DNA of 64,000 bases, from contig JAHFST010000005.1 in assembly GCA_023265625.1 (NCBI GenBank), forward strand, positions 62,001-126,000. Reading direction: 5' to 3'. Position numbers and translations under genes: made by a program. Numbering within the stretch: the stretch's first letter is position 1; every line of letters begins with the position of its first letter. This stretch comes from Deltaproteobacteria bacterium. GTDB lineage: Bacteria; UBA10199; JACPAL01; JAHFST01. Shown here one piece after another: positions 1 through 64,000 of the stretch. The notes beneath the pieces are model-generated. The model was not told the origin of the DNA, did not search any database, and saw nothing but the letters and a program-made list of their open reading frames with translations.

Positions 1-2033
1 ACTTCACTGTGGGCCAACACCGCCAGGTTGGGGATAAATCTTTCAATCAACCGAAACAGATGGGGCCGAACCTGTTGCGAGGTCAGCACCACCGGCGGTT
101 GATTATTGGTTAAATGTCTTTTCGCTTCATTACCAAGTCGCTCCACCACTTCCTTCGCCAAATCAGGATCAATGGCAATCTGCGGCCCCGTATTGGTCGG
201 GGTAATGGCATGAACCAGTTTTTCTTCCAGGGTTCGATCGAGGGTGATGACGTACAGATTCTGATCCGAGGCCACATACTGTTGCGAGATAGACCGGCCC
301 AAGGCAACCCGCACATGTTCCGTTAATTCCGATGAATCCTTGGTGCTCGGGGCGTATTCCGCCAGGGTTTCCATAATGGTCAGCAGATCCCGGACCGAAA
401 CCCGTTCATGCAAAAGATTTTGTAAAACCTTCAGAACCGTCCCGAATGGCAGCATATCCGGGATCAAGTCCGCCACAACTCGAGGATGGGTTGTCTTCAA
501 TTGCTCCAACAGGGTCGACAAGTCCTGTCGGCCAAAAATTTCATTGAGGTTTCGTCGCACAATCTCCATTAAATGCGTGGCCGCCACACTCGGCAAATCA
601 ACCACGGTGTACCCCGCAATAATCGCTTTTTCCTTCTGTTCATCAGGGATCCAGAGCGCGTCCAATCCAAAGGTCGGGTCCTTGGTCTCAATCCCTTCGA
701 TACGGCGTGTCGTTGTCCCAGGGTCAAGGGCCAAGGAATGTTGGGGCAACAATTCACTCGTGCCCACCACAGCCCCTTTCAATAAAATACGATACTCAGT
801 GGGCCTTAATTTTAGATTATCGCGAATATGCACAGGGGGTAGCAGGATACCCATCTCACTGGCAAATTGCTTACGGATCCCCACGATGCGTGCCGGTAAT
901 TCTCCGCCAGATCGCTGATCGACCAGGGAAATCAAGTCATAACCCACTTCAAACTCCAGCACATCAAGCTGCGGCACAAGTTCCTTCTGATCTGGAGCCG
1001 CTTCTTGGGACGCGGATCCTTTGGTAACGGCCGCTTGACTCTCGTAGGATTTAACCACAGCGGCCCGATAGGCGCGATAACTGACGAAGCCAGCCGCTAG
1101 CGCCATGATAAAAAATGGGACCTTTGGTAACCCCGGCACAGCCCCCATTAACAAAAGCATGACCCCAATCATCGCCAAGGGACGCCACTGCGAAAAGGCT
1201 TGCATCGTTATTTCGTCGGCCAAACGATCTTTTTTGGAAACCTTTGTCACAATTAAACCAGCCGCCAAAGAAACAATCAAAGCGGGTATTTGAGCGACCA
1301 AGCCATCCCCGACGGTTAGAATGGTATAAACTTGCAAGGCCTGGATGAGTGGCATCCCTTGTTGCGCCACTCCGATAATAAAACCACCAACGACGTTAAT
1401 GATCGTAATCAAAATCCCGGCGATCGCATCGCCGCGCACAAACTTGGAAGCCCCGTCCATGGCACCATAAAAATCGGCCTCTTGACCAATGGCTTCACGG
1501 CGGGCAATCGCATCCTGATTGTTAATGATCCCGGCATTCAGATCCGCATCGATGGCCAACTGTTTTCCCGGCATCGCATCCAAGGTAAACCGAGCGGCCA
1601 CTTCCGCGATGCGCCCGGCCCCTTTCGTGATGACAACAAAGTTGATGATCACCAGGATGATAAAAACAACCGTACCCACCACATAATTACCCCCCACCAC
1701 AAAGTGGCCGAAGGATTTGATCACCTGACCGGCCGCCTCTTGTCCGTCTCCTCCGTGGAGCAGAATGAGTCGCGTACTGGCAATATTCAGTGAGAGTCGC
1801 AGCAACGTGGAAAACAGCAACATGGTTGGGAAAACTGAGAAATCAAGCGGCTTATTGGCATAAACCGAGATCAAAAGAATCAATACGGAAAAGGCAATGG
1901 AGGTCACGAGAAAAAGATCCAACATGAAGGGTGGCAAGGGGATCACCATCAAGAAAATGAGCCCGGCTAAGGCCAATACCAAGCCAATGTCCCGATTATT
2001 ACTGATCAACGCCTTGATGCCGATAGCCGCCAT
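1..2033 (-). CDS. flhA: Flagellar export gate protein FlhA (C-terminus cut by window edge)
   Basis: FlhA is the inner-membrane export-gate subunit of the flagellar type III secretion system; its cytoplasmic domain docks chaperone-substrate complexes. The reading frame starts at the ATG at 2033 and runs off the left edge after about 677 residues, so only the last few to some 25 residues should be missing. The N-terminal third is strongly hydrophobic with several membrane spans. The FHIPEP family signature is visible around residues 75-90 (RLSLNIASTRLIL). The rest is a long soluble cytoplasmic domain. It follows flhB by 6 bases and is the last visible gene of the fliM-flhA operon. No frameshift was noticed. 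Identity is very secure. Confidence 0.96.
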   Translation of the reverse strand, partial: MAAIGIKALISNNRDIGLVLALAGLIFLMVIPLPPFMLDLFLVTSIAFSVLILLISVYANKPLDFSVFPTMLLFSTLLRLSLNIASTRLILLHGGDGQEAAGQVIKSFGHFVVGGNYVVGTVVFIILVIINFVVITKGAGRIAEVAARFTLDAMPGKQLAIDADLNAGIINNQDAIARREAIGQEADFYGAMDGASKFVRGDAIAGILITIINVVGGFIIGVAQQGMPLIQALQVYTILTVGDGLVAQIPALIVSLAAGLIVTKVSKKDRLADEITMQAFSQWRPLAMIGVMLLLMGAVPGLPKVPFFIMALAAGFVSYRAYRAAVVKSYESQAAVTKGSASQEAAPDQKELVPQLDVLEFEVGYDLISLVDQRSGGELPARIVGIRKQFASEMGILLPPVHIRDNLKLRPTEYRILLKGAVVGTSELLPQHSLALDPGTTTRRIEGIETKDPTFGLDALWIPDEQKEKAIIAGYTVVDLPSVAATHLMEIVRRNLNEIFGRQDLSTLLEQLKTTHPRVVADLIPDMLPFGTVLKVLQNLLHERVSVRDLLTIMETLAEYAPSTKDSSELTEHVRVALGRSISQQYVASDQNLYVITLDRTLEEKLVHAITPTNTGPQIAIDPDLAKEVVERLGNEAKRHLTNNQPPVVLTSQQVRPHLFRLIERFIPNLAVLAHSE

Positions 2034-2039
2034 ATGGTG

Positions 2040-3125
2040 TTAAACCCCTTGTGTTTGCCGGTTACGATTCAACTGATAAATATAAGCGAGCACACGTGCG
2101 ACAGACTCATAGAGATCCATGGAAATGGTCTGCCCCACACGAATCTTCCAATAGAGTTTTCGTGCCAGCTCAGGATATTCATAAATGGGAACATTGTTCT
2201 CTTGGGCCAGCTTACGAATCGTCGCCGCAAGCATATCCCTGCCCTTGGCCACGACCCGGGGGGCTTTATCTTTAAACCGATAATATTTAAGGGCAACGGC
2301 AAAATGCGTCGGATTCGTCACAATGACATCCGCATTAGGGACTTCCTTGCGAATTTGTCGTTTGGCGCGTTCTTTTTGAATCTGCCGCACCTTGGCGCGA
2401 ACGTGTTCCGATATTTGGTTTTCCTTCATTTCTTCCTTTATTTCCTGCTTCGTCATGCGCAATTTTTGCCGCAAGGTGTACCATTGGTAACCAAAATCGG
2501 CGGCGGCAACGATGGACAAAAAGATGCAAATTTTTAATACGAGGGACCCAATGGTCTCCATACTCCAGCGAAACGCCACCATGGCGGGCAACGCGGAACT
2601 CGCCACAAATTCTTCAATATGGGAGTGAATCGCGCTATAGACAATCAATCCGATCACACTCACCTTGAGGAAACTTTTGATAAATTGCACAAAGTTTTGC
2701 GGTGTCAAAAAATGTTTCTGAAACCCGGATAGCGGATTCACGTTGGACAATTTTGGTTCGAGCGACTTCCAAGAAACAATGATGCCTGTTTGTAATAGGG
2801 ATGCGGCAATGACTGAAAAAAAGATAATCCCAAAAAACATCAGAAGACATTTTGCCAGCGGCAAACCATACAACCCCAACCAAGCGACGGCAACCACCAA
2901 CCCCTGCTTTGAGGAAAAATGGAGGGCCCCCTTAAAACTGTCAATAAACCCATCTAGAAATGTCGGTCCCAGCATGATGAATCCCAACACCCCCGTGACG
3001 ATACTCATCAAGGAAGTCACCTCCGCGCTATGCGCGACCTGTCCCTCATCACGAGCCTCGTCCAATCGCTTATCTGACGGGTCTTCGGTTTTGTCTTGCC
3101 CGCTGTTGTTTTCTTCTGTTGCCAC
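2040..3125 (-). CDS. flhB: Flagellar export switch protein FlhB
   Basis: FlhB controls the switch of export specificity from rod/hook to filament substrates. The 361-residue protein has an N-terminal charged stretch, four hydrophobic segments between about residues 35 and 212, and a cytoplasmic domain. The autocleavage motif NPTH lies at residues 271-274, in the context VIVTNPTHFAVAL. FlhB family proteins cleave themselves between the N and P of this motif. Length is normal for the family. It lies between fliR (20 bases upstream) and flhA (6 bases downstream) in one transcription unit. Confidence 0.97.
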   Translation of the reverse strand: MATEENNSGQDKTEDPSDKRLDEARDEGQVAHSAEVTSLMSIVTGVLGFIMLGPTFLDGFIDSFKGALHFSSKQGLVVAVAWLGLYGLPLAKCLLMFFGIIFFSVIAASLLQTGIIVSWKSLEPKLSNVNPLSGFQKHFLTPQNFVQFIKSFLKVSVIGLIVYSAIHSHIEEFVASSALPAMVAFRWSMETIGSLVLKICIFLSIVAAADFGYQWYTLRQKLRMTKQEIKEEMKENQISEHVRAKVRQIQKERAKRQIRKEVPNADVIVTNPTHFAVALKYYRFKDKAPRVVAKGRDMLAATIRKLAQENNVPIYEYPELARKLYWKIRVGQTISMDLYESVARVLAYIYQLNRNRQTQGV

Positions 3126-3145
3126 TTATTTACTCTCTTTCTTTG

Positions 3146-3904
3146 CTAAATAAGACCCAACCCATGCTCGACCAGGCGATCCATCCCTTGCTTCATTTGA
3201 GAATAAATCCTGGGCATCGTCAGCACGATCAGGACGAAGCCCGCCACGATATTCACAATAAAGGTGACATTGAAAAACAAGTTCATCTGCGGAGCCGTGC
3301 GGGAGATAATCCCCATGATAATATGAATGGTCAGCATCACCACCATCACGGGCCACGAGAGCCGCAGGGATATTGAGAAAATCGTCGATAAAAACGCAAT
3401 CAGCCTTGACGACAGCAAATCAACCTGCCAATCCGGCAATCCAATCGGAATGATTTGATATGTTTTGATGAGCGCCAAAAAAACATCGTGATGCATGTTA
3501 GAGGAAAAAAACAGGATGATTGACAAGACCGCACCCAATTGAGCCACCACGGAAATTTCCGAATTGTTTTGGGGATCAAAAATGTTGGCGATGGCAAAAC
3601 CCATCTGGATGCTGGCAAAATCCAACGCCATCGTTACCAGTAGGAAGACAAACCGGATGGAAAAACCACCTAGTAAACCCAGGCCAATCTCTCTCATCAG
3701 CACTAAAAACAACAAATTTCCCTGCAATATCCCCGCAGGAAGCTCGGGGAGAAATGACGAGATCATGGAGGAAATGGCCAATGCAAAAATGAACCTAAAA
3801 CCCCGCGGCAAAGCCGATGTCCCAATGACTGGCATCGCCACCAGCAAACCGCCCATCCGGAAGGAGCCTAAGGATATTCGCAGGATGTCAATCGTTCCAA
3901 ACAT
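3146..3904 (-). CDS. fliR: Flagellar export gate protein FliR
   Basis: FliR is a membrane component of the FliP-FliQ-FliR export gate in the basal body. The 252-residue protein is hydrophobic nearly throughout, with about six potential membrane spans and a short polar tail; this matches the family in length and character. The order fliP-fliQ-fliR-flhB-flhA is the classical export-gate gene order and supports the call. The start at 3904 lies 8 bases after the fliQ stop. Confidence 0.95.
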   Translation of the reverse strand: MFGTIDILRISLGSFRMGGLLVAMPVIGTSALPRGFRFIFALAISSMISSFLPELPAGILQGNLLFLVLMREIGLGLLGGFSIRFVFLLVTMALDFASIQMGFAIANIFDPQNNSEISVVAQLGAVLSIILFFSSNMHHDVFLALIKTYQIIPIGLPDWQVDLLSSRLIAFLSTIFSISLRLSWPVMVVMLTIHIIMGIISRTAPQMNLFFNVTFIVNIVAGFVLIVLTMPRIYSQMKQGMDRLVEHGLGLI

Positions 3905-3912
3905 GTGTTCCC

Positions 3913-4185
3913 CTAGTGACCAATCAGATCGGTGAACCCTCCCAACAAATGAACCGAGTAGGTCATCAGTTTCGTCAACATCCAGTGTCCAAAAATGACC
4001 AACGCGCCAGATATCGCGATAATCTTTGGGACAAAGGCCAGGGTCATCTCCTGCATCTGCATGATGGCCTGGACGAAGCTGACGGATATACCAATCACAA
4101 AACCCACAACAAGAATCGGCGCCATAATCATCAGTGACGTCGTAATCGCATCGCGCCCGAGTTCAATCACCAGTTGTGACGTCAT
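3913..4185 (-). CDS. fliQ: Flagellar export gate protein FliQ
   Basis: FliQ is a small two-helix membrane protein of the FliP-FliQ-FliR export gate. I place the start at the ATG at 4185, giving 90 residues beginning MTSQLVIELGRDA. This is the usual FliQ length and gives an ATGA overlap with the fliP stop. A longer in-frame reading from 4224 would add 13 residues inside fliP and is less likely. Two hydrophobic hairpin segments are visible at about residues 17-40 and 52-75. Confidence 0.95.
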   Translation of the reverse strand: MTSQLVIELGRDAITTSLMIMAPILVVGFVIGISVSFVQAIMQMQEMTLAFVPKIIAISGALVIFGHWMLTKLMTYSVHLLGGFTDLIGH

Positions 4186-4925
4186 TGAAAACTCCTCATC
4201 AAAGATCCCGCGACTAAATTCCATCCATCCACCAGCACAAAGAGCATTAATTTAAAGGGCAGAGAAATAATGACCGGGGGTAAAACCATCATGCCCATAA
4301 CCAGTAAAACCATCGAAATGATCATATCAATCAGCACGAAGGGCAGATAAATGAGAAAGCCGATTTCAAAGGCCGTTTTCAATTCACTCAGGATAAAAGC
4401 GGGAATCAACACGGATAACGAAAGGGCGCTGAGGTCTTTTGGTTTTTCCGTCTTGGCCACCGACAGCATCATCTCGATGTCGGTTTTGTGTGTTTGCGAA
4501 AACATGAACTGCTTAATGGGCAAGCTGGCCCGATCAAACGCCACATCTTGAGTGATTTTATCATCCAGAAACGGTTTGATAGCGGACTCATGAACCTCCT
4601 TAAAAACCGGCGACATGATGAAAAAAGTCATAAATAGTGCCAACCCAATCACCACCTGATTGGGTGGAGACTGATGGGCACCGATCGCCTGGCGTAAAAA
4701 TGACAGGACAATGACAATCCTGGTAAATGAGGTCATGGTCAGCAACAAAGACGGCCCCACGGACAAAAGGGTCATGAAGAGAAATATTTTCACCGCGGTG
4801 GTCATGTCCCCCGATCCTCCACCGATGGACATGATGAGATTCGGTGTCTTCACCTGGGCCACAGCGCCGGTTGCACAGAGGGAAAGCGCCAAGGCCAGGA
4901 GTCCGCTGAGAAAATATTTGCGCAT
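4182..4925 (-). CDS. fliP: Flagellar export gate protein FliP
   Basis: FliP forms the core of the flagellar type III export gate. The 247-residue protein begins with a cleavable-looking signal sequence (hydrophobic residues 6-18, then ATGAVAQ), as is usual for FliP. The family core follows, including the segments LLTMTSFTRIVIVLSFLRQA and FILSELKTAFEIGFLIYLPF. Several membrane spans are evident. Its stop overlaps the fliQ start by four bases, and fliO ends two bases upstream, so translation is probably coupled. Confidence 0.97.
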   Translation of the reverse strand: MRKYFLSGLLALALSLCATGAVAQVKTPNLIMSIGGGSGDMTTAVKIFLFMTLLSVGPSLLLTMTSFTRIVIVLSFLRQAIGAHQSPPNQVVIGLALFMTFFIMSPVFKEVHESAIKPFLDDKITQDVAFDRASLPIKQFMFSQTHKTDIEMMLSVAKTEKPKDLSALSLSVLIPAFILSELKTAFEIGFLIYLPFVLIDMIISMVLLVMGMMVLPPVIISLPFKLMLFVLVDGWNLVAGSLMRSFQ

Positions 4926-4927
4926 GG

Positions 4928-5800
4928 CTAGCTCGTCGACTTCTCCGATAACTTAACCTGATCGTCTAAATTCACCCGATTCAGCAACTGTTCCGCGGGA
5001 TAGATGGGCATGGCGGCGCTGGATCCGGCGTTCGTCCCTGAAAACTGCCTCAAACTTTTGACGGCCAATCGAATTTGTTCTGAAAAATTATCCGCCGGGT
5101 CATTTTTGACTTCTTTGGTTTCTTTTATGGTTTCTTTTATTTCTGACGAAGGGCGAGGTGCCGATTTTTTAGCGTCTTTTTTCAGCTCTTTTTTCAATTC
5201 TTTTTTGCTCTCTGCCTTGATTTCCGTTTTGGAGGTTTCCCTGGCGAGATTATCTTGCTGGATAAACACAGGCGCAGCCGGGGCATACAGAAGCTGTGTC
5301 GTGGTACCACTGGCCCCAACCAGCAACTTCGTCCCTTCAAAATCCAATACGAGAATTTGTCGCTTAAAACCAATCGAGAGAGTCTGCAAAATTTTTAAGG
5401 GCCGTTCAGTCAAGCCCAAGAATCCCTTGGGTTGTTTCATCCGACGATTGACAAACAAGGCGCTGAGAATGATCAAGGAGGCCACAAAAATAAACGATAG
5501 TACCGCTCGTACCCACGGCAAGCCATCGGGTTTAAATTGGATCCCCTGTGTCTCAGCGGGCACAGCTTGCGGCTCCACATTTGAAACCTGCGCATCGGGG
5601 GCTTCTGTCGCCGTCACCGCAACTTGCGCGTTATGAGCCGTTTCCTGAACCGGCTTTTCCTTGTTGATAATGTCCAACAAGCGCGCCGAATCGGAGTTAA
5701 CCTCAAGATGAAGTCCGGATTCCGCGCGTGCCTCGCCAGTATAGGCAAAGACAAGCGCCAGGATCAGCAACAACCCCCAGCCTTTTTTTCGTTCATTCAT
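4928..5800 (-). CDS. fliO: Flagellar biosynthesis protein FliO (long form)
   Basis: FliO is a poorly conserved membrane protein that helps assemble the FliP ring. With the ATG at 5800 the product is 290 residues, longer than the typical 100-150. An N-terminal hydrophobic signal (residues 7-25) is followed by an Ala/Pro-rich periplasmic stretch and one membrane span at about 97-117. Next comes a short cytoplasmic FliO domain with the block GFKRQILVLDFEGTKLLVG. A Lys/Glu-rich tail occupies about residues 190-235. A longer in-frame reading to 5974 would run into fliN and is rejected. Position between fliN and fliP supports the name. Confidence 0.88.
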   Translation of the reverse strand: MNERKKGWGLLLILALVFAYTGEARAESGLHLEVNSDSARLLDIINKEKPVQETAHNAQVAVTATEAPDAQVSNVEPQAVPAETQGIQFKPDGLPWVRAVLSFIFVASLIILSALFVNRRMKQPKGFLGLTERPLKILQTLSIGFKRQILVLDFEGTKLLVGASGTTTQLLYAPAAPVFIQQDNLARETSKTEIKAESKKELKKELKKDAKKSAPRPSSEIKETIKETKEVKNDPADNFSEQIRLAVKSLRQFSGTNAGSSAAMPIYPAEQLLNRVNLDDQVKLSEKSTS

Positions 5801-5817
5801 CGTACCCTCCCTGTGCT

Positions 5818-6126
5818 TTAAGTTTCCGATACTTTTATGACATTGGTAATTTTGATCCCTAAGTGCCCGCCGGCCTCGACTATTTCTCCCTCGGCGATCG
5901 CCCGCTTCTGCAACATCACCACAAAGGGGTCGCCGACCTTCTGGCTGAGAGGGATCACCGATCCCTTGCCGCACTTCAGCAGATCCCCGATCGTGAGAAC
6001 CCCTTCGCCGAGTTGCACATTGAGCGTCACGGGCACATCATAGACGAGTGAAACATCACCCATCTCCGTTGGATTGCCATTCGCAGTTTTTTCCGCCTCT
6101 TGCGGTTGTTCGGTTCCTTCACTCAT
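5818..6126 (-). CDS. fliN: Flagellar motor switch protein FliN
   Basis: FliN forms the base of the cytoplasmic C-ring and docks the FliH-FliI export complex. The 102-residue protein has a short polar N-terminus and a C-terminal SpoA domain (about residues 28-100) with the family blocks DVPVTLNVQLGEGVLTIGDL and HLGIKITNV. Its start overlaps the end of fliM by eight bases. Length fits the short, single-domain FliN class. Confidence 0.96.
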   Translation of the reverse strand: MSEGTEQPQEAEKTANGNPTEMGDVSLVYDVPVTLNVQLGEGVLTIGDLLKCGKGSVIPLSQKVGDPFVVMLQKRAIAEGEIVEAGGHLGIKITNVIKVSET

Positions 6127-7087
6127 GGATCCCCTCCTGACAGGTGATTACTTGAATGGCCCTATTTCCCTCCATCGTCCCGATCGAGGCCCGAAAAGCG
6201 GGCTTGCCCTGAACCAAGACAAGATGTCCGTCTGCCGGCAGCGATAGTGAAAACTGATCATTGGCCTTCATGCCCAGAACATTTTTGAGGGGAATTCGCA
6301 CGGAGCCGAGATCCGCCTTGATCGACAATGGGATATCCGAGATCGCCCATAAGACAGCCTGTTCCCAGAGATGGTCTTTGTTCCCCGCTTCTTGAGACGC
6401 AACGACCGCCTCCTTATTGTCAGTAAGCGCATTCAGTAAGTCACAAGGCAGGACCGCGACCAGTTCTCCGCTGGTCGCCCCGATGCTCATTTTAAAGGTG
6501 GCGCGAAAGCAGTCAAAATTCCAGGACAACCCAGTGATCTGATCCTGACGATCAATGAGAACACCCAGCGGAAATTTCCAGACACCCGTTTTTCCCCAAA
6601 TTTGCTCCAGGGATTTAACAACAGATATCATCAGTCGATTGGCAAAATTTTGCTCCAAAGGAGTTAACCCATCCTTCTTACTGACCACTCGATTGCCTCC
6701 AAGTATGGTATCGTAGCATTGGAAAATGAGCCCCCGATCCACGCGAAAGAGCCCTTCCAATCCCTTGTCGGCATCCTGCCACGGAAAAACCAACACTTGC
6801 TCCGCGGCAAGCTCTGCCAGGGCATCACTGCCGGAAACGAGATCATGCTTGACAAACTCAACGCTCATTTCCGAACCAACTTCTGAGCTTAATCCAGCCC
6901 CCAAAACCTTGGTGGCCTCCTGATGCAACTTGTCAGCGGCCTCTAATTTGTCTTTGGTCTTAGAGGCGGAGCCCAAAAGATCATAGGCCGCCACCTCTCC
7001 CTCCCAGTAACCAGCCTGGGCACTTGCCGGGGCTGACTGGTTCAGTAGATCTCTAATCTCATCCTGATTGAGCACGGCCTCCGTCAT
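6119..7087 (-). CDS. fliM: Flagellar motor switch protein FliM
   Basis: FliM links FliG and FliN in the C-ring and binds CheY-phosphate. In this 322-residue protein the N-terminal peptide LNQDEIRDLLN (residues 6-16) matches the CheY-binding/start motif of the family (LSQ-E-I--LL). A divergent middle domain follows. The C-terminal SpoA domain spans about residues 250-315. It is the first gene of the operon: a Shine-Dalgarno GAGGGGGA precedes the ATG at 7087, and a sigma-54 type promoter lies 27-42 bases upstream. The middle domain is not an easy match by eye, but the ends and gene order are decisive. Confidence 0.94.
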   Translation of the reverse strand: MTEAVLNQDEIRDLLNQSAPASAQAGYWEGEVAAYDLLGSASKTKDKLEAADKLHQEATKVLGAGLSSEVGSEMSVEFVKHDLVSGSDALAELAAEQVLVFPWQDADKGLEGLFRVDRGLIFQCYDTILGGNRVVSKKDGLTPLEQNFANRLMISVVKSLEQIWGKTGVWKFPLGVLIDRQDQITGLSWNFDCFRATFKMSIGATSGELVAVLPCDLLNALTDNKEAVVASQEAGNKDHLWEQAVLWAISDIPLSIKADLGSVRIPLKNVLGMKANDQFSLSLPADGHLVLVQGKPAFRASIGTMEGNRAIQVITCQEGIHE

Positions 7088-7113
7088 GACATTTCCCCCT
7101 CGGCAGATATGTT

Positions 7114-7129
7114 TGCAATTGTTATACCA
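7114..7129 (-). promoter_or_regulatory. Sigma-54 type -24/-12 promoter of the fliM operon
   Basis: On the minus strand the sequence is TGGTATAACAATTGCA. GG and GC are separated by the diagnostic 10 bases, against the consensus TGGCAC-N5-TTGCA. The predicted start site lies near 7102, just ahead of the fliM Shine-Dalgarno. It would drive fliM-fliN-fliO-fliP-fliQ-fliR-flhB-flhA. Confidence 0.78.
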
Positions 7130-7255
7130 AGGAGTGAATAATGAAATTATTAATTAAAATCAGGTATTTAGATTAACCTAAATCTACCTCTAAGCGTGTG
7201 AAAAACCGAACCTAGGAAAATCTTGCCGCGTCATAGAATAGGGCGGGGATAGGCA

Positions 7256-8002
7256 TCACTGGACCGCAAAATCCGTGAAGTATAAATTGACAACCTTACC
7301 TTTTTTCAAAACCTTGTTAAATTCATCCTGAATATCTTCTTTAAGGAGGGTCTTACCCGCCGCGGAAAGAATCTCACGCATCGAGCGATCCCCGACCAAA
7401 AAGAGCAACCGGTCGCGGAGCTGCGCCTTTTTTTGATTAATTTCTTCCAACACCTCTGGGTTATTGCACTCCCCTTCCAATTGCATCTTTAGGTAATGGA
7501 TGGCATTACGATCAAAAATATTAACCACCATGGCATCAAACTTGAATGGAGACTTTTGGTCACCCGTCGCCTCCCCTTCTCCACCGGCCGGTGCCTTCTC
7601 TCCCTCCGCCGCCGGAGCCGCCTCCTCCTTTTTTTCCGGCTCTTTTTCTTTCTCCTTCTCCTTAGGCTTCTCCTCTTCTTTCGGTTTTTCAGCTTCTTTC
7701 TTTGCCTCGGGCGGGGGCTCTGATTCGGCAGGTTCTTTGGGCTTTTCTTTTCGTTCCGATTCGGATTTTTCACCCTCTTCAGATTCAGCCTTGGCGGCTA
7801 CCGCGGCCTTCGCGGGAGGTGACTTTCCTTTTTTAAGAAATAGAAAAAATACCGCGGCGCCGATCACCACGACCAAAACCCCAATCACCACAAACAACAG
7901 CGGGGGAGAAAGTAATTTCTTGATTAACGATTTCTTCTCTGGAGGAACCTCAACCGCCTCAATAGTCGCTGGCGGTTGCTCAGGTTTGGGTTCATCGGCC
8001 AT
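7256..8002 (-). CDS. fliL: Flagellar basal body-associated protein FliL with long charged linker
   Basis: FliL surrounds or stabilises the stator at the inner membrane. This protein has 248 residues, against roughly 150-180 in most FliL. The N-terminus is cytoplasmic and proline-rich, a membrane span lies at about residues 33-55, and an extreme Lys/Glu/Pro-rich stretch runs from about 57 to 148. The conserved FliL domain occupies about 150-248 (FKFDAMVVNI near its start, LYFTDFAVQ at the end). The extra length is almost entirely the low-complexity linker, which would lie in the periplasm. It sits downstream of flgE in the flgB operon, 55 bases after flgE. Confidence 0.93.
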   Translation of the reverse strand: MADEPKPEQPPATIEAVEVPPEKKSLIKKLLSPPLLFVVIGVLVVVIGAAVFFLFLKKGKSPPAKAAVAAKAESEEGEKSESERKEKPKEPAESEPPPEAKKEAEKPKEEEKPKEKEKEKEPEKKEEAAPAAEGEKAPAGGEGEATGDQKSPFKFDAMVVNIFDRNAIHYLKMQLEGECNNPEVLEEINQKKAQLRDRLLFLVGDRSMREILSAAGKTLLKEDIQDEFNKVLKKGKVVNLYFTDFAVQ

Positions 8003-8057
8003 AATTTCTTCAAACCTTTATCAGGAATAAACAAAATAATATACAGCGTTTTTTAGA

Positions 8058-9323
8058 TTACTGACCTAAGGTAACCAACTGGGCCAAGAGGTCATTCACC
8101 GTGCTGATGGTACGCGTATTGGCCTGAAACCCACGTTGAATAATAACCATCTTAATCAGCTCATTGGCCAGATCGACATTGGATTGTTCCAAGGTGCTTG
8201 AAACAACATTGCCCTTACCGGCCACGCCCGCCCCGTTGACGGTCGGTTGGCCAGAACCAAGGGTTTCTTGGTAGTTATTGCCACCGACACGACGCAAGGA
8301 TGTCTCATCGCTAAAAGTCGCCAAGACAACCTGCGCAATCGTTTGGTTCGTCCCGTTGGTGTAGTTGCCGGTAATCGTCCCATCGGGGGATATTTCAATA
8401 CTCTTGAGCGAACCGGAGGCATACCCATCCTGGGTGATATTACTGACCGCTGAATCGCTCCCGAATTGGGTCGCGCCATCAAGACCGTTGCCGGTGGACA
8501 CAATACTGCCAAAATCGAAGGTAATCGCCTGACTTTGCGTGGCCCCGAGAAAGTCAAAATCAGAGGTTGTGGTGGCCGCCGAGGTGAGGGCTCCGGCGGA
8601 ATTGAACGTCAAAGTCCCAGTGGCTGCCTGCACATTGACCCCGGACGAGGGCCCCGTGACTTCAGAGCCATTAATTAACCCATACCAAGACCAACTGTTG
8701 GACGCGCTTTTACGAAAATAGATGGTCACCAGGTGACTATTCCCTAATGAGTCAAAGACCGTCACACCGGTGGAAAAATTGGAGGTCGTCGTGGGAGTCG
8801 CGGTACTAAAAGCCGCCGGAGTCGTCGAATTGGAATTCAAATTCATCACGAGAGCTATCTCTCCCGTGTCATTGGGGGAGACGGGGGTGGTCGAAATACT
8901 GATGTCGCTCACATTCGCCGTAAGATTGTTACTGGTATCGACCGAAAACCCTTGAAGGCGCAATCCTTTGTTGTTGGCGAGGTAACCATCTCGATCCACG
9001 ACAAATTGCCCGGCACGCGAATAAAATTTGGAATTATCGCCGGGGTCCTTCACCATGAAAAACCCCTTGCCGTCGATCGCCAGATCAGTCACCGAACTAG
9101 AGGATTCAAAACCCCCTTGACCGAATTGGGCGGTGATACTGGCCACGCGGGATCCCAACCCGACGTTAGAATCACTCCCTGCCAGAATATCCTCAAAGGC
9201 GGCACGGCTTGATTTGTACCCGATGGTATTGACGTTCGCGATATTGTCACCGATGACCGATATGACGTTACCGTTCGAGTTAATACCGTTAACCCCTGAG
9301 AAGAGCGCGCTAAATAAACCCAT
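8058..9323 (-). CDS. flgE: Flagellar hook protein FlgE
   Basis: FlgE is the subunit of the hook, exported through the basal body. The 421-residue protein begins MGLFSALFSGVNGINSNG, followed by ISVIGDNIANVNTIGYKSSR, the typical N-terminal rod/hook family motif. The C-terminus has the matching coiled region EQSNVDLANELIKMVIIQR and QANTRTISTVNDLL. The centre is Ser/Thr/Gly-rich, as in surface-exposed hook domains. A strong Shine-Dalgarno (AGGAGG) precedes the start. It follows flgD, the hook cap gene, as usual. Confidence 0.96.
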   Translation of the reverse strand: MGLFSALFSGVNGINSNGNVISVIGDNIANVNTIGYKSSRAAFEDILAGSDSNVGLGSRVASITAQFGQGGFESSSSVTDLAIDGKGFFMVKDPGDNSKFYSRAGQFVVDRDGYLANNKGLRLQGFSVDTSNNLTANVSDISISTTPVSPNDTGEIALVMNLNSNSTTPAAFSTATPTTTSNFSTGVTVFDSLGNSHLVTIYFRKSASNSWSWYGLINGSEVTGPSSGVNVQAATGTLTFNSAGALTSAATTTSDFDFLGATQSQAITFDFGSIVSTGNGLDGATQFGSDSAVSNITQDGYASGSLKSIEISPDGTITGNYTNGTNQTIAQVVLATFSDETSLRRVGGNNYQETLGSGQPTVNGAGVAGKGNVVSSTLEQSNVDLANELIKMVIIQRGFQANTRTISTVNDLLAQLVTLGQ

Positions 9324-9360
9324 AATGACCTCCTATAACTGCCTTTGAATGACCGCCCAA

Positions 9361-10017
9361 TTATGCCTTTTTAACCATGATAATTTGATCCATCCCGATG
9401 CTTCGTCCGGCCACCTGAACCTTGGCTCCACCGGAAGAAAAATCGACACCACTCACTTCACCTCGCAACAAGGGTTTCACCGATATGGACCGACCAGCCG
9501 CATCACTCGCCGTTAAATCAACCGTATATTGCCCTTCCGGCAAATCCCCAGCCGCTAAATCATAAAATTGCGAACCCGCATGCTGGGAATCATAGTGAAG
9601 AACATTGACCGTAAACCCATTGGAATTCTTAATCTCGGCCGTCACCTGATCGGCTGGTTGGTTGAGTTGAAACCCAATGCTGCCTGGGTGACTCCCAGTC
9701 ACTTCCAACCCATTATCATTTGCCTCAACTTGCTTGCCAATCAGCGAAATCGCATCGGCACGACCACTCCCGTTTTGCGAACCTGCCATCTTTCCTAAGG
9801 TATCATTCAGATTAAAAAGTTGTTCCAATTGCCCAAATTGAGTCATCTGCTCGCCAAATTTAGAGGCATCCGGAGGTTGCAAGGGATCTTGATACTTGAG
9901 TTGCGCCAACAGGAGCTGAAGAAATTGATCTTTTTGACCCTGTAGACTTTTGGCCGTTGTGGAGGTTGGGTTTCCACCCAAGGCACCCGATAATGTCGTT
10001 GTTGCAACACTTGTCAT
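9361..10017 (-). CDS. flgD: Hook assembly scaffold (hook cap) protein FlgD
   Basis: FlgD caps the growing hook and promotes FlgE polymerisation. The 218-residue product has the conserved N-terminal block KDQFLQLLLAQLKYQDPLQP at about residues 29-48, followed by EQMTQFGQLEQL. A C-terminal beta-rich region of the FlgD Ig/tudor type follows, with a segment resembling LPEGQYTVDLTASDAAG. It lies between fliK and flgE, the standard order. Confidence 0.95.
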   Translation of the reverse strand: MTSVATTTLSGALGGNPTSTTAKSLQGQKDQFLQLLLAQLKYQDPLQPPDASKFGEQMTQFGQLEQLFNLNDTLGKMAGSQNGSGRADAISLIGKQVEANDNGLEVTGSHPGSIGFQLNQPADQVTAEIKNSNGFTVNVLHYDSQHAGSQFYDLAAGDLPEGQYTVDLTASDAAGRSISVKPLLRGEVSGVDFSSGGAKVQVAGRSIGMDQIIMVKKA

Positions 10018-10031
10018 AAATAGTCTCCTCT

Positions 10032-11345
10032 TTATACAACCGTATCGATGGCCGACACCTGCGCACGGCGTCCCAATGCGGCGGCTAACCCCTTAGGCGC
10101 CACTTCATCGGCATCTCTCGGGGAAGAATACTGTTCTTCCTCACCCTGATGTTTTCCGCCTGATTCCAAACCCACACCAATCTGCACACTACCCAATTGC
10201 AGTCCCTGCTCCGAAAAAGACTGCCTTAATTGCGCCAATCCTCGATCTAAGGCATCTCGCACGAAATGATGTTCGGCCAGAAAGGACACCTCCACTTGAT
10301 TGTCACGCTGCATTTCAAGCCTTACAAAAACCTTGCCCCACTCCGGGGGATCGAGCCGAATTTCGACATTCTGCCCCTTTTCCTTCACGACACTCCGCAA
10401 GGCCTGCTCCACCTGCTCTTGAACCGATCGACTTTTCACCAAGCTCTCCATCGCACCCATGGTAATTTTGGACAGACTCTGAGAAGATTCGGTGACGCTG
10501 TTAGCACGAAGCGAAGTCGTTGCTAGAGGGGCCGTACCGGCCCCTTGCATTGGTCTTGTCACTGACTCAAGGTGCTTGATGGACTCGGAGAGTAACAACG
10601 ACGCTGACTCATCCGGTCCCTTGACGTCTGAGGTCGCTGGCAAGGCCTTAGCCGTGGAGCCACTCTGCCGTAACACACGCTTCTCATTCCCCTTGGCCAC
10701 GTATGAGGAGTTTTCGGCACGCTGCATGCCGGGGTTATTTAACGGCCCTTGATCCTGAACCAACTTGCTTGGGTCTTGAAGTGGGACTTCTGTCTGATCC
10801 GATGGGGCCACTGTCGGGGTTAACTCGACCACCGTACTTGGCGCCATTGAATCTGAAGAGAGGTCAAGCATTGTCTCTGTGAAAACAACCGGCGAGAGGT
10901 TTTTGGAATCTATCTCCATATCACCGCTAGGGATGGCGGAACTTACCAATTCTGGCAACATCTCCTGACCATTCTCTTGCACCTCAGAGGCATCCTCTTG
11001 CACAGGGGACAACGTCACTTGGAAAAATTGGGCCGCCAGTAGGGCGGTCTCGCCCAAACTCCCATCTTGTAAAAGCTGCGTAATGAGGGGCACCTGAAAA
11101 CCGATTGCCAATTCCGCCGCCAGCTCCGCTGTTTCTTGCGCATCAGGCTCTTCAGGTTGCAACACGGGTGCAACCAATTGCGGTCCCTCATCGCCTGATT
11201 GCATGGCAGTCGAATATTCATCGACCATCCCCGGGAAATCACCGCTTGAAGCGCCTTGATCGGAGGAGGAGACCGGTGCTACGGCGTTATCGCCCACCGT
11301 CACTGGATTGGCCGCCGTTGAATCTGCAATGGGATTAAGCATCAT
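10032..11345 (-). CDS. fliK: Flagellar hook-length control protein FliK
   Basis: FliK measures hook length and interacts with FlhB to switch export specificity. The 437-residue protein has a long, low-conservation, Glu/Ser/Pro-rich N-terminal two thirds. The conserved C-terminal hook-length domain lies at about residues 310-400 and includes VEIRLDPPEWGKVFVRLEM and LAQLRQSFSEQGLQLGSVQI. The start overlaps the upstream motE-like gene by four bases, and flgD follows 14 bases downstream. The C-terminal domain and context make the call firm. Confidence 0.92.
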   Translation of the reverse strand: MMLNPIADSTAANPVTVGDNAVAPVSSSDQGASSGDFPGMVDEYSTAMQSGDEGPQLVAPVLQPEEPDAQETAELAAELAIGFQVPLITQLLQDGSLGETALLAAQFFQVTLSPVQEDASEVQENGQEMLPELVSSAIPSGDMEIDSKNLSPVVFTETMLDLSSDSMAPSTVVELTPTVAPSDQTEVPLQDPSKLVQDQGPLNNPGMQRAENSSYVAKGNEKRVLRQSGSTAKALPATSDVKGPDESASLLLSESIKHLESVTRPMQGAGTAPLATTSLRANSVTESSQSLSKITMGAMESLVKSRSVQEQVEQALRSVVKEKGQNVEIRLDPPEWGKVFVRLEMQRDNQVEVSFLAEHHFVRDALDRGLAQLRQSFSEQGLQLGSVQIGVGLESGGKHQGEEEQYSSPRDADEVAPKGLAAALGRRAQVSAIDTVV

Positions 11346-11923
11346 TTGGCAACTCCTTGCAATTGTGCCGTCGTGGAACGAATCACGCGACGGCTTATCT
11401 CTGTCGCCAGCTTGGGATCCATCGCCGACAGGATTTTGCTCGTTTTTTTGGGGCTCATCATCTGCATCATCGTCACCGTGACGGTCAGCGGCAATCTCTT
11501 CAGCAGCTCCGCCGCCTCGACGGGCTTGATCGACTCATAAAGTCCCACCAGATATTGCAGGTTGGGGTTGTTTTCTTTTTTCTTTTCCACTTGCTTGCTC
11601 AGATCTTCCCTCACTTGTTGCAATTCCTTAACGCGCCCGGCCAACTCCTCGTTAAATTTTTTCAGGTCCGTCTCGTTTGTATCCTGACCTTCATGCCGTT
11701 GCCGCTCCCGCTTGGCCAACTCTAATTCCCGATTAAGGTCCATATAGAGCGAATCGTCTTGCGTGACAAAATTGGGCAATTGGGGATTTGATTGAATCTT
11801 TTCCACCAACCGCTCCGTCTCATTTTTTTCCGGTTCCGATCCTTCCGCCAACACAACAGTCGTCTGGAAAAGAACCAACGCAACCAGGGATAAAATGGAT
11901 ATTTTTAAGTTTAATGAGACCAT
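11342..11923 (-). CDS. MotE-like periplasmic motility chaperone (MgtE N-domain-like protein)
   Basis: The 193-residue protein has a hydrophobic signal (about residues 7-25, ending VVLAEG). A long charged segment predicted to be coiled coil follows (about 50-120). The C-terminal helical domain contains SIKPVEAAELLKRLP and KKTSKILSAMDPKLATEI. This layout matches the flagellar MotE / MgtE-N-like family found between fliJ and fliK in many bacteria; MotE acts as a periplasmic chaperone for stator function in alphaproteobacteria. Placement between fliJ and fliK with overlaps on both sides supports a flagellar role. The specific molecular function is inferred from the family. Confidence 0.75.
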   Translation of the reverse strand: MVSLNLKISILSLVALVLFQTTVVLAEGSEPEKNETERLVEKIQSNPQLPNFVTQDDSLYMDLNRELELAKRERQRHEGQDTNETDLKKFNEELAGRVKELQQVREDLSKQVEKKKENNPNLQYLVGLYESIKPVEAAELLKRLPLTVTVTMMQMMSPKKTSKILSAMDPKLATEISRRVIRSTTAQLQGVAK

Positions 11924-12378
11924 ACGGTTTCCTCCATATTTTGATGGGCAAACCGGAGCGAGCTTGCCTGATCCAGATCGCGCGCCTCTTGTTTCTTTAC
12001 GTTCTCTTGAAATTCACCCCATTGTTTCTCACGAAGATATTCAATCTGACGACGCGCGCGATAAGCCTGACGTACCACCTCGATCGCCTTGCCAATGATT
12101 TGAATAATCTGCTTATGATCTTGTTCCCGTTGCCGTTGTTGTAAATCAAGGGCCGCCAAATATTGCGTGATCAGGATAACCCGATCGGCCTGATTGCTTG
12201 TCTGGCCCGCCTCATTATAATGACCCGCCCATGATTGGTGCTGCATACGAATCCGCTCGATATCGTTAGCAATTTTTAATTCCTCCTGGCGTAACCGTTC
12301 CACCTCTAAGATGGCCTGTTTCTCCAATTCCTTCCGATATTTATAGACCGCCTCTAAGCGAAACTTAAACTTCTTCAT
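11911..12378 (-). CDS. fliJ: Flagellar export chaperone/stalk protein FliJ
   Basis: FliJ is the coiled-coil stalk that sits in the FliI ATPase hexamer and escorts chaperones. The 155-residue protein starts MKKFKFRLEAVYKYRKELE, a clear FliJ N-terminus, and is almost entirely charged alpha helix. The ATG overlaps the fliI stop by four bases, and the gene runs 13 bases into the motE-like gene. Length and coiled-coil character fit the family. Confidence 0.93.
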   Translation of the reverse strand: MKKFKFRLEAVYKYRKELEKQAILEVERLRQEELKIANDIERIRMQHQSWAGHYNEAGQTSNQADRVILITQYLAALDLQQRQREQDHKQIIQIIGKAIEVVRQAYRARRQIEYLREKQWGEFQENVKKQEARDLDQASSLRFAHQNMEETVWSH

Positions 12379-13706
12379 GGCCGACCCTCCTTCGATAATT
12401 TGGTCAACCAGGCAACCGTCTCTTCCATCCGACTCTTTTCATTCACCTGTTGCCGTAAAAAGGTGCGAATCTCGTCTATCCTGGCGATGGCCCGATCGAG
12501 CTCCGCATTCTTACCGGCGTTATAGACACCCATCCGAATGTAATCCTCCATCTCTTCGTAGAGAGAGAGATAACGTCTCACCTGCACCATGGCTTGTTGA
12601 TGTTGAGGTGAAATCACATGGGTCATCACGCGAGAGAGGCTTTGTAAAATATCAATCGGCGGGTAATGACCCATGGTGGAAAGTTTGCGCGACAGCACAA
12701 TATGCCCATCCACAATCGAACGTACCGCATCCGCAATGGGATCCTGCAAATCATCGCCTTCCGTCAAGATCGTATAGAGACCGGTAATACTTCCAGCCCC
12801 TTCGGTCGTACCGGCACGCTCTAGCAGGCGCGGTAAAATCCCGAAAATGGCCGGGGTATAGCCCTTGACCGTCGGAGGTTCTCCCAATGAGAGTCCAATC
12901 TCACGTGAGGCCATGGAAAACCGTGTCAACGAGTCCATAAACAACAACACCTTTTGCCCTCGGTCACGAAAATACTCGGCAATCGAGGTCGCCACAAAGG
13001 CCGCCCTCATGCGGATCAAGGCCGGGGAGTCGGAGGTCGCCACAATCACTACCGAACGCTTCAATCCTTCTGTCCCAAGATCATTTTCCAAAAATTCCCG
13101 CACCTCGCGCCCGCGTTCGCCTATCAGGCCAATGACATTGACATCGGCGCTGGCATTACGGGCCACCATCCCCAAGAGAGTGCTTTTGCCAACGCCTGAA
13201 CCCGCCATAATGGCCACGCGCTGGCCCTTGGCACAGGTCAAAAATCCGTCGATGGACCTCACCCCAAAACTAAGGGGTTCCGTCATTCTTTGTCGTTTCA
13301 CCGCGCTGACGGACGGGTGATAAAGCGGATACTCTTGGCCCAAAATCTCGGGCCCATTATCTAGGGGTCTGCCACTGCCGTCCAAAACCCTCCCCAACAT
13401 GGTCTCAGAAACCTTTACCGTGACTTCATCCCGCAGGTGTTCAATCAAATCGCCCACCATAATCCCGCTGGTTGTTCCAATAGGCATCAGGATAGCGCGA
13501 TCTTCTTTGAGTCCGATCACTTCAGCAGGGACTATTTCATTGGTGCTCCGAAGCCTGATCTGGCAAGCCGCACCCACGGGGACATGAGGCATGAAGCCTT
13601 CCACCAAGAGTCCAATCACCCGCGTCACCCGTCCCGAAATGAACAATTTCGGGATACGCCGTGCCGCCATCTCGATGCGATCCTTTGTCAAGGCCAAGGC
13701 GCTCAT
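12375..13706 (-). CDS. fliI: Flagellum-specific ATPase FliI
   Basis: FliI is the ATPase of the flagellar type III export apparatus, related to the F1 beta subunit. I start it at the ATG at 13706 (443 residues), which forms an ATGA overlap with the fliH stop; a reading from 13736 would add ten residues. Walker A is GSGVGKST at about residues 169-176, and Walker B includes LLFMDSLTRF at about 254-263. The block SLGEPPTVKGYTPAIFGILP is typical of FliI. It is flanked by fliH and fliJ, its physical partners. Confidence 0.96.
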   Translation of the reverse strand: MSALALTKDRIEMAARRIPKLFISGRVTRVIGLLVEGFMPHVPVGAACQIRLRSTNEIVPAEVIGLKEDRAILMPIGTTSGIMVGDLIEHLRDEVTVKVSETMLGRVLDGSGRPLDNGPEILGQEYPLYHPSVSAVKRQRMTEPLSFGVRSIDGFLTCAKGQRVAIMAGSGVGKSTLLGMVARNASADVNVIGLIGERGREVREFLENDLGTEGLKRSVVIVATSDSPALIRMRAAFVATSIAEYFRDRGQKVLLFMDSLTRFSMASREIGLSLGEPPTVKGYTPAIFGILPRLLERAGTTEGAGSITGLYTILTEGDDLQDPIADAVRSIVDGHIVLSRKLSTMGHYPPIDILQSLSRVMTHVISPQHQQAMVQVRRYLSLYEEMEDYIRMGVYNAGKNAELDRAIARIDEIRTFLRQQVNEKSRMEETVAWLTKLSKEGRP

Positions 13707-14311
13707 GAAACCCCCTTGGCAACTATTTCTTGCCACAACAACGCCAACCGCTTGGAGACACTTCCTTCCATTTGAAAGGTCGGGGCCTCCAGTTGTAGGG
13801 TTCCTCGCGGGAAGGTCTCATTACTTTTCAATTCCAGGCCATGACAGGAAGTCAATCCCTGCCACGCATCAGGACGACTCGACTTCACGAATTCAAGATC
13901 CTGGGGGTTTAGGCTCAGCACCCGCTTCTGCTCATCAATGGTCTCAGTCAGCATCCGCCGGGCGGTCTCCAACACAATATTCGGGTTCGTCGTAAGCTCG
14001 TTATCAATAACGCACTCCGCGAGGAGCAACGCCAACATCTTGATGTCTTCTTCCCAGCGTTGTTGCGCATTTTTCACTTCCTCAAAGCCCTGTTTCAACA
14101 GGACCAAGGAGTCGGCAATCTGATTTTTTTCAATTTCAATCTGGGCCTTTTCTTGCTCAATTTTCTGCCAAGCCTGTTGCTCCGGCGACAACACCTGTTC
14201 CTTATCACTCGCAAAAAAATGGGCATCTATCCCCTGATAGGATGTCCTCTTGCCGGCTGCGGCAGGAGTCATCGAAGTCCGCTCCATCTTAGTTTCCTGA
14301 AATGACATCAT
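13703..14311 (-). CDS. fliH: Flagellar assembly protein FliH
   Basis: FliH binds FliI and tethers it to FliN in the C-ring. The 202-residue protein is mainly a central charged helix (about residues 40-100, rich in Gln/Glu/Lys), followed by a C-terminal domain with AECVIDNELTTNPNIVLETA and LRHLSL-like sequence typical of the FliH/YscL family. The ATG overlaps fliG by four bases and the stop overlaps fliI by four bases. Sequence conservation in this family is low, so the name rests on layout plus context. Confidence 0.88.
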   Translation of the reverse strand: MMSFQETKMERTSMTPAAAGKRTSYQGIDAHFFASDKEQVLSPEQQAWQKIEQEKAQIEIEKNQIADSLVLLKQGFEEVKNAQQRWEEDIKMLALLLAECVIDNELTTNPNIVLETARRMLTETIDEQKRVLSLNPQDLEFVKSSRPDAWQGLTSCHGLELKSNETFPRGTLQLEAPTFQMEGSVSKRLALLWQEIVAKGVS

Positions 14312-15405
14312 GCGTCCCCTTCATCCGGCACTTCGGTCAGCTTCAGCTTATCTTCTTTGATCAATTCCTTGGCGCGCTTGAGGACCTTCTCTTGGGCTTG
14401 TTCGATATCTTCCACCTTGAGCGGGGGGAGGACTTCCATGTCCTCCCGTAAAATCATGGCGGCGCGTTCCGACATATTTTTAAAGATCTTCTCTTTGATC
14501 GTATCGGGGGAATTTTTGAGGGCCACCTTGAGCTCATCATTGGTGACACTGCGCAACAGCTCGCGAATTCCCATGTCATCCGCGCGTTCCAGGTCCTCAA
14601 TGGTAAACATCTGCTTGCCGATCAGCGCGGCAAGATCCGCATCAATCTGCTCGATTTGTTCCAATAATTTCGCCGACTGATCGCGTTTCAAGCTCTTCAG
14701 CAATAAAACCGTTCCGCTCATCCCCTCAATACTCAGCTCTTCTTTCGCTTCCACCTTTTTAACGGTCGTATCCACGCCTTGGGTGGATTTTTCCTTGATC
14801 TTCTTATCCATGTAACTTCGGATATCCTCGATCGAGCGTCCCGGAATTTTTTCCAATCGGGCCATGCGGCTCAGGATATCCACCTGGGCCGCCTCGGGAA
14901 ATTTTTCAATGACATCCTTGGCCGTTTTTCTCTTGGTATGCGAAAGGGTGAGGGCCACCACTTGGGGATATTCGGCATTCACCATTTCATAGAGATCATC
15001 CGCGGAAAGTTGTTTGACAAATTCCCCAAAATCGCCGCCCTCTTCCACCACCGTGGCGGTCGCCTGTCCCATACTGGAGAGGAGATATTGACCGCGATTG
15101 GCATTCAGCGATTTGTTCAACAAATTTTCCATGGCCTTCTTGCCGTCAATCTCCACATCACCGGTGATGGCCTTGGCGGCCATGGTCTTTTTTTCGTAAA
15201 CACCCTTGGAAAATTCCTCGATGACCTTCTGAATCTGCAGGGCCGGAATTTGTCGCAGGTTAAGCAGGGCATTCCCCACCTTACGAATTTCATCATCCTT
15301 CAATTGGTTAAAAAGGTCTCCGGTGGTCTTTTCATCCATGCACAAAAGCAGGACCGCTGCCTTCTCCGCCTTGTTGAGTTCTTTTTGTGGTGCGCTTTCA
15401 GCCAT
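14308..15405 (-). CDS. fliG: Flagellar motor switch protein FliG
   Basis: FliG is the rotor protein that contacts the stator and generates torque. The 365-residue protein has three helical armadillo-like domains. The middle domain contains the EHPQ-type motif as AEYPQVVALTLSH. The C-terminal domain carries alternating charged residues in the segment from about 290 to 325, where torque residues lie in the family. It follows fliF by 9 bases and overlaps fliH by four. Length is slightly above the usual 330-345 because of a Lys/Glu-rich C-terminal tail. Confidence 0.95.
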   Translation of the reverse strand: MAESAPQKELNKAEKAAVLLLCMDEKTTGDLFNQLKDDEIRKVGNALLNLRQIPALQIQKVIEEFSKGVYEKKTMAAKAITGDVEIDGKKAMENLLNKSLNANRGQYLLSSMGQATATVVEEGGDFGEFVKQLSADDLYEMVNAEYPQVVALTLSHTKRKTAKDVIEKFPEAAQVDILSRMARLEKIPGRSIEDIRSYMDKKIKEKSTQGVDTTVKKVEAKEELSIEGMSGTVLLLKSLKRDQSAKLLEQIEQIDADLAALIGKQMFTIEDLERADDMGIRELLRSVTNDELKVALKNSPDTIKEKIFKNMSERAAMILREDMEVLPPLKVEDIEQAQEKVLKRAKELIKEDKLKLTEVPDEGDA

Positions 15406-15414
15406 AACTTATCC

Positions 15415-16896
15415 TTATCTTAACCATTGCCGGATGGCATTCGCGGCCGCGATCGGATCCGCTTGAACCAATTGTTTCACGTCCCCCATGCCGCCGCCTT
15501 CGAGTTGCGCCGGAAGACCTCCCTCAGCAAAACCGAGGCTGCGAGCGCCCCAACCCTTGACAAGCGGGCGGATCACGAGGAAGAACACGAGCAGGATCAT
15601 CGCCACGACCAAGACGTTCCCAATGACACTCATGATGAACCCATAAGTCGTTTTCTTCTGATACCAGGCCTGCGAGGCTTGAACTTGGTTATCCGCCGAT
15701 TTAAACTCCATATTTTCCATTTTGATCTTATCGCCGCGATCATCCGAAAAACCGACGGCACGCTTGACGATTTCTTCCAAGCGAGCCAATTCAGCGGCCG
15801 GGCGCGGGGCGTAGATCTGCTTGCCATCTTTTTCGGTGTAAACCCCGTCCACTAACACCGCCACCGACAGACCCTTGACGGCCCCCATGGGTGTTATTTG
15901 CCGCCGTACGGTCTTGCTCACCTGGTAGGAAATTTGCTCCGAGCCTTCGTCGGTGTTGCTTCCTGAACCGCTTGCGGCCGCCGCGGCTGCCGCGCCGGTT
16001 CCTCCCTCCACTTTTTTATTGGTCGTCCTGGCCTCACTCACCACCGCACTCTTGTTTGGATCCAAAATCTCATCCGTGCTTTCGGTGCGCGTAAAATCAA
16101 TATCGGCCGTCACCCGGGCCAGCACTTTACCCACTCCCACAACCGGGGCCAGCAACTCGGCAATGCGATTTTCGTAAAAATGCTCAATCTGAACTTTTTG
16201 GTCGAAGGCCTGGCCGCCCGCGACCACACTCGCATCACCCCCAGATGAGGTCAGTAGACGTCCCGTTGTGTCCAAAATGGTGACTTGTTCCGGCGTCAGG
16301 CTTTCCACCGCGCTGGCCACCAAATGAGTGATGGCGTTGACGCGGCTTTTATCCAGCGACACCCCGCCGCCCAATTTGACGATTACCGAGGCCGTGGCAG
16401 ATTGCTGGCTATCCGCAAACAGTGATTTTTCCGGGAGCACCAAATGAACTCTGGCGCTTTCAATCTCGCGAATACTCCCAATCGTCCGTGTCAATTCCCC
16501 CTCTAGGGCGCGCTGATAATTCACCCGCTGCTCGAAATCGGACATCCCAAAACCGCCCTTGTCAAAGAGTTCAAAGCCGACCCCGCCAAATCTGGGCAAG
16601 CCCTCTTCGGCCAGCTTCAATCGAACGGCCAAGACCTCCGTTGAGGGAACCAAGACGGTCCTCTTTTCCTGGTCGACTTGATACTTCATGTTCTGCTTAT
16701 CCAATCGGGTCACAATACTGCCCATGTCTTCCGGGCTCAAATTGGTAAACAACGGTTCCAGGGAGGCCTGATTGGAGACGTGGACCAGATAACCGACCAC
16801 CGAAACGGCCGCGATCAGGACAATGGCCATGGAAATTTTTCGAACGATGGAGAGCGAACCTATCATTTCCAGAAATTGCCCGACGAATTGGCTCAT
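15415..16896 (-). CDS. fliF: Flagellar MS-ring protein FliF
   Basis: FliF forms the MS ring in the inner membrane, the base of the rotor. The 493-residue protein has an N-terminal membrane span at about residues 21-40. The conserved YscJ/FliF domain follows, with LFTNLSPEDMGSIVTRLD and ARVHLVLPEKSLFADSQQ. A second span lies at about 420-443, and a short cytoplasmic tail ends DPIAAANAIRQWLR, the FliG-binding tail type. It is slightly shorter than many FliF proteins (520-570). Gene order fliE-fliF-fliG is standard. Confidence 0.96.
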   Translation of the reverse strand: MSQFVGQFLEMIGSLSIVRKISMAIVLIAAVSVVGYLVHVSNQASLEPLFTNLSPEDMGSIVTRLDKQNMKYQVDQEKRTVLVPSTEVLAVRLKLAEEGLPRFGGVGFELFDKGGFGMSDFEQRVNYQRALEGELTRTIGSIREIESARVHLVLPEKSLFADSQQSATASVIVKLGGGVSLDKSRVNAITHLVASAVESLTPEQVTILDTTGRLLTSSGGDASVVAGGQAFDQKVQIEHFYENRIAELLAPVVGVGKVLARVTADIDFTRTESTDEILDPNKSAVVSEARTTNKKVEGGTGAAAAAAASGSGSNTDEGSEQISYQVSKTVRRQITPMGAVKGLSVAVLVDGVYTEKDGKQIYAPRPAAELARLEEIVKRAVGFSDDRGDKIKMENMEFKSADNQVQASQAWYQKKTTYGFIMSVIGNVLVVAMILLVFFLVIRPLVKGWGARSLGFAEGGLPAQLEGGGMGDVKQLVQADPIAAANAIRQWLR

Positions 16897-16914
16897 GATT
16901 TAAGCTCCCATGGG

Positions 16915-17226
16915 TTAAACTTGTGTTCTCATCACATCGTTGTAGGCTTCCAAAACCTTATTGCGAATCTGGGTCATAAATCGAAACGAGACATCCGCCT
17001 TCTCCAGATTGATCATGACCTCGTGCAGGCTGTGTTTTCCCTCTAAAAAAAACTCCTGGGAGGTCTGGGTGGCCTTGGACAAATCCTGGTTGACCGAATT
17101 AATCCCCTTGGATACAAGATCGCCAAACCCGGCGGACGTTTTATCCGCTTTCAGTTCTTTCTGCAGATCATTAACCCCAATGCCTGACATACCAGGGTTA
17201 AAACTCTTAATGTCACTGATCGACAT
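16915..17226 (-). CDS. fliE: Flagellar MS-ring/rod junction protein FliE
   Basis: FliE joins the MS ring to the proximal rod. The 103-residue protein has the typical C-terminal helix KADVSFRFMTQIRNKVLEAY followed by NDVMRTQV. FliE proteins are about 100 residues with this exact kind of ending. Its start overlaps the flgC stop by one base. Position between flgC and fliF confirms it. Confidence 0.95.
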   Translation of the reverse strand: MSISDIKSFNPGMSGIGVNDLQKELKADKTSAGFGDLVSKGINSVNQDLSKATQTSQEFFLEGKHSLHEVMINLEKADVSFRFMTQIRNKVLEAYNDVMRTQV

Positions 17227-17663
17227 CAGACACCTCCCAGATCTAGGGTGCGAAGCAACATCTGCTTCGTGGTGTTGAAAACAGTCACATTGGATTCGTA
17301 GGCCTTGGAGGCGGACATGACATCGACCATTTCTTGCGTCACATTGATGTCAGGCGTCGCCACAAATCCCTTGTCATCGGCATCGGGATGCTGCGGATCA
17401 AAAATCAATTTGGGCGGACGATTGCTGTTAACAATGCTGGAAATTTTTGCCTCTTGGATATTTTTTTTGTCTATTTGCACACCGAGGGCCTCGTCAAAAG
17501 GCACGGGGGTCGATGTGATAATCGCTTCTTTCCTCTGATAAGGGCCACCCTCGGGAGTTCGAGTGGAGTTGGCATTGGTCAGATTTTGCGCGCTGACCTC
17601 CATGCGGGCATTCTGCACATCCATCCCTGCCGAACTGATACCCAGTACCGTGAGTAAACTCAT
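17226..17663 (-). CDS. flgC: Flagellar proximal rod protein FlgC
   Basis: FlgC is a proximal rod subunit. The 145-residue protein starts with MSLLTVLGISSAGMDVQNAR and SAQNLTNANSTRTPEGGPYQ, the rod-protein N-terminal motif. It ends with the helical YESNVTVFNTTKQMLLRTLD motif. Length matches FlgC (about 135-150). It lies 16 bases after flgB. Confidence 0.96.
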   Translation of the reverse strand: MSLLTVLGISSAGMDVQNARMEVSAQNLTNANSTRTPEGGPYQRKEAIITSTPVPFDEALGVQIDKKNIQEAKISSIVNSNRPPKLIFDPQHPDADDKGFVATPDINVTQEMVDVMSASKAYESNVTVFNTTKQMLLRTLDLGGV

Positions 17664-17679
17664 AGGTTTATTCCCTCAA

Positions 17680-18063
17680 TTAATTACCGCCACCCGTAAT
17701 GGCATAGCGCGCAAACGCCATTTCCTTGTTCAAAACCTTGATAGCCGCCATATAGAGCAGGCCATTTTCGGCGACGGCCGACATCTCCAGGTTGCTGTTC
17801 ACGTTATTGCCATCGTCGCGCGGTGCCGCTTGCGAGGTCTTGACATCCATCTCCAATTTTAATTTTGGTTCTGTCGAACTTGCCGCGCCATTTTCCCCAC
17901 TGGGATGGATGGCATGATCCAGATGGACCTTAAAGTTTGGAATCTTCGCCTTGTAGTTGGGAGTTTCCTCGTTGCCAATGTTGGAGGCGTGAATCGCATG
18001 ACTGGCCGCACGCACATCCAAATATTGTTGAACCAGATCAATCTTCCCTGAAAGGCTCGTCAT
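17680..18063 (-). CDS. flgB: Flagellar proximal rod protein FlgB
   Basis: FlgB is a proximal rod subunit and the first gene of this operon. The 127-residue protein contains RAASHAIHASNIGNEETPNY, a clear FlgB N-terminal motif, and ends with the rod helix LYMAAIKVLNKEMAFARYAI. A good Shine-Dalgarno (GAAGGAG) lies seven bases before the ATG at 18063. A sigma-54 type promoter lies 27-42 bases upstream. Confidence 0.95.
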   Translation of the reverse strand: MTSLSGKIDLVQQYLDVRAASHAIHASNIGNEETPNYKAKIPNFKVHLDHAIHPSGENGAASSTEPKLKLEMDVKTSQAAPRDDGNNVNSNLEMSAVAENGLLYMAAIKVLNKEMAFARYAITGGGN

Positions 18064-18089
18064 GAAAAAACTCCTTCAGGCAAGACCTA

Positions 18090-18105
18090 AGCAATCGCCA
18101 TGCCA
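18090..18105 (-). promoter_or_regulatory. Sigma-54 type -24/-12 promoter of the flgB operon
   Basis: The minus strand reads TGGCATGGCGATTGCT, with correct GG-N10-GC spacing and TTGC at -12. The predicted start site is near 18078, just ahead of the flgB Shine-Dalgarno. It would drive flgB-flgC-fliE-fliF-fliG-fliH-fliI-fliJ-motE-fliK-flgD-flgE-fliL, since no clear internal promoter was noticed. Confidence 0.82.
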
Positions 18106-18479
18106 GGCTATTCTTTTTTTTGGTTTTACTAAGATATCAACAGGTTGAATGAAAACATCCGGCGTGTGAACCCAGAGTGACTAGGAATTTTTTTCCTGTT
18201 CGAGCAGTTCTAAAAATGTGCACATATTTTGATCTAACAATACATGGTAGAGACATCTAAGGTAGAATGGCACGCCAAACGACTGACAGATGGTCACCGG
18301 GCAGCTCAAAATCTCTCGATTGCTAATCACGCCCATTACCATAAAAAATTTCTCCTTCACCTCTTAGAGTATGCAACGGCACAAAGTAAACACAGCTTGA
18401 ATAAAAAAATGTGGCACAATTTGCCGTAACGAAATTCTAGGCCAGTATTCATCCGCTTATCATTAATCTTATAAATATT

Positions 18480-18488
18480 TGATATAAT
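18480..18488 (+). promoter_or_regulatory. Possible extended -10 promoter upstream of the pse operon
   Basis: The plus strand has TGATATAAT, an exact TGnTATAAT extended -10 element. No convincing -35 is seen at the usual spacing, which is tolerated for extended -10 promoters. It lies in an AT-rich stretch of the 629-base region between flgB and pseB. The transcript would carry a leader of about 200 bases containing three hairpins. The rest of 18106-18480 shows no gene I can support. Confidence 0.4.
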
Positions 18489-18572
18489 TACGTTTTATCT
18501 CATAATAACCTCCTGTAATACCGCCTGGCATCTCATTTGCAGAACTAGCCCTATGATTGTTTGTACAAAATG

Positions 18573-18685
18573 CCGATCTCTCCCCCCCGTTTGACGAGAG
18601 ATTGGTGGGGAGGTAGATCATAAAGACTCCCCCCCTGATCTACCTCCCCCTTTGTTCTTCTCCTATTGGGAGAAGAACAAAGGGG
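18573..18685 (+). promoter_or_regulatory. Three consecutive hairpins in the pseB leader
   Basis: Hairpin A pairs 18573-18582 with 18596-18605 (10 pairs including one G-T). Hairpin B pairs 18607-18620 with 18636-18649 (14 perfect pairs). Hairpin C pairs 18647-18663 with 18669-18685 (17 perfect pairs, loop TATTG). B and C compete for 18647-18649. The right arm of C contains the GGGG that serves as Shine-Dalgarno for pseB, seven bases before its ATG. The structure could be a translational control element or a palindromic repeat that landed there. Confidence 0.65.
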
Positions 18686-18692
18686 ACATATT

Positions 18693-19784
18693 ATGGATTT
18701 TCACAATAAGACCGTCCTGATCACCGGAGGCACCGGATCATTCGGGCAGAAATGCGTCGAAACCCTCCTGAGAGATCATCACCCGCGTAAAATTATTATT
18801 TTTAGCCGGGATGAGTTGAAGCAATCCCAGATGCAAGAACGCTTCAATCATCCCTCGCTGCGTTATTTTATCGGAGATGTCCGCGACAAGGATAGACTCA
18901 TGCGCGCCTTTGTCGGGGTCAATTTTGTCATTCATGCCGCCGCTTTGAAACAAGTACCAGCCATTGAATACAATCCATTTGAAGCCATCCGCACGAATAT
19001 CATCGGGGCCTATAACCTCATCTCCGCCGCCATCGATCGGGGTGTGGAGAAGGTCGTGGCTTTGTCAACCGATAAGGCCGCCAACCCCATCAATCTGTAT
19101 GGCGCCACCAAACTCTGTTCCGATAAACTTTTTATTTCTTCCAATAGCCTCTCCAGTAGCGATTCCACCTGTTTTTCAGTGGTACGTTATGGCAACGTCG
19201 TAGGAAGCCGTGGGAGTATCATTCCGTTATTTTTACGCCAAAAGGGCACCGGTCAAGTGACAATCACCGATGAACGCATGACACGATTCTTCATCACCCT
19301 GGATCAAGGGGTGCAACTTGTGCTGCAAGCGTTTGATACCATGATCGGGGGCGAGATCTTCGTCCCAAAGATCCCCAGTGTCCGGGTCACCGACGTGGCC
19401 AAGGCCATCGCCCCACAATGTGAACAAAAAATTGTCGGCATCCGTCCCGGAGAAAAATTGCATGAGATCATGGTGCCGGAGGATGACGCCCGCAATACGC
19501 TGGAATTCGCCAATTTTTATGTCATTCAGCCCCAGTTTCATTGGTGGGATCGGGAATACTATCTCTCCCTCAACGGCTGCCAGGCCAATCGATGCCCGGA
19601 CGGCTTCAGCTACGCCAGCAACACCAATACGCGTTGGCTCAGCGTCGATCAAATTCGACAACTCATTGATGACAATCCGATCGATCCTGGATTGGTCGCC
19701 GCCTACAATCAATACAACCTGGTCACTGAGGAGCCGGTGAGCAATGTCCAACATAAAAATCCCCTACAGCCGTCAGCTCATTGA
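18693..19784 (+). CDS. pseB: UDP-N-acetylglucosamine 4,6-dehydratase (inverting), PseB
   Basis: PseB catalyses the first step of CMP-pseudaminic acid synthesis, converting UDP-GlcNAc to the 4-keto-6-deoxy altro sugar. The 363-residue extended SDR protein has the nucleotide-binding motif GGTGSFG (residues 12-18). The catalytic cluster includes Asp127, Lys128, Tyr136 and Lys140, in STDKAANPINLYGATK. I use the ATG at 18693; a TTG at 18666 in the same frame lies inside a hairpin loop. It overlaps pseC by 41 bases. The usual PseB length is about 330-345, so this one has a slightly longer C-terminus. Confidence 0.95.
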   Translation: MDFHNKTVLITGGTGSFGQKCVETLLRDHHPRKIIIFSRDELKQSQMQERFNHPSLRYFIGDVRDKDRLMRAFVGVNFVIHAAALKQVPAIEYNPFEAIRTNIIGAYNLISAAIDRGVEKVVALSTDKAANPINLYGATKLCSDKLFISSNSLSSSDSTCFSVVRYGNVVGSRGSIIPLFLRQKGTGQVTITDERMTRFFITLDQGVQLVLQAFDTMIGGEIFVPKIPSVRVTDVAKAIAPQCEQKIVGIRPGEKLHEIMVPEDDARNTLEFANFYVIQPQFHWWDREYYLSLNGCQANRCPDGFSYASNTNTRWLSVDQIRQLIDDNPIDPGLVAAYNQYNLVTEEPVSNVQHKNPLQPSAH

Positions 19785-20964
19785 ATCAGACGATATCGAC
19801 GCAGTCACCGCAGCGTTAACATCCGATTTTCTCACGCAAGGACCGCGCATCAAGGCATTTGAAGAGGCAGTGGCCCAGTATTGCGGCGCCCGATTCGCCG
19901 TGGCGTTTTGCAATGGCACAGCGGCACTTCATGCCGCCTGCATCGCCGCTGACTTAGGGCCTGGAGATGAAGGCATCGTCCCTCCGATCAGCTTTGTCGC
20001 CACGGCCAATTGCCTGGCCTATGTGGGGGCGACCCCACGTTTCTCGGATGTACAACTGGGGATACCAGTTTTGGACCCACATTCTGTAGCACAAACGATT
20101 ACCAGTAGAACCCGCGTCATCATCCCTGTTCACTTTGCGGGTTCTGCCGCCCCAATGGCCGCTATTTCCGAACTGGCAGGTCAGCACCGACTTCTGGTCA
20201 TCGAAGATGCCTGCCACGCCCTGGGAGGGGCTTATCAATCCCCTGACGGCCAGTGGATTAAGATCGGCTCCTGCCGTCATAGCGACATGACCGTTTTCAG
20301 TTTCCACCCGGTCAAAAATATCACCACCGGAGAAGGGGGGATGATCACCACCAATGATCCCCAACTCTACCAACGGCTCCGGTCCATCCGTCACCATGGG
20401 ATTGTCGTGCCGGAAAACGAAAATAACCCGGCTTGGTACTATGAAATGCGTTCCTTGGGTTACAACTTCCGCATGACCGACATCCAAGCCGCGTTAGGGA
20501 ACTCTCAACTCGGGAAAATCGACCGTATGATTGCAGCACGGCAGAATCTTTTTGCACGTTATCGGCAGGAACTAACATCAATCCCTGAAATAAAACTTTT
20601 GGAGCCCCCCACTAGGACCGGTTCCGCACTCCACCTTTGCCTGATACAATTGCAACCAAATATCCGACGAGACGAGGTATTCAATTCGTTGCGCGCTCAA
20701 GGGATCGGCGTTCAACTTCATTATATGCCGATCTATCGGCATCCCTACTACCGCAATTGGCTCCACCTTTCGGCCGCAAATTTTCCTCATGCGGAGCACT
20801 ACTTTGCCCATGCCATGAGCATCCCCCTCTACCCTTCCTTGACCACCACGGAGCAAGACTTTGTTATCCGTTCATTGCGTGCAGCGGTGTCACAAGCCCG
20901 GAGACCTTATGAAGACAGCCACCATCATCCAAGCGCGTATGACCTCGACGCGCCTGCCCGGTAA
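19744..20964 (+). CDS. pseC: UDP-4-amino-4,6-dideoxy-N-acetyl-beta-L-altrosamine transaminase, PseC
   Basis: PseC is the PLP-dependent aminotransferase of the second pseudaminic acid step. The 406-residue DegT/DnrJ/EryC1-family protein begins MSNIKIPYSRQLIESDD. It has GTAALHAA (substrate/PLP phosphate region) and EDACHALGG with Asp155, and the PLP lysine is Lys191 in FSFHPVKNITTGEGG. The family's C-terminal HYMPIYRHPYY motif is present. It overlaps both neighbours, which indicates tight coupling. Confidence 0.95.
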   Translation: MSNIKIPYSRQLIESDDIDAVTAALTSDFLTQGPRIKAFEEAVAQYCGARFAVAFCNGTAALHAACIAADLGPGDEGIVPPISFVATANCLAYVGATPRFSDVQLGIPVLDPHSVAQTITSRTRVIIPVHFAGSAAPMAAISELAGQHRLLVIEDACHALGGAYQSPDGQWIKIGSCRHSDMTVFSFHPVKNITTGEGGMITTNDPQLYQRLRSIRHHGIVVPENENNPAWYYEMRSLGYNFRMTDIQAALGNSQLGKIDRMIAARQNLFARYRQELTSIPEIKLLEPPTRTGSALHLCLIQLQPNIRRDEVFNSLRAQGIGVQLHYMPIYRHPYYRNWLHLSAANFPHAEHYFAHAMSIPLYPSLTTTEQDFVIRSLRAAVSQARRPYEDSHHHPSAYDLDAPAR

Positions 20965-21685
20965 GGTACTGCGCCCCGTTTTAGGCCGTCCCTTATTGGA
21001 TTTTATGATTGAGCGCCTCAAGAGGATGAACCATTCCGAACAAATCATTGTCGCCACAACAACCAATCAAGCGGACGATCCCATTGTTAACCTGGCCATC
21101 CGAAGAGGCGTGGGATACGTCCGGGGCAGCGAGCATGATGTCCTCTCGCGTGTCCTGTTGGCAGCGCATCAATATCAGGTCGATTTAATCGTCGAGACCA
21201 CCGCCGATTGCCCGGTGATTGACCCAGTCCTGTCCGATCAGGTTGTGACGCTATTTCGACAAAACGGTAATCTTGATTATGCCAGCAACGTCTTAACGCG
21301 CAGTTACCCGCGCGGCATGGATACCCAGGTATTTCCCACCAAAATACTCGAAGAGGTCGCGAGACTGACGCAAGACCCGGTCGACCGAGAACACGTCTCA
21401 CTTTATATCTACCACCATCCCGAAAAGTTTAGTTTGGCCAACCTAGCCGCCCCCCGTGAATGCTATCAACCGGAGCTGAGGCTCACCGTAGACACTATGG
21501 AAGATTTTTTACTCATTGAACAAATTATCACCCATCTCTCGCCAAAGAACCCCAACTTTTCTCTGCAAGATATGCTACGGTTCCTTCAGGATAATCCGAC
21601 GTTGTATGAGTTGAACCGTCATATCCAACAAAAACAGGTTGAGAATGAACAGCAAAACACCCAAAACCCTCCTGTTCCGTGCTGA
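20909..21685 (+). CDS. SpsF/PseF-like cytidylyltransferase for CMP-pseudaminic acid
   Basis: This protein would activate pseudaminic acid with CTP, the last pathway step. From the ATG at 20909 it has 258 residues. The N-terminus TATIIQARMTSTRLPGKVL is the nucleotide-binding signature of the SpsF / KdsB-type transferases; the closest relatives by eye are SpsF rather than the Campylobacter PseF type. It overlaps pseC by 56 bases and pseG by 41. Placement at the PseF slot between pseC and pseG argues that it serves as the CMP-Pse synthetase. Substrate is inferred from context. Confidence 0.82.
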   Translation: MKTATIIQARMTSTRLPGKVLRPVLGRPLLDFMIERLKRMNHSEQIIVATTTNQADDPIVNLAIRRGVGYVRGSEHDVLSRVLLAAHQYQVDLIVETTADCPVIDPVLSDQVVTLFRQNGNLDYASNVLTRSYPRGMDTQVFPTKILEEVARLTQDPVDREHVSLYIYHHPEKFSLANLAAPRECYQPELRLTVDTMEDFLLIEQIITHLSPKNPNFSLQDMLRFLQDNPTLYELNRHIQQKQVENEQQNTQNPPVPC

Positions 21686-22679
21686 TGGGGGAGTCAAACT
21701 GGGTTTTGGGCATTTAAGACGCTGCCTGGCCTTAGCCTCAGCCGCAAAGGACCAGGGCTACCAACCTATCTTGGTCACACGAACCACCCCAGCCAATCTC
21801 AAAAAAATGAGCTCACCTCCTAACATGCCTATTTGCCATCTCGCCCACGCACTCAATCTGGCAGACGATGCAACCCGCACAGCTCGAATCGCGCAACAAC
21901 ACCATTCGCGCACTGTCATTGTCGATGGCTACACCTTTAAGAGCGCCTTTTTTAGAAGATTGCGCCAGGCCCAGCTCAACGTAGTGGCCATCAAGGATGA
22001 AGTAACAAGCTCTCCCGATATCAATTTAATCATTAATTCCAATCCTGCTGTAAAAAAATCTCATTACCGGAAACTCGGGAGGGAAAAGGGTGTCCTAGCA
22101 GGTGCAAAATACATCATGATTGGCAACGATATCTTACGACAAAGACACCATCAGGAAACCTCGCAACTACTCATCTCCTTAGGTGGTGCTCGCTGGCCAA
22201 ACGAGCTCTTATGCCAAATTGCCCGGGGCTTGCAACCCATCAGTCATCATTTTAAAAAAATTACCTGGGTCTTGCACGATTCTCTTGGGCCTTCATGGCA
22301 AACCCTCCTCCCAAAAAATACCTCCATTCAAGCGCCAGGGGGAAATTTTCCCAGACAACTGGCCGGGGCTACCCTTGTTTTGACAGGCGGAGGCGTCACC
22401 TTAGGGGAATGCGCCTTCTTGGGGAAACCATCCGTGACCCTCATCCTAGCCAAAAATCAAGCGGCGCATGCCCTCTCTTATGCAAAAAATGGCACCACTT
22501 TCCCTATACCAGCCCTGTTGAAAACGGACTGGCGTCAATTATCCAAAAGGCTTCCTGAGGTATTCACTCCTTTGTTAAACCATGCTAAGAGAAACAGGAT
22601 GTCACAAGCTGGCAGGCATTTAGTGGATGGACGCGGCGCAAATCGGGTGATTCAGGCAATATCAAAGTCTTTTTATTAA
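21645..22679 (+). CDS. pseG: UDP-2,4-diacetamido-2,4,6-trideoxy-beta-L-altropyranose hydrolase, PseG
   Basis: PseG removes UDP from the nucleotide sugar before condensation with PEP. The 344-residue GT-B-fold protein has the N-terminal motif FRADGGVKLGFGHLRRC, where His23 is the expected catalytic residue of the family. The C-terminal UDP-binding region is LTGGGVTLGECAFLGKPSV. I choose the ATG at 21645, two codons into the open frame. It overlaps the upstream gene by 41 bases and is followed by pseI after 11 bases. Confidence 0.92.
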   Translation: MNSKTPKTLLFRADGGVKLGFGHLRRCLALASAAKDQGYQPILVTRTTPANLKKMSSPPNMPICHLAHALNLADDATRTARIAQQHHSRTVIVDGYTFKSAFFRRLRQAQLNVVAIKDEVTSSPDINLIINSNPAVKKSHYRKLGREKGVLAGAKYIMIGNDILRQRHHQETSQLLISLGGARWPNELLCQIARGLQPISHHFKKITWVLHDSLGPSWQTLLPKNTSIQAPGGNFPRQLAGATLVLTGGGVTLGECAFLGKPSVTLILAKNQAAHALSYAKNGTTFPIPALLKTDWRQLSKRLPEVFTPLLNHAKRNRMSQAGRHLVDGRGANRVIQAISKSFY

Positions 22680-22690
22680 GGTTATGACTC

Positions 22691-23740
22691 ATGGCTAAAA
22701 AGTTATCCGTTGGCGATCGATACATCTCAGACGAAAGCCCTTGCTTCATCATTGCCGAGGCGGGCAGCAACCATAATCAGGACAAGGAGATGGCAAAAAA
22801 ACTGATTGTCACGGCGGCTGAAGCCGGGGCCGATGCCGTAAAGTTTCAAACATTTCGCGCCGAAAGTCTTTATTGTCGCCAGGCGGGAAAAAGTGATTAC
22901 CTGGGTGAAGAAAGATCCATCTACGACATCATCGCCGAGAATGAAATGCCGCTAGATTGGATACCTTGGCTTGCCGAGGAGTGTCAGAAAAACAACATTC
23001 TTTTTCTCTCGACCGCTTTCGATGAACAAAGTGCCGACCTGCTAGCCCCCTTTATGCCCTTATTCAAGGTGGCCAGTTACGAACTGACGCATCATCCCTT
23101 GATTCAGCATCTGATCGGCTTTCGCAAACCGATGATACTTTCCACCGGTGCCGCAAATATGGAAGAAATTGGCGAAACGGTTGCGTTACTTCGCCAAAAT
23201 AATGTTGAAGAATTCGCGCTTTTACAGTGCACCGCTCGTTATCCAGCCCCTTGGGAGGCCTTAAACCTGAGAGCTATCCCGTTCCTACGCGCTCAATTCG
23301 ACATTTTAACTGGGCTTTCAGATCATTCCCTCGATCCCATTTTGGCGCCAGTGGCATCCGTTGCGCTCGGCGGGAAAATTATCGAAAAGCATTTTACCTT
23401 AGATAAAAATCTTCCTGGTCCGGACCATCGCTTCTCGTTAGAACCGCACGAATTACGCAATATGATTCAGGCGGTCCGCACAACGGAGCAAGCCTTGGGT
23501 CACCATGAAAAAAAACCTGCCGCCATCGAAACCGAACTAAGGCACTTTGCGCGACGTGCCGTTTTTATCGTGCGTCCCATTCACGCCGGAGAAGTTTTCT
23601 CGCTAAAAAACTTGGCCGTACTCAGGAGAGGCAATCAAGAAGCATCCATCTTGCCGAAAGAATACTATGCGATCCTTGGGAAAAAAGCGGCCCGCGACCT
23701 CGAAGCGCACACCCCGCTCTGTCAGGCTGATATTGCCTGA
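22691..23740 (+). CDS. pseI: Pseudaminic acid synthase PseI
   Basis: PseI condenses 2,4-diacetamido-2,4,6-trideoxy-L-altrose with phosphoenolpyruvate to give pseudaminic acid. The 349-residue NeuB-family protein has a TIM-barrel domain with the N-terminal motif FIIAEAGSNHNQDKEMAKKL and the substrate-loop TGLSDHSLDPILAPVASVAL. A C-terminal SAF (antifreeze-like) domain lies from about residue 285 (RRAVFIVRPIHAGEVFSLKN). Length is exactly as expected. Confidence 0.96.
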   Translation: MAKKLSVGDRYISDESPCFIIAEAGSNHNQDKEMAKKLIVTAAEAGADAVKFQTFRAESLYCRQAGKSDYLGEERSIYDIIAENEMPLDWIPWLAEECQKNNILFLSTAFDEQSADLLAPFMPLFKVASYELTHHPLIQHLIGFRKPMILSTGAANMEEIGETVALLRQNNVEEFALLQCTARYPAPWEALNLRAIPFLRAQFDILTGLSDHSLDPILAPVASVALGGKIIEKHFTLDKNLPGPDHRFSLEPHELRNMIQAVRTTEQALGHHEKKPAAIETELRHFARRAVFIVRPIHAGEVFSLKNLAVLRRGNQEASILPKEYYAILGKKAARDLEAHTPLCQADIA

Positions 23741-23747
23741 TCGAGCA

Positions 23748-24182
23748 ATGCGTCTTGATAACTGCAAGACCATTTGGCGAATTGCCAATGCCCGGTCTGT
23801 GCGGCAATTCTCACAAGCTACCAAACCTATTCCATGGGACGAACACCGCATTTGGTATCAAGCCAAAATCCAGGATCCTCAGTGCCATTTTTACCTCATC
23901 TTTTCCCAAAAAAGTTTGGCTGGATACCTGCGTTTTGAAAAAATAGGGCGAGGCGCCTGCTTGACCAGTATTGCCTTATCCCGTCACTTTCGTCGCCAAG
24001 GTATTGCCCAATTGGCCTTAGAGACCGGGTCTCAACGCATGCTACGTCGGAAGGGCATAAAAAGATTAACAGCGGTCATTCATGAGCAAAACCTACCATC
24101 GCGTACCTTATTTGAAAGATCTGGTTTTAAGAGGCGCAGACGGAAAGGATCATGGCTCCATTATTATCGAACCTCTCCTTGA
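23748..24182 (+). CDS. pseH: GNAT N-acetyltransferase, probable PseH
   Basis: PseH acetylates the 4-amino group of the UDP-sugar between the PseC and PseG steps. From the ATG at 23748 the protein has 144 residues. The GNAT core motif A is visible as SIALSRHFRRQGIAQLALET, and motif B as NLPSRTLFERSGFKRR. An in-frame reading from 23667 inside pseI is less likely. It completes the six Pse activities. Its 3' end overlaps motB tail to tail by 19 bases. The reaction is assigned by context, because GNAT sequences do not define substrates. Confidence 0.8.
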   Translation: MRLDNCKTIWRIANARSVRQFSQATKPIPWDEHRIWYQAKIQDPQCHFYLIFSQKSLAGYLRFEKIGRGACLTSIALSRHFRRQGIAQLALETGSQRMLRRKGIKRLTAVIHEQNLPSRTLFERSGFKRRRRKGSWLHYYRTSP

Positions 24183-25048
24183 AGCGGCGCCTCATTCTTC
24201 GCCGCCTGTTTGGATAAAACAATAATATCAACCCTGCGGTTCTTCATCCTGCCCTCTGGCGTGGCATTGTCTGCAATCGGCCGGTACTCCCCATATCCCG
24301 CCACAGAAACCCGCCTCGGATCGAGATGTTCCTCTTGAATCAGCCAACGGGCTACATAGCTGGCCCGAGCCGATGAAAGTTCCCAGTTCGAGCCGTATTT
24401 CCCCGGCAGTTGATTGTCGGTATGGCCTTCAACCCGAATTTGATTGGGCATACCAGATATTAAACCCCCAACACTCTTCAATAAATCATAAGATTCCGGG
24501 GTCATTTTATCCGCACCTGTCTCAAAAATTCCCGCGTTCTGAAGGCGGATGATGAGACCGTTATCATCCTGAACCACAACCGCCGTCCCTGCCATTTTTT
24601 TCTTTTCCAAGACGTCCATTATTTTCCGCTGGGTGCGCGCTATCAGTATTTCTTCCGTGGTCAGCAACCCATATTGATCCCGAAGTTTTTTATCCCCTTT
24701 TGGTTTTACTAAAATCCCATCGTTATCATCCCCATCCGACAACTCAGGAACGATGACCAGGGTCTCGCCATTTTTGGAGGCCGATTCCCTGATAGAAGAA
24801 ACCTGACTGGTAGAGGGAGTGCCTTCCCCACCCATCACATTCAACTCTCCAGCTTGATCTTTAAAGAGGGAGAAGTGATCGAAGGCCGCTTCAATCGCCA
24901 GGGCCATCTTATTGGATTTACTTCGATCCACTTGGGAAGAGGAAAAGAGCACGACAAAAAAGGCAAATAGCAGCGTAATAAAATCGGCATAGGAGACCAG
25001 CCAACGCTCGTGGTTCGCGTGCTCCGCATGTTTTTTCTTTTTACTCAC
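24164..25048 (-). CDS. motB: Flagellar stator protein MotB
   Basis: MotB anchors the stator to peptidoglycan and carries the proton-binding aspartate. The 294-residue protein has a basic N-terminus and one membrane span at about residues 17-38, with the critical Asp22 in SYADFITLLFAFFVVLFS. A long linker follows. The C-terminal OmpA-like peptidoglycan domain contains VEGHTDNQLP, SSARASYVARWL and GYGEYRPI. It starts three bases after the motA stop. The Lys/Glu/Asp-rich plug region (around residues 90-110) is longer than in E. coli. Confidence 0.95.
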   Translation of the reverse strand: MSKKKKHAEHANHERWLVSYADFITLLFAFFVVLFSSSQVDRSKSNKMALAIEAAFDHFSLFKDQAGELNVMGGEGTPSTSQVSSIRESASKNGETLVIVPELSDGDDNDGILVKPKGDKKLRDQYGLLTTEEILIARTQRKIMDVLEKKKMAGTAVVVQDDNGLIIRLQNAGIFETGADKMTPESYDLLKSVGGLISGMPNQIRVEGHTDNQLPGKYGSNWELSSARASYVARWLIQEEHLDPRRVSVAGYGEYRPIADNATPEGRMKNRRVDIIVLSKQAAKNEAPLQGEVR

Positions 25049-25051
25049 GGG

Positions 25052-25825
25052 TTATTTCTTTTCCTCTGCCGGCTTATGCATTTTTTCGACAAAGAAGCCT
25101 GATAATTTATCGCGCATGATCATCGGGTTGACCCCTTCAATCACCAACAGGACCCCATCAAGAATCATCTCCTTGATCACCATATTTTTTTTGTGGAGCA
25201 GGGTCATTTTCCCCGCAAAGGGAATAAACCCAATATTGGCAAAACCAACGCCATAAATCGTGGCCACGAAGGCCACGGCAATCCCATGACCCACCTCTTC
25301 AATATTTTCCAAATGTTTCATAACCTGGATCAGCCCCATCACCGCCCCAATGATACCGATCGTCGGGGCATAACCGCCGGCCGACTCCCAAACCTTGGGG
25401 ATGGTCAGTCCATGCTCTTCGATGCGTTCCAGTTGTGATTCCAAGGTATGTCTCAGTTCTTTGGGATCGGCGCCATCCACCGCCATCATCAGTGCCTTCT
25501 TGAGAAAGGGATCCTTGATCTGTTTGACATCCGCTTCCAAGGAAATGATCCCCTCTTTACGGGCCTTCGTGGAGTATTGGACTAAATCTTCTATGATCTT
25601 GTCCGGGTCTAAAGAGGACGGCATAATCACGTCCTTCAAGCCCTTGAGGGCCTCCAAAAAAAGCCCCATGGGGAAACTGATCATGGTGGCCCCAATCGTC
25701 CCCCCCATCACGATCATGAAGGCCGTGGGCTGGGTTAGTTCCATCACACTGCCACCTTCTAGGACCAGCCCCAAGATGATCCCAACCAGTGCCAGAATAA
25801 ATCCAATAATAGTCGCTAGATCCAT
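25052..25825 (-). CDS. motA: Flagellar stator protein MotA
   Basis: MotA is the ion channel and torque-generating subunit of the stator. The 257-residue protein has four membrane segments, at about residues 5-22, 33-52, 150-170 and 182-205. A large cytoplasmic loop contains ADPKELRHTLESQLERIEEH. The C-terminal pore segments include ESAGGYAPTIGIIGAVMGLI and VAFVATIYGVGFANI, which hold the family's conserved prolines and glycines. It is followed immediately by motB. Confidence 0.96.
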   Translation of the reverse strand: MDLATIIGFILALVGIILGLVLEGGSVMELTQPTAFMIVMGGTIGATMISFPMGLFLEALKGLKDVIMPSSLDPDKIIEDLVQYSTKARKEGIISLEADVKQIKDPFLKKALMMAVDGADPKELRHTLESQLERIEEHGLTIPKVWESAGGYAPTIGIIGAVMGLIQVMKHLENIEEVGHGIAVAFVATIYGVGFANIGFIPFAGKMTLLHKKNMVIKEMILDGVLLVIEGVNPMIMRDKLSGFFVEKMHKPAEEKK

Positions 25826-25886
25826 GGTGTGTTGAACTCAGTCTTCCCCTCTCCGAGTCCTAACGGCAGTTCTGCAGAATCCTTAA

Positions 25887-25892
25887 ATTATA
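25887..25892 (-). promoter_or_regulatory. Possible -10 box of the motAB promoter
   Basis: The minus strand has an exact TATAAT hexamer about 60 bases ahead of the motA ATG, within an AT-rich tract. A good -35 was not found, so the assignment is tentative. The spacer 25826-25949 separates motA from a divergent small gene and contains no other gene. Confidence 0.35.
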
Positions 25893-25903
25893 TTAAATAA
25901 GGC

Positions 25904-25930
25904 TAAAGTTTTTTATCGATAGACCGTTCT
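25904..25930 (+). promoter_or_regulatory. Weak sigma-28-like promoter ahead of the 117-residue gene
   Basis: TAAAGTTT, the sigma-28 -35 consensus, lies at 25904-25911. After the usual 11-base gap comes ACCGTTCT at 25923-25930, which matches the -10 consensus GCCGATAA only in its CCG core. The next gene starts 20 bases later. The element is suggestive only. Confidence 0.25.
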
Positions 25931-25949
25931 GGGAAGTGGGGGGAGTGTT

Positions 25950-26303
25950 ATGCAATTTTCTGCATCCATGGGGGGAGTCGTCTCATCGCCCGAACGAGTC
26001 ATCTCGGATCTTCAACAAAAAGACCGACTCCAATCGATCCCACCAGAAGGAACGGTAAAAAAAATAACCAATGAAACTAGCAATATAGCGGTCACCGATC
26101 ATGACCAACGCAAATCTCCATGGGACCAGCAAAAAAAACAGGGAAAAAATCCGACCGCTCCCAAGGTTAAACAACCCCTGCTCAGATCCTCTGAAGCCGG
26201 GGAACTAGCGCTTTCACTTCAACCAACTCTAACCTCTAAATCGTTGGCCTCATTACATTATAAATTTGATGCGGAACTTGTCATTGACCTATTATTTAAT
26301 TGA
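25950..26303 (+). CDS. Small hypothetical protein, possibly FlaG-like
   Basis: The 117-residue product has no membrane segment or signal. The first two thirds are polar and low in conservation (many Gln, Lys, Ser). The C-terminal segment SLASLHYKFDAELVIDLLFN resembles the start of the FlaG domain (L-F--DE---VV-V-D) but stops before the family's conserved tail. A strong Shine-Dalgarno (GGGGGAG) precedes the ATG. It lies between motA (divergent) and the flgL-linked GNAT gene, with which it overlaps tail to tail by 12 bases. The location suggests a motility role, but I do not recognise it with certainty. Confidence 0.5.
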   Translation: MQFSASMGGVVSSPERVISDLQQKDRLQSIPPEGTVKKITNETSNIAVTDHDQRKSPWDQQKKQGKNPTAPKVKQPLLRSSEAGELALSLQPTLTSKSLASLHYKFDAELVIDLLFN

Positions 26304-26798
26304 ACAGATCATCACTTCTTCCACCGATTGGTAGCCATTCTTCCGCCAAAATTTCTTAGCCCTCTCGTTGTGATTCACCGCATAGAGTTCAACCCCTTTA
26401 AGCCCTTGTCGGCGAAACCATTTCATCCCCTCATTGAGCAAGGATTGGCCAATACCGCGACCACGCCATTCGGGTAAAACGTAAACACCGTTAATATACC
26501 CGATACGATCAGGAATTTCTGCGAGGCAGGGTTTGATCATGCCCAAAAAATATCCAATCCTGACGTCAGCGGTCATCGCAATAAATAAGCACGTTTGATC
26601 CAAACGAGGGTTTAAACCCACCATCATCTGGTAAACATCCTGCTTCTTAGTCAGGTCCACCGAACGCGCCAAAATGGTTTGAGAGTAGGTTAATTCCTCG
26701 CCGATGGCCTGACAGTATGCATCGGTGAGCCAGTGCATATCGTCATGCCACAACGGCGATTCTTCATCAACTAAGCGATAAGTTACTGAGGGCTGCAT
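26292..26798 (-). CDS. GNAT-family N-acetyltransferase at the end of the flg operon
   Basis: The 168-residue protein is a typical GNAT acetyltransferase. The acetyl-CoA motif is GVYVLPEWRGRGIGQSLL at about residues 106-123, followed by GMKWFRRQGLKGVELYAVN and a C-terminal FWRKNGY block. It overlaps the end of flgL by 32 bases, so it is probably the last gene of the flgF-flgL operon. The substrate is unknown. The context leaves open modification of a flagellar protein or of a flagellar glycan precursor, but a general cytosolic enzyme is equally possible. Confidence 0.8.
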   Translation of the reverse strand: MQPSVTYRLVDEESPLWHDDMHWLTDAYCQAIGEELTYSQTILARSVDLTKKQDVYQMMVGLNPRLDQTCLFIAMTADVRIGYFLGMIKPCLAEIPDRIGYINGVYVLPEWRGRGIGQSLLNEGMKWFRRQGLKGVELYAVNHNERAKKFWRKNGYQSVEEVMICSIK

Positions 26799-28044
26799 AA
26801 ATACGCGCGGTACTGGAGAAGACTAATCTTAAGGCTGTTTCACGCTGCACCAATTTTCCATAGGCGTCCGAGATGTCGGCATCTTGCACATTGGAGAGAT
26901 TCTGTAAAATTTGCACACTTTCATGGTCCAGTCCGGACTCAATGGCCTCCAACTGCTGCGTTCTAAGCCCAATCTGGGCATTCCCGTTCAGAACTTGGGT
27001 CATCGCGGTGTCCAAACGGTTCAAGTGAGTTGCAATGTCAGTCGTATTGCGCGCGAGCAGGGCCGTTTTCAGGTCATCGAGCACATCAAAGGTATCCTCA
27101 CCCGTCCCGGTCTTCAAGGTATCGGAACTACCCGTAGCGCCGCCACCCGCTATGCTAGCCGCATAGGTAAACGCCGTATTGAAATCCGTCTTGCCACTGA
27201 TGCTCAATTGCAAATTGGTGATGGCACCTGCCCCGGAGGTCACACGAATCGAGCCATCGCCCTGAACGGCGGCCACCTCCGTATTATTCCCGGCAGCCCT
27301 GAGGGCTACTTGCATAGCGGCCGCAATATTCGTCAGGGTTGTCGTCGAACTGACTGCCAAGGTCGTTGAAAAAGCCGTCGCTCCCACACTCCCAGCAATC
27401 GTGATCGTATCTCCAGCATCAATGTCCAAGCTAACACTATTGCTATTTTTCAACGAGGTGGCCAAATTGGTTCCGCTTGCCGTGGCAATACTGCCGGTGA
27501 ATATTTCATTGCCATTGATGTTTCTCTGCATTTGAATCGCTTTCGTCACTTGCGACATGAGACTGTTGCCATTTGCCGCAAAAGTGACTGGGGTGCCCGT
27601 AAACGGCTGGGTCGAAGTCGCCGTGCCCGAAAAAATATAGTTATCGCCCGATTTTGCATTGGCATAGCTCAAATATTCTGTCTTTAGGTCATCGAGCTGT
27701 GTGCTCATTTGAGTGAGAAAGGCATCCGAAGCCGATGCATCGCTGGCGATAAGAGCAATCTGTCGTATCCGATTCAAAACATCCGATGCTTGTTGTAGCT
27801 TTGAATCGGCGTAATCCAAACTGGTTTTCACATCCACGACATTGTTTTTATACTGCTGGATATCTAAAGACTGACTTCGGTAGGAAAAAATTTGGGGTAA
27901 GACGGCGGCATCATCCGAAAGTTTATTGATCCTTAATCCGGTGGTTGCCGGGGCCTGCACCTCTTGATATTGCCTCTGGGCACGGGCAAGGTTATCCCGA
28001 ATGGTGAGCTGATTGGAGCTGAATGTCACGCGTGTTAGAGGCAT
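26767..28044 (-). CDS. flgL: Hook-filament junction protein FlgL with inserted domain
   Basis: FlgL (HAP3) joins the hook to the filament. From the ATG at 28044 the protein has 425 residues, longer than the usual 300-320. The N-terminus has the flagellin-like LRINKLSDDAAVLPQIFSYR and DYADSKLQQASDVLNRIRQI, and the C-terminus has the matching helix. The extra length is one insert of about 118 residues (about 192-309). It lies between the NGNEIFTG motif and FDVLDDLKTALL and closely matches a segment of the adjacent FlgK. A TTG at 28071 would give a longer reading but is less likely. Confidence 0.93.
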   Translation of the reverse strand: MPLTRVTFSSNQLTIRDNLARAQRQYQEVQAPATTGLRINKLSDDAAVLPQIFSYRSQSLDIQQYKNNVVDVKTSLDYADSKLQQASDVLNRIRQIALIASDASASDAFLTQMSTQLDDLKTEYLSYANAKSGDNYIFSGTATSTQPFTGTPVTFAANGNSLMSQVTKAIQMQRNINGNEIFTGSIATASGTNLATSLKNSNSVSLDIDAGDTITIAGSVGATAFSTTLAVSSTTTLTNIAAAMQVALRAAGNNTEVAAVQGDGSIRVTSGAGAITNLQLSISGKTDFNTAFTYAASIAGGGATGSSDTLKTGTGEDTFDVLDDLKTALLARNTTDIATHLNRLDTAMTQVLNGNAQIGLRTQQLEAIESGLDHESVQILQNLSNVQDADISDAYGKLVQRETALRLVFSSTARIYAALSNLSLS

Positions 28045-28060
28045 ACTATTTTTCTGCTCC

Positions 28061-29842
28061 TCACAATTCAACTAATAGCTTCAGAATTTCCGCCGCCACC
28101 GCCACCAATTTGCTGGCCGCCTGAAAGGCCGCTTGAAAACGCGCCAAATCAAGCTGTTCTTCTTCAATAGACACACCCGAAATTCTTTCACGCTGCTGTT
28201 CCGACTGGCTCAAAACGCTGGAGGAAAAACTCTGATCGCGCGCCGCTTGTCCCGCATCGGTCCCAACTCGTGACAGGAGATTGCTATAAAATGTCCCTAT
28301 GGTCGTACTACCCGTTGAAAAATTGATCGAGCTGTCCTTTATGGCGACCAACTGTAGCGCGATACTATTACCCGCGGGGAGGGTTGCCGCAGACGAGGCC
28401 GCCGCAATCTGCTGTGGCAGACCATCCACATCCGATGAAATGGCAATCAGACCCGCAGAATCGCTCCCGGCTACCCCTAAAGCCGCCGAGGACCCTGTTC
28501 CCCCGCCTGCCGTGATCGGAGTGGTAAAGGTAAAGGCCGTATTAAAGGTTGTCTTACTGGGAATGCTGAGCGTGAGCCCCGTAATGGCCGTTGCACCGGA
28601 GGTCACGCGGATCGTACCGTCACCCTGGACAGCGGCTGTTTCCGTACCACTCGCCCCAGCGGCTGCCCGTAAGGCCGTTTGAACGGCCGTGGCAATATCT
28701 GCCAGCGTTGTCGTCGCACTTACTGTCAAAGTCGTACTAAACGCGCCGCCCAAATTGCCGCCGATCGTGATCACATCCCCGGACGCAATCTGCAGCTTGG
28801 TCCCGGTGCTGGTTCTGAGGTTTGTCGCCAGATCCGTGCTCGCGGCCACGCTGGTCAGGGTGGCAAAAAATTTACGCGCCGTCACCCCCCCCAAATCATA
28901 CCCCGAGGTGTGCAGGAGATTCACTTGAGTGGCCAATTCATAGGCGACTTCGTTCAACTTGGCTTCGTAAGCCGGTATGTCCGTATCGCGTGCCGTCAGA
29001 TAACCTTTAAGACTTCCTCCCGTCACACGATCGCTCACATCAACAGCCGATCCACTACCGACCGTCAACATGACTTTAAAATGACCTAAATCGTTCGTAT
29101 TCGCTTCCGTACTCAGCGTAGCGCGCGAAACCCCGGAAAGAAGTTGCAGACCATTCCCAAAATAAACTTGGAACTCCCCGTTGGATGTTTCAACCGACTT
29201 CACATCCATCATTTCCGATAATTCGCGCACCTTGAGGGCACGCTGATCTCGCAACACCAGTGTTTCCCCGCCGGATAAATTAATTTTATCGTTAATATCG
29301 GTAATTTCCGCCGCAATACTGTTAATTTTGTCTATTCTGCTGGAAATCGCCGTGTCAATGGATGTGCGATTATCTTTGAGGGCCTGGGACAAGCTATGGA
29401 GTCTCTGTACCAACGTACCGGCCTTACTCAGGGCATCAAGACGTGGAGCCGTCGCGGTTGGATCCGCGGCCACTCCGTTAAAGCTGTTAAAAAAATCGGA
29501 CATGAACTTAGAGATCCCATCCTGGCCAATTTCATTAAAAAGCTCTTGAACTTGATTGAGTTGCTCCGCCCTGGCATCGGCCTGGCCGTTTTCACTCGAG
29601 GCATCGGCAAGACGGGCCTCCGCAAAATTGTCGTATATCCTCTGAACATCCTTGACCAAGGCCCCACGACCCACCTCTAAGGTGCCGCTCGTTTGGGCCT
29701 CTGCCGGGGCAATATTGATGCGCTGTCTGGAATAACCCGGGGTGTTAACATTGGCAATATTTTGGCCGGCAATGCTCAAGCCAAGGCTATTGACATTGAG
29801 GGCGGAAATAGCACTGCTAAAGATGGTAAAATTACTCGACAT
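28061..29842 (-). CDS. flgK: Hook-associated protein FlgK
   Basis: FlgK (HAP1) is the first hook-filament junction protein. The 593-residue protein begins with the rod/hook motif ISALNVNSLGLSIAGQNIAN and VNTPGYSRQRI. A long coiled region follows (about 60-210). The C-terminus has SGVSIEEEQLDLARFQAAFQ followed by AASKLVAVAAEILKLLVEL. Residues about 335-452 (28487-28840) form a Thr/Ala/Gly-rich domain resembling flagellin hook-IN type sequence that is also present in FlgL. Gene order flgN-flgK-flgL is standard. Confidence 0.95.
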   Translation of the reverse strand: MSSNFTIFSSAISALNVNSLGLSIAGQNIANVNTPGYSRQRINIAPAEAQTSGTLEVGRGALVKDVQRIYDNFAEARLADASSENGQADARAEQLNQVQELFNEIGQDGISKFMSDFFNSFNGVAADPTATAPRLDALSKAGTLVQRLHSLSQALKDNRTSIDTAISSRIDKINSIAAEITDINDKINLSGGETLVLRDQRALKVRELSEMMDVKSVETSNGEFQVYFGNGLQLLSGVSRATLSTEANTNDLGHFKVMLTVGSGSAVDVSDRVTGGSLKGYLTARDTDIPAYEAKLNEVAYELATQVNLLHTSGYDLGGVTARKFFATLTSVAASTDLATNLRTSTGTKLQIASGDVITIGGNLGGAFSTTLTVSATTTLADIATAVQTALRAAAGASGTETAAVQGDGTIRVTSGATAITGLTLSIPSKTTFNTAFTFTTPITAGGGTGSSAALGVAGSDSAGLIAISSDVDGLPQQIAAASSAATLPAGNSIALQLVAIKDSSINFSTGSTTIGTFYSNLLSRVGTDAGQAARDQSFSSSVLSQSEQQRERISGVSIEEEQLDLARFQAAFQAASKLVAVAAEILKLLVEL

Positions 29843-29882
29843 GCATCTCCCAGATCCAGCCTACTATGTACCGTCTCAAAAC

Positions 29883-30398
29883 CTAAACAGTTCGATCCAT
29901 GGTGGCGCTTGACAGCTGCACAACAGTCCCGCTCAGGGTTCCGTTCTTCGTATAACCTGAGCAAAGTCCCTTGCCTTGCAAGTTTTCAATCAAAGTGAGC
30001 GACTGTTGTACAAAATTTAGGGAATGCGCCAAATATCGTCGTTGATCGGTGTTCAGTTCTTGAGCGGCCTGTGCCATCGAACGAATGCACGAGACATAGT
30101 GTCTTATCTTCTCGGCTTGGATCTGGTCGGCTAACTGGGCCACAATAAAATCCGTGGAGGGCTTGCCTTGGCAACCTAGCTCTTGGCCTATTTTCATCAT
30201 CAGATCGTGGCGCGCGGATTCAATGGCTTGAACTCTTTTGAGGTTCTCCTGTTTGGCCCGGCCTGCTTCGGCAATAAGCTTGAGGTTGTATTCCACCACG
30301 GCCTCACGCTCTTGCTGCAGGCTCTGCACCAGCGAACCCAACGCGTCCAACAACTCCAACATGACCATTTCTAGTTGCTTCAGCAGCTGTCCATTCAT
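29883..30398 (-). CDS. flgN: FlgN-like chaperone for FlgK and FlgL
   Basis: FlgN is the cytosolic export chaperone of FlgK and FlgL. The 171-residue protein is mostly charged helix with no signal or membrane span. It has the FlgN-type heptad pattern (SLVQSLQQEREAVVEYNLKL at about 22-41) and sits between flgM and flgK, its usual position. Sequence conservation in this family is low, so context weighs heavily. The Ser/Thr-rich tail is less typical. Confidence 0.82.
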   Translation of the reverse strand: MNGQLLKQLEMVMLELLDALGSLVQSLQQEREAVVEYNLKLIAEAGRAKQENLKRVQAIESARHDLMMKIGQELGCQGKPSTDFIVAQLADQIQAEKIRHYVSCIRSMAQAAQELNTDQRRYLAHSLNFVQQSLTLIENLQGKGLCSGYTKNGTLSGTVVQLSSATMDRTV

Positions 30399-30411
30399 AA
30401 AATATCACCCA

Positions 30412-30741
30412 TTAACTAAATAACTGACTGTGTTTTTGCACGTACTCAATCATCGCATCGGCAATCTTGGCGGAGTCGGTATGATATGTCCCGTCTCGCA
30501 CCGCTGCCTGTAACGGCTTGACCCTCTCCGCCCGCACATCGGGCTCGCTCGCCAGCGCGGCCTTCGCCGTTCCCATCAACTCCTGACCCACCTGCGATAT
30601 CTCCACACGATCTGGGGGTGGATCAGAATGAGGCGAGACCCTCGTTTCCTTGCTGTCTCGACCTCCCCGCACCCCACCGGTCTTCTTATTGGTTTGGAGT
30701 TCCTTAGGACCCCCCAAACCATCTATCTTCATAATTCCCAT
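30412..30741 (-). CDS. flgM: Anti-sigma-28 factor FlgM
   Basis: FlgM holds sigma-28 (FliA) inactive until the hook is complete and FlgM is exported. The 109-residue protein has a disordered, basic/proline-rich N-terminal half. The C-terminal sigma-binding region contains RVEISQVGQEL and RAERVKPLQAAVRDGTYHTD, then the helix SAKIADAMIEYVQKH. This fits the family well. A G-rich Shine-Dalgarno lies before the ATG at 30741. The 63-base gap to flgJ holds a weak inverted repeat (GTTCGT / ACGAAC) and no obvious promoter. Confidence 0.92.
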   Translation of the reverse strand: MGIMKIDGLGGPKELQTNKKTGGVRGGRDSKETRVSPHSDPPPDRVEISQVGQELMGTAKAALASEPDVRAERVKPLQAAVRDGTYHTDSAKIADAMIEYVQKHSQLFS

Positions 30742-30804
30742 AGTTTCCCCCCTTTCACGGTTCGTACCCTATCAACGGTAGAAACGGACGAACAGGGGTA
30801 AAAC

Positions 30805-31584
30805 TCAAATTTTATTTTCAAAAGAAACATATTTTTTTGGATCCACCGCTTCTCCCCCATCATTACGCACTTCAAAATGAAGATGAGGGCCTGTGCTTCT
30901 TCCAGTACTTCCAGAATACCCAATAATATCACCACGTTTTATCTTTTGTCCCACCTGCACATTATTTTCATCATTATGGGCGTACATAGTCCGATAGCCA
31001 TTAGGGTGGCGAATCTCAACCGCCTGCCCATAACCGCCCTTGAGTCCGCTGAAAGTGACCGTCCCATCCCCGGCCGCCTGGATGGGTGTCCGCATCGGGA
31101 GTGGCAAATCAACCCCCTGATGAAATTTTTTCACGCCAAGAAAGGGATCCGATCTCACTCCATAAGCCGAACTAACTTTGCAAAATGGGAGTTGAAGACC
31201 AGAGCAAGCCCCTTGGTCCAGCCCCACAGGCCCGGATGGCAAATCGGCATTGAGCGCTGGGGTGGATTCCTGACCGGAGCGGGCCTTGAGTTGTCGCATG
31301 ATTTGTTGTGCCACTCCAAAACCCTGTTTTGATTGGGAGCCTGCCTCGGCCAATTTTTGCATGAACATGGATTGATAAACATCCTGCGGAACTCCCTCGC
31401 TAAATTCTGATTTAGGAATGGACTGATAAGCCATGTCAAAGATGTAACCCACAAAGAACGACTCAAAATTCTGCGCCGCCTTGCGAATCTTGGCCTCATC
31501 TTGCGTATCTCCCTTGGTCGCCTCAGATAAGGCCTCCCCTGGCAGTGGGGTCAGGGTCACGGGAATGGAGTCTGTAGTTATCAT
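30805..31584 (-). CDS. FlgJ-type rod-binding protein fused to an M23 peptidase
   Basis: The protein would cap and assist rod assembly while opening peptidoglycan. The N-terminal part (about residues 30-100) is the FlgJ rod-binding domain, with RKAAQNFESFFVGYIFDMAY and VYQSMFMQKLAEAG. The C-terminal part (about 138-255) is an M23/LytM endopeptidase with zinc-ligand motifs FHQGVDLP (His155, Asp159), YAH (His203) and HLHFE (His234-His236). In E. coli FlgJ the second domain is instead a glucosaminidase. All catalytic residues are present, so it should be active. It follows flgI by 9 bases. Confidence 0.93.
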   Translation of the reverse strand: MITTDSIPVTLTPLPGEALSEATKGDTQDEAKIRKAAQNFESFFVGYIFDMAYQSIPKSEFSEGVPQDVYQSMFMQKLAEAGSQSKQGFGVAQQIMRQLKARSGQESTPALNADLPSGPVGLDQGACSGLQLPFCKVSSAYGVRSDPFLGVKKFHQGVDLPLPMRTPIQAAGDGTVTFSGLKGGYGQAVEIRHPNGYRTMYAHNDENNVQVGQKIKRGDIIGYSGSTGRSTGPHLHFEVRNDGGEAVDPKKYVSFENKI

Positions 31585-31593
31585 AGATTATTT

Positions 31594-32703
31594 TTAAATA
31601 ATAATCAGTTCCCCTTGTAAGGCCCCAGTGGCCTTGATGGCTTGTAAGACTGAAATGAGATCACGAGGGGTTATCCCAATGGCGTTTAAGGCCCGCACCA
31701 CCTCGCCGATATTCACCCCTTCCGGGACCAAGACCAACTTACGGTCTTTGTCCTCTTCCACTTGAAAATCGGTCTCAGGAATAACTGTAGTCTCCCCTTT
31801 GGAAAGGGGATTCGGTTGGGACACCTCATAAGATTGATCAATCTGGATACTCAAACTCCCATGAGAGACCGCCACGGTCGAAATACGGACATTCTCTCCC
31901 ATCACAATGGTCCCGGTACGTTCATTGAGCACCACTCGTGCCGCGACATCAGGCTGCACTTCCAACACTTCCAAATTAGCGATCAAATTGGTCACCCGTT
32001 GCGCATATTTGTCAGGAACTTGCACATTAACGGAACCCGGATCCGTCGCGGAGGCATATTTGGAACCAAGAAAATCATTGATCTTATCAGCCATCCGAAC
32101 CGCCGTCGTAAAATCAGGCTCATTGAGGGAGATCTGCAGATCGTGTTTCCCCTCCAGGCCAAAATCCACCTCTTGCTCCACAATGCCGCCATTACTGATC
32201 TTGGCCACAGTCTGATGATTCTTTTGAATCGTCGAACCACCTGAAGGGGCCTCGGCCTGATAGCCTCCAACCGAAATCGGTCCCTGAGCCACGGCATAAA
32301 CCTGTTGATTGGCCGCCTTGATCGGGGTCATTAGGAGAGTCCCTCCTTGCAGACTTTTGGCATCGCCAATCGACGACACCAAGACATCGATGGTGGAACC
32401 GGACTTCGCGAAGGGGGGGAGGTTGGCTGTCACCATGACTGAGGCGACATTCTTGACCTGGAATCGCGAAGTATCCGCCCCAACACCCATCTTGGCGAGG
32501 GCCTCTCCTAAGGACCGCTTCATCACGTCCGAACTCGCGCTATCACCCGTACCATCCAAGCCGACCACCAGCCCGTAGCCAATCAACTGATTGGCACGCA
32601 CTCCCTTAAAATTAGAGATATCCTTCAAGCGACTGGCCAACCCCAAGCTGGGCACCAGCAGCAAGACCAACAGCATCATCAATTGTCTTTTTAGAAAGGC
32701 CAT
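31594..32703 (-). CDS. flgI: Flagellar P-ring protein FlgI
   Basis: FlgI forms the periplasmic P ring around the rod. The 369-residue protein starts with a signal peptide (hydrophobic about 7-22, ending SLGLASRL). The highly conserved FlgI core follows: KGVRANQLIGYGLVVGLDGT, ATLPPFAKSG-like sequence and the C-terminal EVVRALNAIGITPRDLISVL. Length is typical. It overlaps flgH by 13 bases. Confidence 0.97.
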   Translation of the reverse strand: MAFLKRQLMMLLVLLLVPSLGLASRLKDISNFKGVRANQLIGYGLVVGLDGTGDSASSDVMKRSLGEALAKMGVGADTSRFQVKNVASVMVTANLPPFAKSGSTIDVLVSSIGDAKSLQGGTLLMTPIKAANQQVYAVAQGPISVGGYQAEAPSGGSTIQKNHQTVAKISNGGIVEQEVDFGLEGKHDLQISLNEPDFTTAVRMADKINDFLGSKYASATDPGSVNVQVPDKYAQRVTNLIANLEVLEVQPDVAARVVLNERTGTIVMGENVRISTVAVSHGSLSIQIDQSYEVSQPNPLSKGETTVIPETDFQVEEDKDRKLVLVPEGVNIGEVVRALNAIGITPRDLISVLQAIKATGALQGELIII

Positions 32704-33461
32704 ATGTGATCCAATACCCGTACTAACCAGCCTGGTTTTTGTTTTTCCGCCACGACTCCAAAACCATTGTAACTAATCCTCGCATCGGCCAGCGAAGAGG
32801 ATAAAACGGTATTATCCGGCAAGATATCATAGGGTCGGATGATCCCTTCCACGACCAGGATCTGATCCTCATAATTAATCTTCATATGCTGCTCACCCTT
32901 GATCAGGAGATTCCCATTGCGCAACACGCGAGTCACCGTCGCGGAAATCCTGGCCGACAATTTTCCCTGTCGCGTGGTCGATCCATCCCCTTGAAACTTG
33001 CTCTCCGTCTTGGCGCCAATGAGCTTCGTTGGATCCAACGCCGAGAAGATTTTTTGCAACTTCGTCATCAAACCACCCAGATCGGTAATCGAGGCACTAT
33101 GATCCTGCTTCCGTTCCCCTTTGGTTTTTCCGGAACCGGAGGCCTGGGATTCTTCATCGACCACCACCGTAACGGTATCTCCCGGCTTGGACGCCCGATA
33201 CATGTTGTCGTAAAGATGCGACGTATAGGTATCCACCCAAAGCGAACCGGTCTTCCCCAAACTATCCTGTTTATCTTCCTGGGCTTTTTCATTGTCAAAA
33301 TAGTCGCTCTGATCGGATGCAACGGTTTCAACCCTCTTGGCCGCCTTGTCCACATGCGTGCGGCCCGCCATCATGGTGCAACCCGCAAACGTCGTAAATA
33401 AGAGCGCAAACAATGCGCCTTTCTTGGCGTCAAAAAACAATTTCCACCTCGCCTCCGCCAA
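32691..33461 (-). CDS. flgH: Flagellar L-ring lipoprotein FlgH
   Basis: FlgH forms the L ring in the outer membrane. The 256-residue protein has a lipoprotein signal with lipobox TFAGC (Cys28). The family motifs LWVDTYTSHLYDNMYRASKP, KTESKFQGDGSTTRQGKLSA and ISATVTRVLRNGNLLIKGEQ follow. The start at 33461 lies inside the end of flgA (32-base overlap). The signal is preceded by an unusually long polar N-region of about 15 residues, so a slightly later start is possible. Confidence 0.95.
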   Translation of the reverse strand: MAEARWKLFFDAKKGALFALLFTTFAGCTMMAGRTHVDKAAKRVETVASDQSDYFDNEKAQEDKQDSLGKTGSLWVDTYTSHLYDNMYRASKPGDTVTVVVDEESQASGSGKTKGERKQDHSASITDLGGLMTKLQKIFSALDPTKLIGAKTESKFQGDGSTTRQGKLSARISATVTRVLRNGNLLIKGEQHMKINYEDQILVVEGIIRPYDILPDNTVLSSSLADARISYNGFGVVAEKQKPGWLVRVLDHIWPF

Positions 33462-34410
33462 TGGGTTTGCCGACTAATTCTTTCTTTGAATCAATATTTT
33501 CCACCAAGACGGATCGACCGCTATCCATCACCTCTTTGATACGTCCGTGGGCCCGGACATTGATGTGAGAATTTCTCACCAAGAGCGTGACCAGCTCGCC
33601 CTTTTTCAACTCAACACTCGCACGCAAGGTGGTGCGGTCAATCGGCACGCCAGCCTCAATTTTTTGATTCACATTCCAGGCGCTGTCACCAAGTTCCTTC
33701 AGGGTCTTAAATATTTTTTCGGGTTCACGACAGGCCTGCTGTTGCTCATCAAAATCAGCCTTAGTGACCGTATCACCGGGGACGAAGTCTCGTTTCGCCA
33801 CCAAAATAGTCATTTTTGTGGCCACAACGGCCTCAAAATCTCTTTTGGCAAGACGTTCTCCATTCTTACCCAAGAAATAGACCAGCACTGGGTATCGGCC
33901 TTCATCATCTTCATCTTTATCTTTGCCGGCTATTTCGACCGAGACATCCGAAAAAAGTTTGTCATCTGGCAGATCCGATGGAATATGCGTAAACTCAACT
34001 TGTAGACGATCTGGAGTTTCCTTGCGCAATTCGGCAAGACGCCGGATGACCGATTCGTTGATTTTCTTCATCACGCCGGAGGCGGCGATCGGCAACACTC
34101 TTTCATCGATATTCCCGATTAATTGCACACGGGTCAGGTCGGCCCCCGCCCGATTTAAGGCCAACAATACCTGGGCCACTTGCACCCCGCCCTCACCCTG
34201 GTTTTTGGAGAGGGCAATTTGGCCATATTGCTCCAATAAACCGGCGCTGGTCTTCTCCTTATCCACCACATCGGCAATCGTCAGCCCCTTCGCGTTGCCT
34301 TGGATGTGGGTAGAGAGCGCCATTTGCCAAGGATCTCCCGCAACCGCGGGTTGGCAGAAACAGAACAAACAAAATAATAGGCCTGCTAGTTTCTTCATCG
34401 GGTTCATCAT
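33430..34410 (-). CDS. flgA: P-ring assembly chaperone FlgA
   Basis: FlgA is the periplasmic chaperone for P-ring formation. The 326-residue protein has a signal peptide (hydrophobic region LAGLLFCLFCFCQPAVAG). The long N-terminal region is poorly conserved. The C-terminal SAF / FlgA domain starts near residue 200 (TILVAKRDFVPGDTVTKADF) and contains GVPIDRTTLRA and VLVENIDSKKELVG. FlgA is commonly 220-330 residues. The ATG follows the flgG stop by one base. Confidence 0.92.
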   Translation of the reverse strand: MMNPMKKLAGLLFCLFCFCQPAVAGDPWQMALSTHIQGNAKGLTIADVVDKEKTSAGLLEQYGQIALSKNQGEGGVQVAQVLLALNRAGADLTRVQLIGNIDERVLPIAASGVMKKINESVIRRLAELRKETPDRLQVEFTHIPSDLPDDKLFSDVSVEIAGKDKDEDDEGRYPVLVYFLGKNGERLAKRDFEAVVATKMTILVAKRDFVPGDTVTKADFDEQQQACREPEKIFKTLKELGDSAWNVNQKIEAGVPIDRTTLRASVELKKGELVTLLVRNSHINVRAHGRIKEVMDSGRSVLVENIDSKKELVGKPIGGGEVEIVF

Positions 34411-34411
34411 G

Positions 34412-35197
34412 TTAACTCACGTTATTGGAAGCCTGCATCATTTGACTGGCCGCTGACAGCACCTTGGCATTGGCCTCATACGAGCGCTGCGCCACAATCA
34501 TGTTGATGAGTTCTTCCGCCACATTGACATTTGAGTTTTCCAAAAATCCCTGCAGGATTTCACCACTACCGCTTTCACCAGCGGTCACCAAGGTGGGAGA
34601 TCCTGAGGCCGTTGTTTCTTGATAGAGATTTTGTCCCAGAGATTTTAATCCAGAGGGGTTTTGAAAAACGGCAAGTTGAATGATGCCTAACTGTTGCGCC
34701 GTGGTATCTTGACCGCTGGCAATGGAGACCGTCCCATCTTTCCCGATAGTGACCGAAGTCGCCGTGGTGGGTATGGTAATCGTGGGGCTTACCACTAACC
34801 CATTATTCGAAACCAGTTGGCCTTGGGAATTCAATTTTAGGTTGCCATCGCGTGTATAGGCAATCTGTCCGTTAGCTTGAGTCACCTGGAGAAACCCACT
34901 GCCTTCAATGGCCACATCCAGCTCCCGGTTGGATTGGTTCATCTCACCCTGGCTGAAGTGTTTATAAACTCCCACGAGCTTAGTGCCATGACCCATTTGG
35001 ATACCCACCGGGGCAATGGTATTCGTGCTGTTATTGAGACCCGGGGTCTTAATCTGGTCATACATCAGATCCTCAAAACTCTCGCGCGAGGCCTTGTAGC
35101 CTATGGTATTTAGGTTGGAGAGGTTGTTTGAGATATTTTCGATGCGCACCTGCTGCGCATCCATCCCGGTTGAAGCCGCATATAATGCCTTTAACAT
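34412..35197 (-). CDS. flgG: Flagellar distal rod protein FlgG
   Basis: FlgG builds the distal rod. The 261-residue protein begins MLKALYAASTGMDAQQVRIE with ISNNLSNLNTIGYKASRESF, the diagnostic N-terminus. It has QMGHGTKLVGVYKHFSQGEM and ends with the VNVAEELINMIVAQRSYEAN motif. Length is exactly that of the family. It follows flgF by 17 bases. Confidence 0.97.
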   Translation of the reverse strand: MLKALYAASTGMDAQQVRIENISNNLSNLNTIGYKASRESFEDLMYDQIKTPGLNNSTNTIAPVGIQMGHGTKLVGVYKHFSQGEMNQSNRELDVAIEGSGFLQVTQANGQIAYTRDGNLKLNSQGQLVSNNGLVVSPTITIPTTATSVTIGKDGTVSIASGQDTTAQQLGIIQLAVFQNPSGLKSLGQNLYQETTASGSPTLVTAGESGSGEILQGFLENSNVNVAEELINMIVAQRSYEANAKVLSAASQMMQASNNVS

Positions 35198-35214
35198 AAA
35201 CGCTCCCTTATTGA

Positions 35215-35934
35215 TTAGGCCAGCTGTCCAACAGTCGAAGAATTCTTATCAATATCTTTCTGCGCCTGAATCACCTTCAAATAGGATTCATATTGCCGCA
35301 TCACCTCAATCAAGCGAACCATGTTAGTCGTCATTTGCGAGTTGGACGATTCAAGCTTCCCCTGTAAAATTTGCGTGTCTGTCGTTGGTTTGGCCGCCAC
35401 CCCATCCTTGGCCTCAAACAACCCGTTCCCAACCGCGCTCAATTTCTGCTTATCATCAAATGAGACTACTTTAATTTGTCCCAGGTCTTCCCCATCACCA
35501 TTGACTTGGCCAGACTCGGAGATCTCCACCTTGGACTTGGTCCCTATTTGCACGGGACCGCTCACCCCCATGACCGGATCGCCATGCAGCGTCACCAACT
35601 GGCCTTGGGCATTCAACGTAAAAGCCCCATCACGGCTGTAAAAATTTCCATGATCGGTTTGCACCTCAAAAAAACCGTCTCCCTGCAAGGCCAGATCAAA
35701 GGTGTTATTCGTCTGTATGGTGGCCCCGGGAGAAAAATTGGTGGTGATATTCGCTCGATTGACCACCTTGGGCTCGCCATTGTTATTTTTTTCTTCGGAC
35801 AAAACGGCCTCAAACGAGACCTTCCCTTCCTTAAAACCATAGCTGCTTGCATTGGCGAGGTTGTGCGAAATGACCTCTAATTCCATTTCCTTCATGCTCA
35901 TCGCGGCAACCGCCGCATCATTAATCGTCGGCAT
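35215..35934 (-). CDS. flgF: Flagellar proximal rod protein FlgF
   Basis: FlgF is a rod subunit. The 239-residue protein has the rod-family N-terminal ISHNLANASSYGFKEGKVSF and the central FDLALQGDGFFEVQTDHGNF. The C-terminal segment SNSQMTTNMVRLIEVMRQYE is also present. It lacks the usual first residues of FlgG-type proteins but fits FlgF. It is the first gene of the second flg operon and lies just behind a sigma-54 type promoter. Confidence 0.92.
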   Translation of the reverse strand: MPTINDAAVAAMSMKEMELEVISHNLANASSYGFKEGKVSFEAVLSEEKNNNGEPKVVNRANITTNFSPGATIQTNNTFDLALQGDGFFEVQTDHGNFYSRDGAFTLNAQGQLVTLHGDPVMGVSGPVQIGTKSKVEISESGQVNGDGEDLGQIKVVSFDDKQKLSAVGNGLFEAKDGVAAKPTTDTQILQGKLESSNSQMTTNMVRLIEVMRQYESYLKVIQAQKDIDKNSSTVGQLA

Positions 35935-35961
35935 AGAGAAAGACCCCTCCCTTTCATGCTG

Positions 35962-35977
35962 TGCAAACTTGATACCA
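35962..35977 (-). promoter_or_regulatory. Sigma-54 type -24/-12 promoter of the flgF operon
   Basis: The minus strand reads TGGTATCAAGTTTGCA, with GG and GC at the diagnostic spacing. It lies 28-43 bases upstream of the flgF ATG. It would drive flgF-flgG-flgA-flgH-flgI-flgJ-flgM-flgN-flgK-flgL-GNAT. The rest of the 334-base divergent region to 36268 holds no gene; it is AT-rich and would suit activator and IHF binding. Confidence 0.78.
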
Positions 35978-36213
35978 AGATTATTATTGGCACTGGAGAA
36001 ACGATCAACCGGTTGTAATTCTTAGCTAAGTATTCAAATGACTATCCGAACTGGAGAGGAAATATCTCGCACCGCTAAACGTTAAGGGGCAATATTTTCC
36101 TAGGGGTGCCATGAAATGAATTTTGCCCTATATCCACGAAAACTAGCATACAAATAACTGAAAATACTGTAGAATCGCCACAGTTTCAGTGGACTGTGAT
36201 GTGATGATAAACG

Positions 36214-36229
36214 TGGCACTCAAATTGCG
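36214..36229 (+). promoter_or_regulatory. Sigma-54 type -24/-12 promoter of the transglycosylase gene
   Basis: The plus strand reads TGGCACTCAAATTGCG, which matches the TGGCAC-N5-TTGC consensus at every fixed position. Predicted start is near 36241, 28 bases ahead of the ATG at 36269. It would serve the lytic transglycosylase and probably the TPR, activator and Maf genes behind it. Confidence 0.85.
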
Positions 36230-36268
36230 TTCAATTTCCAGGGCGTATTAGAGCCTTGGAGGAATGTT

Positions 36269-36946
36269 ATGAACCAACTCTCCCTGTTTCCCATTGACTC
36301 ATCTGTTGCAACGGATGGCCCGTTTTCATCACCTACCGAGGCCTCATTGGTGGGCAATCCTTTTCAAAAAATGATGGACCGGATGATGCAAAAGGTGCCG
36401 CCAGCAAAAGATGCTCCCCCCCCCTCATCGCATCACACCGGGTCATTTATCAAAACCATTAAGGATTATCGCGCCGATGCGTTGCCGGTACGACCTACCA
36501 CCCTTGCCGCTAAAGAAGTAAAACCTGTCCCAACCGAACCGACTCATTTCTTTGCAAAACTCTCCGATTCCATTAAACAGGCCGTCCAAGAGGCTGGGGA
36601 AAAATACCATGTGCCGCATCGACTCATCGAATCCATCATTCACACCGAGTCCGGTTTCAATCCCAAGGCGCATTCCCATGCGGGTGCGATTGGCCTCATG
36701 CAACTGATGCCGGGAACAGCGCGTGAGCTCGGCGTGGAAAACCCTTATGATGTCACACAAAATGTTGATGGGGGCGTACGCTATTTTCGCCAAATGTTGG
36801 ACCGTTTTGGCCAGGATACCAAACTGGCCTTGGCCGCCTACAATGCGGGACCGGAGGCCGTAAAACGCTATGGGGGCATACCGCCTTATCAAGAAACTCA
36901 ACAATACGTTTCAAAGGTAATGAAACATTTTGCTTCCGAAGCTTAA
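36269..36946 (+). CDS. Soluble lytic transglycosylase (SLT domain), flagellum-associated
   Basis: The protein would cleave peptidoglycan glycan strands. Of its 225 residues, the first 95 are low-complexity and proline-rich with no Sec signal. The SLT domain (about 108-220) follows: the catalytic glutamate is Glu127 in IIHTESGFNPKAHS, then AIGLMQLMPGTARELGV, ALAAYNAGPEAV and a C-terminal YV-KV block. The missing signal plus a strong sigma-54 promoter suggest export by the flagellar apparatus, a parallel to muramidase activity otherwise fused to FlgJ. Shine-Dalgarno GGAGG precedes the ATG. Confidence 0.9.
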   Translation: MNQLSLFPIDSSVATDGPFSSPTEASLVGNPFQKMMDRMMQKVPPAKDAPPPSSHHTGSFIKTIKDYRADALPVRPTTLAAKEVKPVPTEPTHFFAKLSDSIKQAVQEAGEKYHVPHRLIESIIHTESGFNPKAHSHAGAIGLMQLMPGTARELGVENPYDVTQNVDGGVRYFRQMLDRFGQDTKLALAAYNAGPEAVKRYGGIPPYQETQQYVSKVMKHFASEA

Positions 36947-36958
36947 ACAAGGTCGATC

Positions 36959-39160
36959 ATGACGCCAGCGCGGCAAATTTTCCTATGGGGCCTGCTTGTC
37001 ACCTGGCTTCCCGCGTCCTACTTACTTGGTGAACCGCACAAAGCAGAAAAAAAAGAACCGAAGGCCGCACAAGAAATCCCCATTGATAAATCCTTTGATC
37101 AACCCTCTTTATCCGATCAAATCACGCTACTATCCCCCTCCCGGGAACCGTGGGTCAAGAAATACTACCCCGTCGTTCCGGAAAGTTTTAAGCTGATCGT
37201 CCCTAACTTCGATTGGGCTGCGCTGGGCATCACGCCCCCTCAAGAATGGACCTATGGGGGAAAAACCTACGACACGCTCAATGATATCGTCACCACTCAG
37301 ATGAAGGCCACCGGCGCTGACCAACTGGAAGAACGCACTTATCTCAAGGCGGACTTACTCTTGTTTGCCCATTGGCAGGAAGAAAAAAATCAGCTCACCA
37401 AGGCCATGGAGGCCTATCAGGAGGCCATCACAAAGTTCCCAAAATCTTCCCACGCCATTCGCGCCATTTATCACACCGCCATGATAAAAATTATCATGGG
37501 TCAATATCGCGAATGTGTTGACCTCGTTTATCAAAACGAAAGCCTTTGGAAGGACCAACCTGAATGGATTGGACGCTTTCGCTCCATTGTCATGGAGGCC
37601 TATTTTCTGCGCGGCCGTTATGCCCGTTCTGAAGATTACATATGGGATCTGGCGAGTCGGCTTAACAAAGAGGATCTTTCCAGCCACCTGGCACTCCGTT
37701 ATGGCGATAGCCTGTTTCTCCAGGGAAAATTCTCCGAAGCCGCGGATTGGTATCAAAACATGAGGTCTTTTCTGGAGAGTACGGATACGACGGCGGGCAA
37801 GATATCGCGTCTCTACTTTGCCGAATCACTCTTTCAAATGGGTAAAAGCGCCGAGGCCAAGGATCAATTTGAAAAGGCCAACCCAACGGACCAACAGGCC
37901 GCCGAAATTGCCGCCTACCGGATCTTACAATGTCAATTGGAACAGGAAAAAACTCCGGAAAAATTCATCAGCAAGTTTCAATCACTGGTGGGGGAATCGG
38001 CCGACACGACGATCCGGCAATTGGCCCAAGTGCAAGCCGCACGCCTGTTAACCAGCCGCGGCGATTCATTGTTGCAGGAAACAGCCATCAGTCGATTGAG
38101 GATGTTTCTCAATGACAGGGTTATCGCCGCCATGCAACCCGATGTCTTACTAACCTTGGGGACACTCCAAGCCCTGAAAGGCGATGATATTTCAGCCTTA
38201 AGGTCTCTCAGCCCCCTCATTCCTGTCGTGGTTCTGCCTGATAAAATTACCCCGTTAGAACGCACGGCCAGCAACATCGCCGTCATCCTTATTTTGGGGC
38301 GGGCCCATAAATATCAAGAGGTGCACGATCCGGAAGGTTTCTTACTGTTGTGCGAAAGATGGAACCATGCCATTCAAATATCTTCCATAAAACTCCCCCT
38401 CCTGGTTGAAATTGGCCATACCTATATGGAAAGTGGCATGTCACTCGCCGCCTCCCGGTTATTTAAGCGTATCCTCGTCGAACTACACCCCAGTCCGGAA
38501 CAAAAGGTCAAAATCACCTTAAAGCTGGCCCAAACCTACCAAGACATGGGGGCCCTTGACCTTTCCTCTGAAACCTTGAATTTGCTCCCCCAACCCCCGG
38601 AAGACGTCACCCAACGCAAGATTTATCACCTCATCAAGGTCTCCGCAGCCTTGAAACAAGAAAATTTTGAGGAGTGCATAAAACAATACGACGAACTGTT
38701 AAAATCGGGTGTAACTGGTGATGAACTCTTTAAATTTAGCGTCGATGCGGCAATTTGTGCCAGGAAAGCGAAGAAATATGACGACGCCCTAAAATTTATT
38801 GGTATTCTAGGGGTTAGTGATGATAAGATCCCTTCCACAGAGGGTGTATCGGCCGATGTAAAAAAATGGCAAACCGTTGGAATTTTTGAAAAAATGACCG
38901 TGTTAACGGCTATGAACCAACCCAAAGAAGCCATTGAGTTGTTTGAACAGTTCAGGAGCAAGTCTCCCGATAGTGCAATTCCCATCGAAATTGTCTTTTC
39001 TATTGTAAAGGCCTATCAACAAGAGCATCGCCCCGATGATGCGGAAACACTTTGGAAGGAATTCTCCGATAAAAACACCAGCTTGCCGGATAATTTAAAG
39101 ACTCAATACAGCCAAACACTGGAAACACTCAGTCAAAGAGAATTATTACCAGAAAAATAA
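36959..39160 (+). CDS. Large periplasmic TPR-repeat protein of unknown function
   Basis: The 733-residue protein starts with a signal peptide (hydrophobic about 7-24). A short Lys/Glu-rich linker follows. The bulk is alpha-helical tetratricopeptide-like repeats (for example DLLLFAHWQEEKNQLTKAME, and YGDSLFLQGKFSEAADWYQN). The end is also helical. No enzyme motif is visible. It is flanked by a flagellar-type transglycosylase and a sigma-54 activator, with 12- and 4-base gaps, so it belongs to the motility locus. TPR motor-accessory proteins such as PflA of Campylobacter are a possible analogy only. Confidence 0.75.
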   Translation: MTPARQIFLWGLLVTWLPASYLLGEPHKAEKKEPKAAQEIPIDKSFDQPSLSDQITLLSPSREPWVKKYYPVVPESFKLIVPNFDWAALGITPPQEWTYGGKTYDTLNDIVTTQMKATGADQLEERTYLKADLLLFAHWQEEKNQLTKAMEAYQEAITKFPKSSHAIRAIYHTAMIKIIMGQYRECVDLVYQNESLWKDQPEWIGRFRSIVMEAYFLRGRYARSEDYIWDLASRLNKEDLSSHLALRYGDSLFLQGKFSEAADWYQNMRSFLESTDTTAGKISRLYFAESLFQMGKSAEAKDQFEKANPTDQQAAEIAAYRILQCQLEQEKTPEKFISKFQSLVGESADTTIRQLAQVQAARLLTSRGDSLLQETAISRLRMFLNDRVIAAMQPDVLLTLGTLQALKGDDISALRSLSPLIPVVVLPDKITPLERTASNIAVILILGRAHKYQEVHDPEGFLLLCERWNHAIQISSIKLPLLVEIGHTYMESGMSLAASRLFKRILVELHPSPEQKVKITLKLAQTYQDMGALDLSSETLNLLPQPPEDVTQRKIYHLIKVSAALKQENFEECIKQYDELLKSGVTGDELFKFSVDAAICARKAKKYDDALKFIGILGVSDDKIPSTEGVSADVKKWQTVGIFEKMTVLTAMNQPKEAIELFEQFRSKSPDSAIPIEIVFSIVKAYQQEHRPDDAETLWKEFSDKNTSLPDNLKTQYSQTLETLSQRELLPEK

Positions 39161-39164
39161 CGTG

Positions 39165-40574
39165 ATGGCCTCTTTAACAACTGATGCAAAAAGTCAGGTG
39201 AAGGTATTGGTGGCCGAAGGCCAAAAGGTCATGCGGCGCGCCATTATGACTTACCTCGAGGAACATCACTTTCAGGTCTCAAAAGCGGGGGATGAAAGAG
39301 GGTTGGAAATTTTATTGGGGGAACAAGCCGATTTATTGTTGCTAGATACCACTTTGGTCAAAGGGACCTTGGCGGAATTTCTGGTGGATTTGCGCCGACA
39401 AAAACCCCAACTTGCCGTTATCTTGATGACCTACCCCGATCAACAAGAGAACTTAGAAAAACTGCAACTTTCCGAAAAGGTGGAGTGTCTCATCAAACCA
39501 TTTCCAATAGAAAGCTTGGAAAATTCCATTCGTCGCCTCATCGAAAAGGAAACCGTGCCAACCGAGGATAATTCAACAGAAGGCTATCTTAATTTGGACG
39601 ACCTCCCCAGCGTGCATCGACACCCTGCGATGAAAAAAGCGATTGGGCTCCTCAACGGGGTGGCCAATTCGGATATCACGGTGCTTATTTCCGGAGAATC
39701 CGGGGTCGGGAAAGAAATTTTCGCCCACACCCTCCACATGCGTTCTAACCGCGCGCAACACCCCTTTGTCGGCCTAAACTGCGCTTCGGTACCCGCCTCT
39801 CTGCTCGAGGCTGAGTTGTTCGGGTCCGAGCGTGGCGCCTACACGGGCTCTGTCAGCAAACGCATGGGAAAATTTGAAATGGCCCAAAAAGGAATGCTAT
39901 TGTTGGATGAGGTCAGCGAGATGGACATCTCCCTACAAACCAAACTGCTGCGTGTCATCCAGGAAAAAGAACTGTACCGCGTGGGTGGCGAAACACGCAT
40001 CCACCTCGATGTCCGCATCATCGCCACGACCAACCGAGACTTGCGTGATTGGGTCAAAAAGGGAAACTTCCGCGAAGACCTCTACTATCGGCTCAACGTC
40101 ATTCCCATTCATATCCCGGCATTACGGGAACGACCGGAGGACATCCCCATTTTGGCCCAGTACATTATGGATCGCTTCAACCGTGAAAATAAGGGTAAAA
40201 ATATCACCCTGACGCCGCAGGCGGTCGCCCAGTTGGCCAAATACAGTTGGCCGGGAAACATCCGCGAGTTGGAAAATATCCTGATTCGTACCGCCTTCTT
40301 GAGTTCCAATCAGAAAATTGACAAGATTGATTTTGAGGAAGAGATCGCGGCGGAGTCCCCAGTCGCTGCAATTCCCACCGGCGAGTTTAAGACTATCGAT
40401 GAAATGGAACGGCAAATGATCCGTCAGGCCCTCGAAACTTATGAGGGAAATCGAGTCCGTACCGCCACCGCCCTGGGCATCAGCGTCCGAACCCTGCGTA
40501 ACAAATTGCGACTCTACCGGGAAGAAGGTCTCGCCACCCCTGACGACCCTGATGAAAGATCGGCCCTGAATTGA
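39165..40574 (+). CDS. Sigma-54-dependent response regulator (FlrC/FlgR-like)
   Basis: This is a candidate activator of the sigma-54 flagellar promoters in the window. The 469-residue protein has an N-terminal receiver-like domain (about 12-125) with Asp61 at the phosphorylation site and Lys111. One residue of the usual acidic pair is replaced by glycine (Glu18-Gly19). The AAA+ domain follows: Walker A GESGVGKE (177-184), the sigma-54 contact loop written GAYTGS instead of GAFTGA (224-229), and Walker B MLLLDE (244-249). A Fis-type helix-turn-helix lies at about 425-460. A GTG at 39162 is an alternative start. No partner kinase is in the window. Confidence 0.9.
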   Translation: MASLTTDAKSQVKVLVAEGQKVMRRAIMTYLEEHHFQVSKAGDERGLEILLGEQADLLLLDTTLVKGTLAEFLVDLRRQKPQLAVILMTYPDQQENLEKLQLSEKVECLIKPFPIESLENSIRRLIEKETVPTEDNSTEGYLNLDDLPSVHRHPAMKKAIGLLNGVANSDITVLISGESGVGKEIFAHTLHMRSNRAQHPFVGLNCASVPASLLEAELFGSERGAYTGSVSKRMGKFEMAQKGMLLLDEVSEMDISLQTKLLRVIQEKELYRVGGETRIHLDVRIIATTNRDLRDWVKKGNFREDLYYRLNVIPIHIPALRERPEDIPILAQYIMDRFNRENKGKNITLTPQAVAQLAKYSWPGNIRELENILIRTAFLSSNQKIDKIDFEEEIAAESPVAAIPTGEFKTIDEMERQMIRQALETYEGNRVRTATALGISVRTLRNKLRLYREEGLATPDDPDERSALN

Positions 40575-42484
40575 CCTCCAGTTTACTGCAAAAAAACCTC
40601 CACGCCTTAGAAAAACACCATCCCCTCCTGGCCGAACGCATTCGAGGCTTACCCGACATCCCGGGACTCTCCTTAGTCACACGGGAAGGGAATGCCGTAA
40701 ACCTCGCCCTCCAATCCGCCGAGGGCAAGGCTCAGCCCTATTACCCCGATGAATCACCACGTTACTCCAAAACGCTGATCGACCAACTGGCGTTAAAAAA
40801 TCCACGGGTCTTGATCTTTTTAGGGTTAGGACTGGGCCACCATTTATTGGAATACGCACGACGTCCTCATCCACTCAATCAAGGGATCATTATTATCGAG
40901 GCCTTTCCCGAAATTTTTAAAAAAACTCTCGAAGCGGTGGACTTAACACCCCTGATGGAATCAGCACGCATCACCTGGCAAATCGGCGCGGATCTCGAAG
41001 TGTTGAGACAGGGACTAGGACAGTTCTTCTCCCAAGGCTCTCTGCGCTATGCCAATGCTGTTGAATACATAGCCTTGCCTCCAGCCCTGCAAATCAATCA
41101 AAATTTCTTCAAACAAGTCGAACAAATTATTCCGCAAGCGATTGCTCATCAATTTAATCGTGTCTTTGGCGACCCCTATGATGGGTACCTGGCCACCCTC
41201 AATATCATGGAAAATCTGCCACGAGTCTTGGGGATGCCAGGACTCGAACAAGCCAAGGGGCTCTTTGCCAACAAACCGGGGATTGTCATTGCCTCCGGGC
41301 CTTCCCTGCCTCACTGTTTTCCGATGCTCCGAGATTTGCAAGACTGCAGCGTCATGGCCGTCTCCCCATCGGCCCTCAAGGAGGTCATCCAGCAGAAGAT
41401 CCACCCTCACATTTGGCTCGATATTGAACGGTTGGAGGAAGATGCCAATTTTCTCGCATCCCTTCCATCAAAGCCCCCTCATCTCTTTGTCGGCCCACCG
41501 CGCATCCACCCCAAGACATTTGCCAGCCATGCAGGGGATAACTGCTATCTCCTCAGTGCCAATCTTCAATCTAACTGGCTCCCTTTACCTGGCAATCGGT
41601 ACGATTTGGGGCATTCCTCGGCCCACACCGCCTTTCTCGCACTCCATCTCCTGGGCTGTGACCCTATTTTTCTGGTCGGGCAGGATCTCAGCTACGCCGC
41701 ATCCGGCAGTCATGCCCCCGGCGTCTGGGAGGAATCAAAAAACTTAATGATGAATATGAAGGACGATCCGAATAGAACCCTCACCATTGAAGGGAACAAC
41801 GGCCAACCTGTTGCAACCAATCTCTTCTGGTTGACCTATCTCAAGACCTTTTCCGAACAATTGATCCCAAACCACCAAGGAACGGTTTACAATGTCATTC
41901 CGGAAGACTGTGGCGCCAAGATCCCGGGGACGATTCGGATTAATCCCGAACAATTTCTACAAAAGATTGCCCCTAAGCCATTCCCGGCCCTCACCCTATT
42001 GAAAGAAAAACTCACGCCTCCCAGCCCTGAGGAAACTCAACAAAGAACCTCCATCATCAAAGAACGCGCCCAGCAGGCCATCCGAATGCTCGATCGCCTC
42101 ATCCAAGACTCCGAACAATTCTCACTCCAGTGCAAAGATCTGCAATTTCACCCGGAACTCATGCGCAAGAATTGGCAACACGTCGAACCGCTCTATCGAA
42201 AATTTTTAGACGAGGTAGAACGATATTCCACTCGTTACACCCAAGATCCCAGTTACGAACAGAATCGGTTTCATTATCAGGAATTTTTTCACCCGATCAT
42301 TCAAGGACTGATGCTCCGTTATCAAATTGATTTCTTTTCCAGTGCCGAAGACTTATCAGGCAACTTCCAAGAAATCTCACGTAAGACCGAGGTCTTGTTC
42401 AACATGGCCAAGGACGAGGCCCACTGGGCTAGGCTTTGTCTCCCAATCCTGCACCGCTGTCTTCAGGTTACTTCAAAAAATTGA
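40571..42484 (+). CDS. Maf-type motility-accessory glycosyltransferase (DUF115 family)
   Basis: Maf proteins transfer pseudaminic or legionaminic acid onto flagellin. The 637-residue protein has the DUF115 / MptE-like core: the GIVIASGPSL motif at about residues 237-246, AVSPSALKEVIQQKIHPHIW, then GHSSAHTAFLALHLLGCDPI and FLVGQDLSYA. A helical C-terminal domain follows. The only plausible start is the TTG at 40571, forming a TTGA overlap with the activator stop, because an in-frame stop lies six codons upstream. Its 3' end overlaps the opposite-strand gene by 17 bases. A complete Pse pathway in the window supports the role. Confidence 0.9.
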   Translation: MTSSLLQKNLHALEKHHPLLAERIRGLPDIPGLSLVTREGNAVNLALQSAEGKAQPYYPDESPRYSKTLIDQLALKNPRVLIFLGLGLGHHLLEYARRPHPLNQGIIIIEAFPEIFKKTLEAVDLTPLMESARITWQIGADLEVLRQGLGQFFSQGSLRYANAVEYIALPPALQINQNFFKQVEQIIPQAIAHQFNRVFGDPYDGYLATLNIMENLPRVLGMPGLEQAKGLFANKPGIVIASGPSLPHCFPMLRDLQDCSVMAVSPSALKEVIQQKIHPHIWLDIERLEEDANFLASLPSKPPHLFVGPPRIHPKTFASHAGDNCYLLSANLQSNWLPLPGNRYDLGHSSAHTAFLALHLLGCDPIFLVGQDLSYAASGSHAPGVWEESKNLMMNMKDDPNRTLTIEGNNGQPVATNLFWLTYLKTFSEQLIPNHQGTVYNVIPEDCGAKIPGTIRINPEQFLQKIAPKPFPALTLLKEKLTPPSPEETQQRTSIIKERAQQAIRMLDRLIQDSEQFSLQCKDLQFHPELMRKNWQHVEPLYRKFLDEVERYSTRYTQDPSYEQNRFHYQEFFHPIIQGLMLRYQIDFFSSAEDLSGNFQEISRKTEVLFNMAKDEAHWARLCLPILHRCLQVTSKN

Positions 42485-42770
42485 GGCGGGACTCCAAGGC
42501 CCTTTCGTAACTCACCAGACGACGGATGAGAGCGTTGTAGCGGCTGTGGGCATCTTTTTGATTTTCTCCCTGAATCTTTTGATACAGGGCATGCTCGGGA
42601 TGAACCGGCAAACCTTTTTTGTCAGGAATCGAGACACCCAAGCGACGCAGTCGTGGCGCTCCGATCAACACCAAGAGTGCTACCAATGAGGTATCGTGGC
42701 CTTCAGCAAGGTCTCGCAACCCTTCTTCAATCAGATCCTCACCAGGCAGTCGATCTGGTCGTTTAGACAT
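42468..42770 (-). CDS. Small protein paired with a nucleotidyltransferase
   Basis: The 100-residue product starts at the ATG at 42770 (MSKRPDRLPGEDLIEEGLRD). It has no signal or membrane span and is rich in Leu, Arg and Glu, with a likely C-terminal helix (YNALIRRLVSYERALESRLN). The start overlaps the stop of the upstream nucleotidyltransferase gene by eight bases, so the two are translationally coupled. I do not recognise the family. The pairing resembles two-gene toxin-antitoxin-type modules, but nothing in the sequence proves that. A longer in-frame reading to 42971 lies inside the neighbour gene and is rejected. Confidence 0.65.
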   Translation of the reverse strand: MSKRPDRLPGEDLIEEGLRDLAEGHDTSLVALLVLIGAPRLRRLGVSIPDKKGLPVHPEHALYQKIQGENQKDAHSRYNALIRRLVSYERALESRLNFLK

Positions 42771-43329
42771 GCTGAACGGCCTCCCTGACTTTTGCCGCAA
42801 AGGATGCCTCATCAATGGCTGGATAGCGAATGAGTTGAGGTCTGATGGACTCAAAGAAAGAGAGCAACATCTCCCGTTTGACGAGGCCACGGGAGAGCAT
42901 TTCATGCACATCTTTCTGGTCCTGAGCATGACCACGCTCAATCTTGGCGAGCGCCTGGGCATAAAAATCATAATGAAAGAAATGCAGGGAACCTTGCTGA
43001 CCTATAAAAACAGAACGATCTTCCCACCCTGGCAGAGGCGGGATGAAATCGCCTGGTGAGGCAAGCTCAATGTTGACGCCCAGCTCGTCTTTGAGTTCGG
43101 CAATCACCTGAAAGACTTCATCCGTATCAGGCACCGGTTTGATATCGATGTCGATGGTGGTATCCCGCCAATCAAGCAAAACAGCGGTCGCGCCGCCGGT
43201 CAAATAAACACGCCCTTTTTTTTTGATGCGACGCCCAAATCCTTCCATAAACTTCGTAATTTTTTCGCGGCTTGAGGAATGACGCATAAACAACTCATTA
43301 TCGGCCACCACCAAGCTATAATCAATCAT
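42763..43329 (-). CDS. Nucleotidyltransferase-fold protein (DUF6036 / AbiEii-like)
   Basis: The 188-residue protein has a minimal nucleotidyltransferase signature: GGAT (Gly45-Gly46) followed by RDTTIDIDIK, with Asp60 and Asp62 as candidate metal ligands. The rest is mixed alpha/beta, with a helical C-terminus (YPAIDEASFAAKVREAVQHV). Such domains occur in toxin-antitoxin and abortive-infection modules and in DUF6036 proteins. It forms an operon with the 100-residue gene downstream. The 342-base region upstream holds hairpins and a repeat. The fold is well supported; the biological role is inferred. Confidence 0.78.
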   Translation of the reverse strand: MIDYSLVVADNELFMRHSSSREKITKFMEGFGRRIKKKGRVYLTGGATAVLLDWRDTTIDIDIKPVPDTDEVFQVIAELKDELGVNIELASPGDFIPPLPGWEDRSVFIGQQGSLHFFHYDFYAQALAKIERGHAQDQKDVHEMLSRGLVKREMLLSFFESIRPQLIRYPAIDEASFAAKVREAVQHV

Positions 43330-43339
43330 TATTGGGGGT

Positions 43340-43370
43340 TAACTACTCAGGTCCCCTCCCCTTTGGGGAG
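43340..43370. repeat. Dispersed motif TAACTACTCAGGT followed by a GC hairpin
   Basis: TAACTACTCAGGT at 43340-43352 is identical to the left edge of the palindromic element at 62002. It is followed by CTCCCC-TTT-GGGGAG (43356-43370), a six-pair hairpin with a three-base loop. This looks like one half of the same repeat family. Confidence 0.6.
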
Positions 43371-43443
43371 AGGAGATGCCAAATCGACGAGACATGAGCT
43401 GTTACTTTTGTGGACCCAAAAAAACACCAAGCTATCATTTTGC

Positions 43444-43503
43444 GCGCCACTTAATGTGGCGCAATAGTGATAAATGCGCCATATAAACATTTTTATATGG
43501 CGC
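43444..43503. repeat. Two adjacent hairpins with a shared GCGCCA arm
   Basis: The first hairpin is 43444-43450 with 43456-43462 (GCGCCAC / GTGGCGC, loop TTAAT). The second is 43476-43487 with 43492-43503 (GCGCCATATAAA / TTTATATGGCGC, loop CATT). Both are perfect. They lie in the 342-base gene-free region 43330-43671. No T-tract follows, so a simple intrinsic terminator is unlikely on the plus strand. Confidence 0.7.
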
Positions 43504-43629
43504 GATACATGGGATCTGGCCCTACAAAACGAGGACTCAAAACCCCGGCCCGCTGCTCAGCCCAACCACGGCATTTCTTATTAGCCTAATAATATCATAT
43601 AGTTAAATATATTCCCGAAACAGGAATGA

Positions 43630-43645
43630 TGGCAAGGAAATTGCT
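43630..43645 (+). promoter_or_regulatory. Sigma-54 type -24/-12 promoter of an unknown gene pair
   Basis: TGGCAAGGAAATTGCT has the GG-N10-GC spacing and the TTGC core. Predicted start is near 43657. It is followed by an AAGGAGGG Shine-Dalgarno and the ATG at 43672. It is the fifth such element found in the window. Confidence 0.8.
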
Positions 43646-43671
43646 TTATATTCCAGTATCAAGGAGGGAAC

Positions 43672-44007
43672 ATGGCCCCAGTCGGATTAGATGCCCCAAG
43701 CAAAGTACTCTTGAATAAGTTGGCAGCCGTCGCACCTGAAGAGGCAAAACGGCTCACCGGAGAATTAGCGGCAGCCACCAATCCCGGCGATCAAGCCAAG
43801 CTCCTTGATCAGGCGAGACAATTTCTCTCACGAGTGACCACCACCTCTGGCTCAGCTATCAGCCGGTTTGGTTCCTTTGTAGCGGGGGTACCCACGGAAC
43901 TGCGTTCCCTGTTTGACACGATCAAAACACACGACGTTGCCACCCTGAACAGAGGTAGCATGGTAACTACGTTTGAGAAATTTTTAAGTGCCAGTGAGAT
44001 GGCTTAA
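43672..44007 (+). CDS. Unrecognised small protein, sigma-54-controlled (first of a pair)
   Basis: The 111-residue product is mostly helical in character and Ala/Leu/Thr-rich, with no signal peptide, no membrane span and no cysteine. It contains PEEAKRLTGELAAATNPGDQ and SAISRFGSFVAGVPTELRSL. I do not recognise a family. Start choice is firm because of the AAGGAGGG Shine-Dalgarno. A sigma-54 promoter 27 bases upstream links it to the flagellar regulon. The partner gene starts 15 bases downstream. Candidate roles are a secreted flagellar protein, a chaperone or a regulator, all speculative. Confidence 0.7.
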   Translation: MAPVGLDAPSKVLLNKLAAVAPEEAKRLTGELAAATNPGDQAKLLDQARQFLSRVTTTSGSAISRFGSFVAGVPTELRSLFDTIKTHDVATLNRGSMVTTFEKFLSASEMA

Positions 44008-44022
44008 TTATAAGGAGATCTT

Positions 44023-44340
44023 ATGACACCTGACCAATTGATCAAACAATTTCCTAAATTGGCTTTTCTAAAATCAGCCGAGTTTCAGAGTCTCTCACAA
44101 GAGAAACAGGAATTTTTGCTCACTGTCATTGAAGATGCCACCTTTTGGGTCGATTTGGAAAAACAACCCAATGCCTCCGATGGTTTTAAATTCTTGGCCG
44201 CGACCTACGGCCTGTCCAACGCCCAGGTCGAGGCCAACACCCAGGGCTTGAATGGCAAGGAACGGGAAAAGTTTCTGCGCCCGCATCAAGATCTTTATAC
44301 GATGTTTAATCCTTATTCAGGGAACGGCCAGGAAGCCTAG
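44023..44340 (+). CDS. Unrecognised small acidic protein (second of the pair)
   Basis: The 105-residue protein is soluble and mildly acidic, with aromatic residues (FWVDLE, FKFLAATYGL) and a polar tail. No signal, membrane span or known motif is seen. A Shine-Dalgarno (AAGGAG) precedes the ATG. It follows the 111-residue gene by 15 bases and should share its sigma-54 promoter. Its end overlaps the convergent outer-membrane gene by four bases. I do not recognise a family. Confidence 0.68.
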   Translation: MTPDQLIKQFPKLAFLKSAEFQSLSQEKQEFLLTVIEDATFWVDLEKQPNASDGFKFLAATYGLSNAQVEANTQGLNGKEREKFLRPHQDLYTMFNPYSGNGQEA

Positions 44341-46076
44341 AAATCAATAATCACATTCGAACGCATACCCCATACCCAATTCGCCTTATCAAACGGGATG
44401 GCGTTGACCTGCGCCAGGTTGGCGGGGCTAAACGGGACCACCGAGACGTCGTACGCAGAACCGGGTAACAAATAGGCCCCCGTTAAATCAAAGTGGACGT
44501 GATCATAGACCTTGATCTCAAAAGTTCCATCGACCTCCACCCCGTACCACTTTTTGTTATTCACCACACGAGGGAGCGAGGCCAGCGTGGTAATTTCCGC
44601 AAAATCAATGTCAACATTGTTGGAGGGGGCCCAGGCCGTAATGAACTTAATCCCCGCCTTGGCAAAGTTGAAATGAGGGATCGCTGAAGAGAGATCAAGA
44701 GGCATCTTGAAACCAAGCCCGGTATAAATGGCATTATTAATAAAATTCCCCGTCACCGGGACAGCACCGACCAGTTGGCGGCCACCAATGCCATTCCCAT
44801 TTGTTTGAGTGATGCGCGGCGAGGATCCAAGCGGGGTGTGAAAGAGCAGCAATCCCAACTGATAATCGGGACGAAACCCATATTGCGTGATACGCGACGA
44901 GAGCGGCTGGGCATCCCCCGAGGCATAACCGCCTAGCAACTCAAACTCGCCCCCAAATGGCGCCGTGTAGTTGGCCTCCAGCGCGGCCATCTGGGCCCGA
45001 AAGGTGCTCTGTTGCGCAAGCTCAATCGCCCCACGCCCATTAGCCGGAACCCCATTGAATGGAATCGCATCAATCGCCAGACCCGTCGAAATCTTTCCCG
45101 CCATGATGACGTATTCGCCCTGAATCTTTAACGGACCATGCTGATACTTGAGATAGAGATCGCCAAAATACAGCAAGGTATCCCCGTCTTTGCCGGCCGG
45201 GACAGGATCAGAGAGCTGAAAATTTCCGTTGGAATCATTGATAGGATTCCCATTGCCATCCACCAACACTTGACGAGCCGTGGTGGTTGTTTCTCCCTCT
45301 TTTCCATTGCGATAACGCAATCCAAAGAGACTCCCAATACTGAAGTCTTTAATTTCGTAAAGGGCAAAACCCGCGAATTGCCGCATATCCCGAGTGGGCC
45401 CGGTGATCGTTTGCCCAATCCCACTGATCCTCGGATCCTGCTGCGCCGTAAAAACAAAATTGGCCGAAGCCCCCAGGCTCACACTCCCATGTCGTTCTGA
45501 TTCAATCGCAGCCAGGTAGGTAATGGCATCAAAGGTGTCACCAAAATCATCATTGTAACCAGACCCATCATTCAGAAAAATCCCCAGGCCCCACTGCGTC
45601 CCCTGACGTCCCAGGCGAAATTTCCCCCCCGCCGTCAAAATATCCACATAGGCCCGCCGGATGTTGAGGACCTTGTTCTCCCCAGCACTCCCGCCAGTGA
45701 CCCCCAAAGCCCCACCGGCCCCTGGGAGCTGAACCGTACCAACAAGCGGGGAAAGAAAATCGATCTGCTTGACTTGCTCGGTACCGGCAATAACATTGTC
45801 CAAGATATCGAGCTGAGTGTGGATCGAGATGTTATCGTTAATCTTTAAGGCCGGATCAAGCCGCAACCGCTCTTGCGTAAAAAGCATGGAACCAAAACGG
45901 TCGTTGTCGCCCAAGCCTCCTTGGTTCACGCCAGCATTGGGTTGTTGTGTATCCAGGTCGTGATAGTAAACCACCCGGCTGCGCAGATACCCATTGGCCG
46001 AAAAATCCAAGGCGCGCAATGCAACGGGACTCGCCACTAAGCCAATGATCAGAAGGACAATAAGAGAAGACCGCAC
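44337..46076 (-). CDS. Outer-membrane beta-barrel protein (porin-like)
   Basis: The 579-residue protein has a signal peptide (hydrophobic about 4-22, ending VALRALDF). Alternating amphipathic segments typical of beta strands follow, for example GSVSLGASANFVFTAQQ and VHFDLTGAYLLPG. It ends with SNVIIDF, a terminal Phe typical of barrels recognised by BamA. An N-terminal block with ANGYLRSRVVYYHD and RRAYVDILTAGGKFRLGRQG resembles alginate-export/porin families. It stands alone between two unrelated units. Substrate cannot be told from the sequence. Confidence 0.8.
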   Translation of the reverse strand: MRSSLIVLLIIGLVASPVALRALDFSANGYLRSRVVYYHDLDTQQPNAGVNQGGLGDNDRFGSMLFTQERLRLDPALKINDNISIHTQLDILDNVIAGTEQVKQIDFLSPLVGTVQLPGAGGALGVTGGSAGENKVLNIRRAYVDILTAGGKFRLGRQGTQWGLGIFLNDGSGYNDDFGDTFDAITYLAAIESERHGSVSLGASANFVFTAQQDPRISGIGQTITGPTRDMRQFAGFALYEIKDFSIGSLFGLRYRNGKEGETTTTARQVLVDGNGNPINDSNGNFQLSDPVPAGKDGDTLLYFGDLYLKYQHGPLKIQGEYVIMAGKISTGLAIDAIPFNGVPANGRGAIELAQQSTFRAQMAALEANYTAPFGGEFELLGGYASGDAQPLSSRITQYGFRPDYQLGLLLFHTPLGSSPRITQTNGNGIGGRQLVGAVPVTGNFINNAIYTGLGFKMPLDLSSAIPHFNFAKAGIKFITAWAPSNNVDIDFAEITTLASLPRVVNNKKWYGVEVDGTFEIKVYDHVHFDLTGAYLLPGSAYDVSVVPFSPANLAQVNAIPFDKANWVWGMRSNVIIDF

Positions 46077-46111
46077 CGTCGATTTCTGATGGATTCCATC
46101 ACTTTTGTCAA

Positions 46112-46151
46112 AGAAAAAAGCCCCGATCTGCCGAAAGGCAAACCGGGGCTT
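46112..46151 (-). terminator. Intrinsic terminator downstream of groEL
   Basis: On the minus strand AAGCCCCG pairs with CGGGGCTT (46144-46151 and 46118-46125), with an inner TGCC / GGCA stem. A run of T follows in the transcript. It lies about 50 bases past the groEL stop. Confidence 0.85.
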
Positions 46152-46169
46152 AATCGATTGAATCTGAGC

Positions 46170-46193
46170 AGGGGCGACCGGTCGGTCGCCCCT
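46170..46193. repeat. Palindromic repeat AGGGGCGACC...GGTCGCCCCT
   Basis: Ten perfect base pairs (46170-46179 with 46184-46193) enclose GGTC. The same kind of arm (GTAGGGGCG...CGCCCCTAC) recurs at 49751 and 58615. It sits between the groEL stop and its terminator. Confidence 0.75.
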
Positions 46194-46199
46194 ACAAAT

Positions 46200-47852
<1,653 letters not shown>

Positions 47853-47874
47853 TTAGGAATATCTTTAAGTTTGA

Positions 47875-48213
47875 TTAATCAACCACAGCCAACACATCTT
47901 CTTCTTTGATGATGAGGTATTCTTGTCCGTCAATCTTGATCTCGTTACCGGAATACTTGCCAAACAAGACCTTGTCACCCGCCTTCACATCGAGGGGAAC
48001 TTGTTTGCCATCTTCCAAGATGCGGCCCTTACCAACCGCAACCACCCAAGCCTCTTGGGGCTTCTCTTTGGCGGAATCAGGAATGATGATCCCCCCCTTG
48101 CTCTTCTCATCTTCTCGAATACGTTCAACCAGAATCCGATCATGCAAAGGTCGCACGTTGATCTTCTTTCTGCTTGATTTGTCACTCACTGCTACTGCGG
48201 ATGTTGCTGCCAT
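47875..48213 (-). CDS. groES: Co-chaperonin GroES with N-terminal extension
   Basis: GroES caps the GroEL cavity. From the ATG at 48213 the protein has 112 residues. The core starts with [14 protein letters not shown] at about residue 19 and ends with [10 protein letters not shown]. Compared with most GroES proteins there is an extra N-terminal stretch of about 16 residues ([17 protein letters not shown]). A Shine-Dalgarno AGGAGG precedes this ATG. A reading from 48318 would extend across the promoter and is rejected. Confidence 0.95.
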
Positions 48214-48307
48214 ATAGATTCCTCCTTTAAAGAATAAAAAAACATTTTTAAAATCCTTGCGGACCTTGTCCACACGGGGCGTGGCGCACACATTGTGTGG
48301 CGGTCGG

Positions 48308-48335
48308 AATATAGTCATGTCGAGAACCTTGTCAA
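48308..48335 (-). promoter_or_regulatory. Sigma-70 type promoter of groES-groEL
   Basis: On the minus strand TTGACA (48335-48330) and TATATT (48313-48308) are separated by 16 bases. The -35 matches consensus exactly and the -10 at five of six positions. No CIRCE inverted repeat is visible. It lies head to head with mnmE, whose start is 29 bases from the -35. Confidence 0.72.
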
Positions 48336-48363
48336 GCGGACTTCCTTAGTATTAAGGGGAGGG

Positions 48364-49734
48364 ATGCCGAATTCGACCATCATCGCCATCTCGACCCCCC
48401 CCGGGAATGGGGCCATCGGGATTGTCCGGATCTCCGGACCAGGCGCCGAGCCCCTCTTGACCTCCGTTTGGCAAGGCCCCCCACCCTCTTCCTGGACCCC
48501 GAAACACCTGTATTCAGGCCACATTGTCACCCCCGAGGGTCAATGTCTCGATGAAGTCCTCTGTTTTATCGCCCGTGCCCCCCATTCTTATACCGGTGAA
48601 GACCTGGTCGAAATCCAGGCCCACGGGGGTCACTATCTTTTGGAATTAATCGTGACTCAATTATTGGCGATGTCCACCAAATCAGCACGCCTGGCCAAAC
48701 CCGGGGAATTTACCCAACGCGCCTTCTTGCACGGCCGCATTGATCTGACCCAGGCCGAGGCCGTGGCCGACCTCATTGCGGCCACGAACCAAGCCGGGGT
48801 AAGACAGGCGGGTCGCCAGTTAGCGGGGAAACTCTCTGAGCTGGTCGGAAAGATGCGTCGTGATCTCTTGGTACTCAGGGCGCAAATGGAGGCCATGATT
48901 GACTTTCCAGAGGATGAAGATGTGCAAGGGCTGCACACCGCGGAGATTTCCGACCGCGTGAACACCTTGGAGGGAAAAATCACGGATCTGTTGGCCACCT
49001 ACCAAGAAGGTCGGGCTTGGCGCGAGGGTGTTCGGGTCGCGATTGTCGGCAAACCAAACGTCGGCAAATCGAGCCTGCTCAACGCCTTGCTTCGAGAGGA
49101 CCGGTCCATCGTTCACGAGTCTCCCGGGACCACGAGAGACTTGGTCGAAGAGGTCTGTACCATCAATGGCCTGGCCATTCGCTTGATCGATACCGCAGGC
49201 ATCCGGCAAGGGGCCGAACAGGTTGAGCAAGAGGGCATCAAACGATCCCGCCAAAGAATTGCCCAGGCCGACCTGATCCTAGCCCTGTTTGATTCCAGCC
49301 GCCCCCTCGATCAGGAGGATTTACAAATAATGGAATTGGTGGGCGCCCGCGATCATGTCAAACTCTACACAAAAATCGACCGCCCCCCAGCCTTCGCGGA
49401 AACCACGCTCCCCCAGACAGTGCCCATCTTGGCTATCTCGGCGCAAGACGGCTTGGGATTGGAAGGACTACGCAAGGCAATGGTCCAGCATTTCGTCCGT
49501 CCCAACACCGCCTCTGCCGAGGTGTGTCTCAGTCATCTCCGCCACAAATTGGCCCTGGAACAGGCCCTCCAGACCTTGCAACATATCAAGGATGGCATGG
49601 CTCAACAAATTTCCTTGGAGTTTCTAGCCTCCGACCTCCTGATCGCCGCCCGCCATTTGGGAGAGATCACGGGAGAAATCACCACCGATGAACTGTTGGG
49701 TGAAATTTTTTCAAAATTCTGCCTTGGAAAATGA
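48364..49734 (+). CDS. mnmE: tRNA modification GTPase MnmE
   Basis: MnmE, together with MnmG, installs the 5-carboxymethylaminomethyl group on U34 of certain tRNAs. The 456-residue protein starts at the ATG at 48364 ([20 protein letters not shown]). The G domain has GKPNVGKS (229-236), switch [12 protein letters not shown] (276-279) and TKID. The C-terminus ends FCLGK, the family's C-(I/L)GK motif. A reading from 48295 would span the groE promoter. It is adjacent to its partner mnmG. Confidence 0.96.
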
Positions 49735-49750
49735 ACGGGCCTGTATTAGG

Positions 49751-49776
49751 TAGGGGCGAATCTTGTATTCGCCCTA
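49751..49776. repeat. Palindromic repeat in the mnmE-mnmG junction
   Basis: TAGGGGCGAAT (49751-49761) pairs with ATTCGCCCTA (49767-49776) with one bulged G. It has the same TAGGGGCG arm as the repeat near groEL. It accounts for most of the 50-base gap between mnmE and mnmG and creates a spurious upstream start for mnmG. Confidence 0.7.
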
Positions 49777-49784
49777 TTAACGTT

Positions 49785-51626
49785 ATGCAAAAACACTACG
49801 ACATCATTGTGATCGGCGCCGGCCATGCGGGCTGTGAGGCGGCCTTGGCGGCTGCGCGCATGGGGCGTAGCACCCTGCTGCTCACCTCCAATATCGACAA
49901 CATCGCCCAGATGAGCTGCAACCCCGCGATTGGCGGGATCGGCAAGGGACACCTGGTGCGTGAAATCGATGCCCTCGGGGGGGAGATGGGACGGGTCGCC
50001 GATGCCACCGGGATTCAGTTCCGCCGCCTCAATACCCGCAAGGGCCCAGCCGTGCGCGGCACCCGCTGCCAATCCGACATGCTCCTCTACAAGGTGAAGA
50101 TGCGTACGATCTTGGAAAACCAGCCCAACCTCACAATCAAACAGGTTATGGTGGATGAGATCAGGATCGAGCAAGGCCAGGTCAAAGGGGTCTTAACCCA
50201 GATCGGTGAATATTTTCCCGCTCAGGCCGTCATCATTTGTACCGGTACCTTCTTGCGTGGCCTCATCCATATTGGCTTAAAGAACTACCCCGCCGGTCGG
50301 GCCAGTGATTTTGCATCCATGCACCTGACGGATAGCTTTTATCAACTGGGGTTTGACGTTGGCCGACTCAAGACCGGCACCTGTCCACGCCTGGATGGCC
50401 GATCCATTCATTTTGATCGCCTCACCGCCCAATGGGGCGATGATCCCCTACCCAAATTTTCTTTTACCCCAGTCTCCGAGCAGGCCACTCAAGTCCCCTG
50501 TTACTTGACCTACACTAATGAAGAGACACATAACGTCATCCGACAAGGGATCGGACAATCCCCCTTATATAGTGGCATCATTCAGTCGACCGGACCACGT
50601 TACTGTCCCTCCATTGAAGACAAGATTGTCAAATTTGCGGATAAGACACGTCACCAGATCTTCCTAGAGCCAGAAGGGCTGCAGACCAATGAATGGTATC
50701 CGAACGGCCTCTCCACCTCCCTCCCTTTGGAGATTCAGATGCGCATGCTGCGCACCATCCCGGGCCTGGAGGATGTGGAAATCATGAAGCCAGGTTATGC
50801 CATTGAATATGACTACGTCCCCCCAACCCAGCTCTACCCTACCCTCGAGACCAAACGCATCTCAGGGCTTTATCATGCCGGTCAGATCAATGGGACCACA
50901 GGCTATGAAGAGGCCGCCGCGCAAGGATTGATGGCTGGGATCAATGCCGCCCTCAAGATTGCCGACCAACCTCCCCTCGTTCTCAATCGATCTCAGGCCT
51001 ATATCGGGATCATGATTGATGACTTGGTCACCATGGGAGTATGCGTGGAAGGTCGATCCGAACCCTATCGTATGTTTACCTCACGCGCCGAATACCGTCT
51101 CCTCCTGCGCGAGGATAATGCGGACCTGAGACTGCGCGGCATCGGCCATCAACTTGGTTTGGTTTCTGACCCCGATCACCAACGTTGCGTCGAAAAATAT
51201 GCGATGGTGGATAAAATTCGTACCGAATTGTTACAAAGTCGTATTCAAGGTACGACCCTAGAACAACGGCTGCGTCGCCCTAATACCCATGTTGATGATT
51301 TACAAGACCACAGCATGTTATTACGCAACGCGTCATTAGAAATTAAGGAACAGGTGGAGATTCAAATCAAATACGAAGGCTATTTGTCACGACAGGCCGA
51401 TGAGATTGAGCGTTTTAAAAAAATAGAAGACATTCACATCCCTACTCATTTTTCCTATCATGGCATCCCAGGACTAACGCGCGAGGCCGTCGAAAAATTA
51501 ACCATGATTCAACCACAATCGTTAGGACAAGCCTCGCGTATTCAAGGTGTCACACCCGCCGCCCTTTCCATCCTCATGGTTTATCTTTATCGAAAAAATC
51601 ATACCGCAAGCATCCATGAAGTCTAG
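49785..51626 (+). CDS. mnmG: tRNA uridine-5-carboxymethylaminomethyl enzyme MnmG (GidA)
   Basis: MnmG is the FAD-dependent partner of MnmE in wobble-uridine modification. The 613-residue protein starts at the ATG at 49785. The FAD-binding motif [14 protein letters not shown] is at residues 6-19. Conserved family blocks include [20 protein letters not shown] and [20 protein letters not shown], and the C-terminus has the helical [20 protein letters not shown] motif. An in-frame start at 49731 would read through a palindromic repeat. It overlaps rsmG by 11 bases. Confidence 0.97.
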
Positions 51627-52263
51627 CCTAGAATCTTATTTTAAGACCGGACTCATCAAACTAGGCCTCCCAGACATTCCTTGGGCACCTTTTCAAATCT
51701 ATCTTCAAGAACTGCTCAAATGGAATCAGGCCATCAACCTCACCGCGATCACAACACCTGAAGACATTGTCGAGCGTCACTTTCTTGATTCTCTCATTCC
51801 CATTAATTTTTTTTCTCTAAGAGATAAACTGCTCGACATTGGGACCGGCGGCGGCTTTCCAGGTCTCCCCATTAAAATCGCCCTACCCCACATTGATCTC
51901 TATTTGGCCGATTCGGTGCAAAAAAAGATCAATTTTCTAAAAACATTGGCGAGAAAGCTCGACTTAACACAAGTTATCGCGACACATCAGACCATCACAA
52001 AAAAACCCATCGATCAAACCTTTGAATGGATCATTTCACGGGCCGCCTTAAAGATATCCGACCTGCTTACGATCGCCCTACCGCACTTAACCCCAAATGG
52101 AACCCTCATCGCCATGAAGGGAGAAAATATCGAACAGGAAATAAAAGATGCGGAACCCATTCTAAAAAATTCCGGCTTACCTCTTCCAGAAAAAATTGAT
52201 TACGAGCTTCCCTTCTCAAAAACAAAACGAACATTGTTTATTTTTAAAAATTGTTCCACGTGA
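51616..52263 (+). CDS. rsmG: 16S rRNA (guanine-527-N7) methyltransferase RsmG (GidB)
   Basis: RsmG methylates G527 of 16S rRNA. From the ATG at 51616 the protein has 215 residues. The SAM-binding motif is [20 protein letters not shown] at about 72-91, preceded by [20 protein letters not shown]. It overlaps mnmG by 11 bases. Its last codons and stop lie within a parS site (52252-52267), so the coding end and the partition site share bases. Confidence 0.95.
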
Positions 52264-52272
52264 AACAATTTT
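52247..52272. promoter_or_regulatory. parS site 1, overlapping the rsmG stop
   Basis: The core TGTTCCACGTGAAACA (52252-52267) matches the bacterial parS consensus TGTTTCACGTGAAACA with one change. Flanking AAAAT / ATTTT bases extend it to a 26-base palindrome with one mismatch. The TGA stop of rsmG (52261-52263) is inside it. ParB encoded 1 kb downstream should bind it. Confidence 0.93.
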
Positions 52273-52320
52273 CAGAATGCCCTCTTTGACTTCTGTGCAT
52301 TTCCTGTTTATCCGTTTTTT

Positions 52321-52388
52321 TGGACATGGTGAGCCAGTCGAACCATAAATTTGAAACACTTGATCCTTCGACAGGCTCAGGATGTCCA
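52321..52388. repeat. Imperfect palindrome between the two parS sites
   Basis: Positions 52321-52342 pair with 52367-52388 over 22 bases with three mismatches (arm type TGGACAT..TGAGCC.GTCGAA). The right arm contains CCTTCGACAGGCTCAGGAT, a motif often seen as a dispersed repeat in bacterial genomes. A 12-base perfect palindrome, ACCATATATGGT, follows at 52427-52438. No gene is present in 52264-52499. Confidence 0.65.
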
Positions 52389-52443
52389 CTTTTGATCCGA
52401 CATAGGAATAGCGTTTGCCAGCTATAACCATATATGGTCATAA

Positions 52444-52469
52444 AAAATTGTTCCACGTGGAACAATTTT
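52444..52469. promoter_or_regulatory. parS site 2, upstream of parA
   Basis: A perfect 26-base palindrome is centred on CACGTG; the core TGTTCCACGTGGAACA lies at 52449-52464. It matches parS with symmetrical changes. It lies 31 bases ahead of the parA ATG, so ParB binding could also affect parA transcription. Confidence 0.92.
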
Positions 52470-52499
52470 GTTGCGATCAAAACCAACATGTAATATTGA

Positions 52500-53306
52500 A
52501 TGACACTCATGGGAGAAATTGTCAGCATCTGCAATCAAAAAGGTGGAGTAGGGAAGACCACCACTACTATCAATCTAGGCTCTTCTCTTGCCGCCGCAGA
52601 AAAACGAGTCCTGATTGTTGATTTTGACCCCCAGGCCAACACGACAAGTGGCCTCGGCATTCAGAAGAACTCAACCGAATCAAACAGCTACAATCTCGTT
52701 TCTGGCATTGGAGACTTTACTCCCCAGAAGACAGCCATCTCATTTTTGGATCTTATTCCATCCACCTCTGACCTCGTTGGGGCTGATATTGAGCTGATCG
52801 ACACGCCTGACAGGGAATACCGCCTCAAAAAGGCCTTGGCCCCGTTCGTAGAAAACTATGATTACATTTTCATTGATTGCCCCCCTTCCTTAAGTTTTTT
52901 GACCGTAAATGCCTTAACCGCGGCCAGTTTTGTCTTGGTACCCGTCCAATGTGAATATTACGCCCTAGAAGGCTTGGCTGACCTGATGAAAACCATTGAT
53001 TTAATTAAACAATCTCTCAACCCAGAGCTGCAAGTCAGCGGCATACTACTCACCATGTTTGATGGGCGTAATAATTTATCACATGAAGTTGAAATGGAGA
53101 TTCGAAAGCATTTCCAAGGAACCGTCTATGAGACAGTAATTCCTCGCAATATTCGACTTTCAGAGGCACCTAGCCATGGCAAGCCCGTCTTGCTCTACGA
53201 CATTAAATCAAAGGGTTCTGAATGTTACCTTGAATTGGCAAAAGAATTTTTAGGTCGTCGTAGTCCTGCGGAACAAAAAGGAGAGGGTACATATGGAGCA
53301 ACGTAA
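52500..53306 (+). CDS. parA: Chromosome partitioning ATPase ParA (Soj)
   Basis: ParA drives segregation of ParB-parS complexes on the nucleoid. The 268-residue protein has the deviant Walker A motif KGGVGKTTTT near the N-terminus (residues 14-23). Further ParA blocks are LIVDFDPQANTTSGLG and the Walker B region YDYIFIDCPPSLSFLTVNAL. A second ATG at 52509 (MGEIVSICNQ) is an equally plausible start, because no clear Shine-Dalgarno distinguishes them. It overlaps parB by 14 bases. Confidence 0.95.
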   Translation: MTLMGEIVSICNQKGGVGKTTTTINLGSSLAAAEKRVLIVDFDPQANTTSGLGIQKNSTESNSYNLVSGIGDFTPQKTAISFLDLIPSTSDLVGADIELIDTPDREYRLKKALAPFVENYDYIFIDCPPSLSFLTVNALTAASFVLVPVQCEYYALEGLADLMKTIDLIKQSLNPELQVSGILLTMFDGRNNLSHEVEMEIRKHFQGTVYETVIPRNIRLSEAPSHGKPVLLYDIKSKGSECYLELAKEFLGRRSPAEQKGEGTYGAT

Positions 53307-54186
53307 GGGACTCGGAAGGGGCATTGCCTCATTAATTCCTAATACACTGCGCTCGGGCTTATCCTCCAACGCAGCTCCGGCGCCTGTGGTCACAGAAGAA
53401 AATCGACTCCCTTATCGAATGGTCTCGATATCCGAAATAGTCGCCAATCCGAATCAGCCTCGAAAATATTTTGATGACGCAAAAATTCAGGAGCTCGCTC
53501 AATCAATTAAGGAGAAGGGAATTCTAGCCCCGCTGATCGTCCTTAAATCCCAGGGCAAGTATCAGCTCATTTCTGGGGAGAGGCGTTTTCGGGCCGCGCA
53601 TCTGATCGGACTACAAACAGTTCCAGTGTTCATTCGAGAAACCGAGCCGCGTGAAGCCATGGAAATCGCCATCATTGAAAACGTCCAGCGGGAAGACCTT
53701 GACCCGATAGAAGAGGCCTCCGCTTATCAAGAACTCATGGAAAAATTTAGTTACACTCAAGAAGAAGTCGCCGCCAAGGTGAGCAAAGAGCGTAGTACCA
53801 TCGCCAATACCTTGAGACTTCTTAAGCTGCCAACCAAGGTACGGCAAGCCCTCCAGGCCAACCAGATCAGCGTGGGCCACGCACGGGCGTTGCTATCAAT
53901 TCCGGAAATTGAGCGACAAATTTATTTTACGGATAAGGTGATTGAAGAAGGGTGGTCCGTTCGTGAGCTAGAATCACGTATCCAAGCGAAGCGCCCAACC
54001 CAGTCTCCCAAAAATTCCAAGGTGTTATCCGCACTCCCGACTCATCTATTACAAATTCTTGACGAAGTTAGGCGCACACTGGGGACTCAAGTCAAATTGA
54101 TCCCAAAAGGGAAGAAGGGAAAAATTGTTATTGAATATTATTCCGATGAGGACTTAGATAGGGTCTACAAACTGCTCGTTAACTAA
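53293..54186 (+). CDS. parB: Chromosome partitioning protein ParB (Spo0J)
   Basis: ParB binds parS and spreads as a CTP-dependent clamp. The 297-residue protein starts with the ParA-interacting peptide GLGRGIASLIPN. The CTPase/ParB-N domain has the arginine motif GERRFRAAHLIG and ENVQREDLDPIEEASAYQEL. A helix-turn-helix follows (VAAKVSKERSTIANTLRLLK), and the C-terminal dimerisation domain ends KIVIEYYSDEDLDRVYKLL. All expected domains are present. Confidence 0.96.
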   Translation: MEQRKGLGRGIASLIPNTLRSGLSSNAAPAPVVTEENRLPYRMVSISEIVANPNQPRKYFDDAKIQELAQSIKEKGILAPLIVLKSQGKYQLISGERRFRAAHLIGLQTVPVFIRETEPREAMEIAIIENVQREDLDPIEEASAYQELMEKFSYTQEEVAAKVSKERSTIANTLRLLKLPTKVRQALQANQISVGHARALLSIPEIERQIYFTDKVIEEGWSVRELESRIQAKRPTQSPKNSKVLSALPTHLLQILDEVRRTLGTQVKLIPKGKKGKIVIEYYSDEDLDRVYKLLVN

Positions 54187-54199
54187 CAAAGGGGGACTT

Positions 54200-54616
54200 A
54201 TGTTTGGCGATCGAAGAGATGGCGGTCATGAAATCACCGAGACGGGTCCGATTAGCGGACTGCTCGAAAAGGGATGTGAGTTTGAAGGAAAGTTAACCTT
54301 CGAGGGCACAGTACGACTCAATGGTAAATTCATTGGGGAGATCTTCTCCGAAGGCACGCTCATTGTCGGGGAAGGGGCCCTCATCGATGCGCGCGTCTCC
54401 GTTGGCAGCATCATCGTACACGGTGAAGTCAAAGGCTCCATCAAGGCTGGTGACCGGATTGAGATGCATGCCCCAGCCGTCGTGCGAGGCGAAATTTCCG
54501 CCAATACCCTCGTCATTGATGAAGGCGTGGTCTTTGAAGGAAATTGCAGCATGGGAAGTGGCGCCACCGTCCATAATCTGGACCACGTGAAGTCAGTGGC
54601 CTCCCGAGAATTATAA
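54200..54616 (+). CDS. Bactofilin
   Basis: Bactofilins are polymer-forming cytoskeletal proteins used for cell shape and polar organisation. The 138-residue protein shows the beta-helical repeat pattern of the family: GCEFEGKLTFEGTVRLNGKF, LIVGEGALIDARVSVGSIIV and KGSIKAGDRIEMHAPAVVRG. Polar N- and C-terminal tails flank this core. It follows parB by 13 bases. In other bacteria bactofilins help position ParABS, which agrees with this location. Confidence 0.93.
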   Translation: MFGDRRDGGHEITETGPISGLLEKGCEFEGKLTFEGTVRLNGKFIGEIFSEGTLIVGEGALIDARVSVGSIIVHGEVKGSIKAGDRIEMHAPAVVRGEISANTLVIDEGVVFEGNCSMGSGATVHNLDHVKSVASREL

Positions 54617-54626
54617 TAACGAATCA

Positions 54627-54646
54627 GGGTTCAAAATTTTGAACCC
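54627..54646. terminator. 20-base perfect palindrome after bactofilin
   Basis: GGGTTCAAAATTTTGAACCC is fully self-complementary. It lies 11 bases past the bactofilin stop and may form a weak terminator or a binding site. No T-tract follows on the plus strand. Confidence 0.5.
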
Positions 54647-54650
54647 CTAC

Positions 54651-54678
54651 TTGACAATTTCTTTCCATACATGATAGG
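54651..54678 (+). promoter_or_regulatory. Possible promoter of the ATP synthase operon
   Basis: A consensus -35 box TTGACA is at 54651-54656. With a 16-base spacer the best -10 is GATAGG (54673-54678), a weak match. Transcription would begin just before a GC-rich leader hairpin and the atpF' start. Confidence 0.45.
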
Positions 54679-54724
54679 CGAGGCCTCGCCCGTCCACAGT
54701 GTAGTCTTGTGTGGGCGGGTCTTT
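54677..54724 (+). promoter_or_regulatory. GC-rich leader hairpin with T-tract just before atpF'
   Basis: GGCGAGG-CCTCGCC (54677-54690) is a perfect palindrome. A ten-pair stem follows: 54689-54698 with 54710-54719, one G-T pair, loop GTGTAGTCTTG. TCTTTTT comes next, then the atpF' ATG at 54727. This has the form of an intrinsic terminator or attenuator. No normal Shine-Dalgarno is seen between it and the start codon. Confidence 0.6.
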
Positions 54725-54726
54725 TT

Positions 54727-55158
54727 ATGATCGATCTCTACCCCAATGCGACTATCATTTATATGTGGCTTATTTTTATGGCCGCATTTCTCATCCTTCA
54801 TTATGGGATCTTTCGTCCCACATTGAAGCTGTTGCACCTGCGTCGAACCCACACTCACGGGATCAAGACCCAAGCCGAGTTGCTGGAGAAAGAATCCGAA
54901 CAGCTCCTGCAGGCCTGTGAAAAGAAAATTGACGAAGCCCGACAAATCGGGATTCAGGAACGGGAACAGCGGCGGATGGCCGGAGAAAAAATTCAATCCG
55001 AAACATTGCAAAAAGGCCGTCAAGCCATGACTGCCAAAATTGAGGAGGCACGGAGCCTGATTGAACAACAGTCACGCGAGGCCCTGCTCCAAATTAGAAA
55101 ATACTCCCAAACCATCAGCCAAGAGATCGCCACAAAAATCTTAGGGAGATCTCTCTAG
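54727..55158 (+). CDS. ATP synthase F0 subunit b' (AtpF'/AtpX)
   Basis: This is the second b-type stator subunit of the F0 sector. The 143-residue protein has one N-terminal membrane span (about 8-28), then IFRPTLKLLHLRRTHTHGIK and a long charged coiled coil to the end. A GTG at 54709 in frame lies inside the leader hairpin, so the ATG at 54727 is preferred. A separate b' gene before atpF is usual in deltaproteobacterial operons. It abuts atpF with no gap. Confidence 0.9.
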   Translation: MIDLYPNATIIYMWLIFMAAFLILHYGIFRPTLKLLHLRRTHTHGIKTQAELLEKESEQLLQACEKKIDEARQIGIQEREQRRMAGEKIQSETLQKGRQAMTAKIEEARSLIEQQSREALLQIRKYSQTISQEIATKILGRSL

Positions 55159-55650
55159 ATGGAAGAATTCATTCACTCCGGCATGCATTGGAAGATCTTC
55201 AACTTCGTGGTTTTTGCCGCGATACTTTTCTTTGCCTTACGCAAGGCCGTCGTGGCTTTTTGGCTGGGACGACACCAGACTATTAAGACCCAGATTGAAG
55301 AGGCCAGGCTCCTCAAGCAGAGCACTGACCAGAGGAACCATGCCCTCAAGAAACGCATCGCGGCGATTGAGCAGGAAGTGAAACAACTCATTGATGAGCT
55401 CAAACAGGATGGCGATTTGGAAAAAACCCAACTCGTTGCACAAGCGGAAAAATATGCGCTCCGCCTCAAGGAAGACACCACCAAAATTATCCAGCAGGAA
55501 TACCAACGTGCCAAAGAGCTGCTCCGCAACGAAACGGTGCATAGCGCCATGCAACTCTCGGAAAAACTCATCCGGGAAAATTTGCGCCCTGATGACCAAA
55601 AGAAGCTGGGAGCAGACATGGTCAAGCAATTGGAGCAGCAACTACAATGA
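55159..55650 (+). CDS. atpF: ATP synthase F0 subunit b
   Basis: Subunit b is the peripheral stalk linking F0 and F1. The 163-residue protein has an N-terminal membrane anchor (about 14-32, FNFVVFAAILFFALRKAVVA). A long Lys/Glu/Gln-rich helix follows to the end. The start directly follows the atpF' stop, and the end overlaps atpH by four bases. Confidence 0.93.
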   Translation: MEEFIHSGMHWKIFNFVVFAAILFFALRKAVVAFWLGRHQTIKTQIEEARLLKQSTDQRNHALKKRIAAIEQEVKQLIDELKQDGDLEKTQLVAQAEKYALRLKEDTTKIIQQEYQRAKELLRNETVHSAMQLSEKLIRENLRPDDQKKLGADMVKQLEQQLQ

Positions 55651-56222
55651 GCCAAGGGAAAACAAAAAGCTCGGCCCTTTATGGCTCTTTATCGCGCCGC
55701 TATGCGCGGGCCCTGATTGATTTGGCAAAGGAAGAAAAACAACTGGAATCCTGCGGGACGGAGTTGAGTCAACTCGTCCTGGCCTTTCAAGAAAACTCCG
55801 ATATTTTTCGGGTCTTATCCGATCAATTTTCACCCATGACACAACGGCAAAAAACGATCGCGGAGCTATCAGGTCAATTGGGTCTCTCAGCCCTGCTGAA
55901 GAATTTTTTATTTCTGCTAGTGAAAAAAGAGCGGATCCTCCTGCTCACGAGCATCGCGCGCGAATATCAAACAATGCAGGACACGTTTTTAGGGATCGCC
56001 CGTGTGACGATTTCCGCCACGCAGAAGCCAGAGCCAGCCGTGATCACTCAGATTGAAACCCTTTTAACTAAAAACCTAAAAAAACAGGTGATTGCCCAGG
56101 TGGAATTGGATCCCGAAATGATCGGGGGACTTTCCATTCGAATCGACAACCTCGTTTATGATGGCTCCATTCGCAAGGAGCTGGAAAAAATGCGGGAGCG
56201 CATGACCCAAGAGACGCTATAG
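55647..56222 (+). CDS. atpH: ATP synthase F1 subunit delta
   Basis: Delta joins the peripheral stalk to the alpha3-beta3 head. The 191-residue protein has the family N-terminal [20 protein letters not shown] and the C-terminal [20 protein letters not shown] followed by [15 protein letters not shown]. Length is normal. Overlap with atpF (4 bases) and an 8-base gap to atpA confirm its place. Confidence 0.95.
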
Positions 56223-56230
56223 GAGAAACT

Positions 56231-57739
<1,509 letters not shown>

Positions 57740-57742
57740 TCC

Positions 57743-60083
<2,341 letters not shown>

Positions 60084-60088
60084 TTATT

Positions 60089-60340
60089 ATGGCAAAGATT
60101 AAATTAGAAATCGTTACCCCCGATCGGCGGGTATTGAAGGAAGAGGTAGATACCGTCACCCTCCCGGGAACTTATGGGGAGTTAGGCATTTTACCAATGC
60201 ACACCACTCTCCTAACCGAATTGGGCAATGGCAAACTGACCTACGTAACCGGTGGTAATACCCAAACACTTGAGGTCCAGGGTGGGTTGGCGGAAGTGAT
60301 TCATGATCAAGTGACGGTATTGGCAGACTCAGTGACATAA
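60089..60340 (+). CDS. atpC: ATP synthase F1 subunit epsilon, N-terminal domain only
   Basis: Epsilon controls coupling and inhibits ATP hydrolysis. This protein has only 83 residues: the N-terminal beta sandwich (KIKLEIVTPDRRVLKEEVDT, GTYGELGILPMHTTLLTELG, GGLAEVIHDQVTVLADS). The usual C-terminal two-helix domain, about 50 residues, is absent; the stop is followed at once by a strong terminator. Short epsilon subunits of this kind are known in some bacteria such as Chlorobium. No frameshift remnant of the helical domain was noticed downstream. Confidence 0.95.
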   Translation: MAKIKLEIVTPDRRVLKEEVDTVTLPGTYGELGILPMHTTLLTELGNGKLTYVTGGNTQTLEVQGGLAEVIHDQVTVLADSVT

Positions 60341-60342
60341 AA

Positions 60343-60388
60343 AAATCCCCCCATCCCCCCTTTTTCAAAGGGGGGGCAGGGGGGATTT
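60343..60388. terminator. Strong hairpin terminator after atpC (bidirectional)
   Basis: Arms AAATCCCCCC (60343-60352) and GGGGGGATTT (60379-60388) pair. A second C6/G6 stem closes inside, with an AT / CA interior mismatch, and a short loop. It sits between convergent atpC and the small membrane gene and could serve both. C/G-run palindromes of this form also occur as dispersed repeats in many genomes. Confidence 0.85.
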
Positions 60389-60399
60389 GAAATCAATTT

Positions 60400-60804
60400 T
60401 TAATTCTCGTACAGATACCCGACCGTGGCCCCATAGAAGCCCATCCCGAGCAGCATCCCAAAGGCGGTCGTCATCGACCCGGAGAAGAAGCCCATGCCAA
60501 AGAGGGGCATGAGGACAACTTCAACGGCCCCCCACAGGAAGCAGGCATAAACAACGCCACGCATCCATGAGTGAGCGGGCAACTTGGCTTGGAAGAAGTT
60601 GCCATAAAGGTAGGCAAACACCACCCCAACCCCAAAGTAGATCACCCAGGCCGTGGTTCCAGTCGTATGGAACATCCCGGAGATGACGCCATAGAAATCG
60701 GCGGAGGGGAATTGGAGATAATGAGATACATACGAAAAGACGGTCATCACGACCGTACCAGCAATGCCGGTGAGCACTGCCTTCTTGAGGGCTGTTGCGT
60801 CCAT
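60400..60804 (-). CDS. Small integral membrane protein (DUF6789-like)
   Basis: The 134-residue protein starts at the ATG at 60804. Four hydrophobic segments are visible (about 10-28, 50-70, 82-104 and 108-130). Motifs include GIAGTVVMTVFSYV and VLMPLFGMGFFSG. This resembles DUF6789-type membrane proteins, with low certainty. It is a single gene preceded by a Shine-Dalgarno-like GGAGG. A ten-pair hairpin (60868-60877 with 60883-60892) lies in its upstream region. Function is unknown. Confidence 0.7.
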   Translation of the reverse strand: MDATALKKAVLTGIAGTVVMTVFSYVSHYLQFPSADFYGVISGMFHTTGTTAWVIYFGVGVVFAYLYGNFFQAKLPAHSWMRGVVYACFLWGAVEVVLMPLFGMGFFSGSMTTAFGMLLGMGFYGATVGYLYEN

Positions 60805-60867
60805 AACTACCTCCTTATTTTTAGCCCCGGACCTTCCGTCCAGACGGGCTTTAAGGACTGTCTCGTA

Positions 60868-60892
60868 CTTCGATAGGACCACCCTATCGAAG
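60868..60892. repeat. Perfect hairpin upstream of the membrane protein gene
   Basis: CTTCGATAGG (60868-60877) pairs with CCTATCGAAG (60883-60892) around the loop ACCAC. It lies in the 229-base gene-free region 60805-61033. It might be a terminator of the upstream gene on the minus strand, but no T-tract is present. Confidence 0.5.
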
Positions 60893-61033
60893 CACGAAGT
60901 ATGACGCATTACGTCAGCAACTACCTGATTTATAAGACGATATTACAACTAAAAAACAACCCGATCAAGGGAAATCCTTGTCAGATCTGCGTCAGCGGGC
61001 GATTATTATTAATTTATTATTAGTTACAGGTGG

Positions 61034-61951
61034 TTACGCGATCTCTTCCAACTCTTCAACACGGGGCAGGGGATTGGCCAAGACCAGGTCTCCGGTCTGT
61101 TCATGATACTTGAGAATGAACTGATCCTTATAGAGTCGACCGTTAGTTGGATTTTTATATTCTAGATTGCCATAGAGAAAATCATGGATGGGATAAGAGC
61201 TGACATCCACTTCAACCCGTCCGCCTGATTGGATGGTCGTCACGATTTTTTGACGGCGTTCGAGGTTGGAGGCCGTCAAACCCAGGAACAATTTGATGTG
61301 ATCCGCGGTCGTCTTGCCCGTATTCACCAAGGCCAACCTCCCTTGACGAGTCTGCACCTCCACCAAAGGTCTCCCCATATTCACGGCCTTAAGTTCCTGC
61401 TTACGCTTAATCGTCGTATGGGAACCGGTCACCGTCTGTCCATTGTCTCGCTTCTGGAAAACCCTTTCCACCAGGGCCGCAGGGCGACGAATCAGATAAA
61501 TCGTTGCCAGTAAAAAAATGGAGTTGAGCCCTCCCACCGAAAAAGAAATCATAAGCAACCTTTCCAAGTTACGAATCCGGGCACGAAGATCGGTCATAAA
61601 GGGGGGTGTACCCGCAGCCCCCGGAGGCGAAGACGTATTGATGGTCACAGGAACAGGCTGATTGCTGACCTTCTCCAAAATTTGTCTCTGCAGAGTCTCT
61701 TGATCCTGTAAGATCTGCTTTTGTGACAACTTCTGCTCGTCAAAGGCCCGCCTTAACTCCCCTAGGCTTTGCGCCTGCTGTTGGATTTTACGATCTTGTT
61801 CTTCCAGGACCTGTAACAGCTGGGTATTCTGAAACATCTGCTGATCAACGATCCGATTCAGCCGACCAGCCACATCCAACTCTTGGGCCATCAACCCACC
61901 GGGTATCATTAATAAAACAACCGGTACTATCCTCTTCCACGGGGTCAACAT
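61034..61951 (-). CDS. Unrecognised membrane protein with signal, coiled coil and C-terminal soluble domain
   Basis: The 305-residue protein has a signal peptide (about 8-22, ending GGLMAQ). A Gln-rich coiled coil follows (about 35-95). After a Pro/Gly/Ser linker comes a membrane span (about 128-153, ISFSVGGLNSIFLLATIYLI). The C-terminal domain of about 130 residues is mixed beta (RLALVNTGKTTADHIKLFLG) and would be cytoplasmic if the signal is cleaved. No known family is recognised. It is a single gene, 219 bases upstream of which lies a palindromic element. Confidence 0.68.
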   Translation of the reverse strand: MLTPWKRIVPVVLLMIPGGLMAQELDVAGRLNRIVDQQMFQNTQLLQVLEEQDRKIQQQAQSLGELRRAFDEQKLSQKQILQDQETLQRQILEKVSNQPVPVTINTSSPPGAAGTPPFMTDLRARIRNLERLLMISFSVGGLNSIFLLATIYLIRRPAALVERVFQKRDNGQTVTGSHTTIKRKQELKAVNMGRPLVEVQTRQGRLALVNTGKTTADHIKLFLGLTASNLERRQKIVTTIQSGGRVEVDVSSYPIHDFLYGNLEYKNPTNGRLYKDQFILKYHEQTGDLVLANPLPRVEELEEIA

Positions 61952-62001
61952 TACGGGCGCAGTACCACCGGGAACTGTGACTTGTAAAGCGAGAATTGTA
62001 A

Positions 62002-62154
62002 TAACTACTCAGGTACCCCCTGGAGGGACCGAGGACCTGTTTGAGCGCCACCTTTAGACATCGCCATTTTACGCCGGGAAGCCCTGGACCAGAGCAAAAT
62101 GGCGATAGACGACGCGCGAGTTCCGCAGGGCCCGGAAGGAGGTACCTGAGTAGT
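62002..62154. mobile_element. 151-bp palindromic element with 14-bp terminal inverted repeats
   Basis: Perfect terminal inverted repeats ACTACTCAGGTACC lie at 62004-62017 and 62141-62154. An inner perfect 11-base stem (ATCGCCATTTT / AAAATGGCGAT) lies at 62060-62070 and 62096-62106, with partly complementary sequence between. The left edge shares TAACTACTCAGGT with 43340. The form fits a REP/MITE-type element or a long structured RNA. No coding capacity is seen. Confidence 0.7.
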
Positions 62155-62170
62155 GATGAATTGCACGCCT

Positions 62171-62638
62171 TTAAATAAGGTCCGCAGGAGAAACATCCAA
62201 GACGCGACACAGACTAGTTAAGGTATCCACCTGCGGCTGAGAAAGATTGCCTTCGATGCGGTTGATCTGGGCACGACTGAGCCCCACAGCACGAGCCAGG
62301 GCCTCCTGAGTTAACTCACGTCCCTCCCTCAACTCCCGCAACCGTTTACCCAAGGCCAGCTTCTTCTGGCCCCCCCCCCGGGCATAATGCTTGATAGAGT
62401 CCCAGGGCAGGTCGTAACTCTCTCCGCTCGCCTGGGTGACGGCCACGGCCCCCTGGTGGTCAAAAATCTGCAGACTCGTGACTGGAGTGCCATCGTCTCC
62501 AGGGAGTGATCTCCTCGGGATGGAGTAGCCTTCTCCATTCTCAAAGATAAAAATGAGCCGCTTGCCATCCTGGGAAAGGGCTACTTCATCAAGACGTCTC
62601 TCAGAACCAACCCCAATTTTTTTAACGGCCAGGCCCAT
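62171..62638 (-). CDS. DUF2442-like protein with C-terminal XRE helix-turn-helix
   Basis: The 155-residue protein has an N-terminal domain (about 1-90; LIFIFENGEGYSIPRRSL, SYDLPWDSIKHYARGG) resembling DUF2442. A Cro/C1-type helix-turn-helix follows at about 97-152 (LREGRELTQEALARAVGLSR, IEGNLSQPQVDTLTSLCRVL). It follows the DUF4160 gene by three bases. The HTH suggests autoregulation, as in type II antitoxins. Domain identity of the N-terminus is moderate, that of the HTH is high. Confidence 0.82.
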   Translation of the reverse strand: MGLAVKKIGVGSERRLDEVALSQDGKRLIFIFENGEGYSIPRRSLPGDDGTPVTSLQIFDHQGAVAVTQASGESYDLPWDSIKHYARGGGQKKLALGKRLRELREGRELTQEALARAVGLSRAQINRIEGNLSQPQVDTLTSLCRVLDVSPADLI

Positions 62639-62641
62639 GCA

Positions 62642-62836
62642 TCACCTCACAATAAATCCCGCTTGTTTCAATGCCTTGCGAATTCTACCGGTCATTTTCC
62701 AATCCCCGATGGGTTTCTGATGAATGACATCGTACCTCCCGATAAAAACGGACCCCTCATAAATATGCACATGAAAAGGTTCATGGTCGCCGGAATACCA
62801 CTCAAAAATATACCCACCAGCCTTCCGACGGCCCAT
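62642..62836 (-). CDS. DUF4160 protein
   Basis: The 64-residue protein contains the DUF4160 signature DHEPFHVHIYEG, with two histidines close together, after a short N-terminus (GGYIFEWYSG). The C-terminus has a helical RIRKALKQAG block. DUF4160 and DUF2442 proteins are commonly adjacent; the pair is suspected to be a toxin-antitoxin module. No Shine-Dalgarno is visible before the ATG at 62836, so a leaderless or weakly translated start is possible. Confidence 0.8.
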   Translation of the reverse strand: MGRRKAGGYIFEWYSGDHEPFHVHIYEGSVFIGRYDVIHQKPIGDWKMTGRIRKALKQAGFIVR

Positions 62837-62844
62837 GTTTTAAT

Positions 62845-62860
62845 GTAACATTTATATTAC
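62845..62860. promoter_or_regulatory. Near-palindrome upstream of the DUF4160 gene, possible operator
   Basis: GTAACATTTATATTAC is a 16-base palindrome with one mismatched pair, 9-24 bases upstream of the DUF4160 ATG, in AT-rich DNA. It is a candidate binding site for the HTH protein of the same operon. Confidence 0.35.
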
Positions 62861-62953
62861 TTTTTACAACAAATAAATTCTGCCGGTTATGAAGCAACCT
62901 TTCCCCCGGGCTTGCCGAAGCAGGACCATCAACTCTTAAACAGGAGAATTGCC

Positions 62954-63856
62954 ATGTACTCTGATAATTTATTTAAGATGAGTCTGTTGCGCGGGGCCTG
63001 GGCAGGAGTAGGCGGGCCGGCCGCACGGATTTTGGACCCCCTGCAACTAACCGGACAGGTGGCTGAACACGCCGCCATGTCTCTGGCTGAGCAAGGTTTG
63101 GCCATCGATGGTGGTGTTATCAAAGGGGAGTTAGATGCCTTACTTTTCGGGGATGTTTTTTTAGGGACAACTCCTTCAAAATGGGCACAGATCCTTGCCG
63201 GAGCCGGGGGACAAACGATTCCTCTCCCGACAGCGCACAACGACACCCTCCATTTACTGTGTGCGGCTAGAGAGAGAAGTGTCAATCGTGTGGAGGCGTT
63301 TCAATTTGAACAATCACGATTTGAGGGGTCGGGCGGGCCGCAAGTTGTTGGACTGGAGGTTGGTTTTGAATTGTTTCAAGATGGTGAACCCGAACACTCG
63401 CGAATAGAACTCGGAATGAACGCCGCCTTGGTTTATCCGGTAGATGATCGCATCGGTATGATGGCCGACAGTAGAACCGACAATTATGCGGCCAAGCTGC
63501 AGACAAAGGGGAGACTGATGCTACAATACGGTGTGCTCAGGACGATTAATTTTTCTACAGAAGAAGCAAAGAAAGGCAGGGTGCAAGAAGGACTCACCTC
63601 TGTTGCAAGACTTACTTTTCATGAAACCCCAGTTTCCGATCCTCAAACAATCGATACATTTGCCGCCGATGGCGTCACTTTGTGGCGCGATTTTCCGCTT
63701 CGCAACCAAAAGAGAGGTAAAGATATTTACCCATTCCCAGTCCAACTTTCCGCTGATTCGAGCACCACTGAACAGGATGTGGCGGGGTTAGCGATGGCTC
63801 ACCGAGAGATCCAGCGGATGGTGTTGCCTTTGGTCTACCGTCCACCTAGCGTTTAG
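62954..63856 (+). CDS. Unrecognised 300-residue protein
   Basis: From the ATG at 62954 (Shine-Dalgarno AGGAGA) the product has 300 residues. It has no signal peptide. The composition is ordinary, with Gly/Ala-rich N-terminal third (LRGAWAGVGGPAARILDPLQ), a middle part rich in Glu/Phe/Arg, and a beta-like end. No motif I recognise is present. The upstream in-frame ATG at 62912 is less likely. It is divergent from the DUF4160/DUF2442 pair. The window ends 144 bases past its stop, in sequence with no gene. Confidence 0.65.
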   Translation: MYSDNLFKMSLLRGAWAGVGGPAARILDPLQLTGQVAEHAAMSLAEQGLAIDGGVIKGELDALLFGDVFLGTTPSKWAQILAGAGGQTIPLPTAHNDTLHLLCAARERSVNRVEAFQFEQSRFEGSGGPQVVGLEVGFELFQDGEPEHSRIELGMNAALVYPVDDRIGMMADSRTDNYAAKLQTKGRLMLQYGVLRTINFSTEEAKKGRVQEGLTSVARLTFHETPVSDPQTIDTFAADGVTLWRDFPLRNQKRGKDIYPFPVQLSADSSTTEQDVAGLAMAHREIQRMVLPLVYRPPSV

Positions 63857-64000
63857 CAACCCAATTCCCGAACCGCCCCTAAGTCGGGCACTCTTGTCTA
63901 AAGTTTAATTTCCACAAACGCAACTTGAAGGCCTACCTCTGCCGAAATAGCTGACAGGATATGGCTACACCCTTAGCAAAATTGTCTTGATCTATTGTCG

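What the first reader, a model, noticed from the sequence alone, without database searches (positions are those of the whole stretch)
43630..44340. Unknown two-gene operon under a sigma-54 promoter next to the flagellar cluster
Two small genes (111 and 105 residues), each with a strong Shine-Dalgarno and no recognised domain, follow a well-formed sigma-54 promoter. They lie just beyond the Maf gene and between an NTase module and an outer-membrane barrel. Lack of signal peptides and short length would suit secreted flagellar components, chaperones or regulators. This is the best candidate in the window for an undescribed motility-linked unit.
Basis: partly seen in the sequence, partly recalled or inferred. 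Interest (0 to 1): 0.62.

Follow-up and report, generated by a model that had tools for sequence, protein, structure and literature searches.

The report
Sigma-54 operon with hypervariable first gene
A small, tightly regulated two-gene unit with no known relatives is kept by a little-studied lineage of uncultured bacteria, mostly in species that have no flagella; its second gene is well conserved while its first changes almost beyond recognition, which suggests a fast-changing (perhaps exported) protein and its constant partner rather than a motility part.

Summary
A sigma-54 site (43630-43645), gene 1 (43672-44007, 111 aa) and gene 2 (44023-44340, 105 aa) are real, and the unit is conserved. 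Gene 2 has relatives in 8 of 46 genomes of the class: all six of the own order plus two others. Gene 1 precedes it in all eight. A canonical sigma-54 site lies 24-30 nt before gene 1 in seven genomes, with a weaker one in the eighth. An IHF-like element precedes the site in all seven with enough upstream DNA.

The motility reading fails. Seven of the eight genomes have no flagellin, and elsewhere the operon sits beside porin-groEL or rlmE/tRNA-Phe/carD. Its place next to the flagellar cluster is peculiar to this genome.

What stands out is rate asymmetry. Gene 1 is near shuffled similarity (21%) where gene 2 is 72% identical, and 33% where gene 2 is 79%. Neither protein matches Pfam, NCBIfam, PHROGs or PADLOC; gene 2 has no PDB match and is predicted all-helical.

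Best guess: a fast-evolving small protein (gene 1) with a conserved helical partner or export chaperone (gene 2), induced through sigma-54, possibly serving the class's non-flagellar type III apparatus. Function is inferred, not shown.

The parts
43593..43605 (+). IHF-like element TATCATATAGTTA, starting 37 nt upstream of the -24 box
   Evidence: One mismatch to WATCARNNNNTTR (consensus as given in PMC3897727). The core TCANNNRGTTA is in all 7 homologous promoters with enough upstream DNA; best-match test. In shuffled copies of this one promoter a match as good arises 10% of the time, so the evidence is the recurrence.
43630..43645 (+). sigma-54 (-24/-12) promoter TGGCAAGGAAATTGCT
   Evidence: conserved as TGGCAN6TTGCW in 7 of 8 homologous loci, degenerate (TGGTGN6TTGCA) in G013
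43661..43667 (+). Shine-Dalgarno of gene 1 (AAGGAGG)
43672..44007 (+). gene 1: 111-aa hypervariable leaderless protein; helical N-terminal half, low-confidence rest
   Evidence: no family
44012..44017 (+). Shine-Dalgarno of gene 2 (AAGGAG)
44023..44340 (+). gene 2: 105-aa conserved protein, predicted all-helical, with invariant FW and NPYSG motifs
   Evidence: no family or fold match
44337..46076 (-). convergent porin-like gene, a neighbour and not part of the operon; its end overlaps gene 2 by 4 nt
   Evidence: PF13609, below cut-off; TIGR04551, below cut-off; synteny with groEL in G000, G001, G002, G004

Best explanation
A two-gene operon switched on by sigma-54 RNA polymerase with IHF-assisted DNA bending and an unidentified enhancer-binding activator. 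Gene 1 is a small leaderless, fast-diverging protein, most likely exported or otherwise exposed to diversifying selection. Gene 2 is its constant cytosolic all-helical partner (chaperone or adaptor), which holds gene 1 and presents it to a conserved machine through its invariant FW and NPYSG surfaces. The most plausible machine is the non-flagellar type III export apparatus found almost throughout the class. Shown: promoter conservation, gene order, lineage restriction, rate asymmetry, absence of flagellin in most carriers, presence of the type III gate. Inferred: binding, export, and which machine. Probability about 0.4 for the partner/chaperone reading and about 0.25 for the type III link specifically.
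For: Gene 1 directly precedes gene 2 in 8 of 8 genomes, with short gaps. Gene 2 is 72% identical between G000 and G001 and 79% between G003 and G005, while gene 1 is 21% and 33% there, and shuffled controls average 22-25%. Gene 1 lacks signal peptides and membrane helices and has an Ala-rich, hydrophobic-poor N-terminus, as a leaderless substrate could have. Gene 2 is small and predicted to be six helices, mean pLDDT 83.9, pTM 0.47. All eight genomes have an FHIPEP gate protein, and seven of eight a YscJ/FliF-family ring protein; in the seven flagellin-less genomes no large flagellar-type FliF was found. Other sigma-54-type sites in this genome precede many surface or exported proteins (lipoproteins, porin).
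Against: 44 of 46 genomes of the class have the gate protein, so its co-occurrence says little, and the operon is never beside the apparatus genes seen. Gene 2 pI varies from 4.9 to 9.3, whereas many type III chaperones are acidic. No fold match to any chaperone, though the model's overall topology is uncertain. If gene 2 mainly bound a hypervariable gene 1, its own surface might be expected to vary more. The joint model of both proteins is low confidence (pTM 0.32). Ser/Thr enrichment, often seen in type III signals, is absent in gene 1.
Confidence: 0.4

Rival explanations
1. Gene 2 is the working protein, a cytosolic regulator or adaptor of a sigma-54-controlled stress or surface programme, and gene 1 is a loosely constrained short protein or translated leader that couples expression of gene 2.
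For: Only gene 2 is conserved in sequence, with 19 invariant positions across 8 genomes. Gene 1 is at shuffled similarity between families. The two genes are close, at most about 32 nt apart.
Against: Gene 1 keeps an open frame of 109-147 codons, always in the same place, with helical propensity, and within families its similarity exceeds shuffles (z 3.7 and 4.8). A mere leader need not stay so long.
Confidence: 0.3
2. A toxin-antitoxin or effector-immunity pair, with gene 1 the fast-evolving toxin and gene 2 the protector.
For: Two small genes co-transcribed, the first diversifying quickly.
Against: No PADLOC, Pfam, NCBIfam or PHROGs match. None found on plasmids, phages or viral contigs. Inherited throughout one order with two stable locations. 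Control by sigma-54 rather than autoregulation, and a conserved protector against a hypervariable toxin, would be odd.
Confidence: 0.08
3. A flagellar component, chaperone or regulator.
For: Lies about 1.2 kb beyond the Maf gene at the end of the flagellar cluster in this genome and shares sigma-54-type promoters with it.
Against: Seven of eight carriers lack flagellin; three of four flagellated genomes of the class lack gene 2. In every other genome with readable flanks the neighbours are unrelated to motility.
Confidence: 0.04
4. Gene 1 is not one family: different unrelated short genes have replaced each other in front of gene 2 (cassette exchange).
For: Between families gene 1 similarity is at shuffle level and the motif search is only marginal.
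Against: Within families the pairs are related (G003/G005, G002/G004). Similar length, low lysine and alanine-rich N-terminus throughout.
Confidence: 0.15

Closest known systems
Type III secretion substrate-chaperone gene pairs (injectisome and flagellar: FlgN, FliT, FliS, class I-III chaperones)
   Same: Small cytosolic helical protein encoded directly next to a small leaderless protein; the substrate evolves faster; a type III export gate is present in the genome.
   Different: No sequence or fold match to any chaperone family, pI not consistently acidic, operon not in the secretion locus, binding and export untested.
Needleless / Myxo-type non-flagellar type III systems (PMC3459982, PMC12075869)
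   Same: Flagellin-less genomes of the class carry FHIPEP and a YscJ-family ring protein, as myxobacterial NF-T3SS do.
   Different: No relative of gene 1 or gene 2 was found outside this class; whether the class's apparatus is needleless was not tested.
IHF-assisted sigma-54 promoters (e.g. Desulfovibrio orp operons, PMC3897727)
   Same: -24/-12 element with an IHF-type site just upstream.
   Different: The enhancer and its activator were not identified; motif search further upstream found nothing clear.

Membership tests
sigma-54-dependent promoter | GG and GC dinucleotides at -24/-12 with TGGCA-N6-TTGC | tested here: met
   conserved in 7 of 8 loci
sigma-54-dependent promoter | IHF-like bend site upstream | tested here: met
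   TCANNNRGTTA in 7 of 7 promoters; IHF/HU-family genes in all 8 genomes
sigma-54-dependent promoter | rpoN encoded in the genome | tested here: inconclusive
   present in G000 and five other carriers; not found in G003 and G005 although their sigma-54-type sites are enriched
sigma-54-dependent promoter | enhancer site and cognate activator | tested here: inconclusive
   no upstream motif clearly above shuffles
flagellar component or chaperone | co-occurrence with flagella | tested here: not met
   7 of 8 carriers lack flagellin; 3 of 4 flagellated genomes lack gene 2
type III secretion chaperone | small protein beside its substrate gene | tested here: inconclusive
   size and adjacency met; gene 1 as a substrate untested
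type III secretion chaperone | known chaperone fold or profile | tested here: not met
   no Pfam/NCBIfam hit; no Foldseek hit at E<=0.001, with model pTM only 0.47
type III secretion chaperone | acidic pI | tested here: inconclusive
   pI 4.9 to 9.3 across homologues
type III secretion chaperone | binds the substrate and promotes its secretion | not testable with these tools
   needs experiment
toxin-antitoxin or defence pair | known toxin/antitoxin/defence domain or mobile distribution | tested here: not met

The most novel reading that the evidence does not exclude
Gene 2 founds a new family of helical export chaperones or adaptors for the class's non-flagellar type III apparatus, and gene 1 is its hypervariable exported cargo, diversified by interactions with other cells and induced through sigma-54 and IHF.
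Probability: 0.2. Interest if true: 0.65.

Novelty: new member of a known kind. Interest (0 to 1): 0.4.

Why it matters
It is a clean, testable case of an orphan operon whose regulation and second gene are conserved while the first gene diverges nearly to shuffled similarity between genomes whose second gene is 60-80% identical. If gene 1 proves to be exported, it would give a handle on what the widespread but unstudied non-flagellar type III apparatus of this lineage secretes. It also shows that closeness to a flagellar cluster in one genome can mislead.

Tried and rejected
Motility link: rejected on distribution and context. Toxin-antitoxin or phage origin: no family, plasmid, phage or viral match. 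PDB sequence search with the gene 2 profile: nothing. Fold search: nothing at E<=0.001. Read-through model of both proteins joined: low confidence, no usable interface. Common motif in gene 1: 12- and 18-residue motifs within the range of shuffles, 25-residue motif above 25 shuffles but at inconsistent positions. Enhancer motif upstream: information content barely above 12 shuffles, at mixed positions and strands. The shared upstream element was first taken for an activator site; it fits the IHF consensus and also precedes an ammonium-transporter-like gene, so it is not specific to this operon. FHIPEP co-occurrence as support: present in 44 of 46 genomes, so not discriminating. A single-sequence scan of genome contigs found nothing; the profile scan found three loci.

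Full report
Observation. TGGCAAGGAAATTGCT at 43630-43645 fits the sigma-54 consensus TGGCACG-N4-TTGCW except for one position, and 26 nt separate it from the ATG of gene 1 at 43672. Gene 1 (111 aa) and gene 2 (105 aa) have good Shine-Dalgarno sequences and no hydrophobic stretch. The core pattern TGGCAN6TTGC occurs four times in the window against 0.85 expected. Across this genome TGGCAN6TTGCW occurs 50 times against 3 for the reversed control pattern, and it is enriched in all eight genomes examined. Nothing in Pfam, NCBIfam, PHROGs or PADLOC matches either protein; the best score, gene 1 to a chlamydial inclusion protein model, is E 0.059 and far under its cut-off.

Distribution. Gene 2 searched in 60 relatives gave seven homologues besides itself, at 45-73% identity. 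A profile over the 46 held genomes of the class gave the same eight: all six of the own order and two from other families of the class. A profile scan of one genome per species (84,980 species) returned only three loci, matching three of these eight in contig length and position: Deltaproteobacteria bacterium RIFCSPLOWO2_02_FULL_50_16, E14_metabat.bin.352 and OFTM19. That scan relies on two short conserved stretches, so distant relatives could be missed. None was found in plasmids, phages or viral contigs. From memory, such genomes are placed by GTDB in phylum UBA10199; this was not confirmed here.

Conserved architecture. In all eight loci a gene of 109-147 codons directly precedes gene 2. 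Seven have TGGCAN6TTGCW 24-30 nt before its start codon; in G013 the best site is TGGTGCGTAGGTTGCA and the contig ends 78 nt upstream of the gene. In all seven loci with enough upstream DNA, TCANNNRGTTA starts 26-48 nt before the -24 box. This fits the IHF consensus WATCARNNNNTTR and the arrangement described for sigma-54 promoters of Desulfovibrio, where the sites lie between activator and promoter (PMC3897727). Single promoters match the IHF consensus with very variable significance (P 0.00 to 0.48 against shuffles), so the case rests on recurrence. IHF/HU-family genes are present in all eight genomes. Further upstream no shared enhancer was found.

Not a flagellar unit. Flagellin is found in only four of the 46 genomes, and only one of them (this one) has gene 2; the other seven carriers have none. 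In G001, G002 and G004 the operon lies next to the same porin-groEL block as here, and in G003, G005 and G006 between an rlmE-like gene and tRNA-Phe/carD; G013's short contig shows tRNA-Phe beside it. Only here is the flagellar cluster on the other side, separated by a DUF6036 nucleotidyltransferase gene.

Rate asymmetry. Gene 2 has 19 invariant positions in eight sequences, among them FW (41-42) and NPYSG (96-100). Gene 1 is close to shuffled similarity in most pairs: 21% for G000/G001 where gene 2 is 72%, 27% for G002/G004 where gene 2 is 64%, 33% for G003/G005 where gene 2 is 79%; shuffled means are 21-27%. Local alignment scores show relationship within families (z 3.7 and 4.8) and weakly between some others. 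Coding-frame scores favour the proposed frame in five of seven genomes tested. So gene 1 is probably one fast-evolving family, but replacement by unrelated genes cannot be excluded.

Structure. Gene 2, modelled with three homologues, is all-helical with mean pLDDT 83.9 but pTM 0.47, so its helices are credible and their packing is not. No PDB chain matches at E<=0.001, and its profile matches no PDB sequence. Gene 1 in the read-through model has fairly confident helices in about residues 8-50 and little else; the joint model (pTM 0.32) says nothing reliable about contact.

Setting. 44 of 46 genomes have an FHIPEP export-gate protein and 40 have a YscJ/FliF-family protein, although only four have flagellin. 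In the flagellin-less carriers the ring proteins found are in open frames of 327-405 codons, against 494-517 for the flagellar ones of the flagellated genomes; G004 has no match. The class thus appears to carry a non-flagellar type III apparatus, which recalls the Myxo group of NF-T3SS (PMC3459982) and the needleless system used in Myxococcus predation (PMC12075869); whether it is needleless was not tested. Other sigma-54-type sites in this genome precede lipoproteins, a porin and an ammonium-transporter-like protein, so the regulon is broad and points to no single pathway. Those products are read from sequence by eye and were not scanned against families.

Interpretation. The combination of a constant helical protein, a hypervariable leaderless neighbour, tight regulated co-expression and lineage-wide retention is best explained by a partner or chaperone with a fast-changing client. 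Binding, export and the type III link are inferences. The chief rival is that gene 2 alone matters. The finding is a real, undescribed, lineage-restricted operon of moderate interest, not a motility unit.

Noticed in passing
G003 and G005 (family f4), whole genomes: No RpoN by either PF04552 or PF04963, although 29 and 22 sigma-54-type sites remain against 2 and 1 for the control pattern, including the one before this operon. Either rpoN falls in an assembly gap in both or it is highly diverged.
   Followed up: partly
whole class (46 genomes), e.g. L101, L102, L115, L116: FHIPEP in 44 and YscJ/FliF-family protein in 40 genomes, though only 4 have flagellin: a nearly class-wide non-flagellar type III apparatus, its gate gene next to an ArgJ-like gene in several.
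   Followed up: partly
L071:8466-13705 (G000:C16): A third, divergent FHIPEP paralogue (653 aa, middle part unmatched) starts a run of genes without a clear family plus a VWA7_N protein, behind a sigma-54-type site.
   Followed up: partly
L059, L060, L061, L071, L073, L078, L082, L095, L096, L098: Sigma-54-type sites preceded by palindromes like CCGTCCGAAATTCGGACGGT; two of them stand before proteins that look like REP-associated transposases, so these may be REP elements.
   Followed up: no
L078, L082, L096: Short open frames (66-69 aa) that look alike and hydrophobic follow these palindrome-linked sites.
   Followed up: no
L062:727-1981 and L103:7621-8310: A sigma-54-driven 153-aa protein followed by a 238-aa protein that resembles a 229-aa protein in G006: another possible variable-plus-conserved pair.
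   Followed up: no
L065:1635-1967: A lone 110-aa leaderless protein behind a sigma-54 site with the same IHF-like element, similar in style to gene 1, upstream of a prfA-like gene.
   Followed up: no
window 44337-46076: Porin-like protein beside groEL, conserved at about 60-68% in four genomes of the order; partial match to TIGR04551.
   Followed up: partly
window 42468-43329: DUF6036 nucleotidyltransferase and a second short frame lie between Maf and the operon; not seen in the relatives' loci.
   Followed up: no
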